The position numbers and the translations under genes were made by a program. The notes under the pieces were generated by a model that did not search any database, had not been told where the DNA came from, and saw only the letters and a program-made list of their open reading frames with translations. DNA of 64,000 bases from Labilibaculum filiforme (GTDB lineage: Bacteria; Bacteroidota; Bacteroidia; Bacteroidales; Marinifilaceae): positions 434,001 through 498,000 of the forward strand of contig NZ_MVDD01000001.1 of assembly GCF_002843315.1 (NCBI RefSeq), given 5' to 3'. This document shows, one piece after another, positions 1 through 64,000 of this stretch. Within the stretch, counting starts at the first letter, position 1. Each line of letters begins with the position of its first letter.

Positions 1-449
1 ATTTCGCCTCGAGGAGTTGCTTTCATTACATCGGTAACCAAACTTTTAGGTGGAAATGGGTATTTACCACTTGTAAATAAAAATCCCTGGCCATCGCCAT
101 TCTCTCCGTGACAATTAATGCAATAAATCTCGAAGAGCTCTTTTCCTCTTTTTACATCGTCGGAGCTCATTTCTACAGGACTAAAAATGTTTTCTCCTGC
201 CCAAATTCTTTCTTCAGGAGTTTTTTCGAAATGATAGGGAATCATCTCCCGAGGAATAGTTCCCTCAGCTGGTAAGCGCAAACTCAATCCATCTTCGAAA
301 TTTGGATTCGCAGAATAAGGTTCAAAGGCACGCGATTCTGCCATATCTGGAAAATAAGAATAGCCCGGATGATTTCGATCTTTATCGCAAGATCCAAACA
401 CCAGTACAACTACCAACAAAACAATACAATATGAAATGATTTTTTGCAT
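1..449 (-). CDS. actE: Alternative complex III subunit ActE, mono-haem cytochrome c lipoprotein (3' end outside window)
   Basis: Translated from the ATG at 449 on the minus strand, the protein starts with a lipoprotein signal ending in VFGSC, so it should be anchored to the membrane on the periplasmic side. The motif CINCH near residue 116 is a c-type haem site in a class I cytochrome c setting (RGKELFEIYCINCHG). The GTIPR segment before the haem domain is typical of ActE in quinol:cytochrome c oxidoreductase (alternative complex III). It follows actF with a gap of about 26 bp, so it is in the act operon. The C-terminus runs off the left edge. Family assignment is strong; the role is electron transfer from ActB/ActA toward the terminal oxidase, known for the family. 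Confidence 0.88.
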   Translation of the reverse strand, partial: MQKIISYCIVLLVVVLVFGSCDKDRNHPGYSYFPDMAESRAFEPYSANPNFEDGLSLRLPAEGTIPREMIPYHFEKTPEERIWAGENIFSPVEMSSDDVKRGKELFEIYCINCHGENGDGQGFLFTSGKYPFPPKSLVTDVMKATPRGE

Positions 450-475
450 AACAATTTCTTTTTTTTGGTAAGGAA

Positions 476-1645
476 TTAGGTCTCGTAATGAAAACTTTCT
501 TCGAGTAAAGGATCATTTTTACTTAATAAAGGTGCTTTGGCCAAAGAAGAAAAAACGACGAATAAAAAACCGCCCAAATACAAGCATACAAATCCAATTT
601 CGGTGAATCCAATTGTTGCAGATTTTCCGATTGTTCCGGGAATCACCAAAAGATATAAATTCAACCATTGTCCAATTAACACCACCACCGCCATAAGCGA
701 TAACCATTTTAAATTTCGTTTTGAATTCCGAGTCATTAATCCCAGAAATGGAAGAACGAAATTAAGCACCAAAATGGTGAAGAATAGAACGGTATGATCG
801 TTTAAGCGTGGCGCAAAATAGGCTGTTTCTTCGGGAATATGACTGTACCAAATAAGTAGGTACTGGGAAAACCATAAATACATCCAAAAAATGCTGAATG
901 CAAACAGGTATTTTCCCATATCATGAATGTGTTCTTTGTTAATAAATTCCAAATAGCCTTTCCACTTCAAAAAACTAATGAAAAGAATAATGGTAGCGAT
1001 ACCACTCACAAAAAGACCAATAAAAACAAACCATCCGTAAAGAGTACTATACCAATGCGCATCGATAGACATCAGCCAATCCCAGCTCATGGTAGAACTT
1101 GAAACTGCAAAAAAGACCATGAATAAAGCAGCCAATAACTTTCCCTTTTTATAATACTTTATATCGGTAGATAAATCCTGCTGTAGAGAATTTTTACGCA
1201 ATAATCGGGTTAGCCAAATCCAAATTGCAAAATAGACAGCCATTCTAATAAAGAAAAATGGAACGTTTAAATAGGCTGCTTTTCCCTCTAGTATGGGATC
1301 GTACAATCCCTCGTGCGACCAATGATAAATATCGTGCATCCCAAAATACAAAAGAAACATTAAGATAGCGGCAATGGGAAGAAAGGAGGCCAAAGCTTCG
1401 GGAATACGTTGTAAAGCGGTATGCCAACCCGAATAGGCTATTTTGTGTAATGCCTGAAAAACACCTCCAAACAAAGCTATAAATAGAAAAAACAGGTTGT
1501 TAATCAAGAAATTTGTCCAAAATCTTTGACTATTAGGCGCTTCTAGTAAATAGCCCAACAGAAGCAATAGAATTCCGAGTCCTCCTATTACAAATAACGA
1601 AATTTGAGTTTTCCGGGTAAAAGTATAATTATTGTCCATCACCAT
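476..1645 (-). CDS. actF: Alternative complex III integral membrane subunit ActF
   Basis: A 389-aa protein with about ten hydrophobic segments spread over its whole length and no cofactor-binding cysteines. This matches ActF, the NrfD-like membrane subunit of the quinol:cytochrome c oxidoreductase that pairs with ActC. Conserved-looking helix stretches include SSTMSWDWLMSIDAHWYST (about residues 181-199). It starts 14 bp after actD ends, so the two are co-transcribed; the start may be the ATG at 1639 instead of 1645. In the arrangement I know from other Bacteroidota, actE comes before actF; here actF comes first. Identification rests on sequence character and operon context. Confidence 0.88.
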   Translation of the reverse strand: MVMDNNYTFTRKTQISLFVIGGLGILLLLLGYLLEAPNSQRFWTNFLINNLFFLFIALFGGVFQALHKIAYSGWHTALQRIPEALASFLPIAAILMFLLYFGMHDIYHWSHEGLYDPILEGKAAYLNVPFFFIRMAVYFAIWIWLTRLLRKNSLQQDLSTDIKYYKKGKLLAALFMVFFAVSSSTMSWDWLMSIDAHWYSTLYGWFVFIGLFVSGIATIILFISFLKWKGYLEFINKEHIHDMGKYLFAFSIFWMYLWFSQYLLIWYSHIPEETAYFAPRLNDHTVLFFTILVLNFVLPFLGLMTRNSKRNLKWLSLMAVVVLIGQWLNLYLLVIPGTIGKSATIGFTEIGFVCLYLGGFLFVVFSSLAKAPLLSKNDPLLEESFHYET

Positions 1646-1659
1646 ATGGTTTATGTGGT

Positions 1660-2181
1660 TTACGATTCAATCTCCTTAACTTGTATGTTCAGTGCCTCTT
1701 CTTTTTCCAAAATACTTTTCACTATTGCATCCTGATTTCCGGCCTCATCCAAATCTACTATAATCACAAAACGATCGTTGGTACTTCTTTCATCATGAAT
1801 TATATTATTCGCACCAGGACCAAGTTTCGAGCGAATAAAAAATGCAATTGCCATTCCAAATGCGGCGAATAAAACCGTTAATTCAAAAGTGATTGGAATA
1901 AATGAAGGAATGGAAAAATGAGGTTTTCCACCAATAAACAAAGGATAATCGACCGTGAAAGCCCAGGTTTGAAAACCAAAAGCTATGGCCAAACCAATTG
2001 CTCCGCAAATAAAAGCTACCGTTGGCAAATTGGATCGTTTGTACCCCAAGGCGGTATCCAATCCATGAACCGGAAAAGGCGTCAATACATCCTGAATGGA
2101 TACATCTTTAGCTCTCAATTCCTTGGTAGCACGAAGAAGATTCTCCTCATCTTCAAAATAAGCTGAAATATATCTTTTCAT
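1660..2181 (-). CDS. actD: Alternative complex III subunit ActD (DUF3341)
   Basis: A 173-aa protein with an N-terminal soluble part, two transmembrane helices (about residues 53-75 and 95-116) and a soluble C-terminal part. The opening MKRYISAYFEDEENLLRA and the PFPVHGLD segment are typical of DUF3341 proteins, which are ActD in alternative complex III. ActD is a small peripheral membrane subunit without cofactors. It lies between actC and actF on the minus strand. The gap to actC is 112 bp, much longer than the other act gaps, and contains an unusual intergenic element described separately. Confidence 0.92.
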   Translation of the reverse strand: MKRYISAYFEDEENLLRATKELRAKDVSIQDVLTPFPVHGLDTALGYKRSNLPTVAFICGAIGLAIAFGFQTWAFTVDYPLFIGGKPHFSIPSFIPITFELTVLFAAFGMAIAFFIRSKLGPGANNIIHDERSTNDRFVIIVDLDEAGNQDAIVKSILEKEEALNIQVKEIES

Positions 2182-2293
2182 CTGTTTATAATTTTAAGTT
2201 TTTGCCACATAGCCTGTCCCGAATTTATCGGGAGAACTCGCCAAATAGTCATTCTCGTGTGTGTAGAAAGCTTTATATATGGACGTTTCATGA
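2182..2293 (-). repeat. Intergenic element between actC and actD, similar to one at 15915-16011
   Basis: Directly after the actC stop the minus strand reads ATGAAACGTCCAT, then an ACACACNCGAGAATGA-like stretch, then a palindrome CCCGATAAATTCGGG, then TGGCAA and ATTATAA just before the actD start. The same blocks in the same order occur after the stop of the gene ending at 16015. Both copies separate two genes on the same strand. The shared blocks suggest a short dispersed intergenic repeat. A 37-codon frame opens with MKRP in this copy, but I do not believe it is a gene. Confidence 0.45.
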
Positions 2294-3667
2294 TTATTCG
2301 TTTTTATCCCTGTTTGCAAGTTTCTCTCCTGAATTCTTCATTACTGTCTTTACCTCGGCAATTGCGATTACCGGAAATACCCGAATAAACAAGAGGAAAC
2401 AAGTGAAAAATAAACCTAAGGTTCCGATAAATATTCCCACCTCTACAATAGTAGGTTCGTACATCGACCAGCTGGAAGGCAAGTAATCGCGATGCAAAGA
2501 GGTAACGATGATTACAAATCGTTCGAACCACATTCCAATGTTGATGAAAATGGAAAGTACAAAAGTAAATGCCAGATTTCTTCTCAACTTTTTGAACCAA
2601 AGCAATTGTGGAGAGATCACATTACATGTCATCATGATAGCATACGCCCACCAATACGGTCCGGTTGCCCGATTTAAAAAAGCATACTGCTCGTATTCAA
2701 CACCCGAATACCAAGCAATAAACAATTCGGTGATATAGGCAATACCAACAATAGAACCAGTTGCGATAATAATTTTATTCATCGACTCTACATGCCCAAC
2801 CGTAATATAGCTTTCCAGATTTAATACTTTTCGGGTAATAATTAACAAGGTTAGCACCATCGCAAAACCTGAAAATATGGCTCCGGAAACAAAATAGGGC
2901 GGAAATATGGTGGTGTGCCAACCTGGAATTACCGATGTTGCAAAATCGGAACTTACAATACTATGAACCGATAATACAAGTGGAGCGGCTAATCCTGCCA
3001 ATATTAAACTCATGGTTTCATGTCTGCTCCAATGTCTGGCAGATCCGGTCCATCCGAAACTTAGAAATCCGTAAATGGCTTTTTTAAATTTTGATTTTAC
3101 TTTATCGCGAATGGTTCCTATATCAGGAATTAAACCAACGTACCAAAATAAAAGAGAAACACTAAAATAGGTGCTAATTGCAAATACATCCCACAAAAGC
3201 GGCGAGTTAAAATTTACCCAAAGACCACGCGTATTTGGATACGGAAACACAAAGAAACCCAGTAAGGGTCGTCCCATATGAATCAATGGGAACAATCCGG
3301 CACACATCACCGCGAAAAGAGTCATTGCCTCGGCCGAACGATTGATACTCGTTCTCCATTTTTGCCGAAACAGCAATAAAATAGCCGAAATAAATGTACC
3401 CGCATGACCAATACCTACCCACCATACAAAATTGGTAATTCCCCAACCCCATCCGATGGTTTTATTCAATCCCCAGGTTCCAATTCCCTGCCAAATGGTC
3501 CATCCCATCATGGCTAAGCCAAGAAACAATGCTGATAGCGTAATAGTTATTCCAGCGTACCAAGCCTTCCCTGCTTTTCCCTCTATTGGAGCAGAAATCT
3601 CATCAGTAATCTGTTTATACGTTTTTTTTCCCGTGATTAATGGTTCACGAATTGGCGACACATACAT
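2294..3667 (-). CDS. actC: Alternative complex III quinol-oxidising membrane subunit ActC (NrfD/PsrC-like)
   Basis: A 457-aa polytopic protein of the NrfD/PsrC/HycD type with about ten transmembrane helices. Motifs such as GWGWGITNFVWWVGIGHAG (about residues 92-110) and the RHWSRHETMSLILAGLAAPL segment are characteristic of ActC, the subunit that binds menaquinol next to the iron-sulphur subunit ActB. It begins 10 bp downstream of actB. A hydrophilic N-terminus precedes the first helix at about residue 36. The family identity is clear; quinol oxidation is known for the family and was not tested here. Confidence 0.94.
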   Translation of the reverse strand: MYVSPIREPLITGKKTYKQITDEISAPIEGKAGKAWYAGITITLSALFLGLAMMGWTIWQGIGTWGLNKTIGWGWGITNFVWWVGIGHAGTFISAILLLFRQKWRTSINRSAEAMTLFAVMCAGLFPLIHMGRPLLGFFVFPYPNTRGLWVNFNSPLLWDVFAISTYFSVSLLFWYVGLIPDIGTIRDKVKSKFKKAIYGFLSFGWTGSARHWSRHETMSLILAGLAAPLVLSVHSIVSSDFATSVIPGWHTTIFPPYFVSGAIFSGFAMVLTLLIITRKVLNLESYITVGHVESMNKIIIATGSIVGIAYITELFIAWYSGVEYEQYAFLNRATGPYWWAYAIMMTCNVISPQLLWFKKLRRNLAFTFVLSIFINIGMWFERFVIIVTSLHRDYLPSSWSMYEPTIVEVGIFIGTLGLFFTCFLLFIRVFPVIAIAEVKTVMKNSGEKLANRDKNE

Positions 3668-3677
3668 AAGCGTGGTT

Positions 3678-6662
3678 TTATGAATTGTTCGTTTTTGTAT
3701 TTCTAATCTTTGTGAGATAACTTACCGATGGCAGTGTATGAATCTCTTCCAACAAATGGTAATTTCTCTTGCTCAAAGTTTCTTTAGCAATCTGACTGTC
3801 TTTATCATTCAGATCGCCGAATATAATGGCACCAGAAGGGCAAGCTTGCTGACAAGCGGTTTTAATTTCGCCGTCGCGAAGCTTTCGACCATCTATTTTC
3901 GCATTCAATTTTCCTTCCTGAATTCGCTGTACGCACATGGAACATTTCTCAATCACTCCTTTCGCCCGAACAGTAACATCTGGATTTAAAACCATTCGTT
4001 TTAAATCAATGGTCATCTCGGCAACATCGTGCAAATTATTTGGAATAGAATCTGCTTTGGTATAATCGAACCAATTGAAACGACGCACTTTATACGGACA
4101 GTTATTGCCGCAATAACGTGTTCCAATACATCGATTATAGGCCATTTGATTCAAACCTTCGCTGCTGTGTGTAGTGGCCGCTACCGGACAAACATTCTCG
4201 CAAGGTGCATTATCGCAATGCTGACACATTACCGGCTGAAAGGTTACGCTTGGATTAAAATCGGTCCCCGAAAAATACCGGTCGATACGAATCCATGCCA
4301 TTTCGTGCGCACGAATCACCTCTTTTTTACCTACTACCGGAACATTATTTTCTGCCTGACAGGCAATAGAACAGGCTCCACAACCAACACAAGAATTCAA
4401 ATCGACCACTAATCCCCAATGATGATTTGGGAAATTTGGTTTCTTATAAATACCCGCATTTTCGTAGGCATGATTCGCTTCATTTCCAGCCGCCGGATCG
4501 TTTAAATAGTCTCCCAATGAAGCTTCTCGAACAATTGCTCTTCCCTCCATAGAATGATGAGTTTGAGTCATTGCCAATTCGTACTTCTCTTCGGTTTTGC
4601 TGATTTCAATCCCCGTTGAAAAATCAACACGACAATTATTTTTTAATCGAGATAGTTTGGAAACATTAACACCCACATTTTTACCAACCACCCCACAATT
4701 AGTTCTTCCATAACCTAAAGCAACAGCTACCGTATTGTAAGCTTGTCCGGGTAAAACATAAACTGGCAATTTTACTCCAGAATTCAACGCTACAAGGTCA
4801 CCAGTCTCCAAGTCCATTTCTTCGGCTTGTTTTGGCGAAACGGTCAGGTAATTGTCCCAACAAATTTTCGTTACCGGATCAGGAAGTTCCTGAATCCAAG
4901 GATTGTTTGCCATTTTTCCATCGCCCATGGCAACACTTTCGTATACCTGAAGTTCAAAACCAGAAGATTTTGGCGTATTTGCAATAGTATCAATCAATTC
5001 ACCAAGGCCATTCAATTTAAATTTGGTATCGAAAACTGATTTAGTTTGGGCTTCAAAGACTCCTTGTTGCAAACTATTGTTCCAAAAACTGGTGAAATTT
5101 GGATAGCTTGTTTGAAGCGGATACAATTCCTCTTCCCAATGTTTTTTAATGAATTGCAAATAGTCGGTTTCCTGACCCGACCATGCTAATAAACTAGTTT
5201 GAAATTGTCGGGTATCAAATAAAGGCCGAATTCCTGGTTGCATTAAACTGTACCTACTGGTTTTAGGTTCTAAATCGTTCCAACTTTCGATAAAATGATT
5301 ATCTGGAGCAATATATTTAAACAAAGTACTTGTTTCATTTGGAGCCATATCCAAGGATACCGAAAATGACAACTTTTTAATTGCCCTGCCAAAATCTTCT
5401 CCTTTAAAATAATCGTAAACCGGATTAACCCCATAAGAAATTAGGGCTTTTGTTTTACCAGTAGTTAAATCGGAAAGTAGTTGCTCCATATCCGAATCGA
5501 TTGCTTGCTTGGTCAGTATTTGCTTATCAATTCGCAAGCTTGTTCCATAATTTTCTAATTCGTAATTAATCGCATTAATTAAGATCTGTAGGTTTACATC
5601 ATTTTCACCGGCTACAACTAAAGATTTCCCTCTATTTTCCCAAAGATTTTTAGCCAATTCCCGAATATCGTCAGAAGCAACCGAAATAGAATAGGATTCA
5701 ATCCCTTTTAATTTTAAAATTTCATTGTACAATTGAGCAACCAACATGGCTTGCTCGGAAGGTTTCACAGGAATTCGATAATCGGCATTACTTCCGGTTA
5801 AGGACATGCGCGACTCGAACTGAATGTGCCGTGACATGCTCGTGTTTCCATCGCTCAACTTCCGCTTTTTGGTGTACTGACGAATGTGTTCCACCGGCAT
5901 CAGCCAGTTGCCTAAAAAATCGGCATCGAAACTCACAATTAAATCTGCATAATCGAAGCGGTAATCGCAAATTCCTGCTTTCCCAAAACACAGTTCGTTC
6001 GCTTTAATACATGCTGTGGCAGATCGATTATCGTATTGTACCCAATTAACATTGGGAAAACTTATTAAAAAGGAATTAATAACTGCTTTTGTGCTAGGAC
6101 TGTATATTGTAGGCGTTAGCAAAACCGCAGACTCGTTATTTTCTTTTAAGTGATTTAATTGCTGAAGAATGTCTTGATCCAACTCCTCCCACGAAATTTT
6201 TTGCTCGTCTTTCGACGGATTTTTATAGCGACTGGTATCGTATAATTCTAAAATGGAAGCTTGAACTCTTGCACTAGTTCCGCCATAAGTAACTGAGGAT
6301 AAATCGTTCCCCTCTATTTTTATAGGTCGACCTTCGCGCGTTTTAATTAAAATGCTACAATATTCACTTCCATTTACATAGGATGATGCATAATAGTTTG
6401 CTTTTCCTGGAGTGATTTCTTCGGGTTTAATTAAATAGGGAATAGCCTTTTGAACCGAATTCTCGCAACTTGCCAAAACAGTACCAATAGCAAGGCTATA
6501 TCCACAAAGCTTTAAAAAATCGCGACGGTTCGATTGCGTTTTTTCATTCCCATTATCGAATATATCGAGTATTTGTTCCAGATTTCCTTTCGGCAAACTT
6601 TGCTTCTCGGGGGTATCTGATCCATTTTTACGTTCGGCAAGACTCTTCCAATGTTTCTTCAT
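3678..6662 (-). CDS. actB: Alternative complex III subunit ActB: molybdopterin-oxidoreductase-like domain fused to iron-sulphur ferredoxin domain
   Basis: From the ATG at 6662 the protein has 994 aa. I prefer this start because it gives MKKHWKSLAERKNG and a twin-arginine signal, SNRRDFLKLCGYSLA, at about residues 45-60, consistent with Tat export. An in-frame ATG at 6698 would only add 12 residues. The long central part resembles the molybdopterin oxidoreductase large subunit, which in ActB carries no molybdenum cofactor. The C-terminal third has four cysteine clusters of the ferredoxin type (SCVGCGACSIAC, CQHCDNAPCENVC, CIGTRYCGNNCP, and CSMCVQRI with a following CQQACP). It sits between actA and actC and passes electrons from ActC to the haems. 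Confidence 0.95.
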   Translation of the reverse strand: MKKHWKSLAERKNGSDTPEKQSLPKGNLEQILDIFDNGNEKTQSNRRDFLKLCGYSLAIGTVLASCENSVQKAIPYLIKPEEITPGKANYYASSYVNGSEYCSILIKTREGRPIKIEGNDLSSVTYGGTSARVQASILELYDTSRYKNPSKDEQKISWEELDQDILQQLNHLKENNESAVLLTPTIYSPSTKAVINSFLISFPNVNWVQYDNRSATACIKANELCFGKAGICDYRFDYADLIVSFDADFLGNWLMPVEHIRQYTKKRKLSDGNTSMSRHIQFESRMSLTGSNADYRIPVKPSEQAMLVAQLYNEILKLKGIESYSISVASDDIRELAKNLWENRGKSLVVAGENDVNLQILINAINYELENYGTSLRIDKQILTKQAIDSDMEQLLSDLTTGKTKALISYGVNPVYDYFKGEDFGRAIKKLSFSVSLDMAPNETSTLFKYIAPDNHFIESWNDLEPKTSRYSLMQPGIRPLFDTRQFQTSLLAWSGQETDYLQFIKKHWEEELYPLQTSYPNFTSFWNNSLQQGVFEAQTKSVFDTKFKLNGLGELIDTIANTPKSSGFELQVYESVAMGDGKMANNPWIQELPDPVTKICWDNYLTVSPKQAEEMDLETGDLVALNSGVKLPVYVLPGQAYNTVAVALGYGRTNCGVVGKNVGVNVSKLSRLKNNCRVDFSTGIEISKTEEKYELAMTQTHHSMEGRAIVREASLGDYLNDPAAGNEANHAYENAGIYKKPNFPNHHWGLVVDLNSCVGCGACSIACQAENNVPVVGKKEVIRAHEMAWIRIDRYFSGTDFNPSVTFQPVMCQHCDNAPCENVCPVAATTHSSEGLNQMAYNRCIGTRYCGNNCPYKVRRFNWFDYTKADSIPNNLHDVAEMTIDLKRMVLNPDVTVRAKGVIEKCSMCVQRIQEGKLNAKIDGRKLRDGEIKTACQQACPSGAIIFGDLNDKDSQIAKETLSKRNYHLLEEIHTLPSVSYLTKIRNTKTNNS

Positions 6663-6724
6663 AGATAAAAGGTTATCAATAGGTACAACGTAATGCAATC
6701 GGGTAAAAATCGGCTTTCACCATT

Positions 6725-7879
6725 CTAATAATGGCATCGGGCACATTCCCTTCCTCCAATATCGGTAACTCGAACAGTATCTTTCAGCCCAGTTGCCAAT
6801 TCTTCCTGTAAGTTTTTAAATCCGCTGGAATAGTATCCGTTAGCTTGAAAATCAACGGCAGTTTTATCATGACAATCCAAACACCAGCCCATCGATAAAT
6901 CTTCCACCTGTTTAATTACATGCATTTCCTCTACAAGGCCATGACATTCCTGGCATTCTCTTTTTCCTACATTGGCATGCTGGGCGTGACTAAAGAAAAC
7001 ATGATCGGGCAACTGATGAATTCGAACCCATTCCACCGAGGTATTATTTTCTATTGCTGCATGTATTTTATTGATTTCAAATCTTCCTGAATTAGTTCCT
7101 TCCCGCACAATTACATGACAATTCATACATAAATTTACATGCGGAATTCCAGCCGATTTACTTTCGTCAGCAGTTGTATGGCAATACCTACAATCAATTT
7201 TATTATCGGTAGCATGAATTTTATGCGAAAACTTAATGGGTTGTGCTGGTTGATAATTCTGCTTGCGACCTAAAGCCATTGCTCCATCGGCAAGCATATT
7301 TATCTGATAGCCAAAGGCGAATGCAAAAATTAATATGGGAATGAGTTTGTACTTAATTTTCTTGGTGAAAACTAAATCGATTAAAGCCATGGTAATTAGT
7401 ACGCCAAAAAAAACGAACACTAATATATTGTTGATTTTCGGCTTTGTAGTATAAATTGTTTCTTGCTTTAACTGAGAAAGATAGGCTTTAATATAACCTA
7501 GCTCCTCATCGGAATAGGAATATCCCACGTGCGATGCTTCCATCTTTTTCCCTAATGGATCCATCAATACAGCTTTGAATTCTGCTATTGATTTATCGGC
7601 AAAAGTTTTTGAAATATCTGTTGCGGAAGGATTCCAGTTCAGCGTATCGATATAGTCAATATTGTGGCACGACACACAGGCTGTAAGATCTGTTTTAATT
7701 CTGGTTAGGCCTTTAAACAAGCGCTCGCCTCTTTTCTCAGAATTTAAAAAATAGTTGAAATGATGATCTTCTGTTTCAGCAATATGCGAGCTATCTGCTT
7801 CAATTGCAAGAAGCGCAGGAGGACAAATAAACAGAAAAAGTATAATCAGGGCATAAAAAAATCCGTAGGGTTTACTCAT
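6725..7879 (-). CDS. actA: Alternative complex III multihaem cytochrome ActA (six CXXCH sites)
   Basis: First gene of the act operon. The 384-aa product begins with a signal peptide or signal anchor (residues 5-25). One CXXCH lies at 68-72 in an N-terminal mono-haem domain, two transmembrane helices follow at about 150-170 and 178-196, and five more CXXCH sites lie at 230-234, 251-255, 309-313, 333-337 and 379-383. The five C-terminal haems are the classical ActA pentahaem domain. The fused N-terminal mono-haem domain is also seen in some relatives. It is predicted to be periplasmic-facing and to carry electrons from ActB. The stop is 62 bp before the preferred actB start. Confidence 0.93.
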   Translation of the reverse strand: MSKPYGFFYALIILFLFICPPALLAIEADSSHIAETEDHHFNYFLNSEKRGERLFKGLTRIKTDLTACVSCHNIDYIDTLNWNPSATDISKTFADKSIAEFKAVLMDPLGKKMEASHVGYSYSDEELGYIKAYLSQLKQETIYTTKPKINNILVFVFFGVLITMALIDLVFTKKIKYKLIPILIFAFAFGYQINMLADGAMALGRKQNYQPAQPIKFSHKIHATDNKIDCRYCHTTADESKSAGIPHVNLCMNCHVIVREGTNSGRFEINKIHAAIENNTSVEWVRIHQLPDHVFFSHAQHANVGKRECQECHGLVEEMHVIKQVEDLSMGWCLDCHDKTAVDFQANGYYSSGFKNLQEELATGLKDTVRVTDIGGRECARCHY

Positions 7880-8423
7880 AGAATTAGGTATTTAGTACAG
7901 ATTAAGGTTATATATATCGCCTATAATGAAAATACAAATCAAAATACGAAACCTTATCTTCCCAATTTAATACTATCTATCCCTACAATCCTTAAGGCAG
8001 TCGAGCTAACTTTTTTTCGTAACTTCCTCGCTCTCTACCAAATATAATAATTTAAACCAAGAAATCATATTCATTCACATAATGAAATATAAATGGAAGT
8101 AAGAATAGTTACAGACTCACTTATCTTTTATTACTGTTTTCTAAGGATAGCTGATTATTAAAAAAAAAGTGGCAAAGATGTAATTCAGAAATAAATTTGA
8201 AAAGAATAAATGTTGCAGATTTTTTTTTGAGAAAAAGCTTAAACTTAAGCTCTTAGGTCGTTTAGAAGATGATTATGCAATCAAAAACACCTAAATAAAC
8301 TTTAATAGGTGAAAAATATCACATTGATTGATTTACATCTGTATTTTTCATAAATTCGTTTTTCATTAACAATAAAACTTAAAATTATTATTACTACAGA
8401 ATTCCCATTATAGGTAATAAACC
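7880..8423. other. AT-rich divergent intergenic region, act operon versus accessory locus
   Basis: No gene is supported in these 544 bp. The region must hold the act promoter (minus) and the promoter of the gene at 8424 (plus). I see long A/T runs, a small perfect palindrome AGCTTAA-AC-TTAAGCT at 8236-8251, and a TAAATTTG that matches the Bacteroidota -7 element at 8193-8200 on the plus strand, without a convincing -33 partner. Confidence 0.5.
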
Positions 8424-9491
8424 ATGTCTGAAAAATTAAATCAACTGCAACAGTTCGTGCAAACAGCCGCCGACACTGCTTGGAGAGCAAACCAAAACAA
8501 TTCTCAATATGACCCAAACCCTACTGGATTTGGACAAAATCTTGAATTCACCTTACAAGCAAGAAGCGGTGAGCTAGCTAGGCTTTTAAACCAAATAGCA
8601 GAAGAAGAACTCGACAAAGAAAATCATGCTCAAGACTCTATCAATTTTACCAAATTCGTGAAAATCTCTAATCATAAATTTAATCACAAGGAGGTATTTG
8701 TAGGCGATAAATGGGTGCTGGTTCCTAATGATGCCAACATCCGTTTCGATGCAAGAACAGATAGTTATGCAGGTACTGTTCAGGCTTCCTTCAATGTAAC
8801 AATTAGTCACAATGGCGATACTGCTACTTATACCTCGAGTGAAACTTACCAGCAATACCAAGGCAACAAACCATTAGTAGACAACGAACAACTTTTGGTT
8901 AAAGGTGAAAACCTAAGACTAAATGATGAAGAACTGGATTGGATGCAATTGGGAGAACAAACATACGGGATAACCGACAAAGGGGTTAATAACCTTAGCA
9001 ATTTAAATAGTTGCTTAGGCCTGGCCTCTAAACCTACTACACGAAGATATGCTTACAAACTGTCAAAAATTGCCCCTAAATTAGGAAAATCAGGAAAAAT
9101 ATTTCAGGGAGTACAAAAACTTTCAAAAAACACAAAATTCTTAGGTCCTTTAGGTAATACTTTAACAGCAGGCACAATCGGATATGAAGTTCTTACAGAC
9201 ACTTGGGATGCGCATACTGCTGTGAACGGCTGTATATTAGGAGTAAGTATTATTGCAGTTTCTGTTGGTTCAGCACCTATTGTTGTAGGCATTGCAATTT
9301 ATGGCCTACTTGATCTTATTTTTGATATCAGTGGAGGAATTGATGACCTCATGGGCAGAGAGTCTGGTTTATGGAATAATCAAGCAATAGAAAGCTATCC
9401 TACAGAACTGTCACCTCTATTTAATGAAGTCCGAATTGACAATACATATGTAGCTCCACAATTTATGAAACCTCTAAATTTTAAAGACTGA
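8424..9491 (+). CDS. Unrecognised 355-aa protein with hydrophobic C-terminal region; candidate toxin/effector
   Basis: I do not recognise a family. There is no signal peptide. Residues 1-65 look helical and polar; residues 75-165 look beta-rich (many T/S/V, ending TYQQYQ); residues 205-250 are basic and glycine-containing; and residues 269-300 form a long hydrophobic stretch (ILGVSIIAVSVGSAPIVVGI and onward) flanked by acidic residues. A glycine-rich region leading into a hydrophobic hairpin resembles the pore-forming tips of some secreted bacterial toxins, but this is inference. The stop codon overlaps the start of the next gene (TGATG), so the two are translationally coupled. The next gene encodes a small membrane protein that is duplicated, which is the layout expected of an effector with immunity genes. 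Confidence 0.7.
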   Translation: MSEKLNQLQQFVQTAADTAWRANQNNSQYDPNPTGFGQNLEFTLQARSGELARLLNQIAEEELDKENHAQDSINFTKFVKISNHKFNHKEVFVGDKWVLVPNDANIRFDARTDSYAGTVQASFNVTISHNGDTATYTSSETYQQYQGNKPLVDNEQLLVKGENLRLNDEELDWMQLGEQTYGITDKGVNNLSNLNSCLGLASKPTTRRYAYKLSKIAPKLGKSGKIFQGVQKLSKNTKFLGPLGNTLTAGTIGYEVLTDTWDAHTAVNGCILGVSIIAVSVGSAPIVVGIAIYGLLDLIFDISGGIDDLMGRESGLWNNQAIESYPTELSPLFNEVRIDNTYVAPQFMKPLNFKD

Positions 9492-9907
9492 TGATGAAAA
9501 TTCTATTTAAACCATTACTCGCCGCCAATTATTGCGCTGCCAAATGGATCGTTAATAAAAATTTACCCAAACGAGTAATTCCTACTGCTCTTCATACCTT
9601 TACAACTCCTTTTGCTTTTATATCTGCAGGCTTATATTTTGTCTTTATTGGATCTATTAATTACAAGTTTAATTCATACAGTCCAATTTTCATTGGGTTA
9701 GCAATTGTAATGCTTAGTGTTTCCCTTTACATAGAAAAAAAAGCAAAAAATTCTATTGAAAGATGGGGGATTAAAAAAGAATACAAAAACTTAAATAAAG
9801 CTCAACGCCAAAATAGAAACACTTTGGCATTTCTGTTTTTCTGGGGAAATTTTGCTTTATTTTTCTATTTAACTATTAAGTTCACAGAAGGATATTTAGT
9901 AAAATAA
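9491..9907 (+). CDS. Small three-helix membrane protein; candidate immunity protein
   Basis: A 138-aa protein of no family known to me. Three hydrophobic segments are visible at about residues 35-55, 63-81 and 111-130, with a basic loop (EKKAKNSIERWGIKKEYKN) between helices two and three. Its ATG overlaps the TGA of the upstream gene, and its own TAA overlaps the ATG of a downstream copy (TAATG), so translation is coupled along the locus. The downstream sequence encodes a clear paralogue over its whole length. Duplicated small membrane proteins behind a putative membrane-active toxin suggest immunity. A role in export or folding of the upstream product is the main alternative. Confidence 0.7.
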   Translation: MMKILFKPLLAANYCAAKWIVNKNLPKRVIPTALHTFTTPFAFISAGLYFVFIGSINYKFNSYSPIFIGLAIVMLSVSLYIEKKAKNSIERWGIKKEYKNLNKAQRQNRNTLAFLFFWGNFALFFYLTIKFTEGYLVK

Positions 9908-10332
9908 TGAAATTTCTATTTAAATATTTGTTATCCGCAAACTACAGTTTTGCCAAAAGATGGGTGAATGAAAAAATGCCACAATAAATAATACCTGCAA
10001 CATTACATATTTTCACGACTCCATTTGCATTTATATCCGCAGGCTTATACCTCATTATAGGCCTAATTGATTATAAGTTTAAAGCTTTTACTCCTATATT
10101 CATTGGACTAGAAATTGTAATGTTGGGAGTTTCCTTTTACATTGAAAGAAAAGCAAAAAAGGCAATTTCTAAATGGGGATTAGAAAAAGAATATAAATCT
10201 CTAAACAAAACCCAACGTTTCAATAGAAATACCTTCGCATTCTTATTTTTATTTGTAGGATTTGCTCTTTTCTTTTATCTAGGCATAACATATTTTAGTG
10301 GATATTTATTGAATATAAAGACTAATGCCTAG
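9907..10332 (+). pseudogene. Second copy of the three-helix membrane protein, interrupted by an in-frame stop
   Basis: Read from the ATG at 9907, the frame encodes MKFLFKYLLSANYSFAKRWV and then meets TAA at 9985-9987. After that the same frame continues without a break to 10332 and matches the 138-aa paralogue upstream almost position by position (FTTPFAFISAGLY is identical in both). The stop replaces the codon for the basic residue at PKR in the intact copy. An ATG at 10120 could start a 70-aa fragment carrying the last helix. Apart from the stop the frame is intact, so the lesion looks recent; a sequencing error cannot be excluded. Confidence 0.75.
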
Positions 10333-10435
10333 TGCCTAGTGCTTCCCTTTTATAAGAATAAAAATAGTAAAATAAGCAGAACTGCAATAAATCTTTTTTT
10401 AACTACTTATTTTTTAAATCCTACGTCTCAAAAAA

Positions 10436-10460
10436 CGAGCATTCTACTTAAGAATGCTCG
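10436..10460. terminator. Hairpin between convergent genes
   Basis: A perfect 10-bp stem CGAGCATTCT / AGAATGCTCG with a 5-nt loop, preceded by an A-run, so the T-tract reads on the minus strand; TAACTATTTTT follows on the plus strand. It lies between the convergent small membrane gene and the collagen-like gene and can serve both directions. Confidence 0.7.
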
Positions 10461-10488
10461 TAACTATTTTTGCTAATTTTCTTTCTCC

Positions 10489-11508
10489 TTAAAGTTCGTT
10501 CACCAATCTTTGAAACTCAATTGGATTGTCTTTATTTGCTTTTAATTGAACTGCAGCTTGACCCGAAACAACAATTATTTTATAATTGTATTGACCTAAA
10601 GTTAATAGTTCTGTTACATCGTTTCGTGCTTCTAAGGTATTTACAAATTCTAAACTATAAACATCACCAGTATACTGGATATTGTAATTTCTAGTTAGTA
10701 AGTTTTGCTTTGTAGTTAGACTAGACCATGGAAGTTGATAGGTTCTAGTACCAATTGAAGTATATACCAAAACGAAACCATTGTCGTAAATATCTTTCGT
10801 TAAAGCAGGAAACTCAAGTTTGAAATCGATCCACTTGTATTCATAAGTATTTCCATTCTGATGTTCTGTCCAATCTTCATTCGATACAGTCAATTTGAAG
10901 CTTAGTACATTTGCATTTCCATCGGCACCTTTTAGCTCTAAACCTAATCCCCAAGTGGTATCCCCTTCGTCATCCGTTACTGCAGGACCGTAAAGCACAC
11001 TGCTTGTTTTATCCAAATAAAAGTCACCAGTATTTCCGATCGTATTCCCTGGTGCACCTTCGCCAGAAAGAATTTTTGATCCATTGGTTCCATTGGTTCC
11101 ATTAGTTCCATTAGTTCCATCAGTACCATTGGTTCCGTTAATACCGTCAGCTCCGTCAGCTCCATCTGTTCCGTTAGTACCATTGGTTCCAGCAGCTCCC
11201 ATTAACGAAAATCCATCTGTATCGGTCCAATTATCCGCATTTACTTTGGGTCCGTACAACATTCCTGTTGCAATATCCAGATAGTAATCACTAACTGCAC
11301 CAACAGTAGCTGCAGGCATACCCTCGCCACTATAAATTATGCTTCCATCATCTCCTGCTGGTCCAACTGGTCCGGCAATCCCTTGCTCTCCTTGATCCCC
11401 TTTTGGACCCAATAATCCAGCTTCACCATCATCGCCACTACATGAAACCATAGAAATACTTAGCGCTATAAAAGCGATTGCGAAAAAATAAAGTTTACTC
11501 GTTTTCAT
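10489..11508 (-). CDS. Collagen-like lipoprotein with duplicated spacer modules
   Basis: A 339-aa protein with a lipoprotein signal (lipobox SMVSC, Cys23). Residues 26-56 are Gly-X-Y triplets of collagen type (GPKGDQGEQGIAGPVGPAG). Residues 104-145 are a second, low-complexity triplet block made mostly of GTN, GTD and GAD. Each block is followed by a related module of about 45 residues that starts SGEG and contains YYLDIATGMLYGP or FYLDKTSSVLYGP, so collagen block plus module occurs twice. The last 140 residues are a unique globular domain. It should sit on the outer membrane or cell surface; the function is unknown. It is likely a structural or adhesive surface protein, by analogy with other bacterial collagen-like proteins. 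Confidence 0.8.
   Translation of the reverse strand: MKTSKLYFFAIAFIALSISMVSCSGDDGEAGLLGPKGDQGEQGIAGPVGPAGDDGSIIYSGEGMPAATVGAVSDYYLDIATGMLYGPKVNADNWTDTDGFSLMGAAGTNGTNGTDGADGADGINGTNGTDGTNGTNGTNGTNGSKILSGEGAPGNTIGNTGDFYLDKTSSVLYGPAVTDDEGDTTWGLGLELKGADGNANVLSFKLTVSNEDWTEHQNGNTYEYKWIDFKLEFPALTKDIYDNGFVLVYTSIGTRTYQLPWSSLTTKQNLLTRNYNIQYTGDVYSLEFVNTLEARNDVTELLTLGQYNYKIIVVSGQAAVQLKANKDNPIEFQRLVNEL
11077..11199 (-). repeat. Nine-base tandem repeat encoding Gly-Thr-Asn/Asp triplets
   Basis: On the plus strand this is a run of near-identical 9-mers of the type GGTTCCATT or AGTTCCATC that encode Gly-Thr-Asn and Gly-Thr-Asp on the minus strand. Such a repeat can expand or contract by slippage in units of three codons without breaking the frame, giving length variation of the surface protein. 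Confidence 0.8.
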
Positions 11509-11540
11509 TTTTTTTGTAAATTTGAAATGATTAATAATAT

Positions 11541-11612
11541 GGAATTAAAGAGATCTTACTTGATGTTTAATTCCTTTTTAATTATGTACTTCCGGAGGCT
11601 GTCACCTCCGGA
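11541..11612. terminator. Two stem-loops, each followed by a plus-strand T-run
   Basis: The first hairpin is GGAATTAAA (11541-11549) with TTTAATTCC (11566-11574), followed by TTTTTA. The second is TCCGGAGG...CCTCCGGA (11591-11612), followed by eight T. Both flanking genes run on the minus strand, so the T-runs face the wrong way for a standard terminator. The second one has an A-run at its other side and may still act as a hairpin barrier or RNA 3'-end protector downstream of the Yip1-like gene. Confidence 0.5.
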
Positions 11613-11618
11613 TTTTTT

Positions 11619-12212
11619 TTAATAAGTAGCTAAGCCCGCCGAAAGTAATACAACGCCAATAAGAAAGGTGGCCAAAATAGATACTCCGATTACTAGAATT
11701 AGACTTAAAATAAAGTAGCTGGTCTTTTTTTCTTCACTTACCTTTGTTATGGGAACAAAACCGATGTATAAAATATACAAAGAATATATGCCCGCAATAA
11801 GGCCCAGAATAGAAAGACTAGGAAGAATGTAAAAAACTCCTGCAAGCCAAATTGGCGTATAAGAATAAGCTACCAGTTTAATTGCATTTGTAAAACTCAG
11901 CTCGGTATTAAAGGTAGCTGCCAACTTATGAATACAGAAAGCACTTACAAAAACACCTGTAAAAGCTCCTACAAAAGCAAGAATTGCTTGATGTAAACCC
12001 CAACTAAGAGAGGCTACTTTGAAATAGCTTCCCATGCCTATTAATCCATAACCAATAAAAGATGCTATGCTAGGAATTAGAACTAAAGGGAGCACGTAGG
12101 ACAGTAAAAAATCTTTCCGATTTATTTGCTCCTTACCAATGGTTTCCCATGCTAGCTTGGGCTGAATAAGAATCAGTTTTATTCTGTCGATTAAATATTC
12201 AATATTTATCAT
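11619..12212 (-). CDS. Yip1-family integral membrane protein
   Basis: A 197-aa protein with five hydrophobic segments after a cytosolic N-terminus that reads LILIQPKLAWETIGKEQ. That N-terminal motif (P...W..I..E) and the five-helix core are typical of the bacterial Yip1/YIF1-like domain. The biochemical role of bacterial members is not established. It starts 17 bp after the AIM24-like gene ends and forms an operon with the three genes upstream. Confidence 0.75.
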   Translation of the reverse strand: MINIEYLIDRIKLILIQPKLAWETIGKEQINRKDFLLSYVLPLVLIPSIASFIGYGLIGMGSYFKVASLSWGLHQAILAFVGAFTGVFVSAFCIHKLAATFNTELSFTNAIKLVAYSYTPIWLAGVFYILPSLSILGLIAGIYSLYILYIGFVPITKVSEEKKTSYFILSLILVIGVSILATFLIGVVLLSAGLATY

Positions 12213-12229
12213 GATATCAGGATTATTAA

Positions 12230-13021
12230 TTACGACTCTAGTAAACTCTGTAAAATCCCATTACTACCTTCTTTTTTACTGTTGGAGCCTCCTGTTGATA
12301 ACTGATTGATTAGCTTACTAATTGGCATGGATTGCAACCATACTTTTCCTGTTCCCTGAAGGGTAGCTAAAAACAAACCTTCTCCTCCAAAAACCATAGA
12401 TTTTAAATTACCAGCTTGTTGGATACTAAAATCAATTCCTTCCTGAAAACCAACCACGCAACCAGTGTCAACGCGTAAAGTCTCACCATTTAATTCATGT
12501 TCGATAAGTGTTCCGCCAGCATGAATAAAAGCATTACCATCGCCTTGTAATTTCTGTAAAATAAACCCTTCGCCACCAAAGAATCCAGCTCCTAGCTTTC
12601 GATTAAAATGCATACTAATTTTTGTGCCCAATGCGGCACACAAAAACGCATCGCGCTGCACAATTACACTTCCTCCCAATTGTTCCAAATCTAATGGTAC
12701 AATGGTTCCAGGATATGGTGCCGCAAAAGCAACCTGACTTTTTCCCGTTCCCCGATGGGTAAAATGGGTAATAAATATAGACTCCCCGGTAATTTTTCTG
12801 GAGGCCGCCGATAGTAGTTTCCCAAAAAGACCTTTGTCTGGTTCAGAACCATCGCCCATCTTCGCATGAAACTCAATTCCTTCTTTCATATACAACATGG
12901 CACCTGCCTCGGCAATTACTGTTTCGTTTGGATCTAATTCAATTTCTACCAATTGAATATCATGTCCTTTAATTGTATAGTCTATTTCGTGTGATTTCAT
13001 AATTTTTAATTTATTAGTCAT
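12230..13021 (-). CDS. AIM24/TIGR00266-family protein
   Basis: A 263-aa protein. The pattern of [36 protein letters not shown] and [21 protein letters not shown] belongs to the AIM24/TIGR00266 family, a beta-rich fold. Function in bacteria is not defined. An ATG at 13003 (MKSHEIDY) could be used instead of 13021; the preceding DUF3592 gene ends at 13025. No signal peptide or membrane helix is seen, so it is probably cytosolic or peripheral to the membrane. Confidence 0.82.
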
Positions 13022-13024
13022 TAT

Positions 13025-13543
13025 TTAACCCCGAACCCCAACAATTAGAGCTAATACCAATAGGGCGATTTTTTTCACAAATTGTAGTAACATAAGCACT
13101 CCTATCAAACAAAAAAGTAAGGGGCCATAACTAATTAAATAGGTGAAAATATTTGGACCAGCTTCAAGTAAAGAAGCGTCGGGAAATTCAGGATCGTAAT
13201 GCACGGTAACCGTACGGCCTTCCGCATATTTCTGAATCTCTTTTTTAACACTCGAAGAATTACTAGTACTTCCATCAGTGGTAGAGATTCGAGTTCCTAA
13301 ATATTCTTTTCCTTCCACCAGATAAGTGTAAATAATATCGGAATTGTACATTTTCGTACCATCACTTATCGAGGTGTGAATAGTTGCCGAAGTAACTGTA
13401 CCTTGTACAGTTGGCCAAGACTTAGAAGCATTTGCTTCTTCGACTAAAGTTTGACTTATATTTTCGTAAAAAAACCAACCACCAATAATAAATACAGCCG
13501 CAAAAATGAGTGTTGCAATGGGTGAACTTTGTTTGTTTTCCAT
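13025..13543 (-). CDS. DUF3592-domain membrane protein
   Basis: A 172-aa protein with an N-terminal helix (residues 10-28), a beta-rich extracytoplasmic domain that includes WPTVQGTVTSATIHTS, IIYTYLVEGKEYLGTRIS and VTVHYDPEFPDASLLEAG, and two C-terminal helices. These are the signature segments of DUF3592. The function of the family is unknown. It is 3 bp upstream of the AIM24-like gene and 12 bp downstream of the 360-aa exported protein, so these genes form one transcription unit. Confidence 0.8.
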   Translation of the reverse strand: MENKQSSPIATLIFAAVFIIGGWFFYENISQTLVEEANASKSWPTVQGTVTSATIHTSISDGTKMYNSDIIYTYLVEGKEYLGTRISTTDGSTSNSSSVKKEIQKYAEGRTVTVHYDPEFPDASLLEAGPNIFTYLISYGPLLFCLIGVLMLLQFVKKIALLVLALIVGVRG

Positions 13544-13555
13544 AATTTCTGTTTT

Positions 13556-14611
13556 TTAAAAATTAAACGCATCCATTAGCTGAAGCATTTCCGATTTTGA
13601 TTGAACAGAGCTGGATACAAGAATGATATAAGTATCGTAAGTTGGAATATCAACAATCAAAGAAATACCATCTTCGTCGTCCATTTTACCGTAAAAACAT
13701 TTTTTCCCGCTATGCGTAAATACTTCCAGATTTTGTTGTTGCGAAAAATCGCCGTTTTTTCGTGATGTAGCCGCAACTGCTAAATTTTCACTCATTCCTT
13801 TCATAAACATGGCACTATAGGTTCCCTGGGTATTCATTACCATCATTTTTCGGTAATTATTAGAGTGAAAGGAATTTGCAATTTTCTGAAACTTATCATA
13901 AGGATACTTTACCGGAATTAAATCCTCTACATCCTCATCGTCATCCTCATAACCAGCCTCACTAAATCCTTCGCTCAAGCCACCAAACATTTGTTGTTGA
14001 TATTGATCCTGATCTACGTATTTAATAGAGGTAGGAGGAATAAATTTGGAGCTCGATACCGAACTGTTTTTTTCAAACTTAACAGCAGTTTCTTTCGCTT
14101 CTATTCCTAACATTTTGGCTTCCGATTTTAGGGTAACACCTTCGTATACCCAACAAGTGGCGCCCATCAACTTCACTACTTCACATTGATTACCCAAAAC
14201 ATTCTCGGTGCCAACAATTTCACCACCTAATGATTCCAGAATGTCTTTTCCCATCTTTTTCTTTTCTGCTTCGGTCATATTTTCAGTAATATCCTGAAAA
14301 GGTATCGTTCCTTTTTGTCCTGTTTTTTCAATTAAATTAGCATTCCAAAATTGGCCATCTTTATTAATTGAGATGGTATGCGTTTTAGTTTCACTTTTAA
14401 TTCCAAACACTTTTGTAACACTAAGCGATTTAGTTTCTGTAAAAGATGAGTTCCCATAGTTGTCCCACCAAACAGACTTGGTGCCAGTTGTATTTCCACT
14501 TAACTGATATTCAACATGCCCCGATTTAATGGCATATTTTTGAGTCCTTTGTTGTGCTGTAGTTACCTGCACCATCATCAGACATGTTAGGATGAAAAAT
14601 ATTTGTTTCAT
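13556..14611 (-). CDS. Exported protein, paralogue of the lipoprotein at 17904-18569
   Basis: I place the start at 14611, which yields MKQIFFILTCLMMVQVTTAQ, a clean signal peptide; an in-frame ATG at 14638 would extend it by 9 residues. The protein has about 351 aa. The central part shares a motif with the 221-aa lipoprotein at 17904: G-x-x-x-V-L-G-x-x-CEV-x-x-L-x-G-x-x-x-W-x-Y-x-G-x-TLKS, followed by GI-x-x-x-E. The two are therefore members of one family. The last 150 residues carry an acidic stretch (EDDDEDVEDL) and a separate domain absent from the paralogue. Function unknown; predicted periplasmic or outer-membrane associated. Confidence 0.75.
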   Translation of the reverse strand: MKQIFFILTCLMMVQVTTAQQRTQKYAIKSGHVEYQLSGNTTGTKSVWWDNYGNSSFTETKSLSVTKVFGIKSETKTHTISINKDGQFWNANLIEKTGQKGTIPFQDITENMTEAEKKKMGKDILESLGGEIVGTENVLGNQCEVVKLMGATCWVYEGVTLKSEAKMLGIEAKETAVKFEKNSSVSSSKFIPPTSIKYVDQDQYQQQMFGGLSEGFSEAGYEDDDEDVEDLIPVKYPYDKFQKIANSFHSNNYRKMMVMNTQGTYSAMFMKGMSENLAVAATSRKNGDFSQQQNLEVFTHSGKKCFYGKMDDEDGISLIVDIPTYDTYIILVSSSVQSKSEMLQLMDAFNF

Positions 14612-14692
14612 AAGTTTTTGGATTTGTGTTAAAAGCACATGCTATAAACAGGTTAAACAAAAGATACATCGCACTTATTTAATTAGAAATAA

Positions 14693-14763
14693 TTCCTGTT
14701 TGGGACTTGTGTTACTATGGTTGAACGGTTGTAAAGTGAATCGGTTGAATGCCCAAACAGGAA
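14693..14763. repeat. Perfect 12-bp inverted repeat enclosing 47 bp
   Basis: TTCCTGTTTGGG at 14693-14704 and its exact complement CCCAAACAGGAA at 14752-14763 flank 47 bp. The interior carries two direct copies of GGTTGAA (14719 and 14743). It lies between the beta-barrel gene and the 360-aa exported protein gene. A long-stem RNA hairpin or the remains of a small mobile repeat are both possible. Confidence 0.65.
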
Positions 14764-14796
14764 GTCCTAACTAAATGTATGTAGTTACATATTTTT

Positions 14797-15342
14797 CTAG
14801 AAATGATATAGTAAACCTACTCCTGCAGACAAGTAACCTGTGTTACCAATTGTGTATTTTAAATCTGCATTGAAATACATTTTATCGGATAATGCAAAAC
14901 GACTACCTACACCAATATTAAAACCAACATCGTTGCCTGAATCGTCTACATCAGTAATAAGATCTCCAATAAAATCGGAATACTCACCATACTCATCGCC
15001 ATATGAATCAGCACCATCAAAATCCCATTTCCAAAAGGTTACGTTTAAACCTCCAATGGCATAAAAAGTGCTTTTATCATCACTAGAAAACACATAATGT
15101 GCATCAAAATCTAATGTTGACCAATTCACATTATTTTTCTTAAAATAATAGGTGAAAGCGGGAGCAATTTCCCAAGTGTCGCTTGCTAAATAAACCCCTT
15201 TAGCTTCAATACCCATAGTACTGATATCTGTTGCATACTTAAGACCTGCACCGGCCATAATTTTTGAGTCTTGTGCTTGTGTTGTTAGACTAAAACATAC
15301 AGAAAGTACGGTTGCGAATAATAAAATTACTTTGTTTTTCAT
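14797..15342 (-). CDS. Small outer-membrane beta-barrel protein
   Basis: A 181-aa protein with a signal peptide ending TTQAQ. The rest alternates hydrophobic and polar residues, with aromatic-rich strands such as WEIAPAFTYYFKK, HYVFSSDDKSTFYAIGGLNVTF and a C-terminal strand that ends in phenylalanine (SAGVGLLYHF). This is the usual form of an eight-stranded outer-membrane barrel of the OmpX/OprF-N type. An acidic loop (DGADSYGDEYGEYSDF) sits near the middle. The specific function is not known. Confidence 0.8.
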   Translation of the reverse strand: MKNKVILLFATVLSVCFSLTTQAQDSKIMAGAGLKYATDISTMGIEAKGVYLASDTWEIAPAFTYYFKKNNVNWSTLDFDAHYVFSSDDKSTFYAIGGLNVTFWKWDFDGADSYGDEYGEYSDFIGDLITDVDDSGNDVGFNIGVGSRFALSDKMYFNADLKYTIGNTGYLSAGVGLLYHF

Positions 15343-15383
15343 TTTGTTTCGTTTTACTAGTTTTTAAAAATATTTAATTAAGG

Positions 15384-15914
15384 TTATAGAACTTTTACTT
15401 CCACATCTACCAAAGCTGTTGTTTCAATATTGAAACTAACTGGTTGTTCGGTAACTGTGCCAGTAAGAATAAGTTTTAATGTTTTATTCAATAACAATGT
15501 ATTTGCTATTGCCTCTAACTGTACAGTTGTGAAATTCACGAAAAGAGATTGGTTCTCTGAAACTGTAGGAATGTCGAAATCGAAATTTAAATCAGGTACG
15601 CTAATGGTTAATGAGTTTACCTCTCCTCCAGTTAAATCGGTTATTTTACAATTTACAGCCGTTACATCAACAGCCTCGAGCTTGTTCAAATAGTCTTTAA
15701 TTTCACTGATAGATGCAAAATCGAGATTAATTGTCTCTGAAAACGGATAAGCTGTCGCAACTTTCATACTACCTTGGTCAGCAGTATTTACCGTAATCTG
15801 TGTTGTTTTTGACAATTCGATATCGTAAAAGTCTTTAGTTTTCAAATCATTTACTTTATCGCATGATGCGAATCCTATGGTAATCGCGAATAAAATTAGT
15901 GTGGTTTTTTTCAT
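15384..15914 (-). CDS. Hypothetical lipoprotein
   Basis: A 176-aa protein with signal peptide and lipobox (GFASC, Cys19). After the signal, the sequence is beta-rich (TVNTADQGSMKVATAYPFSETINLDF and similar; broken here by loops) and resembles the many small Bacteroidota lipoproteins of immunoglobulin-like fold. I recognise no named family. It is followed 41 bp later by the beta-barrel gene on the same strand, which suggests co-expression and a shared location in the outer membrane. Confidence 0.72.
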   Translation of the reverse strand: MKKTTLILFAITIGFASCDKVNDLKTKDFYDIELSKTTQITVNTADQGSMKVATAYPFSETINLDFASISEIKDYLNKLEAVDVTAVNCKITDLTGGEVNSLTISVPDLNFDFDIPTVSENQSLFVNFTTVQLEAIANTLLLNKTLKLILTGTVTEQPVSFNIETTALVDVEVKVL

Positions 15915-16011
15915 ATGATTATAATTTGTTTTTTAGTTGCCATATGGAACTTACCATGTTGGGATAATCATTTCCCTGTGTGTTAAAATTGCTTTGACAT
16001 GGACGTTTCAT
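15915..16011 (-). repeat. Second copy of the intergenic element seen between actC and actD
   Basis: The minus strand begins ATGAAACGTCCAT right after the stop of the upstream gene, then AACACACAGGGAAATGATTAT, then TGGCAA and ATTATAA next to the start of the lipoprotein gene. The order and position match the element at 2182-2293: 13 of 13 bases at the start and about 16 of 21 in the ACACAC block. The central palindrome of the first copy is missing. Confidence 0.45.
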
Positions 16012-16014
16012 AGC

Positions 16015-17232
16015 TTAATTTGTTTCTATTATGTTATTTAATTCATAGATATAGTAATGTCCAAAACGTCCGCTCCGGTCTTCAATTATTTTGGCATATA
16101 CTCCTGGTCTATTCGTAATCATCCACAACTTGTAGCACTCTTCACGAGAACCAACAGACTCAACAACTGTGCATTCGTAGGTTCCCGAAGCCGTATTTAT
16201 TTCTTCATTTCCAATTACCCGAAACGAATTATCTTGTAATGGATATAATTTACTTCCATAATTAAAATCAAAAACATTGGGAGGTAATTCTGCATCGTCT
16301 GGAAGATTATATCGGTCATATCCATAAAATATAAAATCGATACTTAAAATTTGTTCGTCTTTATTGGCAGATACATCGGCAGTCAATTTCTTAGTCTCAA
16401 AAACTTCTGTGCCCTCTACCAATGTCGAAAAATTATATTCCAATTGACTTGTATTCACTAAAGACATCAACATTTCGAAAGGATCGGTCCAAGGCAATTT
16501 GTTCTCTTCCCCATCATACTTGTAATCTCCATTTTCATCGAAAAAATCGGCTTCGGTAAAAGTTAATCTTTCAATTTTTTGAGAAGTAGCCTCTGATTTA
16601 TGCAAGACTATTTCTACTCCGGCATTTTCTAAAAGAAATTCTTTATCACTAAGTTTAAAGATTCTGTTTTTACCACTAATTTGTCCAATTCGACCAATCA
16701 GCAACAAGCTTTTCTCTTTTTGATTATATATCCACATGCCGCCACTTTTGGATTGCACTCCTGGTTCTTTCTCGATAAAAGTAAATTGATCTGGAGCTTC
16801 AAACTTTAGGATTCTTGTCACCTCATCATTGGTATCATCGGCAAATTCCCATGAACCTATTAAGCCCGATTCTGAATTACCCTTGGCTATTTCATCCATA
16901 TTTAATCGAGATAAAAACCATTTTTCGCCGTTCTTTTCGAAACTTAATTCCTTCTGATCTAAATTTGTAATCTTACAGTCACCTCCAAAATCTTTATCCA
17001 TACTCGATTCCATAATCAACTTCTCTTCTTTTTGATTATGCGTCCAGGTTCCTACGTTAATTCCTTGAGTCATAATAAGCCCTTCTGCGTTGTAGTCTAT
17101 TACAAATAATGGCTCATCCACTTTATCTCCCACCACTATTTTTGTAACTAACCACGAACCCTCAATTTTTTGAGCTCCTGCAGTAAAAATCAATACAACT
17201 ATTGCCAGCAATAAAAATGTTAACTTTTTCAT
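16015..17232 (-). CDS. Exported protein with two lipocalin-like repeats
   Basis: A 405-aa protein with a signal peptide (residues 1-20). Two internal repeats of about 100 residues are evident: the first has GSWLV, GTWTHNQKEEKLIM and a following NLDQKELSF; the second has GSWEF, GMWIYNQKEKSLLL and KLSDKEFLL. This GSW...L.F..D....G.W.....L.L...I..L....L pattern is that of lipocalin-like domains common in Bacteroidota. The last 170 residues form a separate domain of unknown type. Predicted periplasmic or outer-membrane; the ligand is unknown. Confidence 0.72.
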   Translation of the reverse strand: MKKLTFLLLAIVVLIFTAGAQKIEGSWLVTKIVVGDKVDEPLFVIDYNAEGLIMTQGINVGTWTHNQKEEKLIMESSMDKDFGGDCKITNLDQKELSFEKNGEKWFLSRLNMDEIAKGNSESGLIGSWEFADDTNDEVTRILKFEAPDQFTFIEKEPGVQSKSGGMWIYNQKEKSLLLIGRIGQISGKNRIFKLSDKEFLLENAGVEIVLHKSEATSQKIERLTFTEADFFDENGDYKYDGEENKLPWTDPFEMLMSLVNTSQLEYNFSTLVEGTEVFETKKLTADVSANKDEQILSIDFIFYGYDRYNLPDDAELPPNVFDFNYGSKLYPLQDNSFRVIGNEEINTASGTYECTVVESVGSREECYKLWMITNRPGVYAKIIEDRSGRFGHYYIYELNNIIETN

Positions 17233-17253
17233 TTTCTTAAAGTTTAGTTTGCT

Positions 17254-17847
17254 TTACTCAAAAGATTTTATCATTTCATTGTAAGCGTCCCTAATTTCAC
17301 TCTCGCTTAAGTCTGGTTGCTTTTCTTTGGCTCTTTTTCTAAAATCGTCGTAAGAAATAATATTCGGATTCAAATTCATTTTTTCAGCTTCCTTTTCAGC
17401 TTCCTTCATCCACTTCTCCATCTCTGGCATCGCATTTTCTAAAAGCTCTTCGGCCTTTTTAAGCTCCTTTTGTAACTCACTTTCGGTATTAGAATTTGGC
17501 TGAGCAGGTTTTTCTTTCCCAATATTATCATCGGCATTGATATAAGCATTGATGAACTGAAAAGCATCCTCTTTTGTCAATCCGCTCTTATCATTTTTAA
17601 TCTCATCCATAAGGCCCATCTCGTTCAACATCTGATCAAAATCAACTTGATTGGGAGCATGTAAACTATCCTTTTCATCGTATTTTAGAAAAAAATCAAT
17701 CATTGGCTTGGCAGTATCAATCGACTTTTTGTTTGCCTTTATGTAAGCTTCCTGAATCTTATCTCCTTCGTTGGTCTTCTCTTTTGTTTGAGCGAACAAA
17801 ACACTACTGGTGAAAAGACAAATGATGATGACTACAACCTGTTTCAT
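17254..17847 (-). CDS. Hypothetical exported helical protein
   Basis: A 197-aa protein with a signal peptide ending VLFAQ. The mature part is highly charged and probably all helical, with an E/K-rich stretch (residues about 120-160, ELQKELKKAEELLENAM and neighbours) likely to form a coiled coil, and a C-terminal segment DDFRKRAKEKQPDLSESEI. I recognise no family. It lies 21 bp before the lipocalin-like gene and after the 221-aa lipoprotein, so it belongs to the same minus-strand operon of envelope proteins. Confidence 0.68.
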   Translation of the reverse strand: MKQVVVIIICLFTSSVLFAQTKEKTNEGDKIQEAYIKANKKSIDTAKPMIDFFLKYDEKDSLHAPNQVDFDQMLNEMGLMDEIKNDKSGLTKEDAFQFINAYINADDNIGKEKPAQPNSNTESELQKELKKAEELLENAMPEMEKWMKEAEKEAEKMNLNPNIISYDDFRKRAKEKQPDLSESEIRDAYNEMIKSFE

Positions 17848-17903
17848 ACCTTTATTTTTTGTGATAATGAATACAAATACTCTCGTATTACTTGATCATT
17901 TTA

Positions 17904-18569
17904 TTACAGATCATTTATGTCTTTGTGAGGAAAATTAGGAAGCTCGAAATAGCTATTGGCTACCGAAACCTCGAATTTTATACTTGTAGCTTCTTCAATA
18001 ATGGTAATTCCTGCTAGGCTACTTACCGATTTTAGAGTTAAGCCTTTGTAAATCCACTGTTTAATACCTAAAAGCTCCCAAACTTCGCAATCGTAACCAA
18101 GCACTTCTTCATTATCTAATTGTACACTGCCAGCATTTACCATAGCTTCTCGTCCAGCTACCATAGCATCCAGATTATTCTGACGCATGTAATCGATTAA
18201 AGGATCTTCTTTGGTGTAAATAATACTTTTACTATAATCCACCACGTAAATTTTCTCATTATCAATTTTATAGGCACTACGAGCATTGGTAGTTGTTGAT
18301 TCCTCTAATCCTTGTGCATTAATGATAGTAAGTGTTTCCGATTTATCCTCAAAACGAATTTCAAGAGCTCCAAAATTTTTGAAATACAAATCACTGGTAC
18401 CCGATCCGTTTACATATGGACCCGAAATTGAGCTTGCAAACTGTATAATTCCAGTTTCTACTCCGTATCTTTTAATGTCTTTACTTGTTAAATCATCATC
18501 CTTATCGCAGGAAACAAATCCGGTAAGAAAAAGTAATATGCCTAGGTACTTTGCTATGTTTTTCATCAT
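17904..18569 (-). CDS. Lipoprotein, paralogue of the exported protein at 13556
   Basis: A 221-aa protein with a lipobox (TGFVSC, Cys21). The segment from about residue 150, VLGYDCEVWELLGIKQWIYKG followed by TLKS and a GI...EEAT stretch, matches the corresponding segment of the protein at 13556-14611, so both derive from one family. This member lacks the C-terminal extra domain. The pair lies in a cluster of envelope genes on the minus strand. Function unknown; probable outer-membrane lipoprotein facing the periplasm. Confidence 0.74.
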   Translation of the reverse strand: MMKNIAKYLGILLFLTGFVSCDKDDDLTSKDIKRYGVETGIIQFASSISGPYVNGSGTSDLYFKNFGALEIRFEDKSETLTIINAQGLEESTTTNARSAYKIDNEKIYVVDYSKSIIYTKEDPLIDYMRQNNLDAMVAGREAMVNAGSVQLDNEEVLGYDCEVWELLGIKQWIYKGLTLKSVSSLAGITIIEEATSIKFEVSVANSYFELPNFPHKDINDL

Positions 18570-18611
18570 TCTATTTATTAACTGTTAATAATGTGTCTTA
18601 ACTTCTTTTTA

Positions 18612-20336
18612 TTAATTGGGAACTACGTAAAATCCAGTATTTTCCCTCTCTACAATTGTTGTTTCTTTAGCTCCCGGTCTACTCAACCAAAAGTCTTCTT
18701 CTGAGCTTATCATTCCCTCGGTACTTCCTTTGTCCAAATCGCAAGTGTAAGTTCCACCAATTTCCAAACGATCCGATTTGCTGTGTACAGAACCATCATT
18801 ATTGTAGGTTATGTATCGAACTGTTAGTTTGTAGTTGTCATTTTCATCCACATCTAAAACCTCCATTTTACCCAAATATCCATCCGATGTACCGTAAATA
18901 ATAGTAGTCCCATTTTTCAAAAGAATTCCTGATTGATTGGATACTGGAATATTTCCGTTGCTTAAAGAATTCATTTTGTTATCGATCGCCTGACGATCTA
19001 AAGAATTAAAAACTGAATTACTTGACGTATTGGTAGTTGCAGATGCCGTATTTCCTTCTGTTTTCACAAACTCGACTCTTCGATTGTTTGCTTTTCCCTC
19101 TGCAGTGCTGTTGTTATCAATTGGTTTACTTTCTCCAAAACCAGTAGAACTTAGTCGGTTCGATGAAATTCCCATTTGAACTAATTTCTTCATTACTACC
19201 TCGGCTCTTTCTTTCGACAAAGTCATATTAAAGGAATCATCGCCATCGCTATCGGTATGACCTTCGACACTAAAGTTTAAGCTTGGCTGTTTCTGCAACA
19301 ATTCAAAAATCTCATTAATTTGTCCCATGGATTCAGGCTTTAAACTTGCTTTGTTTACATCGAAGCGAATGCCATTACAAATAATCTTACCATCTTGCAA
19401 TACACGGTCGTAATACTTCACTCCACCTTTTGCAATGCGAATATTCTTTAAGTATTTCTCGTAATCAGACGATGAGTACTTCTCCATTTCAATCGTTAAT
19501 CCTGATGGATTCGCTTCGTAATGCGGAACATTAATTAAACGAGTGTCATCCATATAAGCTTTCATCTTTCCTTTTGTAAAAGCAATGGAAATGTGACGCC
19601 AACCGCCAACTGCATCATGATTACCAGCGCTTTTCCCTGGATAATTAGCCGAACTCGAACCTAGGGTTAAGCTGTTTACATACACATACAATGTTTCATG
19701 ACCACTATTTCTCTGATTTTTATGATCAAAAAATCGAATAAAGTATCTTCCTGAAGAACCTGCACTAAAAAATGCATCGAACTCTATGGTAAAAACCTCT
19801 GGCAAATAATCCTCTTTCGAATTCTTTAAATAAGGAACAATTGTTCCGTGTTCTATAGAGTAGATCACATTTTCACCATCTACCTGAGCGATTTCAACAT
19901 TTCCTCCAACTAAATCCCAACGACTAGGAAATTCGCCATTCTCTTCTGTTACTGCAGGACTATCTTCAAAGATGACAACATCACCAGGAACAAAATCGAA
20001 TTTATTCCAAACTACATTTGGCGTATGAGTAACTTTATCTTTAACTTCTGCTCGCTCATTACTATTGCTATTATTATTCTGATTTACTTCTTGATTGTTT
20101 TCTTGCGAAGTGCTAGCTTCCTCATTCGATTCTTTCTTCTTTTTCTTTTTCTTCCCAAACAAGCTACCTAAGCCTTCTTCTAATTTATCGAAGCCTTTAT
20201 CAACACCTTGCTCTATTTTATTATTAGCTCGGCGAGTTCCTTGTTTCTTTACTACTTTTTCTGGCTCCACTACTTGAGCATCTACTAAAGCGATGCAAAG
20301 TGACATCAATAATGTTATGAATATTAACTTTTTCAT
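18612..20336 (-). CDS. OmpA-family protein with LamG/concanavalin-like domain
   Basis: A 574-aa protein. Domains in order: signal peptide (1-20); a basic and low-complexity linker with a run of seven lysines at 62-68 and an N/Q/E-rich stretch to about 95; a beta-sandwich resembling LamG or a 3-keto-disaccharide hydrolase-like fold (about 110-305); an OmpA C-terminal peptidoglycan-binding domain (about 320-425, with SVEGHTDSDGDDSFN and NNRRVEF); and a further unique C-terminal domain of 130 residues. It probably anchors to peptidoglycan and binds a glycan or other ligand, which is inference. It is the first gene of the envelope cluster and lies downstream of two pairs of phased repeats. Confidence 0.85.
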   Translation of the reverse strand: MKKLIFITLLMSLCIALVDAQVVEPEKVVKKQGTRRANNKIEQGVDKGFDKLEEGLGSLFGKKKKKKKESNEEASTSQENNQEVNQNNNSNSNERAEVKDKVTHTPNVVWNKFDFVPGDVVIFEDSPAVTEENGEFPSRWDLVGGNVEIAQVDGENVIYSIEHGTIVPYLKNSKEDYLPEVFTIEFDAFFSAGSSGRYFIRFFDHKNQRNSGHETLYVYVNSLTLGSSSANYPGKSAGNHDAVGGWRHISIAFTKGKMKAYMDDTRLINVPHYEANPSGLTIEMEKYSSSDYEKYLKNIRIAKGGVKYYDRVLQDGKIICNGIRFDVNKASLKPESMGQINEIFELLQKQPSLNFSVEGHTDSDGDDSFNMTLSKERAEVVMKKLVQMGISSNRLSSTGFGESKPIDNNSTAEGKANNRRVEFVKTEGNTASATTNTSSNSVFNSLDRQAIDNKMNSLSNGNIPVSNQSGILLKNGTTIIYGTSDGYLGKMEVLDVDENDNYKLTVRYITYNNDGSVHSKSDRLEIGGTYTCDLDKGSTEGMISSEEDFWLSRPGAKETTIVERENTGFYVVPN

Positions 20337-20489
20337 GTCTTTATAATTTTAAGTTGTTGCTGTATGTAATTCGCCAGTTTATTATTTACTCGTGCAGAAA
20401 AGTTCTAAATGGCTAATTTCACGTCTTCAATTTTTTTGTTTCGATTATATTGTAAATGTAGGTTCTTAGCAAAGCCATAAATAGGATGT

Positions 20490-20518
20490 ATGTTCCAAAA
20501 ATAAAAACAAATGTTTTA
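20490..20518. promoter_or_regulatory. Direct repeat pair with 21-bp phasing (proximal)
   Basis: ATGTTCCA at 20490-20497 and ATGTTTTA at 20511-20518, exactly 21 bp apart, about 155-180 bp upstream of the OmpA-family start. The spacing of two helical turns is that expected for two monomers of an AraC-type DNA-binding domain on one face of DNA. The adjacent gene encodes such a regulator. Confidence 0.45.
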
Positions 20519-20766
20519 CGCTCTGTCTAATAACAACTTACGAGTTTTTAATTTATCTTATTACAAAGATTTAATTCGTCAAATAATCCCGAAAACGAAA
20601 TGCAAAACAGGTTTCAACAGCACATGATTCATCAATAAGATCCAAGTATCAAAAAGCTCTAATAACTCCTATACATAGGGCTCTTGCACTATTGAATATT
20701 TTAATAAATTTTTAAAACAGGAAGAAGTTGAATGGGAAAAGTGGAAAAAAAAGAAATTAGAGTACT

Positions 20767-20799
20767 ACAAATGTTCCAGTAGGTAAAACAAATGTTCCA
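20767..20799. promoter_or_regulatory. Direct repeat pair with 21-bp phasing (distal)
   Basis: Two perfect copies of ACAAATGTTCCA at 20767-20778 and 20788-20799, 21 bp apart. The core ATGTTCCA and the period are the same as in the proximal pair at 20490-20518. Likely operator for the neighbouring AraC-domain hybrid regulator. Confidence 0.55.
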
Positions 20800-21214
20800 A
20801 ATATATCCTAATGCATTAATTTGGTGGCAATTAACAATACTAAGAAAAGTAATTTTGATAGTTAACAAGCTTGAATTATCGCATAAAAAAATTCGCAAAA
20901 ACATCTTTTTTCGAAAAATTTTACTTTTTTCATTTAAAAAGAGGCTATTCTAAAATTTGAAATTTGGCTTGAATAATGGCAGAAGATATACTATCAAAGG
21001 GCACATAATTGTTGCATCTTTTTTTTATAAAAGGAGAGATTCTAATACGATAAGCTATTGATGCTTGTTTTGTCTCAACAATTTACAGCATAGCATATAG
21101 TAATCAATAATGTTTTAACCTTTTTATTTAAGCTTTTGATTCCTTGCTGGATTCAAGCGCACTTAGTGTTAAAATATTTGTGGAAAATAGAGCCTAGAAG
21201 CTCGATTACCGTAG

Positions 21215-24088
21215 CTAAATACAGGTTTCGCTATGTGATTTCACATATTCAGAAGGAGTGCAGCCTTGAATCTCTTTAAAACATTTGGAAAAATAGGAGG
21301 TGTCGTTAAATCCGGTGGCAAAACAGACATCACTAATAGTTACATCTGGCTGTACTAACATTTCCGCTGCTACTTTTACCCTTTGAGTTCGAATAAAAGC
21401 GGTAGCCGACAGTCCGGTTAATGCTTTTAGTTTTCGGTGAAGTTGGGTTCTACTCATTAACGCCAGTTCGCAAAACTGATCTACACTAAAATCGGGATTC
21501 GCTAATTGATCCTCCAAAACTTGCTGTAAGGTTCTGGCAAATTTTTCTTCTTCGGATGGAAATACAATGTTTAAAGGATTAATTACCAACTCGTTTCGAT
21601 ACTTTTCCTGCATCTCTTTTCTGGTAGCAATTAAGCGTTCCACCTTAACAATTAAAGCCTGTGCATTAAATGGTTTCACAATATAATCATCTGCTCCAGC
21701 TTTAAGACCATCCAATTCATTATCGTCGCCAACTTTTGCAGTTAAAAGAACAATAGGAATGTGCTTGGTTTTTACATCCTCTTTTAAACAGGTGCATAGT
21801 TCAACACCACTAAGTTTGGGCATCATCACATCCGAAATAATTAAATCAGGAATGGTCTCCATCGCCACTTTTATTCCTTCTTCGCCATCTTCGGCTTCCA
21901 AAATTTTATACTGATGAACAAAATAGGTTTTGATGTATTTTCGCATGTCTGGATTGTCCTCAACAATCAACAATACGGGTAAGTCTGTCAATTTTTCCTC
22001 CATTTCCTCCTCACAAATCAATTCCGATTTTAATTCATTCGCTGATTTTTCCTCCTTCATCATTGGCTCAAGAGAAATTTCATCGGTCTTAAAATGTGTT
22101 TTCGTGGTAGGCAATACTAAATCAAACTCTATTAGTTTACTTTTGCTGCAACTAACCGCAATAGGTGCTCGGTATAAAGTACAAAGCTCTTTTACCAACG
22201 AAAGCCCAATTCCTGTTCCTTGCGTTTCATTTTCTCCGGCACGGTAAAAACGATCAAAAATATGAGATAACTCCTTACTTGTTAAACTACAACCAGAATT
22301 GCTCACCGTTATTTTGCAATAATTTTCGAATGCATAAAGCTTCATTTCTACCTCGCCATTTCCAGGTACAAACTTAAATGCATTGGAAAGCAAATTGGTA
22401 ACAATTATCTCTACAATATTTTGATCGAACCAAACAATGCCCGATTCATTAATCTCCAATTGATAATTGATTCCCTTCTCGGAAGCCTGATAATTAAAAG
22501 CGTTTGAAATTCCTTTAAGAAGATTAGATAAATCTCCCTCCTTCGCAGAAATTTCGAAATGACCGGCATCAATTTTCGAAAGGTTTAAAAGCTGATCAAC
22601 CAAGGAAAGCAAACGGTCTGAATTCCGCAAAATAAGTCGCATTTCTTCTTGCTCTTCTTTACAGTGTGGTCGACTTAAATGCTTTTCTACCGGTCCTTTT
22701 ATTAAGGTTAAAGGCGTACGGAATTCATGAGAAATACTACTGAAAAATTTCGATTTCATCTGATTAATTCCTTGTAACTCCCTAGTAACCTTTTGCTTAT
22801 TCTGATATAAATAATAGAAAAATGCGGCCAATCCACCAAAGAGTAATAACAAAACTCCAAACTGATTTCGTTGCATTTTTTTAGAATCCCCAATTAATTG
22901 ATTTCTTGTATTTAAAAGATCTATTTGCTGGGTTTTGTTTTCCGACTGATATTTAAATTCCAAATCGTTCATTACTCGTACGGCCTCACTATTGTACAAT
23001 GAATCGGTAAAATTCTTATTCAATAACAATGCATCACTTGCTTCCTTATATCTTCCGGTAGCGTAATAAACCTCGTACAATACTTTATTTGCTAGAATTA
23101 AATTGTCTACCGAATGCAGTTCCTCCGATAATTCTCTTCCCTCCAATAAATTCTTCTCTGCTTCCTGATATTTCTTCAATTTGGAACAAACATCGCCGTG
23201 TTGAATTAAAATGGTACTTAAATATCTCTTATCGTTTTTTTTCCGTTGTAATTTCAGTGCCGTTTCATAGTACTTATAAGCTTCGCCATAATCATTTTGA
23301 GACATTTTTACCTGTCCTAAAAGTTGATAGCAAATTCCTACCCCAATTGGATTGCCACGAAATCTCGCCAATTCTAACGACTTATTAATATACAAGTTAG
23401 CCGAATCGGGCTCTTGCAAGTATAAATAAGACTCCCCTACATTGCCATAGCTAATCTCTAAATGGTACTTATTATCGCTACTCAATCCATATTTTAAAGA
23501 TTCCTGAAAATAGGATAAGGCTTTTTTGTATTCTTTTTGTACCAGATAGATATTTCCAATTCCGTTTTCGGCAATTGCCTTCCCATAAAAATTATTGCTA
23601 TATTTTGTTGTATTTATTGAAGAAACAAAGTAATTAACCGCTTCTTGGTTTCGATCTGTTTTCCGACAAACCACTCCTAACTCATTATATATTCTTCCTA
23701 ATTTGTAATAATCTTTCAGTTTATGAGCGAATGGCAACGCCTTTTGGTAGTAATATTTAGCAGAATCGTAACCATGTGTGTATCGGTGATTGACTCCAAT
23801 TCGATAAAAAATTTCCGACAAACCAATTGTATCCTTATCGGCCTCTATTTTGTGAAGCAATCGAAACAAATAAACTGGGTATTCACTTTTCAAAATTTTT
23901 CGATTATCAGCCACAAATCCAATTACACTATCGGATTGTTCCATTTTCCCCTCCACACTCATCAATTCATTAATAGCTGTTTTTAAACTATCTAAATCGT
24001 GAAATTCGTTTTTCTGAACATCCGCCTTAAGTTCAGCTTCCGAAAACAGAATAACTACAAAAAAATAGAGTAGAATTTTTTTAATCAT
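21215..24088 (-). CDS. Hybrid two-component regulator: TPR sensor, histidine kinase, receiver, AraC output
   Basis: A 957-aa single-chain signalling protein. Domains in order: signal peptide (1-23); periplasmic tetratricopeptide repeats (about 70-390); transmembrane helix (about 409-428); HisKA domain with phospho-accepting His454 in SSISHEFRTPL; HATPase domain with N-box NLLSNAFKF (about 565-573) and G-box GTGIGLSLV (624-632); receiver domain with Asp753 in ISDVMMP and Lys805 in VKPF; AraC-type helix-turn-helix (about 855-950). This is the architecture of Bacteroidota hybrid two-component systems, but with a TPR sensor in place of the beta-propeller typical of polysaccharide systems. The adjacent downstream gene on the strand is the OmpA-family gene, a likely target. 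The TPR ligand is unknown. Confidence 0.93.
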   Translation of the reverse strand: MIKKILLYFFVVILFSEAELKADVQKNEFHDLDSLKTAINELMSVEGKMEQSDSVIGFVADNRKILKSEYPVYLFRLLHKIEADKDTIGLSEIFYRIGVNHRYTHGYDSAKYYYQKALPFAHKLKDYYKLGRIYNELGVVCRKTDRNQEAVNYFVSSINTTKYSNNFYGKAIAENGIGNIYLVQKEYKKALSYFQESLKYGLSSDNKYHLEISYGNVGESYLYLQEPDSANLYINKSLELARFRGNPIGVGICYQLLGQVKMSQNDYGEAYKYYETALKLQRKKNDKRYLSTILIQHGDVCSKLKKYQEAEKNLLEGRELSEELHSVDNLILANKVLYEVYYATGRYKEASDALLLNKNFTDSLYNSEAVRVMNDLEFKYQSENKTQQIDLLNTRNQLIGDSKKMQRNQFGVLLLLFGGLAAFFYYLYQNKQKVTRELQGINQMKSKFFSSISHEFRTPLTLIKGPVEKHLSRPHCKEEQEEMRLILRNSDRLLSLVDQLLNLSKIDAGHFEISAKEGDLSNLLKGISNAFNYQASEKGINYQLEINESGIVWFDQNIVEIIVTNLLSNAFKFVPGNGEVEMKLYAFENYCKITVSNSGCSLTSKELSHIFDRFYRAGENETQGTGIGLSLVKELCTLYRAPIAVSCSKSKLIEFDLVLPTTKTHFKTDEISLEPMMKEEKSANELKSELICEEEMEEKLTDLPVLLIVEDNPDMRKYIKTYFVHQYKILEAEDGEEGIKVAMETIPDLIISDVMMPKLSGVELCTCLKEDVKTKHIPIVLLTAKVGDDNELDGLKAGADDYIVKPFNAQALIVKVERLIATRKEMQEKYRNELVINPLNIVFPSEEEKFARTLQQVLEDQLANPDFSVDQFCELALMSRTQLHRKLKALTGLSATAFIRTQRVKVAAEMLVQPDVTISDVCFATGFNDTSYFSKCFKEIQGCTPSEYVKSHSETCI

Positions 24089-24508
24089 ATTAATAACTAT
24101 AAGGCATGTTAAAAAACCAATAAGAAAACTTACACTTTCTGAACAAAAACAAAACGGACTTATTTTGTCACTTCAAAAACCAAACCTCTGAATAAGTGAA
24201 TTTAAGACAAAAAGGATGCCCCTGCAAATTTACCAAATAAGTTAACAATACAATTATATTAACATTAGCACTAAACATCAAATATTTTAAATTCGTCAAA
24301 TAGTAAATTGTATTTCACATTTTACTTTGATAAAAGTAATTGCTCGCTTGTACTAAACCATATTTCACAAGCTCCTATTTTTCCTGTCTTCAACACTTTC
24401 TCTCCCATGCAAAAATCTCCACAGATTGGAATATTTATTAGTATCTTTACCATCCTTTACATACACATTTAAACGCCTTCGTATTCGTAAGGCAAAAGGA
24501 TTATTACA
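24089..24508. other. Divergent intergenic region, hybrid regulator versus APS reductase
   Basis: No gene is seen in this 420-bp region. On the minus strand a candidate promoter for the regulator is present: the complement of CAAATTTA (24225-24232) gives TAAATTTG, with ATTG 18 bp upstream. On the plus strand TATCTTTA (24442-24449) may be the -7 element of the APS reductase gene. I looked for a SAM or similar riboswitch before the reductase and saw none. Confidence 0.4.
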
Positions 24509-25171
24509 ATGGATTTTGAAAGCATAAAAAAGAAACTAGAGCAATACAAAGCCGAAGGAAAAACGATGTTTACCACATCCTCTTTTCAATCGCATAGTCT
24601 TGTTTTACTTCATATTATCAGCCGAATAGACAATACAATACCGGTATATTTTATTAATACCGGATTTTTATTCCCTGAAACAATTCAGTTTAAAGATCAA
24701 ATTGCAAAAGAATTTGGTTTGAACATCGTCGATGCAAAATCGTCTGTTCCAAAAGCACAACAAAAAGATGCGAAAGGAAATTTTCTATTCACTTCGGATC
24801 CCGATTACTGTTGTTTCCTAAATAAGGTGCAACCTTTGGATGGTGTTTTGGCGGATCACGACGTTTGGATTAATGGTGTTCGCGCCGATCAATCGGCAGT
24901 GCGTAAAGCCATGGAAATTGAACAGGATGCTCCTCATGGTGTAATTCGTTTTCATCCGATGCTAGACTGGACCAAACCCGAAATTTATAAGTACATTAAA
25001 GAGCACAATCTTCCTCGCCATCCGCTAGAAGCGAAAGGTTACGATAGTATTGGTTGTGAGCCTTGTACCCGAAAAATGACCTTAGGTGATGATCGATCGG
25101 CACGATGGTTTGGGATGAAAAAAACCGAATGTGGTTTAAATACCGATTTGGTGATTAAAAAAGATAAATAA
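24509..25171 (+). CDS. cysH: Adenylyl-sulfate (APS) reductase, assimilatory
   Basis: A 220-aa protein of the PAPS/APS reductase family. It reduces activated sulfate to sulfite with thioredoxin as electron donor. The cysteine pair CC at 101-102 together with Cys183 and Cys186 (GCEPC) is the [4Fe-4S] ligand set that marks APS reductases as opposed to PAPS reductases. The catalytic cysteine is Cys208 in ECGL near the C-terminus. The N-terminal TTSSFQSHSLVLLH corresponds to the P-loop-like pyrophosphate-binding motif. The family is cytosolic. The other sulfate-activation genes are not in this window. It is followed 35 bp later by an SDR-fold gene. Confidence 0.9.
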   Translation: MDFESIKKKLEQYKAEGKTMFTTSSFQSHSLVLLHIISRIDNTIPVYFINTGFLFPETIQFKDQIAKEFGLNIVDAKSSVPKAQQKDAKGNFLFTSDPDYCCFLNKVQPLDGVLADHDVWINGVRADQSAVRKAMEIEQDAPHGVIRFHPMLDWTKPEIYKYIKEHNLPRHPLEAKGYDSIGCEPCTRKMTLGDDRSARWFGMKKTECGLNTDLVIKKDK

Positions 25172-25206
25172 AAATTGCAATAACTCGAAATTAAAACACA
25201 GATACA

Positions 25207-26124
25207 ATGAGAGTCCTAATTACAGGTGGTGCAGGTTATATTGGCACCGAATTATGCATAAAATTGAATCAGAATCCTGAAGTAAAAGAGATTATTGTTT
25301 TGGATAATTTACATCAGGCGAACTTCAATCTGTTTTTACACTCCCAAATAAAACCTGGCAAACTCACATTTGTTAAAGGTGAACTTTTGGATTCCAGAAC
25401 TCTTGATAAAATTATAAAAGGTGTAGATGTGGTTTACCATCTTGCTGCTGAAAATTCGGACAACGATAAACTTCATCATTTACACGAACAAGTGAACAAC
25501 TGGGGAACGGCCGAACTGGTTTACGCTATTGAAGAAAGTAATGTAAAACAATTGGTATACGTTAGCTCGACTGCTGTTTACGGTTATTCCGATAACGAAT
25601 TTGATATCTGCTCTATTCCCGAGCCAACTACCTCATTAGGAAGCTCTACTTTACGAGGCGAGCAACATGTTGAACGAATTATGTCGAAGGTAAATACTCA
25701 AATTATTCGCTTAGGAAATGTTTTTGGTTACGGTGTAAGCATGAATATGAAAGGAATTCTGAACAGCTTACTTTTCGATTCTCATTTTGTGGGTCGTATT
25801 TCTATTCACGGAAGTGGAAACCAAAAACGCCCTTTTATTTCGTTGGAGAAAACAAGCAGTATTTTAGCCAATCTTTTAGGTGGTAAATTAGATTCAGGAG
25901 TTTATAATTTGGTGGAATACAACAAATCGATTATGGATATTGTAGAAGTTATTCAAACACAAAATCCAGACATGGAAATGATTTTTACCAACCAACACCT
26001 TGAATTACCACAACAGTTAGTTGCTGTTGATGAGCGAATTATGAAACTGTACAAAGGAGAAAAATTAGGTTTTGAAGAAGAACTGAAAATTTTAAAAGCA
26101 CATTTCGAGGCTTCTAGTAAATAG
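25207..26124 (+). CDS. Extended-SDR epimerase-like protein lacking the YxxxK catalytic pair
   Basis: A 305-aa Rossmann-fold protein with the NAD-binding motif GGAGYIG at residues 7-13, a conserved VYHLAAE (residues 76-82) and the serine-containing strand VYVSSTAVYG. In active nucleotide-sugar epimerases a YxxxK motif follows in the context P-x-x-P-Y-G-x-S-K-x-x-x-E. Here the aligned stretch is PTTSLGSSTLRGE, so Tyr is Leu144 and Lys is Thr148. The fold is clear but standard epimerase or dehydratase chemistry is doubtful. It forms an operon with the APS reductase and ends before a strong terminator. It may be an NAD(P)-binding or regulatory protein. Confidence 0.8.
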   Translation: MRVLITGGAGYIGTELCIKLNQNPEVKEIIVLDNLHQANFNLFLHSQIKPGKLTFVKGELLDSRTLDKIIKGVDVVYHLAAENSDNDKLHHLHEQVNNWGTAELVYAIEESNVKQLVYVSSTAVYGYSDNEFDICSIPEPTTSLGSSTLRGEQHVERIMSKVNTQIIRLGNVFGYGVSMNMKGILNSLLFDSHFVGRISIHGSGNQKRPFISLEKTSSILANLLGGKLDSGVYNLVEYNKSIMDIVEVIQTQNPDMEMIFTNQHLELPQQLVAVDERIMKLYKGEKLGFEEELKILKAHFEASSK

Positions 26125-26143
26125 AAAGACTTCTGTTAGATAC

Positions 26144-26179
26144 AAAAAAGCTTGATTCAAAACTGAATCAAGCTTTTTT
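26144..26179. terminator. Bidirectional rho-independent terminator
   Basis: A long perfect stem AAAAAAGCTTGATTC / GAATCAAGCTTTTTT with a 6-nt loop and T-rich sequence on both sides. It separates the plus-strand cysH-epimerase pair from the convergent AI-2E-family gene and can stop transcription in both directions. Confidence 0.88.
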
Positions 26180-26260
26180 TATTTTTAATCATTTTATACG
26201 CCTACTAAAACGGCACTAAAGCTTTTTAAATCTTAAATTTCTGCGCAATCTGCGTCCAAA

Positions 26261-27361
26261 TTATATTTTCTCGGTTAACTTTTTCACAAAACGATATTTA
26301 TTGAAAAACTCTTTTGCAATAACACGCATGATGGTATATGCAGGAATTGCCAACATCATTCCTAAAATACCAGCCATACTTCCTGCCATAATAATTACAA
26401 TAAATATTTCAAGAGGATGAGCATTTACACTATTAGAATAAATTAAAGGTTGAAACAAAATGTTATCAATCACCTGAACGGCTGCAAAAACAATTGCCAT
26501 ATAACCTAAAATTGGAACAACTCCTGTATAAAAATCAGCATCTAAGTTGGTAGCAATACCAATAATTAAACCAAAACAAGCACCAATAATTGGTCCGATA
26601 TAAGGAATCACATTCATAACTCCGGCAAATAAACCAATTACAACTGCCGTACTAAAAGGCAAACCAACAATGGTAAGGCCAATAGTAATCATGAAGCCAA
26701 CCAGTATTATTTCGAAAAACAATCCTACAAAATAGCGCATCAACAAATTCTTAATCCGCTCCAATACATGTCGAACCCCATCTTCGTTACGAGCCGGAAC
26801 CATCAGCACAACTCCGTCGGTAAATAAGCTACTATCTTTTAAAAAGAAAAAAGTAATGAACGAGATCGAAAATAAAGCAATAAAAGCATTGCCTAAAGTT
26901 CCAATCAGCGAACCAAAAATATCCGACACATCGGAAACTTTCACAAAAGAGGAAATATTCTTTACCATAACTGCTTTCAGATCGAAACTCTCGCCATTAG
27001 CGGAATATTTCACGACAAAAGCTTCTATTTTTTGTACTGGTTCCTCTAAACTTTTTACCGCTGCATTCACATCAATATTAGATAGTTCCTGTGCCTGCGA
27101 TGCTACCATTGGTATAAAGGTTCGAAAAAATAAAATCATAACCATCCACAAAAGAATGAGGGTGATGGCCGCCGATAATACCGTTGGAAAATGCCATTTT
27201 CGAAACTTTAAACCATTTAAAAAATCGACAACCGGACGTCCTATAAAAGAAAGAACAACCGAAATCAATACATAGGTTACAATATTACTGAAATACCAAA
27301 ACAATAGGCCTAGTAGAATTAAACCAAGAGCTACAATAAAATATTTTCCTTTTCCATTCAT
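26261..27361 (-). CDS. AI-2E family transporter (PerM/TqsA-like permease)
   Basis: A 366-aa membrane protein with about eight hydrophobic segments: a pair at the N-terminus, a long soluble loop (about residues 85-145), then the C-terminal helix bundle. The segments VVIGLFAGVMNVIPYIGPIIGA (about 240-261; interrupted here only by wording) and DNILFQPLIYSNSVNAHPL are hallmarks of the AI-2E/PerM family. Members export autoinducer-2 or act in cell envelope and pH/Na+ functions; the substrate here cannot be told. It is monocistronic, with a terminator on its 3' side. Confidence 0.9.
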   Translation of the reverse strand: MNGKGKYFIVALGLILLGLLFWYFSNIVTYVLISVVLSFIGRPVVDFLNGLKFRKWHFPTVLSAAITLILLWMVMILFFRTFIPMVASQAQELSNIDVNAAVKSLEEPVQKIEAFVVKYSANGESFDLKAVMVKNISSFVKVSDVSDIFGSLIGTLGNAFIALFSISFITFFFLKDSSLFTDGVVLMVPARNEDGVRHVLERIKNLLMRYFVGLFFEIILVGFMITIGLTIVGLPFSTAVVIGLFAGVMNVIPYIGPIIGACFGLIIGIATNLDADFYTGVVPILGYMAIVFAAVQVIDNILFQPLIYSNSVNAHPLEIFIVIIMAGSMAGILGMMLAIPAYTIMRVIAKEFFNKYRFVKKLTEKI

Positions 27362-27469
27362 AGGGATACGATAATTTTGCCCGTTTTGTATCTTAAATTA
27401 CAAGCACGAAGAATTAATGCATTACAGTTTAAAAGTAAGAAATTTTATGGTATCAAAGAACCCAAACAA

Positions 27470-27496
27470 AAAAAGGCTTTCTTTCGAAAGCCTTTT
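27470..27496. terminator. Rho-independent terminator downstream of lon
   Basis: Stem AAAAAGGCTTTC / GAAAGCCTTTTT with a 4-nt loop, 17 bp past the lon stop. The A-run on the plus strand gives a T-tract in the minus (lon) direction. Confidence 0.85.
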
Positions 27497-27512
27497 TCTA
27501 ATTTATTACTAT

Positions 27513-29966
27513 TTAGAATTTTATAGGATTATCTACCTTTTGTTTCATCAAGGCAATATCTAAAACTTCCATAACTTCATCCACAAAATGGAATTTAAGT
27601 CCTTTCAAATAAACCTCCTTAATTTCTTCAATATCCTTTTTATTCTGATTACAAAGAATAATCTCCTTGATTCCAGCTCTTTTTGCAGCAAGAATTTTCT
27701 CCTTAATTCCTCCTACTGGCAATACTTTTCCGCGAAGCGTTATCTCGCCAGTCATGGCCAAATGTTTTTTCACTTTACGTTGCGTAAAAATAGAAGCCAT
27801 AGCTGTTACCATGGTTACACCTGCCGATGGTCCATCTTTTGGAATTGCACCTTCGGGTACGTGTACATGCAGGTTCCACTCATCAAAAACTTCCTTTTTA
27901 ATACCCAATGCACCACAATGTGCTCTTAAGTATTCTTGTGCCAACAAGGCTGATTCTTTCATTACATCACCCAAGTTCCCAGTTAGGGTAAGTTTCCCTT
28001 TCCCAGCAGATAAACTGGATTCAATGAATAAAATTTCGCCACCAACCGAAGTCCATGCCAAACCAGTAACAACACCTGCGTATTCGTTGCCTTGATATTT
28101 GTCTCGGTTAAAAATTGGTGCCCCTAAAAGATCTTTCAGATCCTCCATTTTTACATTAATATCGTACTCCTCGTCCATTGCAACCTTACGGGCAATGCGT
28201 CGCATTACTTTAGCAATTCGTTGATCCAAAGCTCTTACCCCAGACTCACGAGTATATTTATCGATGATTTCGGCAATTACCTCTTTCGAAATTTTAATAT
28301 TCTCGGCAGTAATTCCATGGTTCTCCATTTGTTTTGGAATCAGGTGACTTTTAGCAATCTGTACCTTTTCCTCCTGAATGTAACCACTCACATCAATCAT
28401 TTCCATACGATCGCGCAAAGGCGCCGAAATTGCTCCAATATTATTGGCTGTAGCTACAAACATCACGTTCGACAAATCGTAATCTACATCCAAAAAATTA
28501 TCGTGAAAAGCACTATTCTGCTCTGGATCAAGAACTTCAAGCAAGGCCGAAGAGGGATCTCCTCTAAAATCATTGCTTACCTTATCAATCTCATCCAAAA
28601 TAAACACAGGATTAGACGAACCAGCTTTTTTCATTCCCTGAATAATTCTTCCAGGCATGGCGCCAATATATGTTTTTCTGTGACCTCGAATTTCCGACTC
28701 ATCGTGCAATCCACCTAAAGACATTCTGGCATATTTTCGATCCAAAGCTCTTGCAATAGATTTCCCAAGCGATGTTTTACCAACTCCCGGAGGTCCATAC
28801 AGACATAAAATTGGTGATTTTAAATCTCCTTTTAATTTTAATACTGCCAAATGTTCAATAATACGGTCTTTTACTATTTCTAAACCAAAATGATCCTGAT
28901 CTAGAATTTTTTGTGCTCTTTTCAGATTAAAATTATCTTTGGTGTATTCACTCCAAGGTAAATCAAGCAACTCCTCCAAGTAGTTTAGCTGCACCGAATA
29001 TTCTGCTGACGCAGGATTAAGACGTTGAAGCTTCGTTAATTCTTTTTCGAAAACAGTAGCAACTTCATCCGTCCACTTTTTGTTTTGTGCTTTTTCTTCC
29101 AGCTCCATCACATCCTGATCGTTTGGACCTCCGCCCAATTCATCCTGAATGGTTTTCATTTGCTGATGCAACAAATATTCCCGTTGCTGCTGATCCATAT
29201 CGGTTTTCACCTTGGTCTGAATATCATCCTTGAGCTCTAAAACCTGCACTTCCCGAACCAATAACTCCAAAAGTTTCATTGCTCTGCCAGCAATTTCATC
29301 AATCTCGAGTAATTTTTGTTTTTGATTGTGCTTAATCTCAGAATTACTTGAAATAAAGTTAATTAGAAAGGATGATCCTTCGATGTTTTTGATTGCAAAA
29401 CTAGCCTCGTTTGGAATATGTGCCGATAGTTTAATTACCTTAACCGCCATGTCTTTCACCGAAGATATCAACGCTTTAAATTCGTTATCCTCCTCTTCAG
29501 GGCGAATATCTTTCAGAGTTTTTATCTTAGCAATATGGTAAGGCTCTTCCGAAATCATTTCCTGTAACTCAAATCTCTTTTTTCCTTGCAGAATTACTGT
29601 GGTAGAACCATCAGGCATTTCCAGAATCTTGATAATTTGAGCAACGGTTCCAATTTTATAAATATCATCGAAATGCGGATCTTCAACGCTTAAGTCTATT
29701 TGTGTAGCCGCACCCAACATTCCTTTGTTGCTATATACTTCCCGAACCAATTTTAAAGATTTTTCTCTTCCCACCGAAATAGGAATTACAACCCCTGGAA
29801 ATAGTACCGTGTTACGAAGAGGTAAAATTGGCAAACTGTCAGGAACCGCTAGTTCATCCAGTGCATTTTCGTCCTCATCTGTTATAATTGGAATAAAATC
29901 TGAATCTTCATCCATCATATTCGTTAATGCGATATCACTTATATTGATTTCAATCTTTCTACTCAT
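27513..29966 (-). CDS. lon: ATP-dependent protease Lon
   Basis: A Lon protease of about 817 aa from the start I prefer at 29966 ([10 protein letters not shown]); ATGs at 30014 and 29981 would add 16 or 5 residues. Domains in order: LON N-terminal substrate-binding domain beginning [20 protein letters not shown], a helical region with the [12 protein letters not shown] motif, an AAA+ module with Walker [14 protein letters not shown] and Walker [10 protein letters not shown], and the S16 protease domain with the catalytic Ser in PKDGPSAG and Lys in GGIKEK. It degrades misfolded and regulatory proteins in the cytosol. It stands alone between two terminators. Confidence 0.97.
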
Positions 29967-30100
29967 TATTTCGCTTATCATGTTCTCATTACTCACTATA
30001 CAAGAAACAAACAACTACCATTGCTTCAATGACAAAATGTCCGTTTCCACCAAAATAAATTGGTCACCATCTACTTGGCAATAGCTATGCCAAAATAAAA

Positions 30101-30136
30101 AAATGAGTCCTATCAACTGTAAGAAAGAACTCATTT
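30101..30136 (-). terminator. Terminator downstream of the GlmU-family gene
   Basis: Stem AAATGAGT / ACTCATTT with a 20-nt loop, preceded on the plus strand by an A-run, so the T-tract follows the hairpin in the direction of the GlmU-family gene. Stem is short and the loop long. Confidence 0.55.
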
Positions 30137-30156
30137 CACAATAATTAACAATTCAT

Positions 30157-31347
30157 TTAAAACGATTTTCGATATTCAGTGGTCATCTCAAATACGTTTT
30201 GTAATATATTTTTTTCCGTTTCGTTAAATTCCAAACCTCTTCGTTGCATTACCAAATCGGCAACTTCAAAGGCCGCTTTTAAGCGATACTCCTTAAAACC
30301 ATGATTACCACCTATTGCAAATGATGGAATAAAATTACGCGGAAATCCGGCTCCGAACACATTAGCACTAACGCCAATCACGGTTCCCGTATTCAACATG
30401 GTATTAATGCCGCACTTAGAGTGATCTCCCATGATAGTTCCACAAAACTGAAGACCTGTTTTTTCGAAGTGCTCACTCGTATAGCTCCACAATTTTACTT
30501 CCGAATAGTTATTTTTTAAATTGGAGTTATTGGTGTCTGCACCAATATTACACCATTCTCCTAATACTGCATTTCCTAAAAAACCATCGTGTGCCTTGCT
30601 CGAATATCCAAACAAAACAACATTATTTAATTCTCCGCCACATTTGCAGTAAGGACCTAAAGTAGTAGCTCCATAAACCTTGGCTCCCATTTTTAACTCG
30701 GCATGCTCACACATTGCCAACGGCCCCCGAACCAATACTCCTTCCATTATTACTGCCTCTTTGCCAATATAAATTGGTCCTTCCTTCGCATTAAGAGTCG
30801 CAAATTCAACTTTTGCTCCTTCTTCAATAAATACATTCTCTTTTCCAAGAACATTTACCGTATCGCTAATCGGTTGCGATTTTCGTCCTTTGGTAAGCAA
30901 TTCAAAATCGTCGCGAATTGCCTTATCGTTAGCTTGAAATATGTCGTAAGGCATGGCTATTCGAAATACATCCTGTTCAAACTCCACCTTAAGCTTTGTA
31001 ACAATTCCTTCTTTATGGATTAAATCGACATCGGCCTCCAAAAAGTTTGCTGCCAGAACAATATTTCCCTTTGTAAGATATTCTCCAACTTTCAAACTCA
31101 AAATTGCATCTTTCAATTCCTCGCTGGGAAGAACCGATCCATTAATCAATACATTTTGTTCTTTAACTAAACAAGGAAATTTTGCAGCTAAATAATCTTG
31201 TGTGAAATAACTTAAGCTACTGGTTAAATATTTCTCCCATTTTTCATGAATAGTTAAAATACCAACCCGAATTGCAGCTACCGGACGTGTAAATGTGAGT
31301 GGACGCAAATCATTCCATGCCCCATCATCAAAAAGAATATAATTCAT
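30157..31347 (-). CDS. GlmU-family putative UDP-GlcNAc pyrophosphorylase / acetyltransferase
   Basis: A 396-aa protein. The N-terminus MNYILFDDGAWNDLRPLTFTRP is the modified nucleotidyltransferase opening found in the Bacteroidota-specific GlmU-like family (TIGR03991). The second half is a left-handed beta-helix with hexapeptide repeats (for example IYIGKEAVIMEGVLVRGPL and GNAVLGEWCNIGADTNNSNL), typical of acyltransferases that work on sugar nucleotides. In this phylum it is thought to make UDP-N-acetylglucosamine for peptidoglycan and LPS. The canonical pyrophosphorylase loop GXGTRM is absent, as usual for this family. Confidence 0.85.
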   Translation of the reverse strand: MNYILFDDGAWNDLRPLTFTRPVAAIRVGILTIHEKWEKYLTSSLSYFTQDYLAAKFPCLVKEQNVLINGSVLPSEELKDAILSLKVGEYLTKGNIVLAANFLEADVDLIHKEGIVTKLKVEFEQDVFRIAMPYDIFQANDKAIRDDFELLTKGRKSQPISDTVNVLGKENVFIEEGAKVEFATLNAKEGPIYIGKEAVIMEGVLVRGPLAMCEHAELKMGAKVYGATTLGPYCKCGGELNNVVLFGYSSKAHDGFLGNAVLGEWCNIGADTNNSNLKNNYSEVKLWSYTSEHFEKTGLQFCGTIMGDHSKCGINTMLNTGTVIGVSANVFGAGFPRNFIPSFAIGGNHGFKEYRLKAAFEVADLVMQRRGLEFNETEKNILQNVFEMTTEYRKSF

Positions 31348-31397
31348 TGTAGTAGTAATTTTAATCCAAAGGATTTTTATGTATGATCAAAAATAAA

Positions 31398-31425
31398 AAA
31401 AAGCCTCGAATAATCGAGGCTTTTT
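31398..31425. terminator. Terminator downstream of rpmE
   Basis: Stem AAAAAGCCTCGA / TCGAGGCTTTTT with loop ATAA, located 26 bp past the L31 stop, with A/T-runs on both sides giving the T-tract on the minus strand. Confidence 0.88.
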
Positions 31426-31450
31426 CTTAATATGGTAGATTTTTTTAATC

Positions 31451-31714
31451 TTACTTCTTGTGACCGTCCATGTGTTTTTTGTAACGATTCATGAACTTAT
31501 CAACACGACCAGCAGTATCTACTAATGTCATCTTACCTGTATAGAAAGGGTGAGATGTATTAGAGATCTCAAGCTTAATTACTGGATACTCAATACCTTC
31601 GAACTCAATAGTTTCTTTAGTTCTAGCTGTCGACTTTGTAATAAAAACAGTGTCGTTTGACATGTCTTTAAAAGCTACAAGACGGTAATTTTCCGGATGT
31701 ATTCCTTGTTTCAT
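31451..31714 (-). CDS. rpmE2: 50S ribosomal protein L31, type B
   Basis: From the ATG at 31714 the product is 87 aa (MKQGIHPENYRLVAFKD), the usual length for type-B L31; an upstream in-frame ATG at 31750 would fall close to the transcription start. The segments IKLEISNTSHPFYTGKM and AGRVDKFMNRYKKH are diagnostic. It lacks the zinc-binding CXXC of type-A L31, as expected for the C-minus form. It is monocistronic, with a strong consensus promoter (31758-31788) and its own terminator. Confidence 0.96.
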   Translation of the reverse strand: MKQGIHPENYRLVAFKDMSNDTVFITKSTARTKETIEFEGIEYPVIKLEISNTSHPFYTGKMTLVDTAGRVDKFMNRYKKHMDGHKK

Positions 31715-31757
31715 TTTAATAACCTTTAGTTTCTTATAATCTACTTCCAATAGGTCG

Positions 31758-31788
31758 CAAAGGTAAATATTGTAATTTGTTTTGCAAA
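31758..31788 (-). promoter_or_regulatory. Consensus Bacteroidota promoter of rpmE2
   Basis: On the minus strand TTTG (31785-31788), a 19-bp spacer and TACCTTTG (31758-31765). Both boxes and the spacing match the Bacteroidota consensus TTTG-N19-TAnnTTTG. The initiation point would be near 31750, so the L31 start is the ATG at 31714. Confidence 0.82.
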
Positions 31789-31800
31789 AGAATAAATAAA

Positions 31801-33015
31801 TTATTCTTCACTTTCCACAACTTTTTTCTCTTTCGCCTTAGTTCCTCTGTTTTCCAGAGGGATAATAGGTGTCCGTTTAAAAGGTTTATTCGGATCAAAA
31901 AGGTGTCGATACGTAAAATGTGTCTTCTTTTTAACGCCTCCAACCGACTCGTAAATGGAAACCATTTTCGGATTAAAATCTCCCACCCACGAAAGCTCCA
32001 CCTCTTTGTAATGCGGTTTTCGCTTCATCACTTTATCCATGTGCCAAAAAATAGCCGACTCCACACCAAACCTTTGATATTTTGGGGCTACACCCATTAC
32101 CGTAATCCGGGCACGGGTAATTGTTTTTCTTTTTAAATAGTACAAAAATTTCAATTTGCTCCAGAAATTGAATTTCCCATCCATTTTTATTAATATCTGA
32201 TTGATATCAGGCATCATCACAAAAAATGCGATTGGATTTCCTTCGTGATAGGCAAACCAAATGAATTCCTCCTCCACTATATTTTTCCCATCCCGAACCA
32301 TTTTTCGAATATCCTCTGGGTCGATTGGCGAAAAGTTATCGTGAAATTTCCAGGCTTCATTGTAAATCGCAATTAAGTCCTGAATATATTTTTCGGAGTT
32401 TTTATACGTAAAATGCTCAAAAGTGAATCCTGGCTTTTTAGCAATCCATCCGGCAATTTTCCAAAATCTTTCTGGAAATGGTTTCGTCATATCCAGATGA
32501 TAACTGTATTGCTCGAAAAAGACTTTAAAACCATATTCCTCAAAAAATTCTCTGTAGTATTTCTGATGGTATGGCATACCATAACCCTGAGGCATAAAGC
32601 CATCTACTAAAAGTCCCCAATGATTATCATTTTCGCCAAAATTCACAGGTCCATCCATGGCTTCCATACCACGATTTTTCAACCATTCTTTAGCTGTATC
32701 GAAAAGAGTAAATGCTGCAGTTTTGTCGTTCACACACTCAAAAAAGCCACATCCACCAGTAGGCTGATCGAACGAAAAAGCTTTATTTTTATTGATGAAG
32801 GCAGCAATTCGTCCAATTACTTTTCCATCCTCGTTTTGTAATACCCAACGACATGCTTCGCCATGCTTAAAAAAAGAATTTTCCTCCGGATTAAATATTC
32901 CTTCAATCTCAGGATCTAATGGGCATGCGTAATTAGAGTCATCTTTATAAATGACTCTAGCAATATTTAAAAAATCTTTTTGTTGCTTTTTATCTAAAAC
33001 TTCAACTATCCTCAC
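31801..33015 (-). CDS. GNAT-fold N-acetyltransferase-like protein
   Basis: A 404-aa protein of a family common in Bacteroidota and annotated as GNAT or YghO-like acetyltransferases. Motifs include RIAAFINKNKA (about 72-82), the region DGPVNFGENDNHWGLLVDGF (about 120-139), and near the C-terminus ITVMGVAPKYQRFGVESAIFWHM, which corresponds to the acetyl-CoA-binding V-x-P-x-x-Q-x-x-G motif. The substrate is not known. No signal peptide. It sits upstream of L31, but the rpmE2 promoter and the change of spacing suggest independent transcription. Confidence 0.75.
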   Translation of the reverse strand: MRIVEVLDKKQQKDFLNIARVIYKDDSNYACPLDPEIEGIFNPEENSFFKHGEACRWVLQNEDGKVIGRIAAFINKNKAFSFDQPTGGCGFFECVNDKTAAFTLFDTAKEWLKNRGMEAMDGPVNFGENDNHWGLLVDGFMPQGYGMPYHQKYYREFFEEYGFKVFFEQYSYHLDMTKPFPERFWKIAGWIAKKPGFTFEHFTYKNSEKYIQDLIAIYNEAWKFHDNFSPIDPEDIRKMVRDGKNIVEEEFIWFAYHEGNPIAFFVMMPDINQILIKMDGKFNFWSKLKFLYYLKRKTITRARITVMGVAPKYQRFGVESAIFWHMDKVMKRKPHYKEVELSWVGDFNPKMVSIYESVGGVKKKTHFTYRHLFDPNKPFKRTPIIPLENRGTKAKEKKVVESEE

Positions 33016-33059
33016 TCGATTGGTTTTATTTAAGTTCTAATATTGGTGTTTAATGCAAA

Positions 33060-33812
33060 TTAATTTCGTCTGGCCAACTTCGAAAGCAATCTTAATAACT
33101 CAACATATAACCATACTAATGTTACCATTAGTCCAAATGCACCATACCACTCCATATATTTCGGAGCTCCCGATTGCTCTCCTTTTTCAATAAAATCGAA
33201 ATCTAAAACCAAATTAAGGGCTGCAATTACAACTACAAATAAGCTAATTCCAATACTTAATAAGCTAGAATCATTTGCAAAGTTGAAACCTATTCCAAAC
33301 ATTCCCAAAATCCAATTCAGCATGTAAAATATAAAAATACCACCGGTAGCAGCAACAACACCCATCTTAAACTTTTCAGTTACTTTAATTAATCCCGTTT
33401 TATAGGCAAAAAGCATCGCAAACAAAGTAGCAAAAGTTAAACCAACAGCTTGTATTACAATTCCCGGATAAGATGCATTCATCATTGCCGACAATCCACC
33501 AAGCATTATTCCCTCTGCTAAAGCATAAAAAGGAGCTGTATAGGGAGACCAAACAGGTTTAAATGTTGTTACTAATGCAAGTATTAAACCTACAATTGCT
33601 CCTCCAATTAACCAAGGAAGAACTACCGAAGAATCCATTGCTTCATTATACAAACCCCAGGTGTAACTAGCTGCTGCAACCAGAAAAAATAGTAACAAAC
33701 CAATCTTATTGATGGTTCCGTTTACTGTCATTGTTTCGCTGTATGATTCACTTCTTGTTGCAGAAAAAATCTTTTCGCTTAAAACAGGATTTGAACTTTT
33801 TGTATATCCCAT
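33060..33812 (-). CDS. Bax inhibitor-1/YccA family membrane protein
   Basis: A 250-aa protein with a polar N-terminus of about 25 residues and seven hydrophobic segments. The opening GYTKSSNPVLSEKIF and the segment GLSAMMNASYPGIVIQAV match the bacterial BI-1/YccA family ('Bax inhibitor-1/YccA family protein', about 250 aa). Related proteins are pH-sensitive calcium leak channels; bacterial function is poorly defined. CAAATTTA at 33869-33876 (TAAATTTG on the minus strand) is a possible -7 promoter element. Confidence 0.88.
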   Translation of the reverse strand: MGYTKSSNPVLSEKIFSATRSESYSETMTVNGTINKIGLLLFFLVAAASYTWGLYNEAMDSSVVLPWLIGGAIVGLILALVTTFKPVWSPYTAPFYALAEGIMLGGLSAMMNASYPGIVIQAVGLTFATLFAMLFAYKTGLIKVTEKFKMGVVAATGGIFIFYMLNWILGMFGIGFNFANDSSLLSIGISLFVVVIAALNLVLDFDFIEKGEQSGAPKYMEWYGAFGLMVTLVWLYVELLRLLSKLARRN

Positions 33813-33943
33813 ATGTATTACCTCTTAATCTTTAAAACCTAATTTTTAAATTCAACTAAAATAGACTTCAAATTTACTTTGTTTAATTTTCTTTTCCTAG
33901 ATATAGAAGCCTTATCACTCCTTAAAATATCTTAAAAAAAAGC

Positions 33944-34618
33944 TTACAGCTTTAGTTCGTATTGAAGATCATCCCAAATATCTCGCCAATCTGCATCCTC
34001 CAATTTAAATTCAGAAACCACAGCAATTACCTTATCTCCAACAACATCCCCTCTTCTAACCATCTTTCCCAATGCTCTTTTTACCTGATTTAAAAAGTAC
34101 GCGTCGGTAAACTTAGCTGGAAGTAATTCTATAAAATTCAAAAACAAATCGTCATTTCCCTGTTTTTGATCCATTGCCAATCGTCCAACAACCATTACAG
34201 CACACACTTGCTTTGTTGCGACATCACTTTTCATCCAATTTAAGGCAAGCTCGTTTATATTTGGAAGGTATTGAAAAAGATTCATACTTGCTTGTTCCAA
34301 TAATTCATTCGAATCCATTTCTGTAAACCATCGCTCTAATTGCTCCTTGTTCACTTTTGCAGGTTCCTCGAGAAGTGTTGCTACAATTTTCGATTCGCGA
34401 AAACCTTTCGTCCATAATTTATGCGCTAAAAGATGATCCTGCTGATACGCTTTCCCTATTTCGCGTAAATTTACAATGGTTGCGCCCAAAGATTTTGAGT
34501 AGTTCAATCCAAATTTTTTCATTTCATGATGAGTCTCACCATTACGAAGAATTTGAATTTTTTTGAAAATTTCCTGAAACAAATCCTCTGTTTCCTTTCT
34601 ATCGATAAAAAAATCCAT
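33944..34618 (-). CDS. DNA alkylation repair (AlkD-like) HEAT-repeat protein
   Basis: A 224-aa, mainly helical protein. Segments such as REIGKAYQQDHLLAHKLWTKGFRESKIVATLL (split here at residue 79), NWMKSDVATKQVCAVMVVGRLA and LNQVKRALGKMVRRGD match the HEAT-like repeats of the AlkC/AlkD DNA alkylation repair family. AlkD enzymes excise alkylated bases through a non-flipping mechanism. The catalytic Asp/Trp set of AlkD cannot be assigned confidently by eye. CAAAGGTA at 34644-34651 gives a TACCTTTG -7 element on the minus strand. Confidence 0.78.
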   Translation of the reverse strand: MDFFIDRKETEDLFQEIFKKIQILRNGETHHEMKKFGLNYSKSLGATIVNLREIGKAYQQDHLLAHKLWTKGFRESKIVATLLEEPAKVNKEQLERWFTEMDSNELLEQASMNLFQYLPNINELALNWMKSDVATKQVCAVMVVGRLAMDQKQGNDDLFLNFIELLPAKFTDAYFLNQVKRALGKMVRRGDVVGDKVIAVVSEFKLEDADWRDIWDDLQYELKL

Positions 34619-34700
34619 TTTTATAAAATTAGTTAACTGCCTGCAAAGGTAGAGCTTATAATCAATACAGAATATTTTTTTACATTTTTTTCACAAAACA

Positions 34701-34733
34701 CTTGGAGAATAATTAAAGATTTCTCTATATTTG
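34701..34733 (+). promoter_or_regulatory. Promoter of tRNA-His
   Basis: CTTG at 34701-34704, 21 bp, then TATATTTG at 34726-34733, a good match to the Bacteroidota -7 box. The tRNA begins about 21 bp further downstream. Confidence 0.6.
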
Positions 34734-34754
34734 CACCGCATTAGAGCAAAAATG

Positions 34755-34828
34755 GTGATTGTAGCTCAGTTGGTTAGAGCGCTGGATTGTGGTTCCAGAG
34801 GTCGCCGGTTCGAAACCGGTCTTTCACC
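34755..34828 (+). tRNA. tRNA-His (anticodon GTG)
   Basis: Cloverleaf found by eye: acceptor GTGATTG/CTTTCAC, D-arm AGCTCAGTTGGTTAGAGC, anticodon arm CTGGA-TTGTGGT-TCCAG with anticodon GTG, T-arm GCCGG-TTCGAAA-CCGGT. An additional G at 34754 opposite the discriminator C is the G-1 typical of tRNA-His. CCA is not encoded. Two adjacent T-T oppositions occur inside the acceptor stem (pairs 5-68 and 6-67). Confidence 0.95.
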
Positions 34829-34835
34829 CTACATT

Positions 34836-34875
34836 AAAACGCAAATAGCAGTACTCCTGTTGTTTGCGTTTTTTC
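34836..34875 (+). terminator. Terminator downstream of tRNA-His
   Basis: Stem AAAACGCAAA (34836-34845) with TTTGCGTTTT (34863-34872), followed by further T residues. It ends the single-gene tRNA transcript. Confidence 0.82.
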
Positions 34876-34908
34876 TTTATAATTAACTCAAGAATTAGAT
34901 ATCATTTT

Positions 34909-35320
34909 TAAAAAAATACGATTTCGCTTGAAACCAAAACAAAATCAAGCAAAACCAAAATTATTCCTAAATTATTGATTGACGAATTAGCCGAATTTGC
35001 AAAAGGGAAAAACAGGATTTTTATTCAAACCTGATAAAATTGAGAACTGGGATTTACCAGAAGAAGACAAACGGAAATATTTTACCAGAAGATTTTCTCG
35101 ATTTCGAGATAAATTTGAAATTAGCAAAGATTTTAAGCTGTATTCATTTCGACACACCTACATTACCAAAATCTATCTTGAATTGCGTAAATCGCTTTCT
35201 AAGCACGAAACAATTCAACAATTAAGCCTTATCACAGGGCACGAAAGCAAGGCGATTTACAACTACATTCGGGTTAATGATGTTGAGCTACCAGAGGATT
35301 ACAGTAGTTTTTTGGAATAG
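34909..35320 (+). pseudogene. Tyrosine recombinase (integrase) remnant, frameshifted and 5'-truncated
   Basis: The C-terminal half of a phage/ICE-type tyrosine recombinase. In the main frame (from about 34997) the segment LYSFRHTYITK holds the box-II Arg and His, LITGHES the following conserved His, and YNYIRV the nucleophilic tyrosine region. About 90 bp upstream, in another frame, lies ETKTKSSKTKIIPKLLIDELAEF, which fits the preceding part of such integrases, so a frameshift separates the two near 34990-35030. The N-terminal DNA-binding part and box-I Arg are missing. Its position just 3' of tRNA-His is the classic place for an integrated element. Confidence 0.8.
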
Positions 35321-35547
35321 ATTCAACGAATATCAATTTACTACCTTTAATGCCAAATTTACACCTTGCTTAACTGAAAGAAAAAAATTGAAATTATTCT
35401 AAAAAGATCTTAACTTTAAGTAAAGGTTGCGGTAAAATCTAGATTTAGCAACGCTAATTAGCTGCATCACTTCATTGTGGTGAGAAAGCGCATTGCCTCG
35501 TGCGTGCGCTTTCGTTTTAATTTATCTAAATTTTAATACTAACTGTT
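35321..35547 (+). other. Island intergenic region with a GC-richer stem-loop
   Basis: No gene. A perfect hairpin GAAAGCGCA (35484-35492) / TGCGCTTTC (35505-35513) followed by GTTTTAATTT may terminate transcription or form part of a 5' leader of the next gene. Just before it, GCATCAC...GTGGTGA gives a second, weaker stem. Confidence 0.5.
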
Positions 35548-36576
35548 ATGCAAATAAGATTAGTGTTTCCGTTTATAGATTTAAGAAAATTGCATATAAA
35601 TCAAAAAAGATATGTTACAGACAAACCTGAATGGACTGCAATACAAACAAACAATTCATTTGTAAGATGTTTAGGGGATTTTAATAATCAGTTTACTGAA
35701 TGTTCACTAAAAAGAGGAATCTCTCTATATACGCCATCCACACATAGCTTTACTGTTAGAAAAAGAACTTTAAACTTTCCTTATGGCAATTCTACATTTG
35801 GACAGTATTATATTGTACTCGATTTTTACAGAAGGAAATCCAATAGGATGTCAACTGAGGAAATAATAAAAATGTTGGGTTCTGATTTGAAAATTACTAT
35901 TAAATATCTTTTTGACAATCCTCGACAAACACATCCTATCAATCAAAAAACTAGAAAAAGTGTTAATATTTTTGATCTGAAACAGGAAATCCATTCTCAA
36001 TATTACTTATCAACTATAAGATTTGAAGAGAAAAAAAATAAAAGAAAGATAACCAATCCGAATCCATCGGATTCTAAATCTTCGATTCATTTTTTAAACC
36101 CGTTAATTTCAATCGACAATAGTACATATCTAAATCAACGAATCGGCAATACTCAATATATACCGCTGGATATAAACGTTGCAGTGGGTATGAAGCAATA
36201 TCGCAATATAGTATTCTATGATTTTAGAAGAAAAATTGGACCACTTAGTTTTACTCGCACAAAAAAACAAAAAGCAAATGAAATAATCAATGCATGGCTT
36301 CTTTTTAGCTCAGGTTTCCTTTCATGTTTTTATCTACTATCGAAAATCCAAGATAAAAAAAGCATAAATGAAATAGAAGCTTCTATCTGTATTGAGTCAG
36401 TCATGAATAATTTTTTATTCTCAAGCAATCCTCTTAAAAATAACACGTTAAAATGCTGGTATCAGCATAATGAAAACAATTTAATTCTAAATGGAATTAT
36501 TCAACAATTAAAACAATTAACGTCCTTATCTCCTGCAATAACAGGTAGTTTTGAAAACAAGATTCAAAACTTATAA
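35548..36576 (+). CDS. Unrecognised 342-aa protein in tRNA-adjacent island
   Basis: I recognise no family. The protein starts MQIRLVFPFIDLRKL, is basic, and is rich in Asn, Ile, Lys and aromatic residues, with no signal peptide. There is one moderately hydrophobic segment (WLLFSSGFLSCFYLLSKI, about residues 249-266) that could touch a membrane. A beta-rich N-terminal half (residues 1-150) and a helical C-terminal part are likely. It is followed 36 bp later by a small membrane protein on the same strand, and it lies next to the integrase remnant, so it is accessory DNA. A two-gene defence or toxin-like module is one possibility, but the sequence alone does not show it. Confidence 0.65.
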   Translation: MQIRLVFPFIDLRKLHINQKRYVTDKPEWTAIQTNNSFVRCLGDFNNQFTECSLKRGISLYTPSTHSFTVRKRTLNFPYGNSTFGQYYIVLDFYRRKSNRMSTEEIIKMLGSDLKITIKYLFDNPRQTHPINQKTRKSVNIFDLKQEIHSQYYLSTIRFEEKKNKRKITNPNPSDSKSSIHFLNPLISIDNSTYLNQRIGNTQYIPLDINVAVGMKQYRNIVFYDFRRKIGPLSFTRTKKQKANEIINAWLLFSSGFLSCFYLLSKIQDKKSINEIEASICIESVMNNFLFSSNPLKNNTLKCWYQHNENNLILNGIIQQLKQLTSLSPAITGSFENKIQNL

Positions 36577-36612
36577 CTATAAAATTAAAATGATTCAAAT
36601 AGAACACATTTT

Positions 36613-36948
36613 ATGGAAACTCTAAAAGAATATACAACAATTGCAAGTACTGAGTTACGAAAAGTAATATTCGGTTTGATTGCTACGGTTTTTGGACTTG
36701 CTTATAAAGAACAAAGCTTTAATCTAAATGGAAAGACACTTTTAATGATAGCTTTAATTTGTTTTTTCTTGTATTTTATTGTGGATTTGTTTGAATATAT
36801 AAAAGGTGCGCAAATGGCTTACCATTTTAGAGATCAAAAAGATATTACTCGAACTACATTATTCTTTTTTAGCATCAAAATATTTTTTGGGATAATTGGG
36901 CTATCCCTATGTTTTATTCATGTTCTTTTTTTTCTATTAGCTGTTTAA
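36613..36948 (+). CDS. Small three-helix membrane protein, island gene
   Basis: A 111-aa protein with hydrophobic segments at about residues 17-32, 42-62 and 84-109 and no recognisable family. An amphipathic N-terminus (METLKEYTTIASTELRK) and a short polar loop (HFRDQKDITRTT) are the only soluble parts. It follows the 342-aa gene by 36 bp and is probably co-transcribed. The pairing of a larger soluble protein with a small membrane partner is common for membrane-acting accessory systems; function unknown. Confidence 0.65.
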   Translation: METLKEYTTIASTELRKVIFGLIATVFGLAYKEQSFNLNGKTLLMIALICFFLYFIVDLFEYIKGAQMAYHFRDQKDITRTTLFFFSIKIFFGIIGLSLCFIHVLFFLLAV

Positions 36949-37032
36949 AGTTTTGAAGTCCTTACGCATTTTATTAAAAAAATAATTATATTCTTTAATA
37001 TACAAATCCCTTGCATTCCGATTAAAATGAAC

Positions 37033-37060
37033 AAAGCCCCTTGATTTTCAAGAGGCTTAT
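37033..37060. terminator. Hairpin after the island membrane gene
   Basis: Stem AAGCCCCTTGA / TCAAGAGGCTT with one internal mismatch and a short loop, followed by ATTTTAAA. It may end the two-gene island transcript or the convergent small gene. Confidence 0.5.
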
Positions 37061-37096
37061 TTTAAACAGGAAAACAGCGGTAAAATTACCCATTTG

Positions 37097-37396
37097 TCAT
37101 TTCATTTCATAAGGGTTTCTTTCCCTATAATCCTGTATTAATTCATCAAACGAAGCTAAAGCATTTCTCCAATACCGGTATAAATATACTTTTCCGTAAT
37201 CGAATGGCTCCCCGTCATTAGGAATGTAAATTTTAATCACTCCAAAAGTCACCTTGTAATTGCTTTGCGGTCGAATGGCTGGAATTAATGAAGTTGTAGT
37301 TGTCATTAATTGAAGTTCTTCATTTCTTGGCTTTTTATACCAAAAATTTAAGTTTCTATTTCCATCTCTTACCTCCAAAACTAGTTTGTTTTCCAA
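37097..37396 (-). CDS. Hypothetical small protein
   Basis: A 99-aa frame on the minus strand with no signal peptide. The segment TFGVIKIYIPNDGEPFDYGKVYLYRYWRNALASF is well-formed and aromatic-rich (listed here as residues about 49-82), which argues that it is a real protein. It is not a shadow of another gene. I recognise no family. It ends convergent to the island genes and is separated from the DUF3124 gene by 158 bp. Confidence 0.5.
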   Translation of the reverse strand: MENKLVLEVRDGNRNLNFWYKKPRNEELQLMTTTTSLIPAIRPQSNYKVTFGVIKIYIPNDGEPFDYGKVYLYRYWRNALASFDELIQDYRERNPYEMK

Positions 37397-37554
37397 AATT
37401 GTATTTTGTAATTTCGTTTATAGGCAAATTGGGGCGAATGCACGCTTCTTTTTCCATAAAAAAAATAGAAATATTTCTGTCCGATAAAGTAAATAGTAGA
37501 ATACACTTATACCCACAAATACAGATACCGTATCCCATTTAACACAATAAAAAA

Positions 37555-38064
37555 ATGAAAAATTACATCCTCTTTTTACTAGTCATTACATTCACGTTTG
37601 GATGCAGTAATAAAAAAGAAATGAGCTCGGTAAATCCTGAAAACTGGATAAAAAGAAGCATCGATATAAGCAATATGGATTCCTTAGAATATGGAAAATC
37701 ATACCTTTCTATTTACTCGCAAATTTATAGTAAATCGGAGCATAAAACGCACAATTTAACAGCAATGGCAAGCATGCGCAACACAAGCGATACCGATACT
37801 ATCTTTTTGCTGAAAGTAGAATATTTCGATACTCACGGAAAATTAATCAGAACCTATTTCAATACTCCGATTTATATAGCACCAATGCAAACTACAGAAA
37901 TAATAATAGACGAAATGGATACCGAAGGAGGTACTGGCTCCAACTTTATTATCGAATGGAAAATCCCAAAAAACTGTCCTGAGCCATTATTCGAGGGGGT
38001 TATGAATTCAACCATGGGACAACAAGGACTATCTTTTACTACGCAATCGAAACGAATCAAATAA
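37555..38064 (+). CDS. DUF3124 lipoprotein
   Basis: A 169-aa protein with a lipobox (TFTFGC, Cys17). The rest matches DUF3124: SYLSIYSQIY, HNLTAMASMRNT, VEYFDTHGKLI, a PIYIAPMQTTEIII segment, and GGTGSNFIIEW. The family is a small beta-sandwich of unknown function, probably periplasmic and tethered to the membrane. It is monocistronic with a strong terminator 50 bp past its stop. Confidence 0.82.
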   Translation: MKNYILFLLVITFTFGCSNKKEMSSVNPENWIKRSIDISNMDSLEYGKSYLSIYSQIYSKSEHKTHNLTAMASMRNTSDTDTIFLLKVEYFDTHGKLIRTYFNTPIYIAPMQTTEIIIDEMDTEGGTGSNFIIEWKIPKNCPEPLFEGVMNSTMGQQGLSFTTQSKRIK

Positions 38065-38108
38065 CAATGTTATATTACTTATCACCAACGCATTAGTGGC
38101 ACTAAACA

Positions 38109-38153
38109 GATTTGTCGAAAATACTTCTTTTCACTTTCGACAAATCTTTTTTT
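38109..38153 (+). terminator. Rho-independent terminator of the DUF3124 gene
   Basis: Stem GATTTGTCGAAA (38109-38120) / TTTCGACAAATC (38135-38146) and a run of eight T. Confidence 0.88.
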
Positions 38154-38159
38154 TACTGC

Positions 38160-38495
38160 TCATAAAGTCAACAAATTTTCCCCATTCTTTATGATAGTAG
38201 TCAAAGGTTCTCCCATAAACCGAACATCAATTCCCAAATTTCGTAAACTTTCGCTCACCCCATATTTTTCACAACAAGCCTGGCAAGCCTGAACGGAAAC
38301 ACCTCCCTTTATCATTCCAAGAACTTCCGCTTGCACCTCTTGATCTTCTCCCAAAAGTTTTGCCGATCCTCCCCAAACAATAATATTAACTTCGTTCCAC
38401 AATCCTTTTTTTAAAGTATTGATCGAATACATTGCAATCATATTCGTAATCGTGTCCTCATTAGTTGTTGTCCAAAGAATATTCAATTTATCCAT
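38160..38495 (-). CDS. DsrE-family protein
   Basis: A 111-aa protein of the DsrE/DsrF-like fold: LNILWTTTNEDT at the first strand, VNIIVWGGSAKLLGED, and a cysteine-bearing segment VQACQACCEKYGV (about residues 68-80) where sulfur-relay DsrE proteins carry their reactive cysteine. Three cysteines are found in this segment. Many members handle persulfide sulfur, but the substrate here is not shown. It lies 70 bp downstream of the TetR gene on the same strand, with a 16-bp palindrome shared with the tetR promoter in between. Confidence 0.82.
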   Translation of the reverse strand: MDKLNILWTTTNEDTITNMIAMYSINTLKKGLWNEVNIIVWGGSAKLLGEDQEVQAEVLGMIKGGVSVQACQACCEKYGVSESLRNLGIDVRFMGEPLTTIIKNGENLLTL

Positions 38496-38533
38496 TTTCC
38501 CGTATTTAAATTATTACTTTATTTCTAGTGAAA

Positions 38534-38549
38534 CTAAGCTACTGCTTAG
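38534..38549. promoter_or_regulatory. Palindromic operator upstream of dsrE
   Basis: CTAAGCTACTGCTTAG, a 16-bp palindrome (6-bp arms, 4-bp centre), located 39 bp upstream of the dsrE start. It has the same length and outer bases (CTAA...CTTAG) as the site in front of tetR at 39154-39169, which suggests a TetR-family operator. Confidence 0.6.
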
Positions 38550-38565
38550 CTATAGCGCAAAAAAA

Positions 38566-39129
38566 CTACAAATTCTTAAATGTCATTTCAATATAATCAT
38601 TCAATTCTTTTTGACCATATACTCTTGACGCTACCGATAAGCCTTGTTTAGCAATCAGTAAATAATTTCCTTGTTGTGCCAAAACTTCTTCATCTTTGCT
38701 AGTATCCGCACGTAATTTCTCAATAAAAATCCCTTTCAGATTTGTGGTAAACTTCACAATCAGCTCTTTAATCATCTTATCTTCACTCTCTGCAAATTCA
38801 TTCGAAGTGTTAGTAATCAAACATCCCTTTTCATTTTCTTTTTCATTGGAAAATAAAATAGAATCGTAGAAAAATTGCTTGATCCCTTCCACCCCATTAT
38901 TTGATGCTTTCAATTTTTCGATCAAAGCACTCATTCTCTTCGAGTAGCACTTAATACTTTCCAGAAAAACCCCGTGCTTGCTTCCAAAGCTTGAATACAT
39001 CGAAAATTGATTAATGCCCATAGCCTTTTCTAACATCCGAACCGAGGTCATTTCATAACCATTGCGCCAAAACAAGACCATTGCCTTTTCGATCACTTCT
39101 TCTTCAATATATTCTTTCTTTCTTGCCAT
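38566..39129 (-). CDS. TetR/AcrR-family transcriptional regulator
   Basis: A 187-aa regulator. The N-terminal helix-turn-helix is clear: KAMVLFWRNGYEMTSVRMLEKAMGINQFSMYSSFGSKHGVF (residues about 14-54; broken here by the reader at 34), where the recognition helix contains NQFSMYSSFGSK. The C-terminal ligand domain is of the TetR_C type with a cysteine (GCLITNTSNEFAES). Such factors usually repress their own gene and neighbours and are released by a small molecule. The palindrome at 39154-39169 overlaps its own -7 box, supporting autoregulation. Confidence 0.92.
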   Translation of the reverse strand: MARKKEYIEEEVIEKAMVLFWRNGYEMTSVRMLEKAMGINQFSMYSSFGSKHGVFLESIKCYSKRMSALIEKLKASNNGVEGIKQFFYDSILFSNEKENEKGCLITNTSNEFAESEDKMIKELIVKFTTNLKGIFIEKLRADTSKDEEVLAQQGNYLLIAKQGLSVASRVYGQKELNDYIEMTFKNL

Positions 39130-39148
39130 AAATTTATTTAAACTTTCA

Positions 39149-39169
39149 CAAAACTAATCGTTCGCTTAG
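39149..39169 (-). promoter_or_regulatory. tetR promoter -7 box with overlapping palindromic operator
   Basis: The complement of CAAAACTA (39149-39156) gives TAGTTTTG, matching TAnnTTTG, 20 bp upstream of the tetR start. CTAATCGTTCGCTTAG (39154-39169) is an imperfect 16-bp palindrome overlapping it, and resembles CTAAGCTACTGCTTAG in front of dsrE. Confidence 0.6.
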
Positions 39170-39294
39170 CAACTAGCAACTATTTTTTAATAAAAAATAT
39201 ACTAAAATTAGTTTTTAATAAAAGATGGCTTGAATTTTAATTCATAGTTTTATGCCGAATTAATCCTTAATCCCATAAAAAAGTCAACTCTTTA

Positions 39295-39684
39295 ATGATC
39301 AAAACCAAATTCAATCATCAAACTGGAATTTTAGAAGCTCAATACATTGGCAACATCACGCTCAAAGATATCCTTGATTATATCGACGCAACAAAAGACA
39401 ACACTACTTATCCCCGAAATTTAAGAATTTTAACCGATGCCAGTCAGGCTAATATGTTATTAGGGCACAACGATATTGAAACCATTGTGAATGCCAACAA
39501 CGAATCATTAAAAAACTACAACTACATTGTAGATGCTCTCATTGTTGACAAACCTGTAGAAACGGCACTAAGCCTTTTCTTTAAACTTCTATCCGAAAAT
39601 AATAAATACAAAGCTAAAGTTTTTTCTACTCCCGAGGGTGCTGAATATTGGCTTACCAATCTGGATATGAAAAGTTTTGCTTAA
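39295..39684 (+). CDS. STAS/SpoIIAA-like small protein
   Basis: A 129-aa cytosolic protein with alternating strands and helices: FNHQTGILEAQYIGNITLKDI, RILTDASQANM, and KVFSTPEGAEYWL near the end. This is the pattern of the STAS/SpoIIAA-like fold (the 'SpoIIAA-like' group common in Bacteroidota). The aspartate in LTDASQA sits where these proteins have a conserved loop. The role is unknown. It is divergently arranged relative to the TetR regulator (166 bp apart), so it may share control with it. Confidence 0.7.
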   Translation: MIKTKFNHQTGILEAQYIGNITLKDILDYIDATKDNTTYPRNLRILTDASQANMLLGHNDIETIVNANNESLKNYNYIVDALIVDKPVETALSLFFKLLSENNKYKAKVFSTPEGAEYWLTNLDMKSFA

Positions 39685-39948
39685 AGTGTACAGAAAATAA
39701 ACCAACTGTATATTTTATTTACCAACACTTTTTTCTCGAATAATAACGGTATTTTCGACTTCTATTTTTAAAAACTAATTCGTCAAACAATAATTCCCTA
39801 AAAATTATAGTACAATATTGTTCTATACTATTCAGGTATTTGTGAAGCTTGAATTTTGGTGTTAATTTAGTTTTTAATGAAAGGATGAACCAAAATTTTG
39901 ATCGTTTATTGCAACCAAACTATTTTTTCTAACTACCCGAATAGAACA

Positions 39949-40455
39949 ATGAACAAAATAAAAATCGATTTAGAGCAACTAAAACAAAATGCAAAAAACA
40001 CCGAAGCTACAAGCAAGGAATTATTCGCTAAGTTGAAAAAAAAGAAACCTAAACAATTAGATTCCATCGTTCAAACGCTCCATCATGAAGTTTTTGAAGA
40101 ACTAGATTGTTTGGAATGCGCTAATTGCTGCAAAAGCATTAGCCCAATTGTTATCGATAAAGACATTGAGCGTTTGGCAAAACAGTTTCGAATGAAACCT
40201 TCCGAATTCATCCATCAATATTTATACCTCGACAAGGAACACGACTATGTTTTTAAAGAAACACCTTGTCCGTTCCTGATGGCAGATAACTACTGCATGG
40301 TTTATGAAAATCGACCTCGTGCTTGTCGCGAATATCCGCATACCGACCGGAAACGCTTCTATCAATTACTCGATCTCACCATTAAAAACACTCATTATTG
40401 TCCGGCAGTTTACGAAGTAGTCGATCGTCTTAAAAAGAAAAAAGAACAACTGTAA
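39949..40455 (+). CDS. YkgJ-family cysteine cluster protein
   Basis: I place the start at 39949 (MNKIKIDLEQL), giving 168 aa; the in-frame extension to 39898 lacks support. Eight cysteines in the YkgJ/UPF0153 arrangement are seen: CLECANCC (about residues 58-65), CPFL...YCMVYE, RACREYP, and YCPAV. The family is thought to bind zinc or an iron-sulphur cluster, and the function is unknown. It is followed 55 bp later by porQ on the same strand. Confidence 0.85.
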   Translation: MNKIKIDLEQLKQNAKNTEATSKELFAKLKKKKPKQLDSIVQTLHHEVFEELDCLECANCCKSISPIVIDKDIERLAKQFRMKPSEFIHQYLYLDKEHDYVFKETPCPFLMADNYCMVYENRPRACREYPHTDRKRFYQLLDLTIKNTHYCPAVYEVVDRLKKKKEQL

Positions 40456-40510
40456 ACAAGAAACTTTCCCTTCGGATTTTTATCTTTAGCACGTACAACG
40501 AATTAATTTC

Positions 40511-41536
40511 ATGAACAGAACAGTAATTCTAATCTTCAGTTATCTTCTTGTTGCTCTTTCGGTGAAAGCCCAAAGCGGTGGCGAAAACATCTACGAATTT
40601 TTAAATTTGGGAAGTTCGGCCAGAGTTGCAGCTTTAGGAGGAGATCAAATAGCATTGGTTGATGTTGATGCAGATTACTCTTTTTACAACCCAGCAGCTT
40701 TATGTGCTGATTTGGATCAAAAAGTAGCTTTAAACTACGTAAATTACATTTCGGATATTAATTACGGATATGCCTCCTACACAAAAGACTATAAGAAACC
40801 CGGGACTTTTTCGTTGGCAATACATTACGTTAATTATGGAGAATTTACCGAAGCTAATGAATTTGGTGAAATAACCGGAAGTTTTAAAGCCTCCGATTAT
40901 GCCCTGATTGTTAGTTACGGTCGGCAAATAAATGAAAATATTCGGGTAGGAGCTTCCATAAAACCAATTTATTCCTCGCTCGAAAAATACAACTCTTTTG
41001 GATTGGCTGCCGATTTGGCCTTACTTTACGACAGCTCCAATAAACTATTTAGAGCTTCCGTAGTAGCACGAAATTTTGGTTATCAGATAAAAGCTTACTA
41101 CGGATCTCATCGGGAGGATCTTCCGAATGAAATTTTAGTTGGATTCAGCACCAAACTTCAACACGCACCTTTTCGTTTTGCACTTACCTACAAGCATCTC
41201 GAGGAATTCAACTTAAGCTACGAATCGGAACTAAACAAAACCGACGATTCCTTTTCAAAATCGAGCAAAGACAACTTTTCCGACAAAGCTTTAAAACATC
41301 TAATTCTAGGAACTGAATTTTTACCCTCCAAAAACTTTAGTATTCGATTGGGATACAACTTTCAGCGAAGATCAGAACTTAAAGTAGATGAAAAAACTTC
41401 AACCGTTGGATTCACCTGGGGATTTGGAGTGAAAGTTTCTCGTTTTCATGTAAACTTTGCCTCCGCAAAGTACCATTTAGCAGGCACAAGCAATCATTTT
41501 TCCATTAGCACCCGATTAAGCGACTTTAATTTCTAA
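40511..41536 (+). CDS. porQ: Type IX secretion system protein PorQ
   Basis: A 341-aa outer-membrane beta-barrel with a signal peptide (residues 1-20, ending VKAQ). The early segment FLNLGSSARVAALGGDQIALVD with the following FYNPAAL is typical of the PorV/FadL-related barrels, and the length and gene context (directly before cmk) are those of PorQ. PorQ is an outer-membrane component of the type IX secretion system, needed together with PorZ/PorU/PorV for attaching cargo proteins to the surface. The other core type IX genes are not in this window except for the gliding ABC transporter. Confidence 0.85.
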   Translation: MNRTVILIFSYLLVALSVKAQSGGENIYEFLNLGSSARVAALGGDQIALVDVDADYSFYNPAALCADLDQKVALNYVNYISDINYGYASYTKDYKKPGTFSLAIHYVNYGEFTEANEFGEITGSFKASDYALIVSYGRQINENIRVGASIKPIYSSLEKYNSFGLAADLALLYDSSNKLFRASVVARNFGYQIKAYYGSHREDLPNEILVGFSTKLQHAPFRFALTYKHLEEFNLSYESELNKTDDSFSKSSKDNFSDKALKHLILGTEFLPSKNFSIRLGYNFQRRSELKVDEKTSTVGFTWGFGVKVSRFHVNFASAKYHLAGTSNHFSISTRLSDFNF

Positions 41537-41641
41537 AAAAAATCAATGAAAATTGCGCATTGCAATCGTTTACAACAAACTATAATCTTCCACACCTCCT
41601 AATTTTAGATCGAAATCTCCTATTTTGATGGATTTTCTTTA

Positions 41642-41649
41642 TACTTTTG
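41642..41649 (+). promoter_or_regulatory. Candidate -7 element of the cmk operon
   Basis: TACTTTTG, matching TAnnTTTG, 37 bp upstream of the cmk ATG at 41686. A TTTG at 41624-41627 lies only 14 bp further upstream, closer than the usual 19. Confidence 0.45.
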
Positions 41650-41685
41650 TACTCAATTGCACAAAAAAATCGAGCAATAAATAGA

Positions 41686-42381
41686 ATGGATATACCTGAA
41701 AAGAAACTAATTATAGCGATCGACGGACATTCGTCATGCGGAAAAAGTACTGTTGCTAAGGATTTAGCAAAAAAAATTAAATACACTTATATTGATAGTG
41801 GCGCAATGTACAGAGTAGTAACTCTTTTTGCCATGAGAAACAACTTAATTTCTAAAGACAAAGTAGATGAGAACAAGTTGGCTCATTTAATCAATCAAGT
41901 AAACATCTCATTTCAGTACAATACTGAAAAACAACGTCACGAAACCTATTTAAATGCAGAATTGGTTGAAGATGAAATTCGAAAAATGGATGTTTCGAAC
42001 AATGTGAGTTTAATTGCGAAAATTAAATTTGTTCGCGAAAAAATGGTGGCTTTTCAGCGCGAATTAAGCAAAGAAGGTGGTGTTATTATGGATGGCAGAG
42101 ATATTGGAACCGTAGTTTTTCCAAATGCCGACCTAAAAATATTTATGACTGCCGATGTAGAGATAAGAGCCATTCGCCGCTATAAAGAACTAAAAGATAA
42201 AGGCGAAAACATTTCACTAGATGAAATAAGAGAGAACGTTTCGAAAAGAGATTTTATCGATGAAAATCGCGATGAAAGTCCACTTCGAAAAGCAAGTGAT
42301 GCCATTGTACTAAACAATAGCCACTTAACTCCCGAAGAGCAATTGAACTGGATTGTTAAACGCATGAATGAGCTTAAGTAA
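41686..42381 (+). CDS. cmk: Cytidylate kinase
   Basis: From the ATG at 41686 (MDIPEKKLIIAIDGHSSCGK) the protein has 231 aa, the usual length. It phosphorylates (d)CMP using ATP. Seen motifs: P-loop GHSSCGKST, YIDSGAMYR (nucleotide site), GRDIGTVVFPNADLKIFMTAD, and the lid segment KRDFIDENRDESPL. An alternative start at 41647 would add 13 residues but falls inside the promoter-like TACTTTTG region. The next gene, ispH-pfkA, begins 20 bp downstream, so the two are in one operon. Confidence 0.95.
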   Translation: MDIPEKKLIIAIDGHSSCGKSTVAKDLAKKIKYTYIDSGAMYRVVTLFAMRNNLISKDKVDENKLAHLINQVNISFQYNTEKQRHETYLNAELVEDEIRKMDVSNNVSLIAKIKFVREKMVAFQRELSKEGGVIMDGRDIGTVVFPNADLKIFMTADVEIRAIRRYKELKDKGENISLDEIRENVSKRDFIDENRDESPLRKASDAIVLNNSHLTPEEQLNWIVKRMNELK

Positions 42382-42401
42382 TCAACCGATAGGTGCAAAT
42401 A

Positions 42402-44249
42402 ATGAATATTGAAATTGATCCTAATGCCGGGTTTTGCTTTGGTGTTGTAAACGCAATAAACAAAGCTGAAGAAATATTGAAAGAAGATAATACTCTCTTT
42501 TGTATTGGTGATATTGTTCACAATAATATTGAAGTTGACCGACTTAACGCACTAGGTTTACAAGCTATTAATCACGATCAATTTTCGAAACTTTCCGGCA
42601 AAAAAGTATTATTTAGAGCCCATGGCGAACCACCAAGCTCCTATAAAACAGCCAAAAAGCAAAATATTGAAATTATTGATGCTTCCTGTCCTGTAGTTCT
42701 AAACTTGCAAAAGAAAATTAAAAAAGCATACCGCGAGATTCAGAAATCGAACGGACAAATTATTATATACGGTAAAAAAGGTCATGCCGAGGTAAATGGT
42801 TTGGTGGGGCAAACCGAAGGAAAAGCTATTGTTGTTGAGAATACAGCTGATCTTAAATTGGTGAACTTTGATTTACCGGTTGTCTTGTTTTCACAAACAA
42901 CAAAAACCATTACTGGATTTACTGAAATTTCAGAATACCTGAAAAAAGAATGCAAAAGCAGTCTTAAAATTAACGATACCATTTGCAGAAAAGTATCGAA
43001 TCGTGTGCCCCTATTAAAAGAGTTTGCAAATCAACACGATGTAGTCATTTTTGTAAGTGGTGAAAAAAGTTCGAATGGAAAATTACTATTCGACGTCTGT
43101 AAAAAAGCAAACCAAAACAGTTACTTCATCACCTGCCCAAAGGAGTTGAATATGGATTGGTTTGAAAATGCAAAATCGGTTGGTGTAAGTGGAGCAACAT
43201 CTACTCCCACTTGGCTGATGAATGAAACAATTGAAAAAATAAAACTTGAAAATAAAAGCGATTTAAGCATGTCTAAAATTAAGAAAATTGGAGTTTTGAC
43301 TTCAGGAGGCGATGCTCCGGGAATGAATGCAGCTATTAGAGCGGTTGTTCGTGCTGCTATCTATAACAAAGTTGAAGTTGTAGGTGTATTACAAGGATAT
43401 GAAGGATTAATTCATGGCGATTTTAAGAAAATGAAATCTCATGATGTTAGTAACATTATTCAAAAAGGTGGAACTATTCTTCGTTCGGCAAGAAGTGAAG
43501 AATTTAGAACTATTGAAGGCAGAAAAAAGGCACATGAACAAATGATTGCCAACAAAATAGATGCTCTTATTGTAATTGGTGGTGACGGAACATTTTCTGG
43601 AGCTCGTATCTTCACTCAAGAGTACGACATTCCAGTAGTAGGTATTCCAGGTACAATTGATAATGATTTGTATGGTACCGATTATACCATTGGTTACGAT
43701 ACCGCAATTAATACTGTAATTGATGCTGTTGATAAAATTCGCGACACTGCGAGTGCTCACAACCGTTTATTCTTTATTGAAGTAATGGGTCGTGATGCTG
43801 GTTTTATTGCTTTACGAAGCGGTATTGCTACAGGAGCAGAAGCTATTCTAATTCCTGAAAAAGAAACACACACCCAAGAATTGCAAAAATACCTTGAAAA
43901 AGGGTACAAAGAGCACAAATCAAGCGGTATTGTAATTGTTGCCGAAGGCGATAAATCGGGTGGTGCTTATACCATTGCAAAAGAAATTGGAAAAGAGCAT
44001 CCTGAATACGACATTCGTGTATCGGTTTTAGGACACATGCAAAGAGGTGGCTCTCCATCTGCTTTCGACCGTGTTACTGCTTCTACCATGGGTGTTGCTG
44101 CTGTTGAAGCTTTATTAGACGATCAAAAAAGTGTAATGGTAGGAATCGTAAACGGCGAGGTATCACACGTTTCCTTCAACAAAACCATTAAAAACAAAAA
44201 GAAAGTGAAAGATTCATTAATGAGTCTTAACGATATTCTTTCTATTTAA
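42402..44249 (+). CDS. ispH-pfkA: Fused IspH (HMBPP reductase) and 6-phosphofructokinase
   Basis: One uninterrupted 615-codon frame carries two complete enzymes. Residues 1-about 280 are IspH (4-hydroxy-3-methylbut-2-enyl diphosphate reductase), with the three iron-sulphur cysteines in GFCFGV (Cys12), DASCPVV and DTICRKV, plus the substrate-site motifs IVHNN, RAHGEP, GHAEVNG and QTTKT. Residues 290-615 are a full-length (326 aa) ATP-dependent PfkA: GVLTSGGDAPGMNAAIRA, GGDGTFSGA, PGTIDNDLYGTDYT (catalytic Asp) and MGRDAGF. The join is a short stretch NKSDLS before Met290 (ATG at 43269), which could also serve as an internal start. In related genomes the two genes are usually neighbours, so a fusion by loss of the ispH stop is plausible. 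Start at 42402 preferred over GTG at 42393. Confidence 0.9.
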   Translation: MNIEIDPNAGFCFGVVNAINKAEEILKEDNTLFCIGDIVHNNIEVDRLNALGLQAINHDQFSKLSGKKVLFRAHGEPPSSYKTAKKQNIEIIDASCPVVLNLQKKIKKAYREIQKSNGQIIIYGKKGHAEVNGLVGQTEGKAIVVENTADLKLVNFDLPVVLFSQTTKTITGFTEISEYLKKECKSSLKINDTICRKVSNRVPLLKEFANQHDVVIFVSGEKSSNGKLLFDVCKKANQNSYFITCPKELNMDWFENAKSVGVSGATSTPTWLMNETIEKIKLENKSDLSMSKIKKIGVLTSGGDAPGMNAAIRAVVRAAIYNKVEVVGVLQGYEGLIHGDFKKMKSHDVSNIIQKGGTILRSARSEEFRTIEGRKKAHEQMIANKIDALIVIGGDGTFSGARIFTQEYDIPVVGIPGTIDNDLYGTDYTIGYDTAINTVIDAVDKIRDTASAHNRLFFIEVMGRDAGFIALRSGIATGAEAILIPEKETHTQELQKYLEKGYKEHKSSGIVIVAEGDKSGGAYTIAKEIGKEHPEYDIRVSVLGHMQRGGSPSAFDRVTASTMGVAAVEALLDDQKSVMVGIVNGEVSHVSFNKTIKNKKKVKDSLMSLNDILSI

Positions 44250-44333
44250 ATGAGATAAGCAAGGTGGTTTTGTTCCGGCGTATTTTCCGATTAGGATTTC
44301 ATGCACAAATGATGAGATTCTAATTAGAACTCA

Positions 44334-44341
44334 TAACTTTG
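44334..44341 (+). promoter_or_regulatory. Candidate -7 element of priA
   Basis: TAACTTTG matches TAnnTTTG, 19 bp upstream of the ATG at 44360. It argues that translation of priA starts at 44360 and not at the TTG at 44339, which would lie inside the promoter. Confidence 0.5.
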
Positions 44342-44359
44342 AGCAAAATACACACAAAA

Positions 44360-46834
44360 ATGAACAAGACTACCGAATTTGCAGATATCATACTGCCACT
44401 TCCATTGGCCCAGCTTTTTACCTACTCAATTCCTGAGGAATTAAAAGCTGATGTGGCCATTGGAAAAAGGGTAGTTGTTCCTTTCGGCAGCAAAAAATTC
44501 TACACCGGAATTGTTAAACATATCCACAATATTCCTCCCAAAGATTATTCTACCAAAGATATTCTTACTTGTTTGGATGAATATCCAATTATTAATTCCT
44601 TTCAATTTAATTTTTGGGATTGGATAGCCCAATATTACCAATCCACTCTTGGTGATGTTTTTAAAGCAGCCCTTCCAGCTGGATTAAAGCTAGAAAGTCA
44701 GACCAAAATAAGTGCAAACGAAGAATTCCGCACCAAGGAAGTTCTTAGCAAAACCGAAGAGCAAATTTTGAATGTACTTAAGCATTCTAAAGATGTAAAC
44801 ATCGCAACCTTAAATCAGGCTACTGGATTAAAAAACACCTTGCCTCAAGTAAAATCATTACTCGAAAAAGGAGCTGTTTCTATCGAAGAACAAATTATTA
44901 ATCCTTACAAGGAAAAAAAGAAAGAATTTGTTCGATTGGCATCTGATTATAGTGAATCGGAAATAGGCGACTTTATTACTAGCTTAAAAAGAGCAAAAAA
45001 ACAACAGGAAACACTACTCTCCTACCTTAATCTTTCCAAACATTATTTTGAAGAAATTGCTTTGAAGGTTTCCGTTTTTGAACTTCTAAAATCGACAGAT
45101 ATATCCAGAACAATTTTAAAAAGTTTGGTTGAAAAAAATATTCTTGAAATTTATCAGGAAAAACTGGATCGAATCGATTTGTCTGAAACAGAAACTTCGG
45201 GACTTAAAGCACTGAATGAGTATCAGGAAACTGCAATAAGTAAAATACGTAGCGATTTTAAAGAAAAGAACTGCGTATTACTTCATGGTGTTACTTCGAG
45301 CGGGAAAACAGAAATTTATATTCATCTAATTCAAGAACAATTAGAAGTAGGCAAACAAGTTCTTTACCTACTTCCCGAAATTGCACTAACCACCCAAATT
45401 ATTAATCGATTACGAAGTGTATTTGGAAATAAAGTTGGAGTTTACCATTCGAAATTTAACGATGCCGAACGCGTTGAAATCTACAACAATATTCATCAAA
45501 ACAATACAGCAAATGCTTATCAGGTAATTTTAGGCGTTCGCTCCTCGGTATTTCTTCCTTTTCAAAATTTAGGATTAATTATTGTTGATGAAGAACATGA
45601 AAACACTTACAAACAATACGATCCTGCACCACGATACCATGCCAGAGATGCTTCAATTTATCTAGCACATTTACATCAGGCAAAAACCTTATTGGGAACG
45701 GCTACACCAGCAATAGAAACCTACTACAATGCCAAAACTGGCAAATATGGCTTGGTAGAATTACTGCAACGCCACCAAAACCTGGAAATGCCCGAAATAA
45801 TTATTGCTGATATAAAAGAAGCCAAACGTAAAAAGCAGATGAAATCGATGTTCTCTCCCGAATTAATGCAAATGATGGAGACTTGCTTAGAAAATAAGGA
45901 GCAAATAATTTTATTTCAAAATAGAAGAGGATATTCTCCCTACCTGGAGTGTAAAAGCTGTGGATGGGTTCCTCATTGTCCAAACTGCGCCGTTAGCCTT
46001 ACTTATCATCGATACAACAACCAACTGGTTTGTCACTATTGTGCACACAGCGTTCATCCACCAAGTACCTGCGAACATTGTGGTTCTAACGAAATGGAAG
46101 ATAAAGGTTTTGGAACCGAAAAAATTGAGGAGGAATTAATTGGTTTTTTTCCAAATGCGCGTATTGCAAGAATGGATCTGGATACCACACGAAAAAAAAT
46201 GGCCTACGAAAAGTTAATATATAAATTCGAAAATCATGAGTTAGATATTTTAGTAGGTACACAAATGGTTTCGAAAGGTCTCGATTTCGATAATGTGAGT
46301 TTGGTTGGTATTTTAAATGCCGACTCAATGCTGAATTATCCGGATTATCGCGCCTACGAGCGTAGCTACCAAATGATGGCTCAAGTTTCGGGTCGGGCTG
46401 GTCGTAAAAAGAAACGAGGAAAAGTACTCATTCAAACTTACACTCCGGAGCACCCAATTATTAAAAATGTAATTGAGAACGATTATATTTCCATGTATTC
46501 CAATCAGTTGGCCGAACGAAAAGAATATATTTATCCACCTTATTACAGATTAATTAATATTACTTTAAAACACAAAAATCAGAACTTAGTAAATAAGGCT
46601 GCAGTGGTTTTAACAAAATCTTTGCGCAAAATTTTTGGCATTCGTATTCTTGGACCGCAAGCTCCTGTGATTAACCGAATACAAAACTTTCATATTGTAA
46701 CAATTCTCCTAAAAATAGAAAAGAAAAGTTCCCCTTCGAAGGCAAAATGGATTTTAAATCAGCAAGCAAATTATTTAAAAGAAATGGAAGCATTTAAATC
46801 TATTCAAATAAATTTCGACGTAGACCCAATGTAA
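44360..46834 (+). CDS. priA: Primosomal helicase PriA
   Basis: An 824-aa replication-restart helicase from the ATG at 44360. Order: N-terminal 3'-DNA-binding domain (ADIILPLPLAQLFTYSIP, EELKADVAIGKRVVVPFG), helicase lobe 1 with Walker A GVTSSGKTE and DEEH box, a zinc-binding insertion with eight cysteines (CKSCGWVPHCPNC and CHYCAHSVHPPSTCEHC), and helicase lobe 2 (GTEKIEEEL, VGTQMVSKGLDFD, RAGR). It reloads the replisome at stalled forks. It is longer than the E. coli protein mainly in the region between the DNA-binding domain and the helicase. Confidence 0.96.
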   Translation: MNKTTEFADIILPLPLAQLFTYSIPEELKADVAIGKRVVVPFGSKKFYTGIVKHIHNIPPKDYSTKDILTCLDEYPIINSFQFNFWDWIAQYYQSTLGDVFKAALPAGLKLESQTKISANEEFRTKEVLSKTEEQILNVLKHSKDVNIATLNQATGLKNTLPQVKSLLEKGAVSIEEQIINPYKEKKKEFVRLASDYSESEIGDFITSLKRAKKQQETLLSYLNLSKHYFEEIALKVSVFELLKSTDISRTILKSLVEKNILEIYQEKLDRIDLSETETSGLKALNEYQETAISKIRSDFKEKNCVLLHGVTSSGKTEIYIHLIQEQLEVGKQVLYLLPEIALTTQIINRLRSVFGNKVGVYHSKFNDAERVEIYNNIHQNNTANAYQVILGVRSSVFLPFQNLGLIIVDEEHENTYKQYDPAPRYHARDASIYLAHLHQAKTLLGTATPAIETYYNAKTGKYGLVELLQRHQNLEMPEIIIADIKEAKRKKQMKSMFSPELMQMMETCLENKEQIILFQNRRGYSPYLECKSCGWVPHCPNCAVSLTYHRYNNQLVCHYCAHSVHPPSTCEHCGSNEMEDKGFGTEKIEEELIGFFPNARIARMDLDTTRKKMAYEKLIYKFENHELDILVGTQMVSKGLDFDNVSLVGILNADSMLNYPDYRAYERSYQMMAQVSGRAGRKKKRGKVLIQTYTPEHPIIKNVIENDYISMYSNQLAERKEYIYPPYYRLINITLKHKNQNLVNKAAVVLTKSLRKIFGIRILGPQAPVINRIQNFHIVTILLKIEKKSSPSKAKWILNQQANYLKEMEAFKSIQINFDVDPM

Positions 46835-47010
46835 TCATCTTTCATTACCATTAAAAATCACACATTCCTCTCGTTAATATCTAATTTCTTAAGAGAATAA
46901 GGCTCTTGTGCCCCTCAACAGCTTCACTAAATATTGCGAAAACAAGGTCAAATTTGCTTTACTACGAGCACTTTTTAAGTGTTAAAAATGCATAAGGACG
47001 GCACTAAATA

Positions 47011-47040
47011 TTCGTGAACACGCGAATTTGTGTATCTTTG
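47011..47040 (+). promoter_or_regulatory. Promoter of the heptose-7-phosphate kinase gene
   Basis: TTCG (47011-47014), 18 bp, TATCTTTG (47033-47040). The -7 box is a full match to TAnnTTTG. The GTG start codon is at 47068. Confidence 0.7.
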
Positions 47041-47067
47041 CAAGCATAATTCAAAAACCCAGAAATA

Positions 47068-48069
47068 GTGAATAAAATTGAATTAGAAGAAATATTCGAA
47101 TCCTTCTCGAAATTAAATGTGCTAATTATTGGCGACGTTATGGTCGATGCCTACGTTTGGGGAAAAGTGGATCGAATATCACCGGAAGCTCCGGTGCCAA
47201 TCGTTTCTTGCGTGAAACGCGAAAGCAGATTAGGAGGAGCTGCCAATGTTGCTCTAAACATTAAATCCTTAGGTGCAACTCCTATTCTTTGTTCGGTAAT
47301 TGGCGAAGATGAAAAAGGAAAAGAATTTCTAAACCTTTTATCAGAAATACAAGAGGAAAATTACGGGATTGTTGCTAGTGATAAACGCAGAACAACCGTA
47401 AAAACCAGATTCATAAGCGACAACCAACACCTTATTCGGGTAGATGAAGAAGATACTCATGAATTGGCAGATGAAATTGAAGTAGAATTTATTAATCATA
47501 TCAAAAGTTTAATCGAAAAACAGGTAATTCATGCAATTATTTTTGAAGATTATGACAAGGGCGTAATCACTAAAAATCTGATTGAAGAAATTACCAATCT
47601 TGCTAATAGTAAATCAATTCCAATTTCGGTAGATCCTAAAAAACGTCACTACAACGACTATAAAAATGTTAGTCTTTTTAAACCTAATTTTAAGGAGTTT
47701 GTAGAAGGATCGAACCTTCTTCTTGAAAAAGGGGATATACAGGGATTATTTGATGAAGCCAAAAAGTTTCAGAACGAAATGGGCATTAAAAAACTATTCA
47801 TCACCTTATCCGAGTTAGGAGTTTTTATCAGTAATGAAAAAACTTATGAACATATTCCTGCTGTTGTCCGACAAATTGCAGATGTTTCGGGTGCCGGAGA
47901 TACAGTAATTAGTGTTGCTACTTTATGCTTGGCTACAGGAATGAATGCTCGGCAAATTGCTGCTATTTCGAACCTTGCAGGAGGGATTGTTTGTGAAATA
48001 CCTGTTGTTGTTCCAATTAATAAAGAGCAACTATTGGCAGAAAGCGGCAAGATAATTGATAAGCTGTAA
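47068..48069 (+). CDS. rfaE1: D-glycero-beta-D-manno-heptose-7-phosphate kinase (RfaE1/HldE kinase domain)
   Basis: A 333-aa PfkB-family sugar kinase. The N-terminus LNVLIIGDVMVDAYVWGKVDRISPEAPVPIV and the substrate loop GGAANVALNIKSLG are typical of the heptose kinase RfaE domain I, which phosphorylates heptose 7-phosphate at C1 in LPS-core precursor synthesis. The PfkB anion hole and catalytic base are in SGAGDTVISVATL (about residues 271-283). Domain II (adenylyltransferase) is not fused, so it must be separate. Start codon GTG. A strong promoter lies 30 bp upstream. Confidence 0.85.
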   Translation: MNKIELEEIFESFSKLNVLIIGDVMVDAYVWGKVDRISPEAPVPIVSCVKRESRLGGAANVALNIKSLGATPILCSVIGEDEKGKEFLNLLSEIQEENYGIVASDKRRTTVKTRFISDNQHLIRVDEEDTHELADEIEVEFINHIKSLIEKQVIHAIIFEDYDKGVITKNLIEEITNLANSKSIPISVDPKKRHYNDYKNVSLFKPNFKEFVEGSNLLLEKGDIQGLFDEAKKFQNEMGIKKLFITLSELGVFISNEKTYEHIPAVVRQIADVSGAGDTVISVATLCLATGMNARQIAAISNLAGGIVCEIPVVVPINKEQLLAESGKIIDKL

Positions 48070-48230
48070 AAATTAAACAAACGAATTGCCGATTATGAAA
48101 AGCGCTCATTCACAGGGAGTTTTAATTCTTTATACTTGCAGATATTGCGCCTAATAATATGTTGATAATTTACTTGCCTTTGTTACTATTTTAGATCGCT
48201 ACAAAATTTTAAATGTGCTATAAAATAGTA

Positions 48231-48238
48231 TCTTTGGA
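48231..48238 (+). promoter_or_regulatory. Promoter -7 element of the parA operon
   Basis: TATCTTTG, full match to TAnnTTTG, 46 bp upstream of the parA ATG (48285). The -33 side is only T-rich (TTTT at 48209-48212, spacing 18). Confidence 0.6.
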
Positions 48239-48284
48239 ACGAGATCATTTTTAGTAATTTAAAACCTTATAATTAGAATTGTTT

Positions 48285-49088
48285 ATGGCTAAAATAATTG
48301 CTTTGGCAAACCAAAAAGGAGGAGTTGGTAAAACCACAACAGCAATAAATCTTGCTTCAAGTCTTGCTGTTTTGGAGTATAAGGTTTTAATTGTTGATGC
48401 TGATCCGCAAGCAAACTCAACCTCGGGCATTGGCTTTGATGTTCGAACTATCGAAAAAAGCATTTACGAATGTATTGTTGATGGAATTGACCCCAAAGAA
48501 GCCATTCTGCATAGTGAAATTGAAGGTTTTGATATCCTTCCTTCTCATATCGACCTAGTTGGTGCAGAAATTGAGATGTTAAACCTTGCAAACCGTGAGC
48601 ACATTTTATTAAAGGTACTTGAGAAATTGAGTCCCGATTATGATTTTATACTAATTGACTGTTCGCCTTCACTTGGTTTAATTACAGTGAATGCCTTAAC
48701 CGCCGCTCATTCAATAATCATTCCGGTTCAATGTGAATATTTTGCATTGGAAGGTTTAGGAAAACTACTGAATACCATTAAAATTATTCAGAATCGATTA
48801 AATCCTGACCTAGAGATAGAAGGATTCCTTTTAACCATGTACGATAGCCGTTTACGTTTATCAAATCAAGTAGTAAGTGAAGTTAAAAAACACTTTCAGG
48901 ATATGGTTTTCGAAACAATTATTCAGCGTAACACGAAGTTAGGGGAAGCTCCAAGTTACGGAAAACCTGCAATTCTTTACGATGCTGAATCGCCTGGAGC
49001 AGTGAACTATTTAAATTTGGCTCGTGAAATATTGAAAAATAATAACCTGGCAAAATCAAACACGAAAACAAAACTCATTAGCGAATAA
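48285..49088 (+). CDS. parA: ParA/Soj chromosome-partitioning ATPase
   Basis: A 267-aa ATPase from the ATG at 48285 (MAKIIALANQKGGVGKTTT); the TTG at 48279 adds only two residues and is less likely. The deviant Walker A KGGVGKTT, Walker A' region VDADPQANSTSG, and the DCSPSLG and PVQCEYFALEGL segments show a ParA/Soj protein. It forms gradients on the nucleoid that move ParB-bound origins. parB follows 15 bp later. No parS site was found by eye in this window. Confidence 0.95.
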   Translation: MAKIIALANQKGGVGKTTTAINLASSLAVLEYKVLIVDADPQANSTSGIGFDVRTIEKSIYECIVDGIDPKEAILHSEIEGFDILPSHIDLVGAEIEMLNLANREHILLKVLEKLSPDYDFILIDCSPSLGLITVNALTAAHSIIIPVQCEYFALEGLGKLLNTIKIIQNRLNPDLEIEGFLLTMYDSRLRLSNQVVSEVKKHFQDMVFETIIQRNTKLGEAPSYGKPAILYDAESPGAVNYLNLAREILKNNNLAKSNTKTKLISE

Positions 49089-49103
49089 TATTGAAACAGT
49101 AAG

Positions 49104-49982
49104 ATGGTAAAAAAGAGCGCATTAGGAAGAGGATTAGGAGCACTAATTAATGATATCGATGATGTTCAGGCAAAACCTGAAAGAGATTTAAGTAACGAAA
49201 TCGAGATCTCGAAGATTGAAGCAAATCCCTATCAGCCAAGAACCAAGTTTGATGAGGAAGCTTTAAATGAATTAGCTCAATCGATTAAAGAATTAGGAAT
49301 TGTTCAGCCTATTACTGTGCGGAAAATTCATAATAACTCCTATCAGCTTATTGCCGGAGAAAGACGTTACAGAGCCGCAAAAATTGCCGGACTAACTAAA
49401 ATTCCAGCCTACGTTAGGATGGCTGAGGATGATAAAATGCTGGAACTTGCCTTGGTTGAAAATATTCAGCGCGAGGATCTTGATTCCATTGAAGTTGCAA
49501 TTAGTTACCAACGATTAATTGAGGAGTGCAAACTTACTCAAGAAAGTTTGTCGGACCGTGTTGGTAAAAAACGCTCAACAATTTCGAACTATTTACGATT
49601 ACTTAGACTACCTGCCGAAATCCAAAAAGGAATTCGCGAGAAAAAACTACTTATGGGCCATGCACGTGCACTGGTCAATGTTGATGATCCAAAAACACAG
49701 CTTAAAATTTTTCAAGTAACCGTTGAAAATGACTTTTCAGTTCGAAAAGTGGAAGAGTTGGTTCGTAATTTCAACAACACAAATGGAGAAAAACCTACCC
49801 CTGAAAAAGCTGTAGCATTGCCTCAGGAGTATGAATCTTTAAAAGATCATTTAGCAAATCATTTTAGTGCTAAAGTGGATCTTAAACGCGCCAAAAATGG
49901 CAAAGGGAAAATCATTATCCCATTTACATCCGATGATGATTTAGAACGTATCCTTGCTGTTTTGGATCAGATGAAATCATAA
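49104..49982 (+). CDS. parB: ParB chromosome-partitioning protein
   Basis: A 292-aa ParB/Spo0J protein. It starts SALGRGLGALI, the segment shared by many chromosomal ParB proteins. The CTPase/ParB domain has NPYQPRTKFDEEAL, GIVQPITVR, GERRYRAAKIAG and VENIQREDLDSIE. The helix-turn-helix is in TQESLSDRVGKKRSTISNYLRLLRLP (about residues 139-164), and a C-terminal dimerisation region follows. It binds parS and recruits ParA. It belongs to the operon parA-parB-DUF5683-lytic transglycosylase. Confidence 0.95.
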   Translation: MVKKSALGRGLGALINDIDDVQAKPERDLSNEIEISKIEANPYQPRTKFDEEALNELAQSIKELGIVQPITVRKIHNNSYQLIAGERRYRAAKIAGLTKIPAYVRMAEDDKMLELALVENIQREDLDSIEVAISYQRLIEECKLTQESLSDRVGKKRSTISNYLRLLRLPAEIQKGIREKKLLMGHARALVNVDDPKTQLKIFQVTVENDFSVRKVEELVRNFNNTNGEKPTPEKAVALPQEYESLKDHLANHFSAKVDLKRAKNGKGKIIIPFTSDDDLERILAVLDQMKS

Positions 49983-50011
49983 GCTAGTTGAAACTTTAAA
50001 AAATTTAAACA

Positions 50012-50668
50012 TTGAATAATTTGCGCCTGATTATTTTCCTTGGGCTGATCTCTCTTATCGTGCTTGGAGGAAGTAAAAATGCAATCTCTCAGCGGATAGA
50101 AGCAGATACAGTTTCTGCTGAATCTATTGTAAAAGTTCGTTCTGCCCATAAAGCAACCATGTACTCGGTTATTTTTCCTGGTTTAGGACAAGCCTACAAT
50201 AAAAAATACTGGAAAATTCCAATTTTATACGCAGGTATTGGTGCCACCATTTATGCAATTAACTGGAATACCAAGAATTATAAAAAATACAAATCAGGAT
50301 TTCAAGATTTCTCCGAATATTACGATTGGAAATATCAGGATACCGATTTAGAAACACCTATTGAAGAACCTAGCTCGAGAAGCTATAACGACCTTATAAA
50401 TTACGATATAGAAAGTATGGGGCAATCGCAACAGAGTCAATTTAAAACTATTCTTCAAAATAAAAAAGACTCCTTTAAGCACGATAGAGACCTTAGCTAT
50501 ATCATTTTGGCAGGAGTTTACGTACTAAATATTATAGATGCAGCAGTAGATGCTCATTTTACCAATTATAACGTAAACGACGATTTGACAATAAAGGTAG
50601 AACCTGCAATTAATTATTCTGCCTTTTCGGGCAATTCACTTGGCTTTAGATGCCAAATCACATTTTAA
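50012..50668 (+). CDS. DUF5683 exported membrane protein
   Basis: A 218-aa protein starting at TTG (NNLRLIIFLGLISLIVLGG), with a signal peptide ending near ISQ. The motif KATMYSVIFPGLGQAYNKKYWK (about 46-67) is that of DUF5683, which resembles the bundle of helices seen in TM2-type proteins, and the gene regularly follows parB in Bacteroidota. Two further hydrophobic segments (ILYAGIGATIYAIN and LSYIILAGVYVLNIIDAAVDA) are seen. Function unknown. Its stop lies after the in-frame beginning of the lytic transglycosylase frame, and the preferred start of the latter is 12 bp beyond. Confidence 0.78.
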   Translation: MNNLRLIIFLGLISLIVLGGSKNAISQRIEADTVSAESIVKVRSAHKATMYSVIFPGLGQAYNKKYWKIPILYAGIGATIYAINWNTKNYKKYKSGFQDFSEYYDWKYQDTDLETPIEEPSSRSYNDLINYDIESMGQSQQSQFKTILQNKKDSFKHDRDLSYIILAGVYVLNIIDAAVDAHFTNYNVNDDLTIKVEPAINYSAFSGNSLGFRCQITF

Positions 50669-50679
50669 CAAGACTAAGA

Positions 50680-52383
50680 ATGAAAAAAAAATTATATATT
50701 TTACCCCTTATCTTTTTAGGGACGGCAATCGCTTGTAGTACAATTAAGCCATCCGCTTCAGAACCAACCGAAACGGCAGAATCAACTATTGATCAGGAAG
50801 TTCTTTCTGACATTGATACTTTATCGATAATAAGCGAAAATATAATTGATGAAGTTGAAAAAGACTCATTGGATTTTCTAGAGATTAATCCAGTTGATGT
50901 TCGTTGGGATTTAAACGACACGATCAACACCACTTTCTCGAACAATTTAGATAGTCTTGTTTATACTTGGTATGCTAAAAACACTTTAAAAACAAAGAAG
51001 CCTCATCAAGCTCCAATCGAACTATCTACCGAAACAATCCCTGACTCTGTTTACATTCAACGTTTGGAGAATATTCCTTCCTTAATCGATTTATCGTACA
51101 ACAAAATTGTTCGAAACTACATTGAATTGTATTCGCAAAGAAGAAGATCACAAGTTGAAATGATGTTGGGATTGTCGGAATACTACTTCCCTATTTTCGA
51201 AGAAATTCTAGACAAAGAAGGTCTACCTCAAGAATTAAAATATTTACCAATTATTGAGTCTGCTCTAAATCCAACAGCACTTTCGCGTGCCGGAGCAAGT
51301 GGTTTGTGGCAATTTATGTACGGAACAGGACGAATGTACAAGCTCGACATAAATACTTTCATAGATGAACGAAGAGATCCTGTAAAAGCAAGCTATGCAG
51401 CCGTAAAATATTTGAAGGACATGTACAAAGTTTATGGCAACTGGCATTTGGTTATTGCTGCCTACAACTGTGGACCTGGAAATGTGAACAAAGCAATTCG
51501 TAGAAGTGGAGGCAAAAGAAATTATTGGGATATTTATTTTCACCTTCCGAAAGAAACAAGAGGATATGTGCCTGCATTTATAGCTGCTCTTTATACTTTT
51601 AATTATCACGAAGCACATCAGTTATTTCCGCAACCATCAAGTCTTCCGGTTGCTTGCGACACCTTATTAATTAACGAACAACTTCATTTCGATCAGGTTG
51701 CAAACGTAATTAATATATCAAAAGAACAATTAAGAGAATTAAACCCTCAATACCGAGCAGATATCATACCTGCAAGTAAAGATGGTTACGCTTTAAAAGT
51801 TCCTTTTCAATATTCTGCTAAATTCATCGACAATCAAGATTCTATCTTTGCCTATAAAAAAGAGTTTTATTTTAGTATAAAGGATAAGGTTGTGAATCCA
51901 AGCGACAGGTATCAAAAATTTGCCCATGTTACTCCAAAGGACAAAGCAAAGGTATATTACAAGGTAAAATCGGGTGATGCCATCGGACTAATTGCCTCGT
52001 GGTTTCACGTTCGAACATCGGATGTAAGGTATTGGAACAACGTAAGACGAAATCTAATTAAGGTTGGACAGAAATTAGTTATTTATGTACCAAAAGGGAA
52101 AGAATCCTACTATAGTAACTTTAACACAATGGGTTACAGTGAAAAACAAGCTACATTAGGAAAAACAGTTGCAAGCTCAAGCAGTACCGTAAGTACAACT
52201 AGTTCAACAAGTAACAGTAACGCACCTTTTGTATATTATACTGTGAAAAGAGGAGATAACTTTTGGACTATTGCGAAAAAATTTCCAGGAATATCGAATT
52301 CTGATATCATGAGAATCAATAATATAAAGGATGATGGAAGTCTTAAAGTGGGTCAAAAAATAAAGATTCAGCCCAAAAGCTAA
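50680..52383 (+). CDS. mltD: Membrane-bound lytic murein transglycosylase D (SLT + LysM)
   Basis: I prefer the ATG at 50680 (MKKKLYILPLIFLGTAIACS), which gives a lipobox ending TAIAC; the product has 567 aa. The SLT domain has the catalytic Glu in LPIIESALNPTALSRAG, then ASGLWQFMYGTGRMYKL and AAYNCGPGNVNKAI. LysM peptidoglycan-binding repeats follow: one from about YKVKSGDAIGLIASWFHV and one at the C-terminus (YTVKRGDNFWTIAKKFPG). A serine-rich linker lies between them. It cleaves the glycan strands of peptidoglycan in the periplasm, attached to the outer membrane. Last gene of the parAB operon, ending in a strong terminator. Confidence 0.92.
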   Translation: MKKKLYILPLIFLGTAIACSTIKPSASEPTETAESTIDQEVLSDIDTLSIISENIIDEVEKDSLDFLEINPVDVRWDLNDTINTTFSNNLDSLVYTWYAKNTLKTKKPHQAPIELSTETIPDSVYIQRLENIPSLIDLSYNKIVRNYIELYSQRRRSQVEMMLGLSEYYFPIFEEILDKEGLPQELKYLPIIESALNPTALSRAGASGLWQFMYGTGRMYKLDINTFIDERRDPVKASYAAVKYLKDMYKVYGNWHLVIAAYNCGPGNVNKAIRRSGGKRNYWDIYFHLPKETRGYVPAFIAALYTFNYHEAHQLFPQPSSLPVACDTLLINEQLHFDQVANVINISKEQLRELNPQYRADIIPASKDGYALKVPFQYSAKFIDNQDSIFAYKKEFYFSIKDKVVNPSDRYQKFAHVTPKDKAKVYYKVKSGDAIGLIASWFHVRTSDVRYWNNVRRNLIKVGQKLVIYVPKGKESYYSNFNTMGYSEKQATLGKTVASSSSTVSTTSSTSNSNAPFVYYTVKRGDNFWTIAKKFPGISNSDIMRINNIKDDGSLKVGQKIKIQPKS

Positions 52384-52409
52384 AGCAATCCAATTCAACG
52401 CATAAAGAA

Positions 52410-52440
52410 AAAAACGAAGCTCTAGCTTCGTTTTTTTTTG
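52410..52440 (+). terminator. Rho-independent terminator of the parAB-mltD operon
   Basis: Stem AAAAACGAAGC (52410-52420) / GCTTCGTTTTT with loop TCTA, followed by nine T. Confidence 0.9.
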
Positions 52441-52757
52441 CAGTTTATTAACAATGTTAAACAATTTATTAACAAAATAAGGAGCGCTTTATTTATAACC
52501 TATTTAAATTACTCCAGCTTAAAAGGATGTAATCACCTATTTTATAGACGAATGATCTTTAAAAGCCAGTAAACTAATCTTGTTATGGGAAAATAATTTT
52601 GATCAGGTAGGAATATATAATTAAATTGCTTCAAGTAAATAGTATCAGATTCGTTCTGATTTATTTATCCCGATTTATTGATATGCTAATAAGCTTCTGG
52701 TATATTCTTTCCCGGAATTGCCAGAAGCCGGGATAAATTCTTTTCCTAAGTAATTAT
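52441..52757. other. Intergenic region with overlapping hairpins before gldG 3' end
   Basis: No gene. Two mutually exclusive stems are visible: GCTTCTGG (52693-52700) with CCAGAAGC (52721-52728), and CCCGG (52711-52715) with CCGGG (52728-52732). GATAAATTC, close to the palindrome block in the actC-actD element, follows. These may form a terminator for gldG, though no T-run follows on the minus strand. Confidence 0.4.
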
Positions 52758-54272
52758 CTACTTTATAAAACCAGGTTTCATTCTTTTCGCCCGATTTCTG
52801 CGCCTTCTTTCGAATCGAAACAAACCATATGCAACTATTATAACAAGCGGAAGTAAAAAATTAAGATACTTTAAAAAGAACACTCTTCCATCGCTGATTT
52901 CGTTGATAGGTCGCGAAGAAACACCTTTTGTTCTTAAGGACATCAATCCGGTATCATCACTTAACCAGTCGACAGCATTCGCTAAAAAGTTTATATTATC
53001 TCGCTGAATAGCAATTTTACTTGTTCCTTGACCATTTACCATGAAATTTCCGTCACCTACCACGCAAATTCGAGCCTCTTTCTCGCCCCCCATATTTCCA
53101 CTAATTGCAGCTGCCACCGTTAAATCTGGATAAAGAAAATCTTGTGCCCGCCATATTCTTCCAATATTAAAACTAATAGGAGCTTTTAGCTTGCCCGAAA
53201 TATCGGATGTAAAAGCCAGCGGTTGATAAGTTAAGGTGCTATCCCCTAAAAAAGTAATTGGACTAGCAAATTGTAAAACAACTGCTTCAATGCCATCTGT
53301 GATGGTATGATCTGCAAACTTTGATATTACAGGTAAAAAAGGAAAGTTAATTTGTTGCGGATAAGAGAAATACCCTTGTTGCTGAACGGTTACAGTGCCA
53401 CATTTCTTATCAACAATAAAGGAATCATCCACATATAAACCTTTTGTTTGTAACCATTTTTCCAGTCCGGTACTTACCGATATGCCAATACCATCATTCA
53501 ACATTCCATTTACTCGCTCGATAGCGATAAATAGATTTCCACCAGCTGCTAAATACTCATCCAAACGTGCTAATTGCATGGTAGAAATAGTTCCCATAGG
53601 TCCTATCAGTAATAAAGATTTATAATCGGAAAGATCTGGCTCCGATAATAAATGAATTGGTTTAACATCGTATAATATGGACAATTCATCCATAGCCTGT
53701 TCTAGCTTATCTAAAGATGGTTCGCCATGGCCAATAATGTATCCAACTTTAGGCTTATCCTTAATAGTTAATCGTTTAATTAAGGTCGACAGGGTATATT
53801 CCATCACTATTCCAGGCTTGATTAACGGAATAATTTCCGATTTATCACCAACCTGTATAGACATTCCCAGAAAAACTCTCTGCACTTTAATCTGATCTTT
53901 TTCGCGAACCTCTAATGGCACAGGATTTATGCCAGCCTCGATAGCTTCCTGCTCTAACTCCTCATTCGTATTCGGATTAATAAATTCGAAGTCGATTTTT
54001 TTCTTGCTGTAATTATTATACTCGGTTAAAAGATTTTTTAGATCCTGAACGGTCCTGTTAACATCTGGAGGAAGATTGTCAGAAACATACAAAGTCATAA
54101 TAATAGGTGTTTCTACCTCTCTTAAAATTCGTTTAGTGGAACGATCGAGAGTATATCTCTTGTCTTCAGTAAAATCAGCACGAAAGAAAAAAACCGATGA
54201 AATAAAATTCAGGATGATTAAGATTCCAGCCACAACTAAACTGCTATATATAATATTTCTTCTTTTAGTCAT
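52758..54272 (-). CDS. gldG: Gliding motility ABC transporter substrate-associated protein GldG
   Basis: A 504-aa protein with one N-terminal transmembrane helix (about 9-30), a large periplasmic ABC-type transport auxiliary domain (DUF4350/GldG type; FRADFTEDKRYTLDRSTKRIL at about residues 29-50, with FINPNTNEEL and GYIIGHGEPSLDKL later), and one C-terminal helix (about 470-490) followed by a basic tail. Order and context (after gldA and gldF) support GldG, part of the ABC complex required with the type IX secretion machinery for gliding in Bacteroidota. The three genes are tightly spaced (GldF ends 54283). Confidence 0.92.
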   Translation of the reverse strand: MTKRRNIIYSSLVVAGILIILNFISSVFFFRADFTEDKRYTLDRSTKRILREVETPIIMTLYVSDNLPPDVNRTVQDLKNLLTEYNNYSKKKIDFEFINPNTNEELEQEAIEAGINPVPLEVREKDQIKVQRVFLGMSIQVGDKSEIIPLIKPGIVMEYTLSTLIKRLTIKDKPKVGYIIGHGEPSLDKLEQAMDELSILYDVKPIHLLSEPDLSDYKSLLLIGPMGTISTMQLARLDEYLAAGGNLFIAIERVNGMLNDGIGISVSTGLEKWLQTKGLYVDDSFIVDKKCGTVTVQQQGYFSYPQQINFPFLPVISKFADHTITDGIEAVVLQFASPITFLGDSTLTYQPLAFTSDISGKLKAPISFNIGRIWRAQDFLYPDLTVAAAISGNMGGEKEARICVVGDGNFMVNGQGTSKIAIQRDNINFLANAVDWLSDDTGLMSLRTKGVSSRPINEISDGRVFFLKYLNFLLPLVIIVAYGLFRFERRRRNRAKRMKPGFIK

Positions 54273-54282
54273 ATACCAGGAT

Positions 54283-55002
54283 TTACAAATTACGATTGGA
54301 TAATATCATTTTAGAAGTAAAAAGACAAAGAAAAGCGATAGAAAAAAAGTAAATAAGATCTTTCGAATCAACCACTCCTCTGGATATAGATTCAAAATGG
54401 GTAGACAGACTCAAATAACTAAAAAAACTCCCTAAAAACCCAACAAAATTCGCTGCCAATACATCAAAAATAATATGAAAAAAGATGCCTACAGACAAAG
54501 CAACCAAGGATGCTATAATAGGATTTGAAGCAACACAAGATGCGAGTAGTCCAATGCTGATATAAACCATACTCATTAGCAACAGACCCATATATCCCAA
54601 AAGTATTGCAGAATGGTCAACAGGACCTATTGCCCACAAAGTAAAATAGTAAATTACGGTTGGCGCCAAAGCAATTACAATTAACAGAAAAGTAGATAAA
54701 AATTTACCTAGAATTAATTGCCAATCGCTTACTGGTTTGGTAAGTAACAACTCCAGTGTGCCTGATTTTAACTCCCCAGCGATGGAACGCATGGTTAGAG
54801 CTGGAATAAAAATAAATAAACTCCAGTACGCCACGGTAAAAAAAGTATTCAGATTCGCTTGTCCCACAAAAAACACGTCGGCACCATATATCCACGTGAA
54901 AAACCCGCTAAATCCGAGAAATATAACGATTAAAACATAAGCTGTTAAAGAATCAAAAAAAGTACTTAGTTCTCGACCTGCAATGTGTATAATTTGCTTC
55001 AT
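54283..55002 (-). CDS. gldF: Gliding motility ABC transporter permease GldF
   Basis: A 239-aa six-helix permease of the ABC-2 type. It begins KQIIHIAGRELSTFFDSLTAYVL (residues about 2-24) and has AGELKSGTLELLLTKPVSDWQLILGK, the standard ABC-2 permease loop. It lies 6 bp after gldA. Members form the membrane channel of the GldA-GldF-GldG transporter. The transported substrate is not known. Confidence 0.92.
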   Translation of the reverse strand: MKQIIHIAGRELSTFFDSLTAYVLIVIFLGFSGFFTWIYGADVFFVGQANLNTFFTVAYWSLFIFIPALTMRSIAGELKSGTLELLLTKPVSDWQLILGKFLSTFLLIVIALAPTVIYYFTLWAIGPVDHSAILLGYMGLLLMSMVYISIGLLASCVASNPIIASLVALSVGIFFHIIFDVLAANFVGFLGSFFSYLSLSTHFESISRGVVDSKDLIYFFSIAFLCLFTSKMILSNRNL

Positions 55003-55008
55003 AAACCT

Positions 55009-55938
55009 CTAGTGAAGTGTTAAGACTCTAAATATATCCTCCAACTTCGTTTCGGTAGGAGTCAATTCAGTAATATAATAATTCTTTCGAACACAAGTAT
55101 CAAATATTGCTTTTACCGAACTTGTACTTGGTAAGGATTGCACCTCAAACAACTGTTTATCAGAATCTAGAAGATCAATAGAATCAATTGTTTCAATCTC
55201 AAATAAGGATTCAAAAATGGCATCAATATTGCCTCCTTGCACACCAAGTTTTAAGATTTCATTTCCCTGAGCCTGCTTTCTTAATTCGGCGGCAGTTCCA
55301 TCTACTACAATTCGCCCATTATTAATAATTAGAATACGATCGCAGGTAGCCTCTACTTCCGCTAAGATATGAGAACTTAGGATAACGGTTTTTTCTTTCC
55401 CAATTCGTTTTATCAATTCACGTATTTCAACAATCTGATTGGGATCGAGCCCTGTTGTGGGCTCATCGAGAATTAAAATATCGGGATCGTGAATTAATGC
55501 CTGCGCCAATCCAACCCTTTGCTGATAGCCTTTTGAAAGCTCTCCAATTAATTTGTGCTTTTCGCCTTCCAATCCACAAGTTCTAATCATATCCAATATC
55601 CGTTCTGGAATCAAATATTTTGGAATACCATGAATTTTAGCAATAAACTCCAGAAAATCGATAATATTCATTTCCTGATACAAAGGATTATTTTCAGCCA
55701 AATATCCTATATTTTTCTTAATGATTTCGGGATGCTCATGAATAGAATAACCTCCCACCAAGATATCTCCTTCTTCAGGTTTAATATAACAGGCAATCGC
55801 TTTCATTGTCGTCGTTTTCCCGGCTCCGTTAGGACCCAGAAAACCCAATACTTCACCAGCTTTCACCCGAAAAGACACATTATCTACAGCCTTTTGAGGA
55901 CCGTATCTTTTGGTTAAACGTTCAACAACAATATCCAT
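55009..55938 (-). CDS. gldA: Gliding motility ABC transporter ATP-binding protein GldA
   Basis: A 309-aa ABC ATPase. Walker A GPNGAGKTTT (about residues 35-44), the signature LSKGYQQRVGLAQAL, Walker B ILILDEPTTGLD and the switch His in SSHILAEVEATCDR are all present. The C-terminal 80 residues are the extension found in GldA-type proteins. It is the first gene of the gldA-gldF-gldG operon, with a good promoter 25 bp upstream. Confidence 0.93.
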   Translation of the reverse strand: MDIVVERLTKRYGPQKAVDNVSFRVKAGEVLGFLGPNGAGKTTTMKAIACYIKPEEGDILVGGYSIHEHPEIIKKNIGYLAENNPLYQEMNIIDFLEFIAKIHGIPKYLIPERILDMIRTCGLEGEKHKLIGELSKGYQQRVGLAQALIHDPDILILDEPTTGLDPNQIVEIRELIKRIGKEKTVILSSHILAEVEATCDRILIINNGRIVVDGTAAELRKQAQGNEILKLGVQGGNIDAIFESLFEIETIDSIDLLDSDKQLFEVQSLPSTSSVKAIFDTCVRKNYYITELTPTETKLEDIFRVLTLH

Positions 55939-55963
55939 ATAAGAAAAATCAAATTGTATGTAA

Positions 55964-55993
55964 CAAATTTAGGAAAAACGCTATCTATCCAAC
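55964..55993 (-). promoter_or_regulatory. Promoter of the gldA-gldF-gldG operon
   Basis: On the minus strand GTTG (55990-55993), 18 bp, TAAATTTG (55964-55971). Good match to the Bacteroidota consensus, 26 bp upstream of the gldA start. Confidence 0.65.
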
Positions 55994-56053
55994 TTAACTA
56001 CTAACGATTTAACAAATATTAACAGAAAATAATAACAGCACATTAGCCACTCC

Positions 56054-56083
56054 TTTCTCCTTCGCTTAAAATTGGTACTTTTG
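56054..56083 (+). promoter_or_regulatory. Promoter of the HAD phosphatase gene
   Basis: TTTC (56054-56057), 18 bp, TACTTTTG (56076-56083), 24 bp upstream of the start codon. The -7 box matches TAnnTTTG. Confidence 0.62.
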
Positions 56084-56106
56084 CCACTTAAATTCACAAT
56101 AATACT

Positions 56107-56760
56107 ATGATTAAAGCAGTAATTTTTGATATGGATGGTTTGTTGATCAATTCGGAACCATTTTGGCAGGAGAGCGAAACAAAAGTATTCTCGTCACTTG
56201 GACTAAAGGTGAACAAAAAGATATTTGAACAGTTCATGGGAAAAAGAATAGACGAAGTGGTGGAGGTAATGTATGCAATGACGCCTTGGAATCATGTTGC
56301 GAAAGAAAAAGTAGTAGAAGATATTATTGAGAATGTTATTCGTTTAGTAATTGAAAAAGGAGCTTGTTTGCCCGGTGTGCATAATACACTGGAACAACTT
56401 AAGGATAGTTCTTATAAGATCGCTTTGGCCTCGTCCTCAAAAATGAAAATTATTGTAGCTGTTTTAGAAAAACTGCAATTAAAGGATTATTTCGAAGTTG
56501 TTCATTCGGCAGAATTTGAAAAATACGGCAAACCTCATCCTCAGGTTTTTATTTCGACAGCAGAACAACTTGGAGTTCATCCTTCGGAGTGTGTCGTTTT
56601 CGAAGATTCTTTAAATGGAGTTATCTCGGCTCTTGCCGCAAGTATGAAGTGTATCGCAGTTCCCGAAAAGAATGCCTATAATCTTAATCAATTTGTTATT
56701 GCCAACAAAACACTTAGTAGTTTAAATGACTTTGAGATTACTCAGCTTACAAGTTTATAA
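56107..56760 (+). CDS. HAD-superfamily sugar phosphatase, HxpB/YniC-like
   Basis: A 217-aa haloacid-dehalogenase phosphatase. Motif I is FDMDGLLINSEPFW (catalytic Asp8 and Asp10), motif II ALASSS, the Lys in KYGKPHPQVF and motif IV VVFEDSLNGVISA. The sequence LLINSEPFWQESE resembles YniC/HxpB, a hexitol phosphatase also active on 2-deoxyglucose 6-phosphate. Exact substrate cannot be told. Its last 14 bp overlap the end of the convergent shikimate kinase gene. Confidence 0.88.
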   Translation: MIKAVIFDMDGLLINSEPFWQESETKVFSSLGLKVNKKIFEQFMGKRIDEVVEVMYAMTPWNHVAKEKVVEDIIENVIRLVIEKGACLPGVHNTLEQLKDSSYKIALASSSKMKIIVAVLEKLQLKDYFEVVHSAEFEKYGKPHPQVFISTAEQLGVHPSECVVFEDSLNGVISALAASMKCIAVPEKNAYNLNQFVIANKTLSSLNDFEITQLTSL

Positions 56761-57259
56761 TCGGATCGAGAATTAAGGTAAAGTCCTCTAATTCTAAATT
56801 GCCTGAAATAATTTTGTATTGCGATTGTTCGTAAAAAGGCATTCTAATTGTTAGATGCCTTATTATGAAATCGAGTAATTCCTCCTGAGATAAATTATTA
56901 ACCAATGGACGCACGGTATCCGAAGTAGTAATTCGCTCACGCAGCAATTCCGGACTACATTCAATAAATAAGGTGGCTCCCAAGCGATTCATTTCCTCCA
57001 TATTGTTTTTAAAACAAGGAGCTCCTCCACCAGTTGCTACAATTAAATTTTCTGTTTCAGAAATAGATAGTAAAGCTTCGTTTTCTCGTTGCCGAAAACC
57101 CGACTCCCCATATTTAGCAAAAATATCGGGTATAGTTAACTGCTCCCTCTCCTCAATCAAAGTATCAAGATCGACAAAACGAAACCCATAATGAGATGCA
57201 ATAAGTTTTCCCCATCGTGATTTACCACATCCCATATATCCAATTAAAAATACCTTCAT
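56747..57259 (-). CDS. aroK: Shikimate kinase
   Basis: A 170-aa kinase of the shikimate pathway. The P-loop is GYMGCGKSRWGK (about residues 7-18), followed by FVDLDTLIE (shikimate-binding Asp) and IFAKYGESGFRQRE (Arg of the FR(x)xE motif), then VATGGGAPC. The lid Arg lies in TVRPLVNN. The family adds phosphate to the 3-hydroxyl of shikimate for aromatic amino-acid synthesis. Its 3' end overlaps that of the HAD phosphatase gene on the other strand, so neither has a terminator between them. Confidence 0.92.
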   Translation of the reverse strand: MKVFLIGYMGCGKSRWGKLIASHYGFRFVDLDTLIEEREQLTIPDIFAKYGESGFRQRENEALLSISETENLIVATGGGAPCFKNNMEEMNRLGATLFIECSPELLRERITTSDTVRPLVNNLSQEELLDFIIRHLTIRMPFYEQSQYKIISGNLELEDFTLILDPIINL

Positions 57260-57301
57260 TAGTAGTCTTTTAAAATCGAGAACCTAATCTTATTTAGAAA
57301 A

Positions 57302-59890
57302 TTAATCTTGGTTATCTTCGGTTTCTTCAAGCGTATCCGCTTCCCTATTTTCATTCTCCTCCTCGCGGGGCAGAGGATCAATTTCTACTATTTTAGCGAT
57401 TTCGTAAGTAGATAAACGTTTCCCTCGAGCTTTGTAAGATTTCACTCCAATAAACTCATCGCCATCAATTATTTCTTTAGGGCGATCGGCATTTTTACCA
57501 CCATAAGATATTTCGAATCTTGGATACTGCTCATCAGTTAAACAAACCAATTTATTTTCCGGATTTTCGCCTAAAAAACTTAGCTCTTTACCATTTCCTT
57601 CCATGGTAAATCGCTTTAAGTAGTAATAATCCTGATCAGCATCAAAAAATACGGCAGACCAAACTTTTGCTTCATCGTATTTCTCTATAATACTTATGTT
57701 ATCGGGATAATGATTACTTAAATCGAAGCTGGTAAAATGAAAAGCATCGGCTCTTGTTACCACAAGAATTTTATCATCACCTGTGAATTCTCCAATAAAA
57801 TCGCCGCGTTGATCGGTATTTAAACGTAAAACATCCGGATCGAACCATATTTTTCTTCCTCCCAAAGTGGAAACACCTTCTTGTTTCAAAGTAATTTTAT
57901 GAACGTCGTTTCTCGACAAAATATTTCCCATAGAAGCACGCCCCTTCACCGCCAATTCGGCAAAATCAAATTCAAATGCTGTCTTTTTTAAACGAGCTTT
58001 TGGTTTTAAAACCACCCGAATAATTTCAGCCTCTCCATTTGGATTTGCGCTAAAATACAAAATTCGTGATCCATCGGTTGATTTGGTAATATCGTATTCC
58101 TTATCGCGAGTAATGCTGGTAACCGAAAAACGTTTTACGTAAGCATTTCCAGCTTTACCATCCCGATAGGCTACATTATAAATGGTTCTCTTGTCGTTCT
58201 TTCCAAATACGGCGATATGCAACAAATTTTTTCCAACAAAACACTTATCAGCTACCTTGGTTACAAAATAAGTACCATCTTTTCTAATTACGATAATGTC
58301 ATCAATATCAGAACAATCGCAGATATACTCATCTTTTTTCAAGCTTGTTCCAATAAAGCCTTCCTCTCGGTTAACGTATAATTTTTCGTTGGCAACTACT
58401 ACTTTAGTAGCTACAATATTTTCGAAGCTTCTAATTTCCGTTTTTCTTTCGCGACCCATTCCGAACTTTTTCTTTATCGATTTAAAGTACTTGATCGTGA
58501 AAGGAATAATATTCGCCAAATGAACTTCGATTTCTGCAATCTCATCTTCAATAGACTGAATAAAATCTTTGGCCTTATTGATATCAAATTTAGAAATTCT
58601 TTTAATTTTAATTTCGGTTAATCGAACCACATCGTCACGAGTTACAGCACGCATTAAGTTTGCTGTATACGGCTTTAAGCCTGTATCGATGGTTTGTACC
58701 ACCTCTTCCCAGCTCTCGCACTCTTCAATGTCGCGGTAAATTCTATTTTCGATAAAAATACGTTCCAAAGATGCATAATGCCATGCCTCTTCCAATTCGC
58801 CCTTGCGTATTTCAAGCTCCAGCTTTAGTAAAGCAACCGTATTATCGGCCGCACGTCGCAAAATTTCTGCAATTCCAATAAACTTAGGTTTATCATCCTC
58901 AACAATACAAGCATTCGGAGAAATAGAAATTTCGCAATCAGTAAATGCATACAAAGCATCAATAGTAGTATCGGAAGAAATACCACTTGCCAAATGAATC
59001 TGAATTTCAACAAATTCGGCAGTATTGTCATCAATCTTTTTAATCTTAATTTTTCCTTTATCGTTTGCCTTGATAATGGATTCAATTAAGCTTGATGTTG
59101 TTTTTCCGTATGGAACTTCGGTGATTTTTAAAGTTCGGTTATCCAACTTTTCAATTCTGGCTCTCACCTTAACTGCACCACCACGTAAACCATCGTTATA
59201 ACGGCTTACCTCCACCATTCCTGCAGTAGGGAAATCTGGATAAAGTTCAAACTCCTCCCCACTTAAATAGGACACACAAGCATCCAATAATTCGTTGAAG
59301 TTATGTGGTAATATTTTCGATGCTAATCCAACAGCAATCCCTTCCACTCCTTGTGCCAGTAAAAGTGGAAATTTAACCGGAAGTGTTATTGGTTCTTTAT
59401 TCCGTCCATCATACGATTGTTTCCAATTCGTAGTTTTTGGATTAAATAGAACCTCTAAAGCAAATTTAGATAAACGTGCTTCAATATATCTTGGTGCGGC
59501 TGCAGAATCACCGGTAAGAATGTTTCCCCAGTTTCCCTGCATATCAATCAGCAATTCTTTTTGTCCCAGTTGAACCAGAGCATCGCCAATAGATGCGTCT
59601 CCATGAGGATGATACTGCATGGTGTTACCAATAATATTGGCTACCTTATTGTATCGTCCATCATCCAACTGCTTCATGGCATGCAAAATTCTTCGTTGAA
59701 CAGGCTTTAGTCCATCATTTATGTAGGGTACAGCTCGTTCTAAAATCACATAGGATGCATAATCCAGAAACCAATTTTGATACATCCCGGAAAGATATGT
59801 TACATTCCTCATTGCTTCGGAGTGTACACCATTCACATCATTCTCCATTTCCTCTGGGATTTCCATATCATTTGTCTCGTCGTTATTCAT
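57302..59890 (-). CDS. parC: DNA topoisomerase IV subunit A (ParC)
   Basis: An 862-aa type-IIA topoisomerase A subunit. The breakage-reunion domain begins LKPVQRRILHAM and holds the catalytic Tyr135 in AAAPRYIEARLS. The GrlA-box-like C-terminal region (about 530-810) has beta-pinwheel repeats. The N-terminus and C-terminus are acidic extensions (MNNDETNDMEI..., EEENENREADTLEE). It decatenates daughter chromosomes together with ParE. It lies directly after parE, with 51 bp between them. Confidence 0.93.
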   Translation of the reverse strand: MNNDETNDMEIPEEMENDVNGVHSEAMRNVTYLSGMYQNWFLDYASYVILERAVPYINDGLKPVQRRILHAMKQLDDGRYNKVANIIGNTMQYHPHGDASIGDALVQLGQKELLIDMQGNWGNILTGDSAAAPRYIEARLSKFALEVLFNPKTTNWKQSYDGRNKEPITLPVKFPLLLAQGVEGIAVGLASKILPHNFNELLDACVSYLSGEEFELYPDFPTAGMVEVSRYNDGLRGGAVKVRARIEKLDNRTLKITEVPYGKTTSSLIESIIKANDKGKIKIKKIDDNTAEFVEIQIHLASGISSDTTIDALYAFTDCEISISPNACIVEDDKPKFIGIAEILRRAADNTVALLKLELEIRKGELEEAWHYASLERIFIENRIYRDIEECESWEEVVQTIDTGLKPYTANLMRAVTRDDVVRLTEIKIKRISKFDINKAKDFIQSIEDEIAEIEVHLANIIPFTIKYFKSIKKKFGMGRERKTEIRSFENIVATKVVVANEKLYVNREEGFIGTSLKKDEYICDCSDIDDIIVIRKDGTYFVTKVADKCFVGKNLLHIAVFGKNDKRTIYNVAYRDGKAGNAYVKRFSVTSITRDKEYDITKSTDGSRILYFSANPNGEAEIIRVVLKPKARLKKTAFEFDFAELAVKGRASMGNILSRNDVHKITLKQEGVSTLGGRKIWFDPDVLRLNTDQRGDFIGEFTGDDKILVVTRADAFHFTSFDLSNHYPDNISIIEKYDEAKVWSAVFFDADQDYYYLKRFTMEGNGKELSFLGENPENKLVCLTDEQYPRFEISYGGKNADRPKEIIDGDEFIGVKSYKARGKRLSTYEIAKIVEIDPLPREEENENREADTLEETEDNQD

Positions 59891-59941
59891 AGAGGTTTTT
59901 GGGTTTATTTAATTCTAAAAAAAACAATTGATGAAGTTTGT

Positions 59942-61774
59942 TTAGACATCATCTCTTTCAACATGCAAATTGCCAATAATAAACTCTTGTCTTTGTGGTG
60001 TATTCTTCCCCATATAAAACTCGAGCATGCCCGAAACAGAATCCTCTTTTTTCATCACAACAGGATCCAGTCGAATATCCTTGCCAATAAAGTGTTTAAA
60101 CTCACTTGGCGAGATTTCCCCCAAACCTTTAAATCGTGTAATTTCAGGATTGGCTCCTAAACTTTTCATTGCCTTCACTCTTTCCTCATCGGAATAACAG
60201 TAGTGAGTTGTTTTCTTATTTCGAACTCGAAAAAGAGGCGTTTGTAAAATATACAAATGTCCACTTCGAACGATATCGGGAAAAAACTGTAAAAAGAATG
60301 TAATCAACAGTAAACGAATATGCATTCCATCCACATCGGCATCGGTAGCAATAATCACGTTATTATAACGTAAGCCTTCCAAACCATCCTCAATATTTAA
60401 GGCTGCTTGCAGCAGATTGAATTCTTCGTTCTCGTAAACAATTTTTTTGGTTAGTCCGTATGTATTTAAAGGTTTTCCTTTTAGACTAAAAACAGCTTGA
60501 GTGTTTACATCACGAGATTTAGTAATAGAACCACTCGCAGAATCACCCTCGGTAATAAACAGAGAAGCTTCGGATTTTTGTTCGTGTTTAGAATCGAAAT
60601 GAACGCGACAATCGCGCAACTTTTTATTATGCAAGTTAGCCGTTTTTGCCCTTTCTTTAGCGATTTTCTTAATTCCCGAAATCGCTTTTCTTTCCTTCTC
60701 CGACTCTATAATTTTCTGATGAATAGCCTCTGCAACACTTGGATTTTTATGCAGGTAATTATCCAAATTAGAAGTTACAAAATCCATGATAAAATTTCGT
60801 ACCGATGGTCCTTCCGGACCAATATCTTTAGATCCTAACTTTGTTTTCGTTTGCGATTCAAAAACCGGCTCTTGTACCTTTATACTAATTGCTGCAATAA
60901 TAGAAGTTCTGATATCTGAAGTATCAAAATCCTTTTTAAAGAAATCGCGAACCCCTTTTACCAAAGCCTCCCGAAACGCAGCAAGGTGAGTTCCACCTTG
61001 AGTAGTATGCTGTCCGTTTACGAAGGAATAGTATTCCTCTCCATATTGTCGGCCATGCGTCATTGCAATCTCAATATCCTCTCCTTTTAAATGAATGATC
61101 TCGTATAAACCTTCCGAATTCATATTTTCATTCAAAAGATCGAGCAATCCATTTTTTGAGAAAAATCTTTGTCCGTTAAAATAAATAGACAGTCCCGAAT
61201 TAAGGTACACGTAATTTTTAAGCAGCGTTTCAACGTATTCCGAAATGTATCGGTAATTTGAAAACAACTCCTCATCGGGATGAAAAACAATTTTCACACC
61301 ATTTTTTTCCTCGCTAGGCTCAATTTCATAGTCCTCCACAAGAACCCCTCTTGAGAAAATTGCTTTTTTCACCTCTCCTTCACGAAAAGATTCAATAACG
61401 AACTGGTCGGACAAAGCATTTACAGCTTTTATACCAACCCCGTTAAGTCCAACTGATTTTTTAAATACTTCCGAGTCGTATTTGGCTCCAGTATTCATTT
61501 TGGAAGTAACATCAATTACCTTTCCCAAAGGAATTCCTCGCCCAAAATCCCGGACAGTAACGTTCCTGTCAGAAATACTAACCTCAATCGATTTGCCCAC
61601 TCCCATAGCGAACTCATCAATAGAATTATCAATTACTTCTTTCAATAAAATGTAAATACCGTCATCATGAGAAGAGCCATCGCCAAGCTTCCCGATGTAC
61701 ATTCCGGGGCGTTTTCGAATATGTTCTTTCCAGTCTAATGTGCGGATTGAGTCTTCAGAATATTTTGCAGTCAT
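59942..61774 (-). CDS. parE: DNA topoisomerase IV subunit B (ParE)
   Basis: From the ATG at 61774 ([13 protein letters not shown]) the protein has 610 aa; the ATG at 61813 adds 13 poorly conserved residues. The GHKL ATPase motif is [17 protein letters not shown] with DFGRGIPLG, the second ATP motif is in [14 protein letters not shown], and the TOPRIM domain shows ITEGDSASG and [10 protein letters not shown]. It powers strand passage with ParC. The gene is transcribed first, followed by parC. Confidence 0.94.
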
Positions 61775-62145
61775 GAAAAATCGCGTTTTTACAAATATAG
61801 TTAAAAGAACCATTCGTGATAAAGTAGTTTATCAACAGCCTGTTGAAATAGCCTAGTATCAACAGTGATTCAAGAAACACAGCAATTCCTATTTCATTAA
61901 AAATCAATACAAATAGATATTCTTATCGGAAGTAATTCAGAACAAACACAAATAAAAAACAGATTGAAAAACTTAACAGCATTCCTCTTCTCCAACTTTG
62001 TGCAGACACGATTTACACCTAAAAATTGAGCAAAACCAGAGTATTTAAGCGCAAAAGACAATTTGCAATTCAAGGAATAAAAAAAGCCTCTTTCCCATGT
62101 GTAGATGAAGAAAGAGGCTATAAATTATTTGAAAACAAGCAAAAA
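61775..62145. other. Intergenic region between parE and obg, with the obg terminator
   Basis: No gene in this region. It contains the parE promoter on the right-hand side and, at 62079-62120, a hairpin AGCCTCTTT / AAAGAGGCT with an A-run on its left side, which acts as terminator for obg in the minus direction. Confidence 0.6.
62079..62120 (-). terminator. Terminator downstream of obg
   Basis: Stem AGCCTCTTT (62085-62093) / AAAGAGGCT (62111-62119) and an A-run (62079-62085) that gives the T-tract on the minus strand. It lies 26 bp after the obg stop. Confidence 0.78.
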
Positions 62146-63135
62146 CTACTCGTTAATCGCTTTCCAAAGCATATCTTTTAGTTCTGTAAGTCCTTTTTGA
62201 GCTACTGAAGAAATAAATACATATGGAATTTCTGGTAAATCCAGCTTCATTTCATCAATCAGTTCCTGATCCAACATATCGGATTTCGTAATTGCTAACA
62301 ATCGTTGTTTATCAAGAAGTTCCGGATTAAACTGTTTTAACTCATTCAATAAAATTTTGTATTCTTTATGGATATCGTCGCTGTCGGCGCCTACCATAAA
62401 TAGAAGTACTGAATTTCGTTCAATATGTCGTAAAAAACGCAATCCAAGACCACGACCTTCATGCGCCCCCTCAATAATACCAGGAATATCAGCCATCACA
62501 AAAGAGCGATTATCTCGATAAGACACAATCCCCAAATTAGGAACCAATGTGGTAAAAGGATAATCGGCTATTTTAGGCTTAGCTGCCGATACTACAGAAA
62601 GTAAAGTAGATTTACCCACACTAGGAAAACCAACCAAACCAACATCAGCAAGAACCTTTAGTTCGAGAATTACAGGCCTTTCCACTCTTTCTTCTCCGGT
62701 TTGAGCGTAACGAGGTGTTTGATTCGTCGACGATCGAAAATTCCAGTTCCCCAGACCACCGCGGCCACCTTTTACTAAAATTTTCTCTTCCCCATCCTCG
62801 GTAACGTCAAAAATAACTTCACCAGTTTCGGCATCGCGGGCAACAGTACCCAAAGGCACTTCAATCACCTTATCTTGCCCTTCGCGACCAGTACTCCTAC
62901 TCTGACTACCATCACCACCATCACCAGAGAATACGTGGCGACTATATTTTAAATGCACCAAAGTCCAAAGTTGCTTATTTGCACGTATGATCACATGTCC
63001 TCCCCGACCACCGTCACCACCATCCGGTCCACCGGTCATTGTCAACTTATCCCTGAAAAGGTGAGTTGACCCAGCACCACCAGCACCAGAACGACAAAAT
63101 ATTTTTACGTAATCAACAAAATTAGACCCAGCCAT
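62146..63135 (-). CDS. obg: GTPase Obg/CgtA
   Basis: From the ATG at 63135 ([13 protein letters not shown]) the product is 329 aa; the ATG at 63165 lies inside adk. The glycine-rich Obg fold is clear ([37 protein letters not shown]), and the G domain has G1 [12 protein letters not shown], switch [13 protein letters not shown]3 [16 protein letters not shown] and G4 TKSD. It acts in 50S ribosome assembly and stress response. It lies 16 bp after adk and forms the operon hpt-adk-obg. Confidence 0.95.
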
Positions 63136-63151
63136 AATATATATTTTTAAT

Positions 63152-63757
63152 CTATTGTACTTCAACAGGAACCAATTGTTCCTTTAAACAATTCTCCAGC
63201 AAGAAACTAATTCTTTCAAGTACATCATTTAATGATCCTATTGCATCGATAGAGTGATATACACCCTTTTCTTTATATCGCTTTGCAATTGGAGCAGTAA
63301 CATCTTCATAAATCCGAAGGCGTTTTTCAATCACTTCCCTTCCTCCATCGTCTGGACGACCGGAAGACTCTCCTCTTTTTAAAAGTCGTTGAATCAGCTC
63401 TTCTTCTTCCACTTTTAATTCAATAACAATATCAACAAGGCTATTTCGTTTGGCAAGCATTCCATCAAACACGTCAATCTGCCCTTCGTGACGAGGCATT
63501 CCATCGTACACAAAACCTTTTGCATTGCTATTGCTATCTAAAAATTTCTCAACAATTCGATACGCCAATTTATCTGGAAAAAAATTTCCTCCATCAATCA
63601 ATCTTTTTGCTTCTAATCCTTCCGGTGTTGCAAGTTTAATTTCTTCTCTGCACACATCACCCGTAGAAAGGTGAATTAATCCGTATTTTTTCTGAAGCAA
63701 CTCCGATTGAGTTCCTTTTCCAGAACCTGGAGGTCCAAATAAAACGATATTCAACAT
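63152..63757 (-). CDS. adk: Adenylate kinase
   Basis: A 201-aa adenylate kinase with P-loop [24 protein letters not shown] (AMP-binding) and the Asp-containing [11 protein letters not shown] segment (the usual Gly-Phe-Pro-Arg reads GMPR here). The lid is short, [16 protein letters not shown], typical of the compact Bacteroidota enzymes, and no zinc cysteines are present. It converts AMP and ATP to two ADP. Its start follows the hpt stop without a gap. Confidence 0.95.
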
Positions 63758-64000
63758 TTACTTATCAATTACAGTATATACATCTGGAAGATTTCTACCC
63801 ATTCCATCGTAATCTAATCCTCGTCCCACAATAAAATCATTTGGTATTTCCATACCCACATAATTTAATTTCACGTCACGAATTAAGGCATCTGGCTTGA
63901 ACAACATGGTTGCAATCAAAACTTCTTTCGCTTCGTAATCTTTAATCTGATCCAGCGTATTGGTGATCGTAATTCCTGTATCCACGATATCTTCAAGCAA
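63758..64000 (-). CDS. hpt: Hypoxanthine phosphoribosyltransferase, C-terminal part (5' end outside window)
   Basis: Only the last 80 codons are in the window. The sequence LEDIVDTGITITNTLDQI contains the PRPP-binding loop (E-D-I-V-D-T-G) of purine phosphoribosyltransferases, and FIVGRGLDYDGMGRNLPDVYTV is the hypoxanthine/guanine-binding end. It salvages hypoxanthine and guanine using PRPP. The gene is cut by the right edge, so its start and length are unknown. It is directly adjacent to adk, consistent with a purine-nucleotide operon. Confidence 0.9.
   Translation of the reverse strand: MLEDIVDTGITITNTLDQIKDYEAKEVLIATMLFKPDALIRDVKLNYVGMEIPNDFIVGRGLDYDGMGRNLPDVYTVIDK

Follow-up and report, generated by a model that had tools for sequence, protein, structure and literature searches.

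Several proteins are known to be fused to IspH. According to PMC4746011, these partners are RPS1, UbiA, CMP kinase, a helicase, fructose bisphosphatase and a phosphorylase. The IspH-RPS1 fusion (NF000907/PRK00087) occurs in Clostridia and others and a catalytically active one is reported in the same paper, so a C-terminal fusion on IspH is tolerated (PMC4746011). IspH-UbiA is listed there with 47 sequences, mainly from Desulfobacterales, and the four remaining fusions are each assigned to a single species or to strains of one (PMC4746011). The word phosphofructokinase has 0 occurrences in the main text of PMC4746011, and no report of an IspH-PfkA fusion was found in the accessible part of the open-licence literature. 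The description of Labilibaculum (PMC5760507), as far as its available text goes, notes phosphofructokinase genes as present and says nothing more on them. A further group of related systems comprises SpaO, HrcQ and mycobacterial ClpB, in which one gene reportedly gives two nested proteins via an internal in-frame start. The same arrangement is proposed below for IspH-PfkA, with the difference that here the short product would correspond to the entire ancestral enzyme, the start of which came to lie within the fused frame.

The window, i.e. the whole stretch of 64,000 nucleotides of Labilibaculum filiforme analysed here, contains a fused ispH-pfkA gene that translates without a stop in frame 1 (Table 1). 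A variant in the list of open reading frames starts at an upstream GTG at 42393 and comprises 618 amino acids. Pfam LYTB matches residues 5-281 of the fused protein (275.8 bits, cut-off 24.5) and Pfam PFK residues 295-571 (378.7 bits, cut-off 30.9); together, the PFK models span residues 294-614, above their curated cut-offs. The IspH half passes the NCBIfam equivalog NF002187 (352.7 bits, cut-off 276), and the PfkA half passes TIGR02482 (424.6 bits, cut-off 371.35). All 18 catalytic and signature positions checked are identical in the 17 distinct fused sequences and in all five sequences of Ancylomarina. In the IspH half, the positions kept in 17/17 fused sequences include C12, C96 and C195, which we take to be the Fe-S cysteines, E130, presumably the catalytic Glu, and the presumed IspH histidines H40, H74 and H128. 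D395 and G396 of the GGDG signature are kept in the PfkA half of all 17. Under our assumption that GGDG denotes the ATP type and GGDD the PPi type of PFK, this half is an ATP-type PfkA by its signature. Translation, Pfam, NCBIfam and key residues all agree with the preliminary description, which had read the frame as a complete IspH followed by a complete PfkA. A chance open reading frame is ruled out by the scores of both halves above curated cut-offs and by the uninterrupted frame in 16 genomes of the family. PFKs with N-terminal extensions exist elsewhere, since the PFK match of the solved chain 3opy_A begins only at residue 209.

Table 1. Features of the ispH-pfkA locus and its surroundings (positions within the window)
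Feature	Position	Strand	Basis or remark
PorQ, type IX secretion system, upstream of cmk	40511-41536		NF033711, 391.5 bits (cut-off 220)
cmk, (d)CMP kinase, 20 nt upstream of the ispH ATG	41647..42381	+	TIGR00017, 233.7 bits (cut-off 135.55)
ispH-pfkA fused open reading frame, 615 aa	42402..44249	+	Stop TAA at 44247-44249; translation and profile matches
IspH (HMBPP reductase) half, residues 1-281	42402..43244	+	Pfam/NCBIfam matches, kept residues
Linker codons 278-289 (EKIKLENKSDLS)	43233..43268	+	Identical length in 17/17 distinct fused sequences
Inferred PfkA translation initiation region, -30 to +14 of Met290	43239..43283	+	Context score, low structure, few variable sites
Codon 286, AGC in the window gene	43257..43259	+	TAA at that codon in 5/5 Ancylomarina
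PfkA (ATP-dependent 6-phosphofructokinase) half, residues 290-615 and stop	43269..44249	+	Pfam/NCBIfam matches
Met290, ancestral pfkA ATG, likely internal start of a 326-aa PfkA	43269..43271	+	Context, structure, alignment
priA, replication restart helicase, next downstream gene	44339..46834	+	TIGR00595, 593 bits (cut-off 230.35)

The locus resembles IspH-RPS1 in that a complete IspH carries an unrelated protein at its C-terminus. The partner, however, is PfkA instead of S1 repeats, the phylum is another one, an unfused sister genus retains the stop, and the partner retains a start-like ATG. The fused protein scores 236.3 bits against NF000907, for which the cut-off is 624, and its C-terminal half is a PFK where members of that family have S1 repeats. 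With IspH-UbiA it shares a C-terminal fusion on IspH found chiefly in one lineage. The link of that fusion is metabolic, as UbiA-like enzymes act on prenyl diphosphates, whereas PfkA lacks such a direct link. The rarer fusions in PMC4746011 are each confined to a single species or its strains, in contrast to the several genera with IspH-PfkA, in which a complete IspH stands in frame with a second complete domain and is conserved across species. The preliminary description regarded the fusion as unexpected on metabolic grounds, which is fair as an opinion, but unrelated partners of IspH were already known (PMC4746011). Two of the rare partners named there are CMP kinase and a helicase of some kind, and a CMP kinase gene (cmk) and a helicase gene (priA) adjoin ispH-pfkA here. 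This suggests that gene neighbours supply the fusion partners of IspH.

The gene order at 41647-46834 is cmk, ispH-pfkA, priA, and cmk likely belongs to one operon with ispH-pfkA. No second IspH was found in the genome. Counting the fused gene, the genome has four PFK-family genes. The other three all lie below the PfkA equivalog TIGR02482 and encode proteins of 372 aa (GGDGS type), 400 aa (GGDDT type) and 406 aa (GGDDT type). Against the ATP-PFK subfamily model NF002872 (cut-off 253), the 372-aa protein scores 359 bits and the 400-aa protein narrowly passes with 254.3, and the fused PfkA may therefore not be the sole ATP-PFK. IspG is present (TIGR00612, 411.7 bits, cut-off 280.25). In addition, a mevalonate-type cluster of genes lying side by side is found at L197:5712-11130 (G000:C7, ~89.7-95.1 kb). 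Its members are an HMG-CoA reductase that passes the degradative equivalog TIGR00532, a GHMP kinase of the GYDIA family, and an MvaD-like decarboxylase that passes its Pfam but not its NCBIfam cut-off; mevalonate kinase and type 2 IPP isomerase are matched as well, each below cut-off. These matches suggest a mevalonate-type isoprenoid route in the genome. The cluster speaks against the view of IspH as the only isoprenoid route, and because of it IspH may be dispensable for isoprenoids.

Among 56 genomes of the family covered by a whole-genome search (cut 1e-60), 52 give a match, and the uninterrupted fusion is present in 16 of these, namely eight of g1, two of g10, one of g9, one of g7 and four of g5. 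The g1 genomes represent Labilibaculum, with sequences identical to those of L. manganireducens and L. euxinus. Those of g5 and g9 represent Marinifilum, with sequences identical to those of M. fragile, M. flexuosum and strain N1E240. Named records add M. caeruleilacunae and M. breve, which are also fused. Once identical sequences are removed, 17 distinct fused sequences are left. The five fused genera (Labilibaculum, Marinifilum and allies) account for 18 searched genomes, of which 16 have the fusion; the remaining two, G005 and G073 (63% and 80% complete), give no match at 1e-60, so that a split copy is seen in none of the 18. A further 31 genomes of the family, Ancylomarina apart, give a match: in all 22 whose junction was read the genes are split, pfkA is absent from the fetched stretch of one (G019), and in eight ispH and pfkA occupy separate frames, as judged from the search table alone. 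Beyond the family, the fetched stretch contains both genes in 33 genomes, and they are split in every one; in some, pfkA is incomplete where the contig ends or lies across a wide gap. These 33 are members of the order from the whole-genome search, except for two named MAGs. Split junctions thus make up 55/55 of those read beyond Ancylomarina and the fused genera, and in most relatives whose junctions were read ispH and pfkA are separate but close neighbours. In the samples of the order (393 genomes) and the phylum (395 genomes), the sole full-length stop-free match is the window's own, at an E-value cut that would miss fusions with long linkers; the whole-genome search stayed within the phylum. 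The fusion is real and conserved over several genera.

One of the fused genomes, G028 (L014/L190, G028:C1:2439846-2441690), has an ispH half and both flanks that match G017 (g10) at 95-100% per 150 nt. From the pfkA ATG (Met290) to about codon 612 it matches Ancylomarina sp. DW003, with 100% in six 150-nt windows and 99.6% over the entire pfkA half. Judging from these matches, a PfkA of the stand-alone genus has apparently been swapped into this fusion and the fusion frame retained. G028 may also be a composite assembly, since its rpoB (99.1%) and gyrA (94.9%) are close to those of G061, an Ancylomarina genome that carries the DW003 sequence, and contamination is listed as 5%, although it gives a single ispH-pfkA match at 1e-60. 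In G001 (L038/L013), codons 515-525 of the PfkA half contain a one-codon deletion and altered residues (EGQES-GVNEI versus EGDKSGGAYTI), which sets it apart from the 12 other fused rows compared.

The junction of the window gene reads ...IEKIKLENKSDLS-M290-SKIKKIG, as the preliminary description had given it. No indels occur at the linker in any of the 17 fused sequences, and the frame is open in all of them, as an alignment of the junction with close relatives confirms. In Ancylomarina (g17), the stand-alone ispH and pfkA have the same gene order, base spacing and frame as the fusion, but IspH ends at a TAA at linker codon 286, followed by 9 nt and the pfkA ATG, with the total length unchanged (5/5). 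The earlier proposal that the ispH stop was lost between neighbouring genes is upheld by this layout and by the separate, closely neighbouring genes of most relatives. In the DNA tree of rpoB+gyrA (19 genomes, G028 left out), nine fused genomes form one clade (99.8/99) with Ancylomarina as sister, and gyrA alone agrees with the fused clade (99.8/100). RpoB alone groups Ancylomarina with Labilibaculum (100/92), a topology that would need a regained stop or two stop losses. In the rpoB+gyrA protein tree, which includes G028, the fused genomes minus G028 reach only 40/56 and G028 stands beside Ancylomarina, and in the gene tree of the fused protein the fused rows form one group in 42% of 200 bootstrap trees. 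In the simplest account there was probably one loss of the ispH stop; alternatively, the stop may have been regained in Ancylomarina or lost twice. The direction of change would be from split to fused. The ancestor of Labilibaculum and Marinifilum would have had an ispH TAA 9 nt before the pfkA ATG, both in one frame, with a pfkA start region that overlapped the end of ispH. Loss of the stop would then have created the single 615-aa IspH-PfkA protein, presumably retained since.

The best reading of the locus, and in our view a fairly probable one on the strength of the sequences, is a fixed fusion that additionally gives free PfkA from Met290. The pfkA start region, now inside the frame, would have been retained, and for this reason two products should arise, the fusion by translation from the ispH start and a free PfkA of 326 aa by translation from Met290. 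The suggestion of the preliminary description that Met290 could still start a separate kinase gains support from tests of start context, RNA folding and conservation. With a start matrix built from 86 clean starts of the genome against 1261 internal in-frame ATGs (AUC 0.947), only 3/1261 internal ATGs reach the score of Met290 of the window gene, which lies above 71% of the 86 clean starts (leave-one-out). In an earlier version of the matrix, Met290 scores 5.26 and the ten other in-frame Met codons (residue 11 onward) score -0.06 or less. The Met290 score of the Marinifilum types L015 and L016 is matched by 0/1261 internal ATGs. The start-like context is weaker in g10 (L012), with 14/1261 internal ATGs as high, and in G001 (L013), with 58/1261. 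An A is found at -3 and at -13 in 17/17 fused sequences and at -12 in 14/17; -6 is A in the Marinifilum types and T in the rows of Labilibaculum and g10. According to PMC6847099, A at -3, -6, -12 and -13 favours initiation in Flavobacterium johnsoniae, with -3 and -6 being Kozak-like, and Bacteroidetes are said to lack Shine-Dalgarno sequences naturally. The linker of L012, L013 and L014 is AAAGAGGAGTT directly before Met290 and contains a Shine-Dalgarno-like GGAG 6 bases before the ATG. The RNA from -25 to +20 has little structure; among 300 sampled internal ATGs, those with less structure than Met290 make up 2% for the window gene and 10% for the Marinifilum types, and in a comparison with windows of the respective gene 0-18% have less structure. 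An internal promoter for pfkA was considered and rejected. Exact matches to the pattern we take to be the Bacteroidota promoter motif number three in the window versus 4.38 expected, none of them near ispH-pfkA.

The 45 nt at Met290 have two variable sites in the six Labilibaculum sequences (mean 9.6), with 0/601 windows lower and at least one tie. In the eight Marinifilum-type sequences (g5, g7, g9) they have three (mean 14.2), with 1/601 windows lower, namely an overlapping one shifted by one codon. In the five Ancylomarina sequences, the 45 nt at the pfkA start contain one variable site and one window is lower. With all fused genera pooled, 20 sites are variable (mean 20.1) and 307/601 windows are lower. 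Given the low counts within genera and the average pooled count, the start region is conserved inside genera and has drifted between them. In Ancylomarina, an invariant run of 47 nt extends from the end of ispH across its stop into the start of pfkA, the next longest run being 17; as stop and pfkA start lie inside, this tract cannot act as a linker within a protein. For the g10 pair, three invariant runs are longer than the one at Met290. Residue-matched synonymous changes in codons 278-293 number five versus 17.0 expected (p=0.003, uncorrected). Seven windows were included in this test; those at the junction give p values of 0.003-0.021 and two at the ispH start 0.11 and 0.14, and pfkA codons 452-467 and 350-365 have lower synonymous z-scores than the junction.

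Alternatively, the 615-aa fusion protein could be the sole product, with the context of Met290 being a relic combined with A-rich Lys, Glu and Asn codons. We consider this possible but rather unlikely. The linker is rich in A through its residue content, the pooled conservation at Met290 is average, the contexts in G001 and g10 are weaker, and elongating ribosomes can hinder internal initiation. Against it stand the residue-matched synonymous test, uncorrected as it is, the low variability of the Met290 region, which ranks lowest or second lowest among 601 windows in each of the two fused groups compared, and the same tract being the longest invariant run in the unfused Ancylomarina.

The persistence of the open frame was simulated for linker codons 281-289 along a tree of 16 sequences, with rates from 172 four-fold sites, substitutions alone without indels, and G028 omitted as a mosaic. 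At the full four-fold rate, 0.3-0.6% of runs end with every tip free of stops, as do 2-4% at half and 12-17% at a quarter of this rate. Codons 286-289 alone stay open in 13% of runs at the full rate and in 32-55% at lower rates. The simulation gives moderate evidence for selection on an open linker; the evidence is strong only if the linker evolves at the full four-fold rate. The dN/dS of ispH is 0.053-0.082 in four of five fused pairs, the fifth being saturated, and that of pfkA is 0.016-0.090 in the five pairs, with several dS values near or above 1. The unfused Ancylomarina pair is alike (0.065 for ispH, 0.04 for pfkA). By these ratios both halves are under purifying selection and act like working genes. 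An improbable explanation is that a protease splits the protein at the linker, or that slippage occurs in A runs, so that mainly separate IspH and PfkA result and the read-through is near neutral. The linker is short and polar, with A runs such as GAAAAAATAAAA adjoining the junction, and a neutral linker could lack stops at the quarter rate of the simulation. The low probability of an open frame at the full four-fold rate and the lack of indels in all 17 fused sequences argue against it.

A sequencing or assembly error joining two separate genes, suggested in the preliminary description as a one-base indel at the junction, is hardly conceivable and, short of one error common to all the assemblies, can be dismissed, because 16/18 genomes of five related genera have the fusion and the same uninterrupted frame recurs in 17 distinct sequences from independent assemblies, both isolates and MAGs, including the single-contig G003, G007 and G014.

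If the fixed fusion indeed gives free PfkA as well, every IspH would be linked to a PfkA chain, tetramers of PfkA could contain fused as well as free subunits, and the tether may have a use. A regulatory role is a doubtful, tentative idea. Each Fe-S IspH would sit on a PfkA tetramer, initiation at Met290 would determine how many IspH a tetramer carries, and IspH, through its state (cluster, oxygen, HMBPP), would tune the committed glycolytic step, or the influence would run the other way, in bacteria with a second, mevalonate-type isoprenoid route.

The locus is a clear example of two genes fused through the loss of a stop, one in which the sister genus still has the stop at that codon, and cause and effect are therefore testable base by base in cultured marine bacteria. 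With it, a glycolytic enzyme joins the few known fusion partners of IspH, and the locus suggests that the gene neighbours (cmk, pfkA, priA) decide which IspH partners occur. If Met290 is active, the gene would show that a fusion can be acceptable without losing the free enzyme, and this single gene may yield two proteins in a limited set of marine bacteria.
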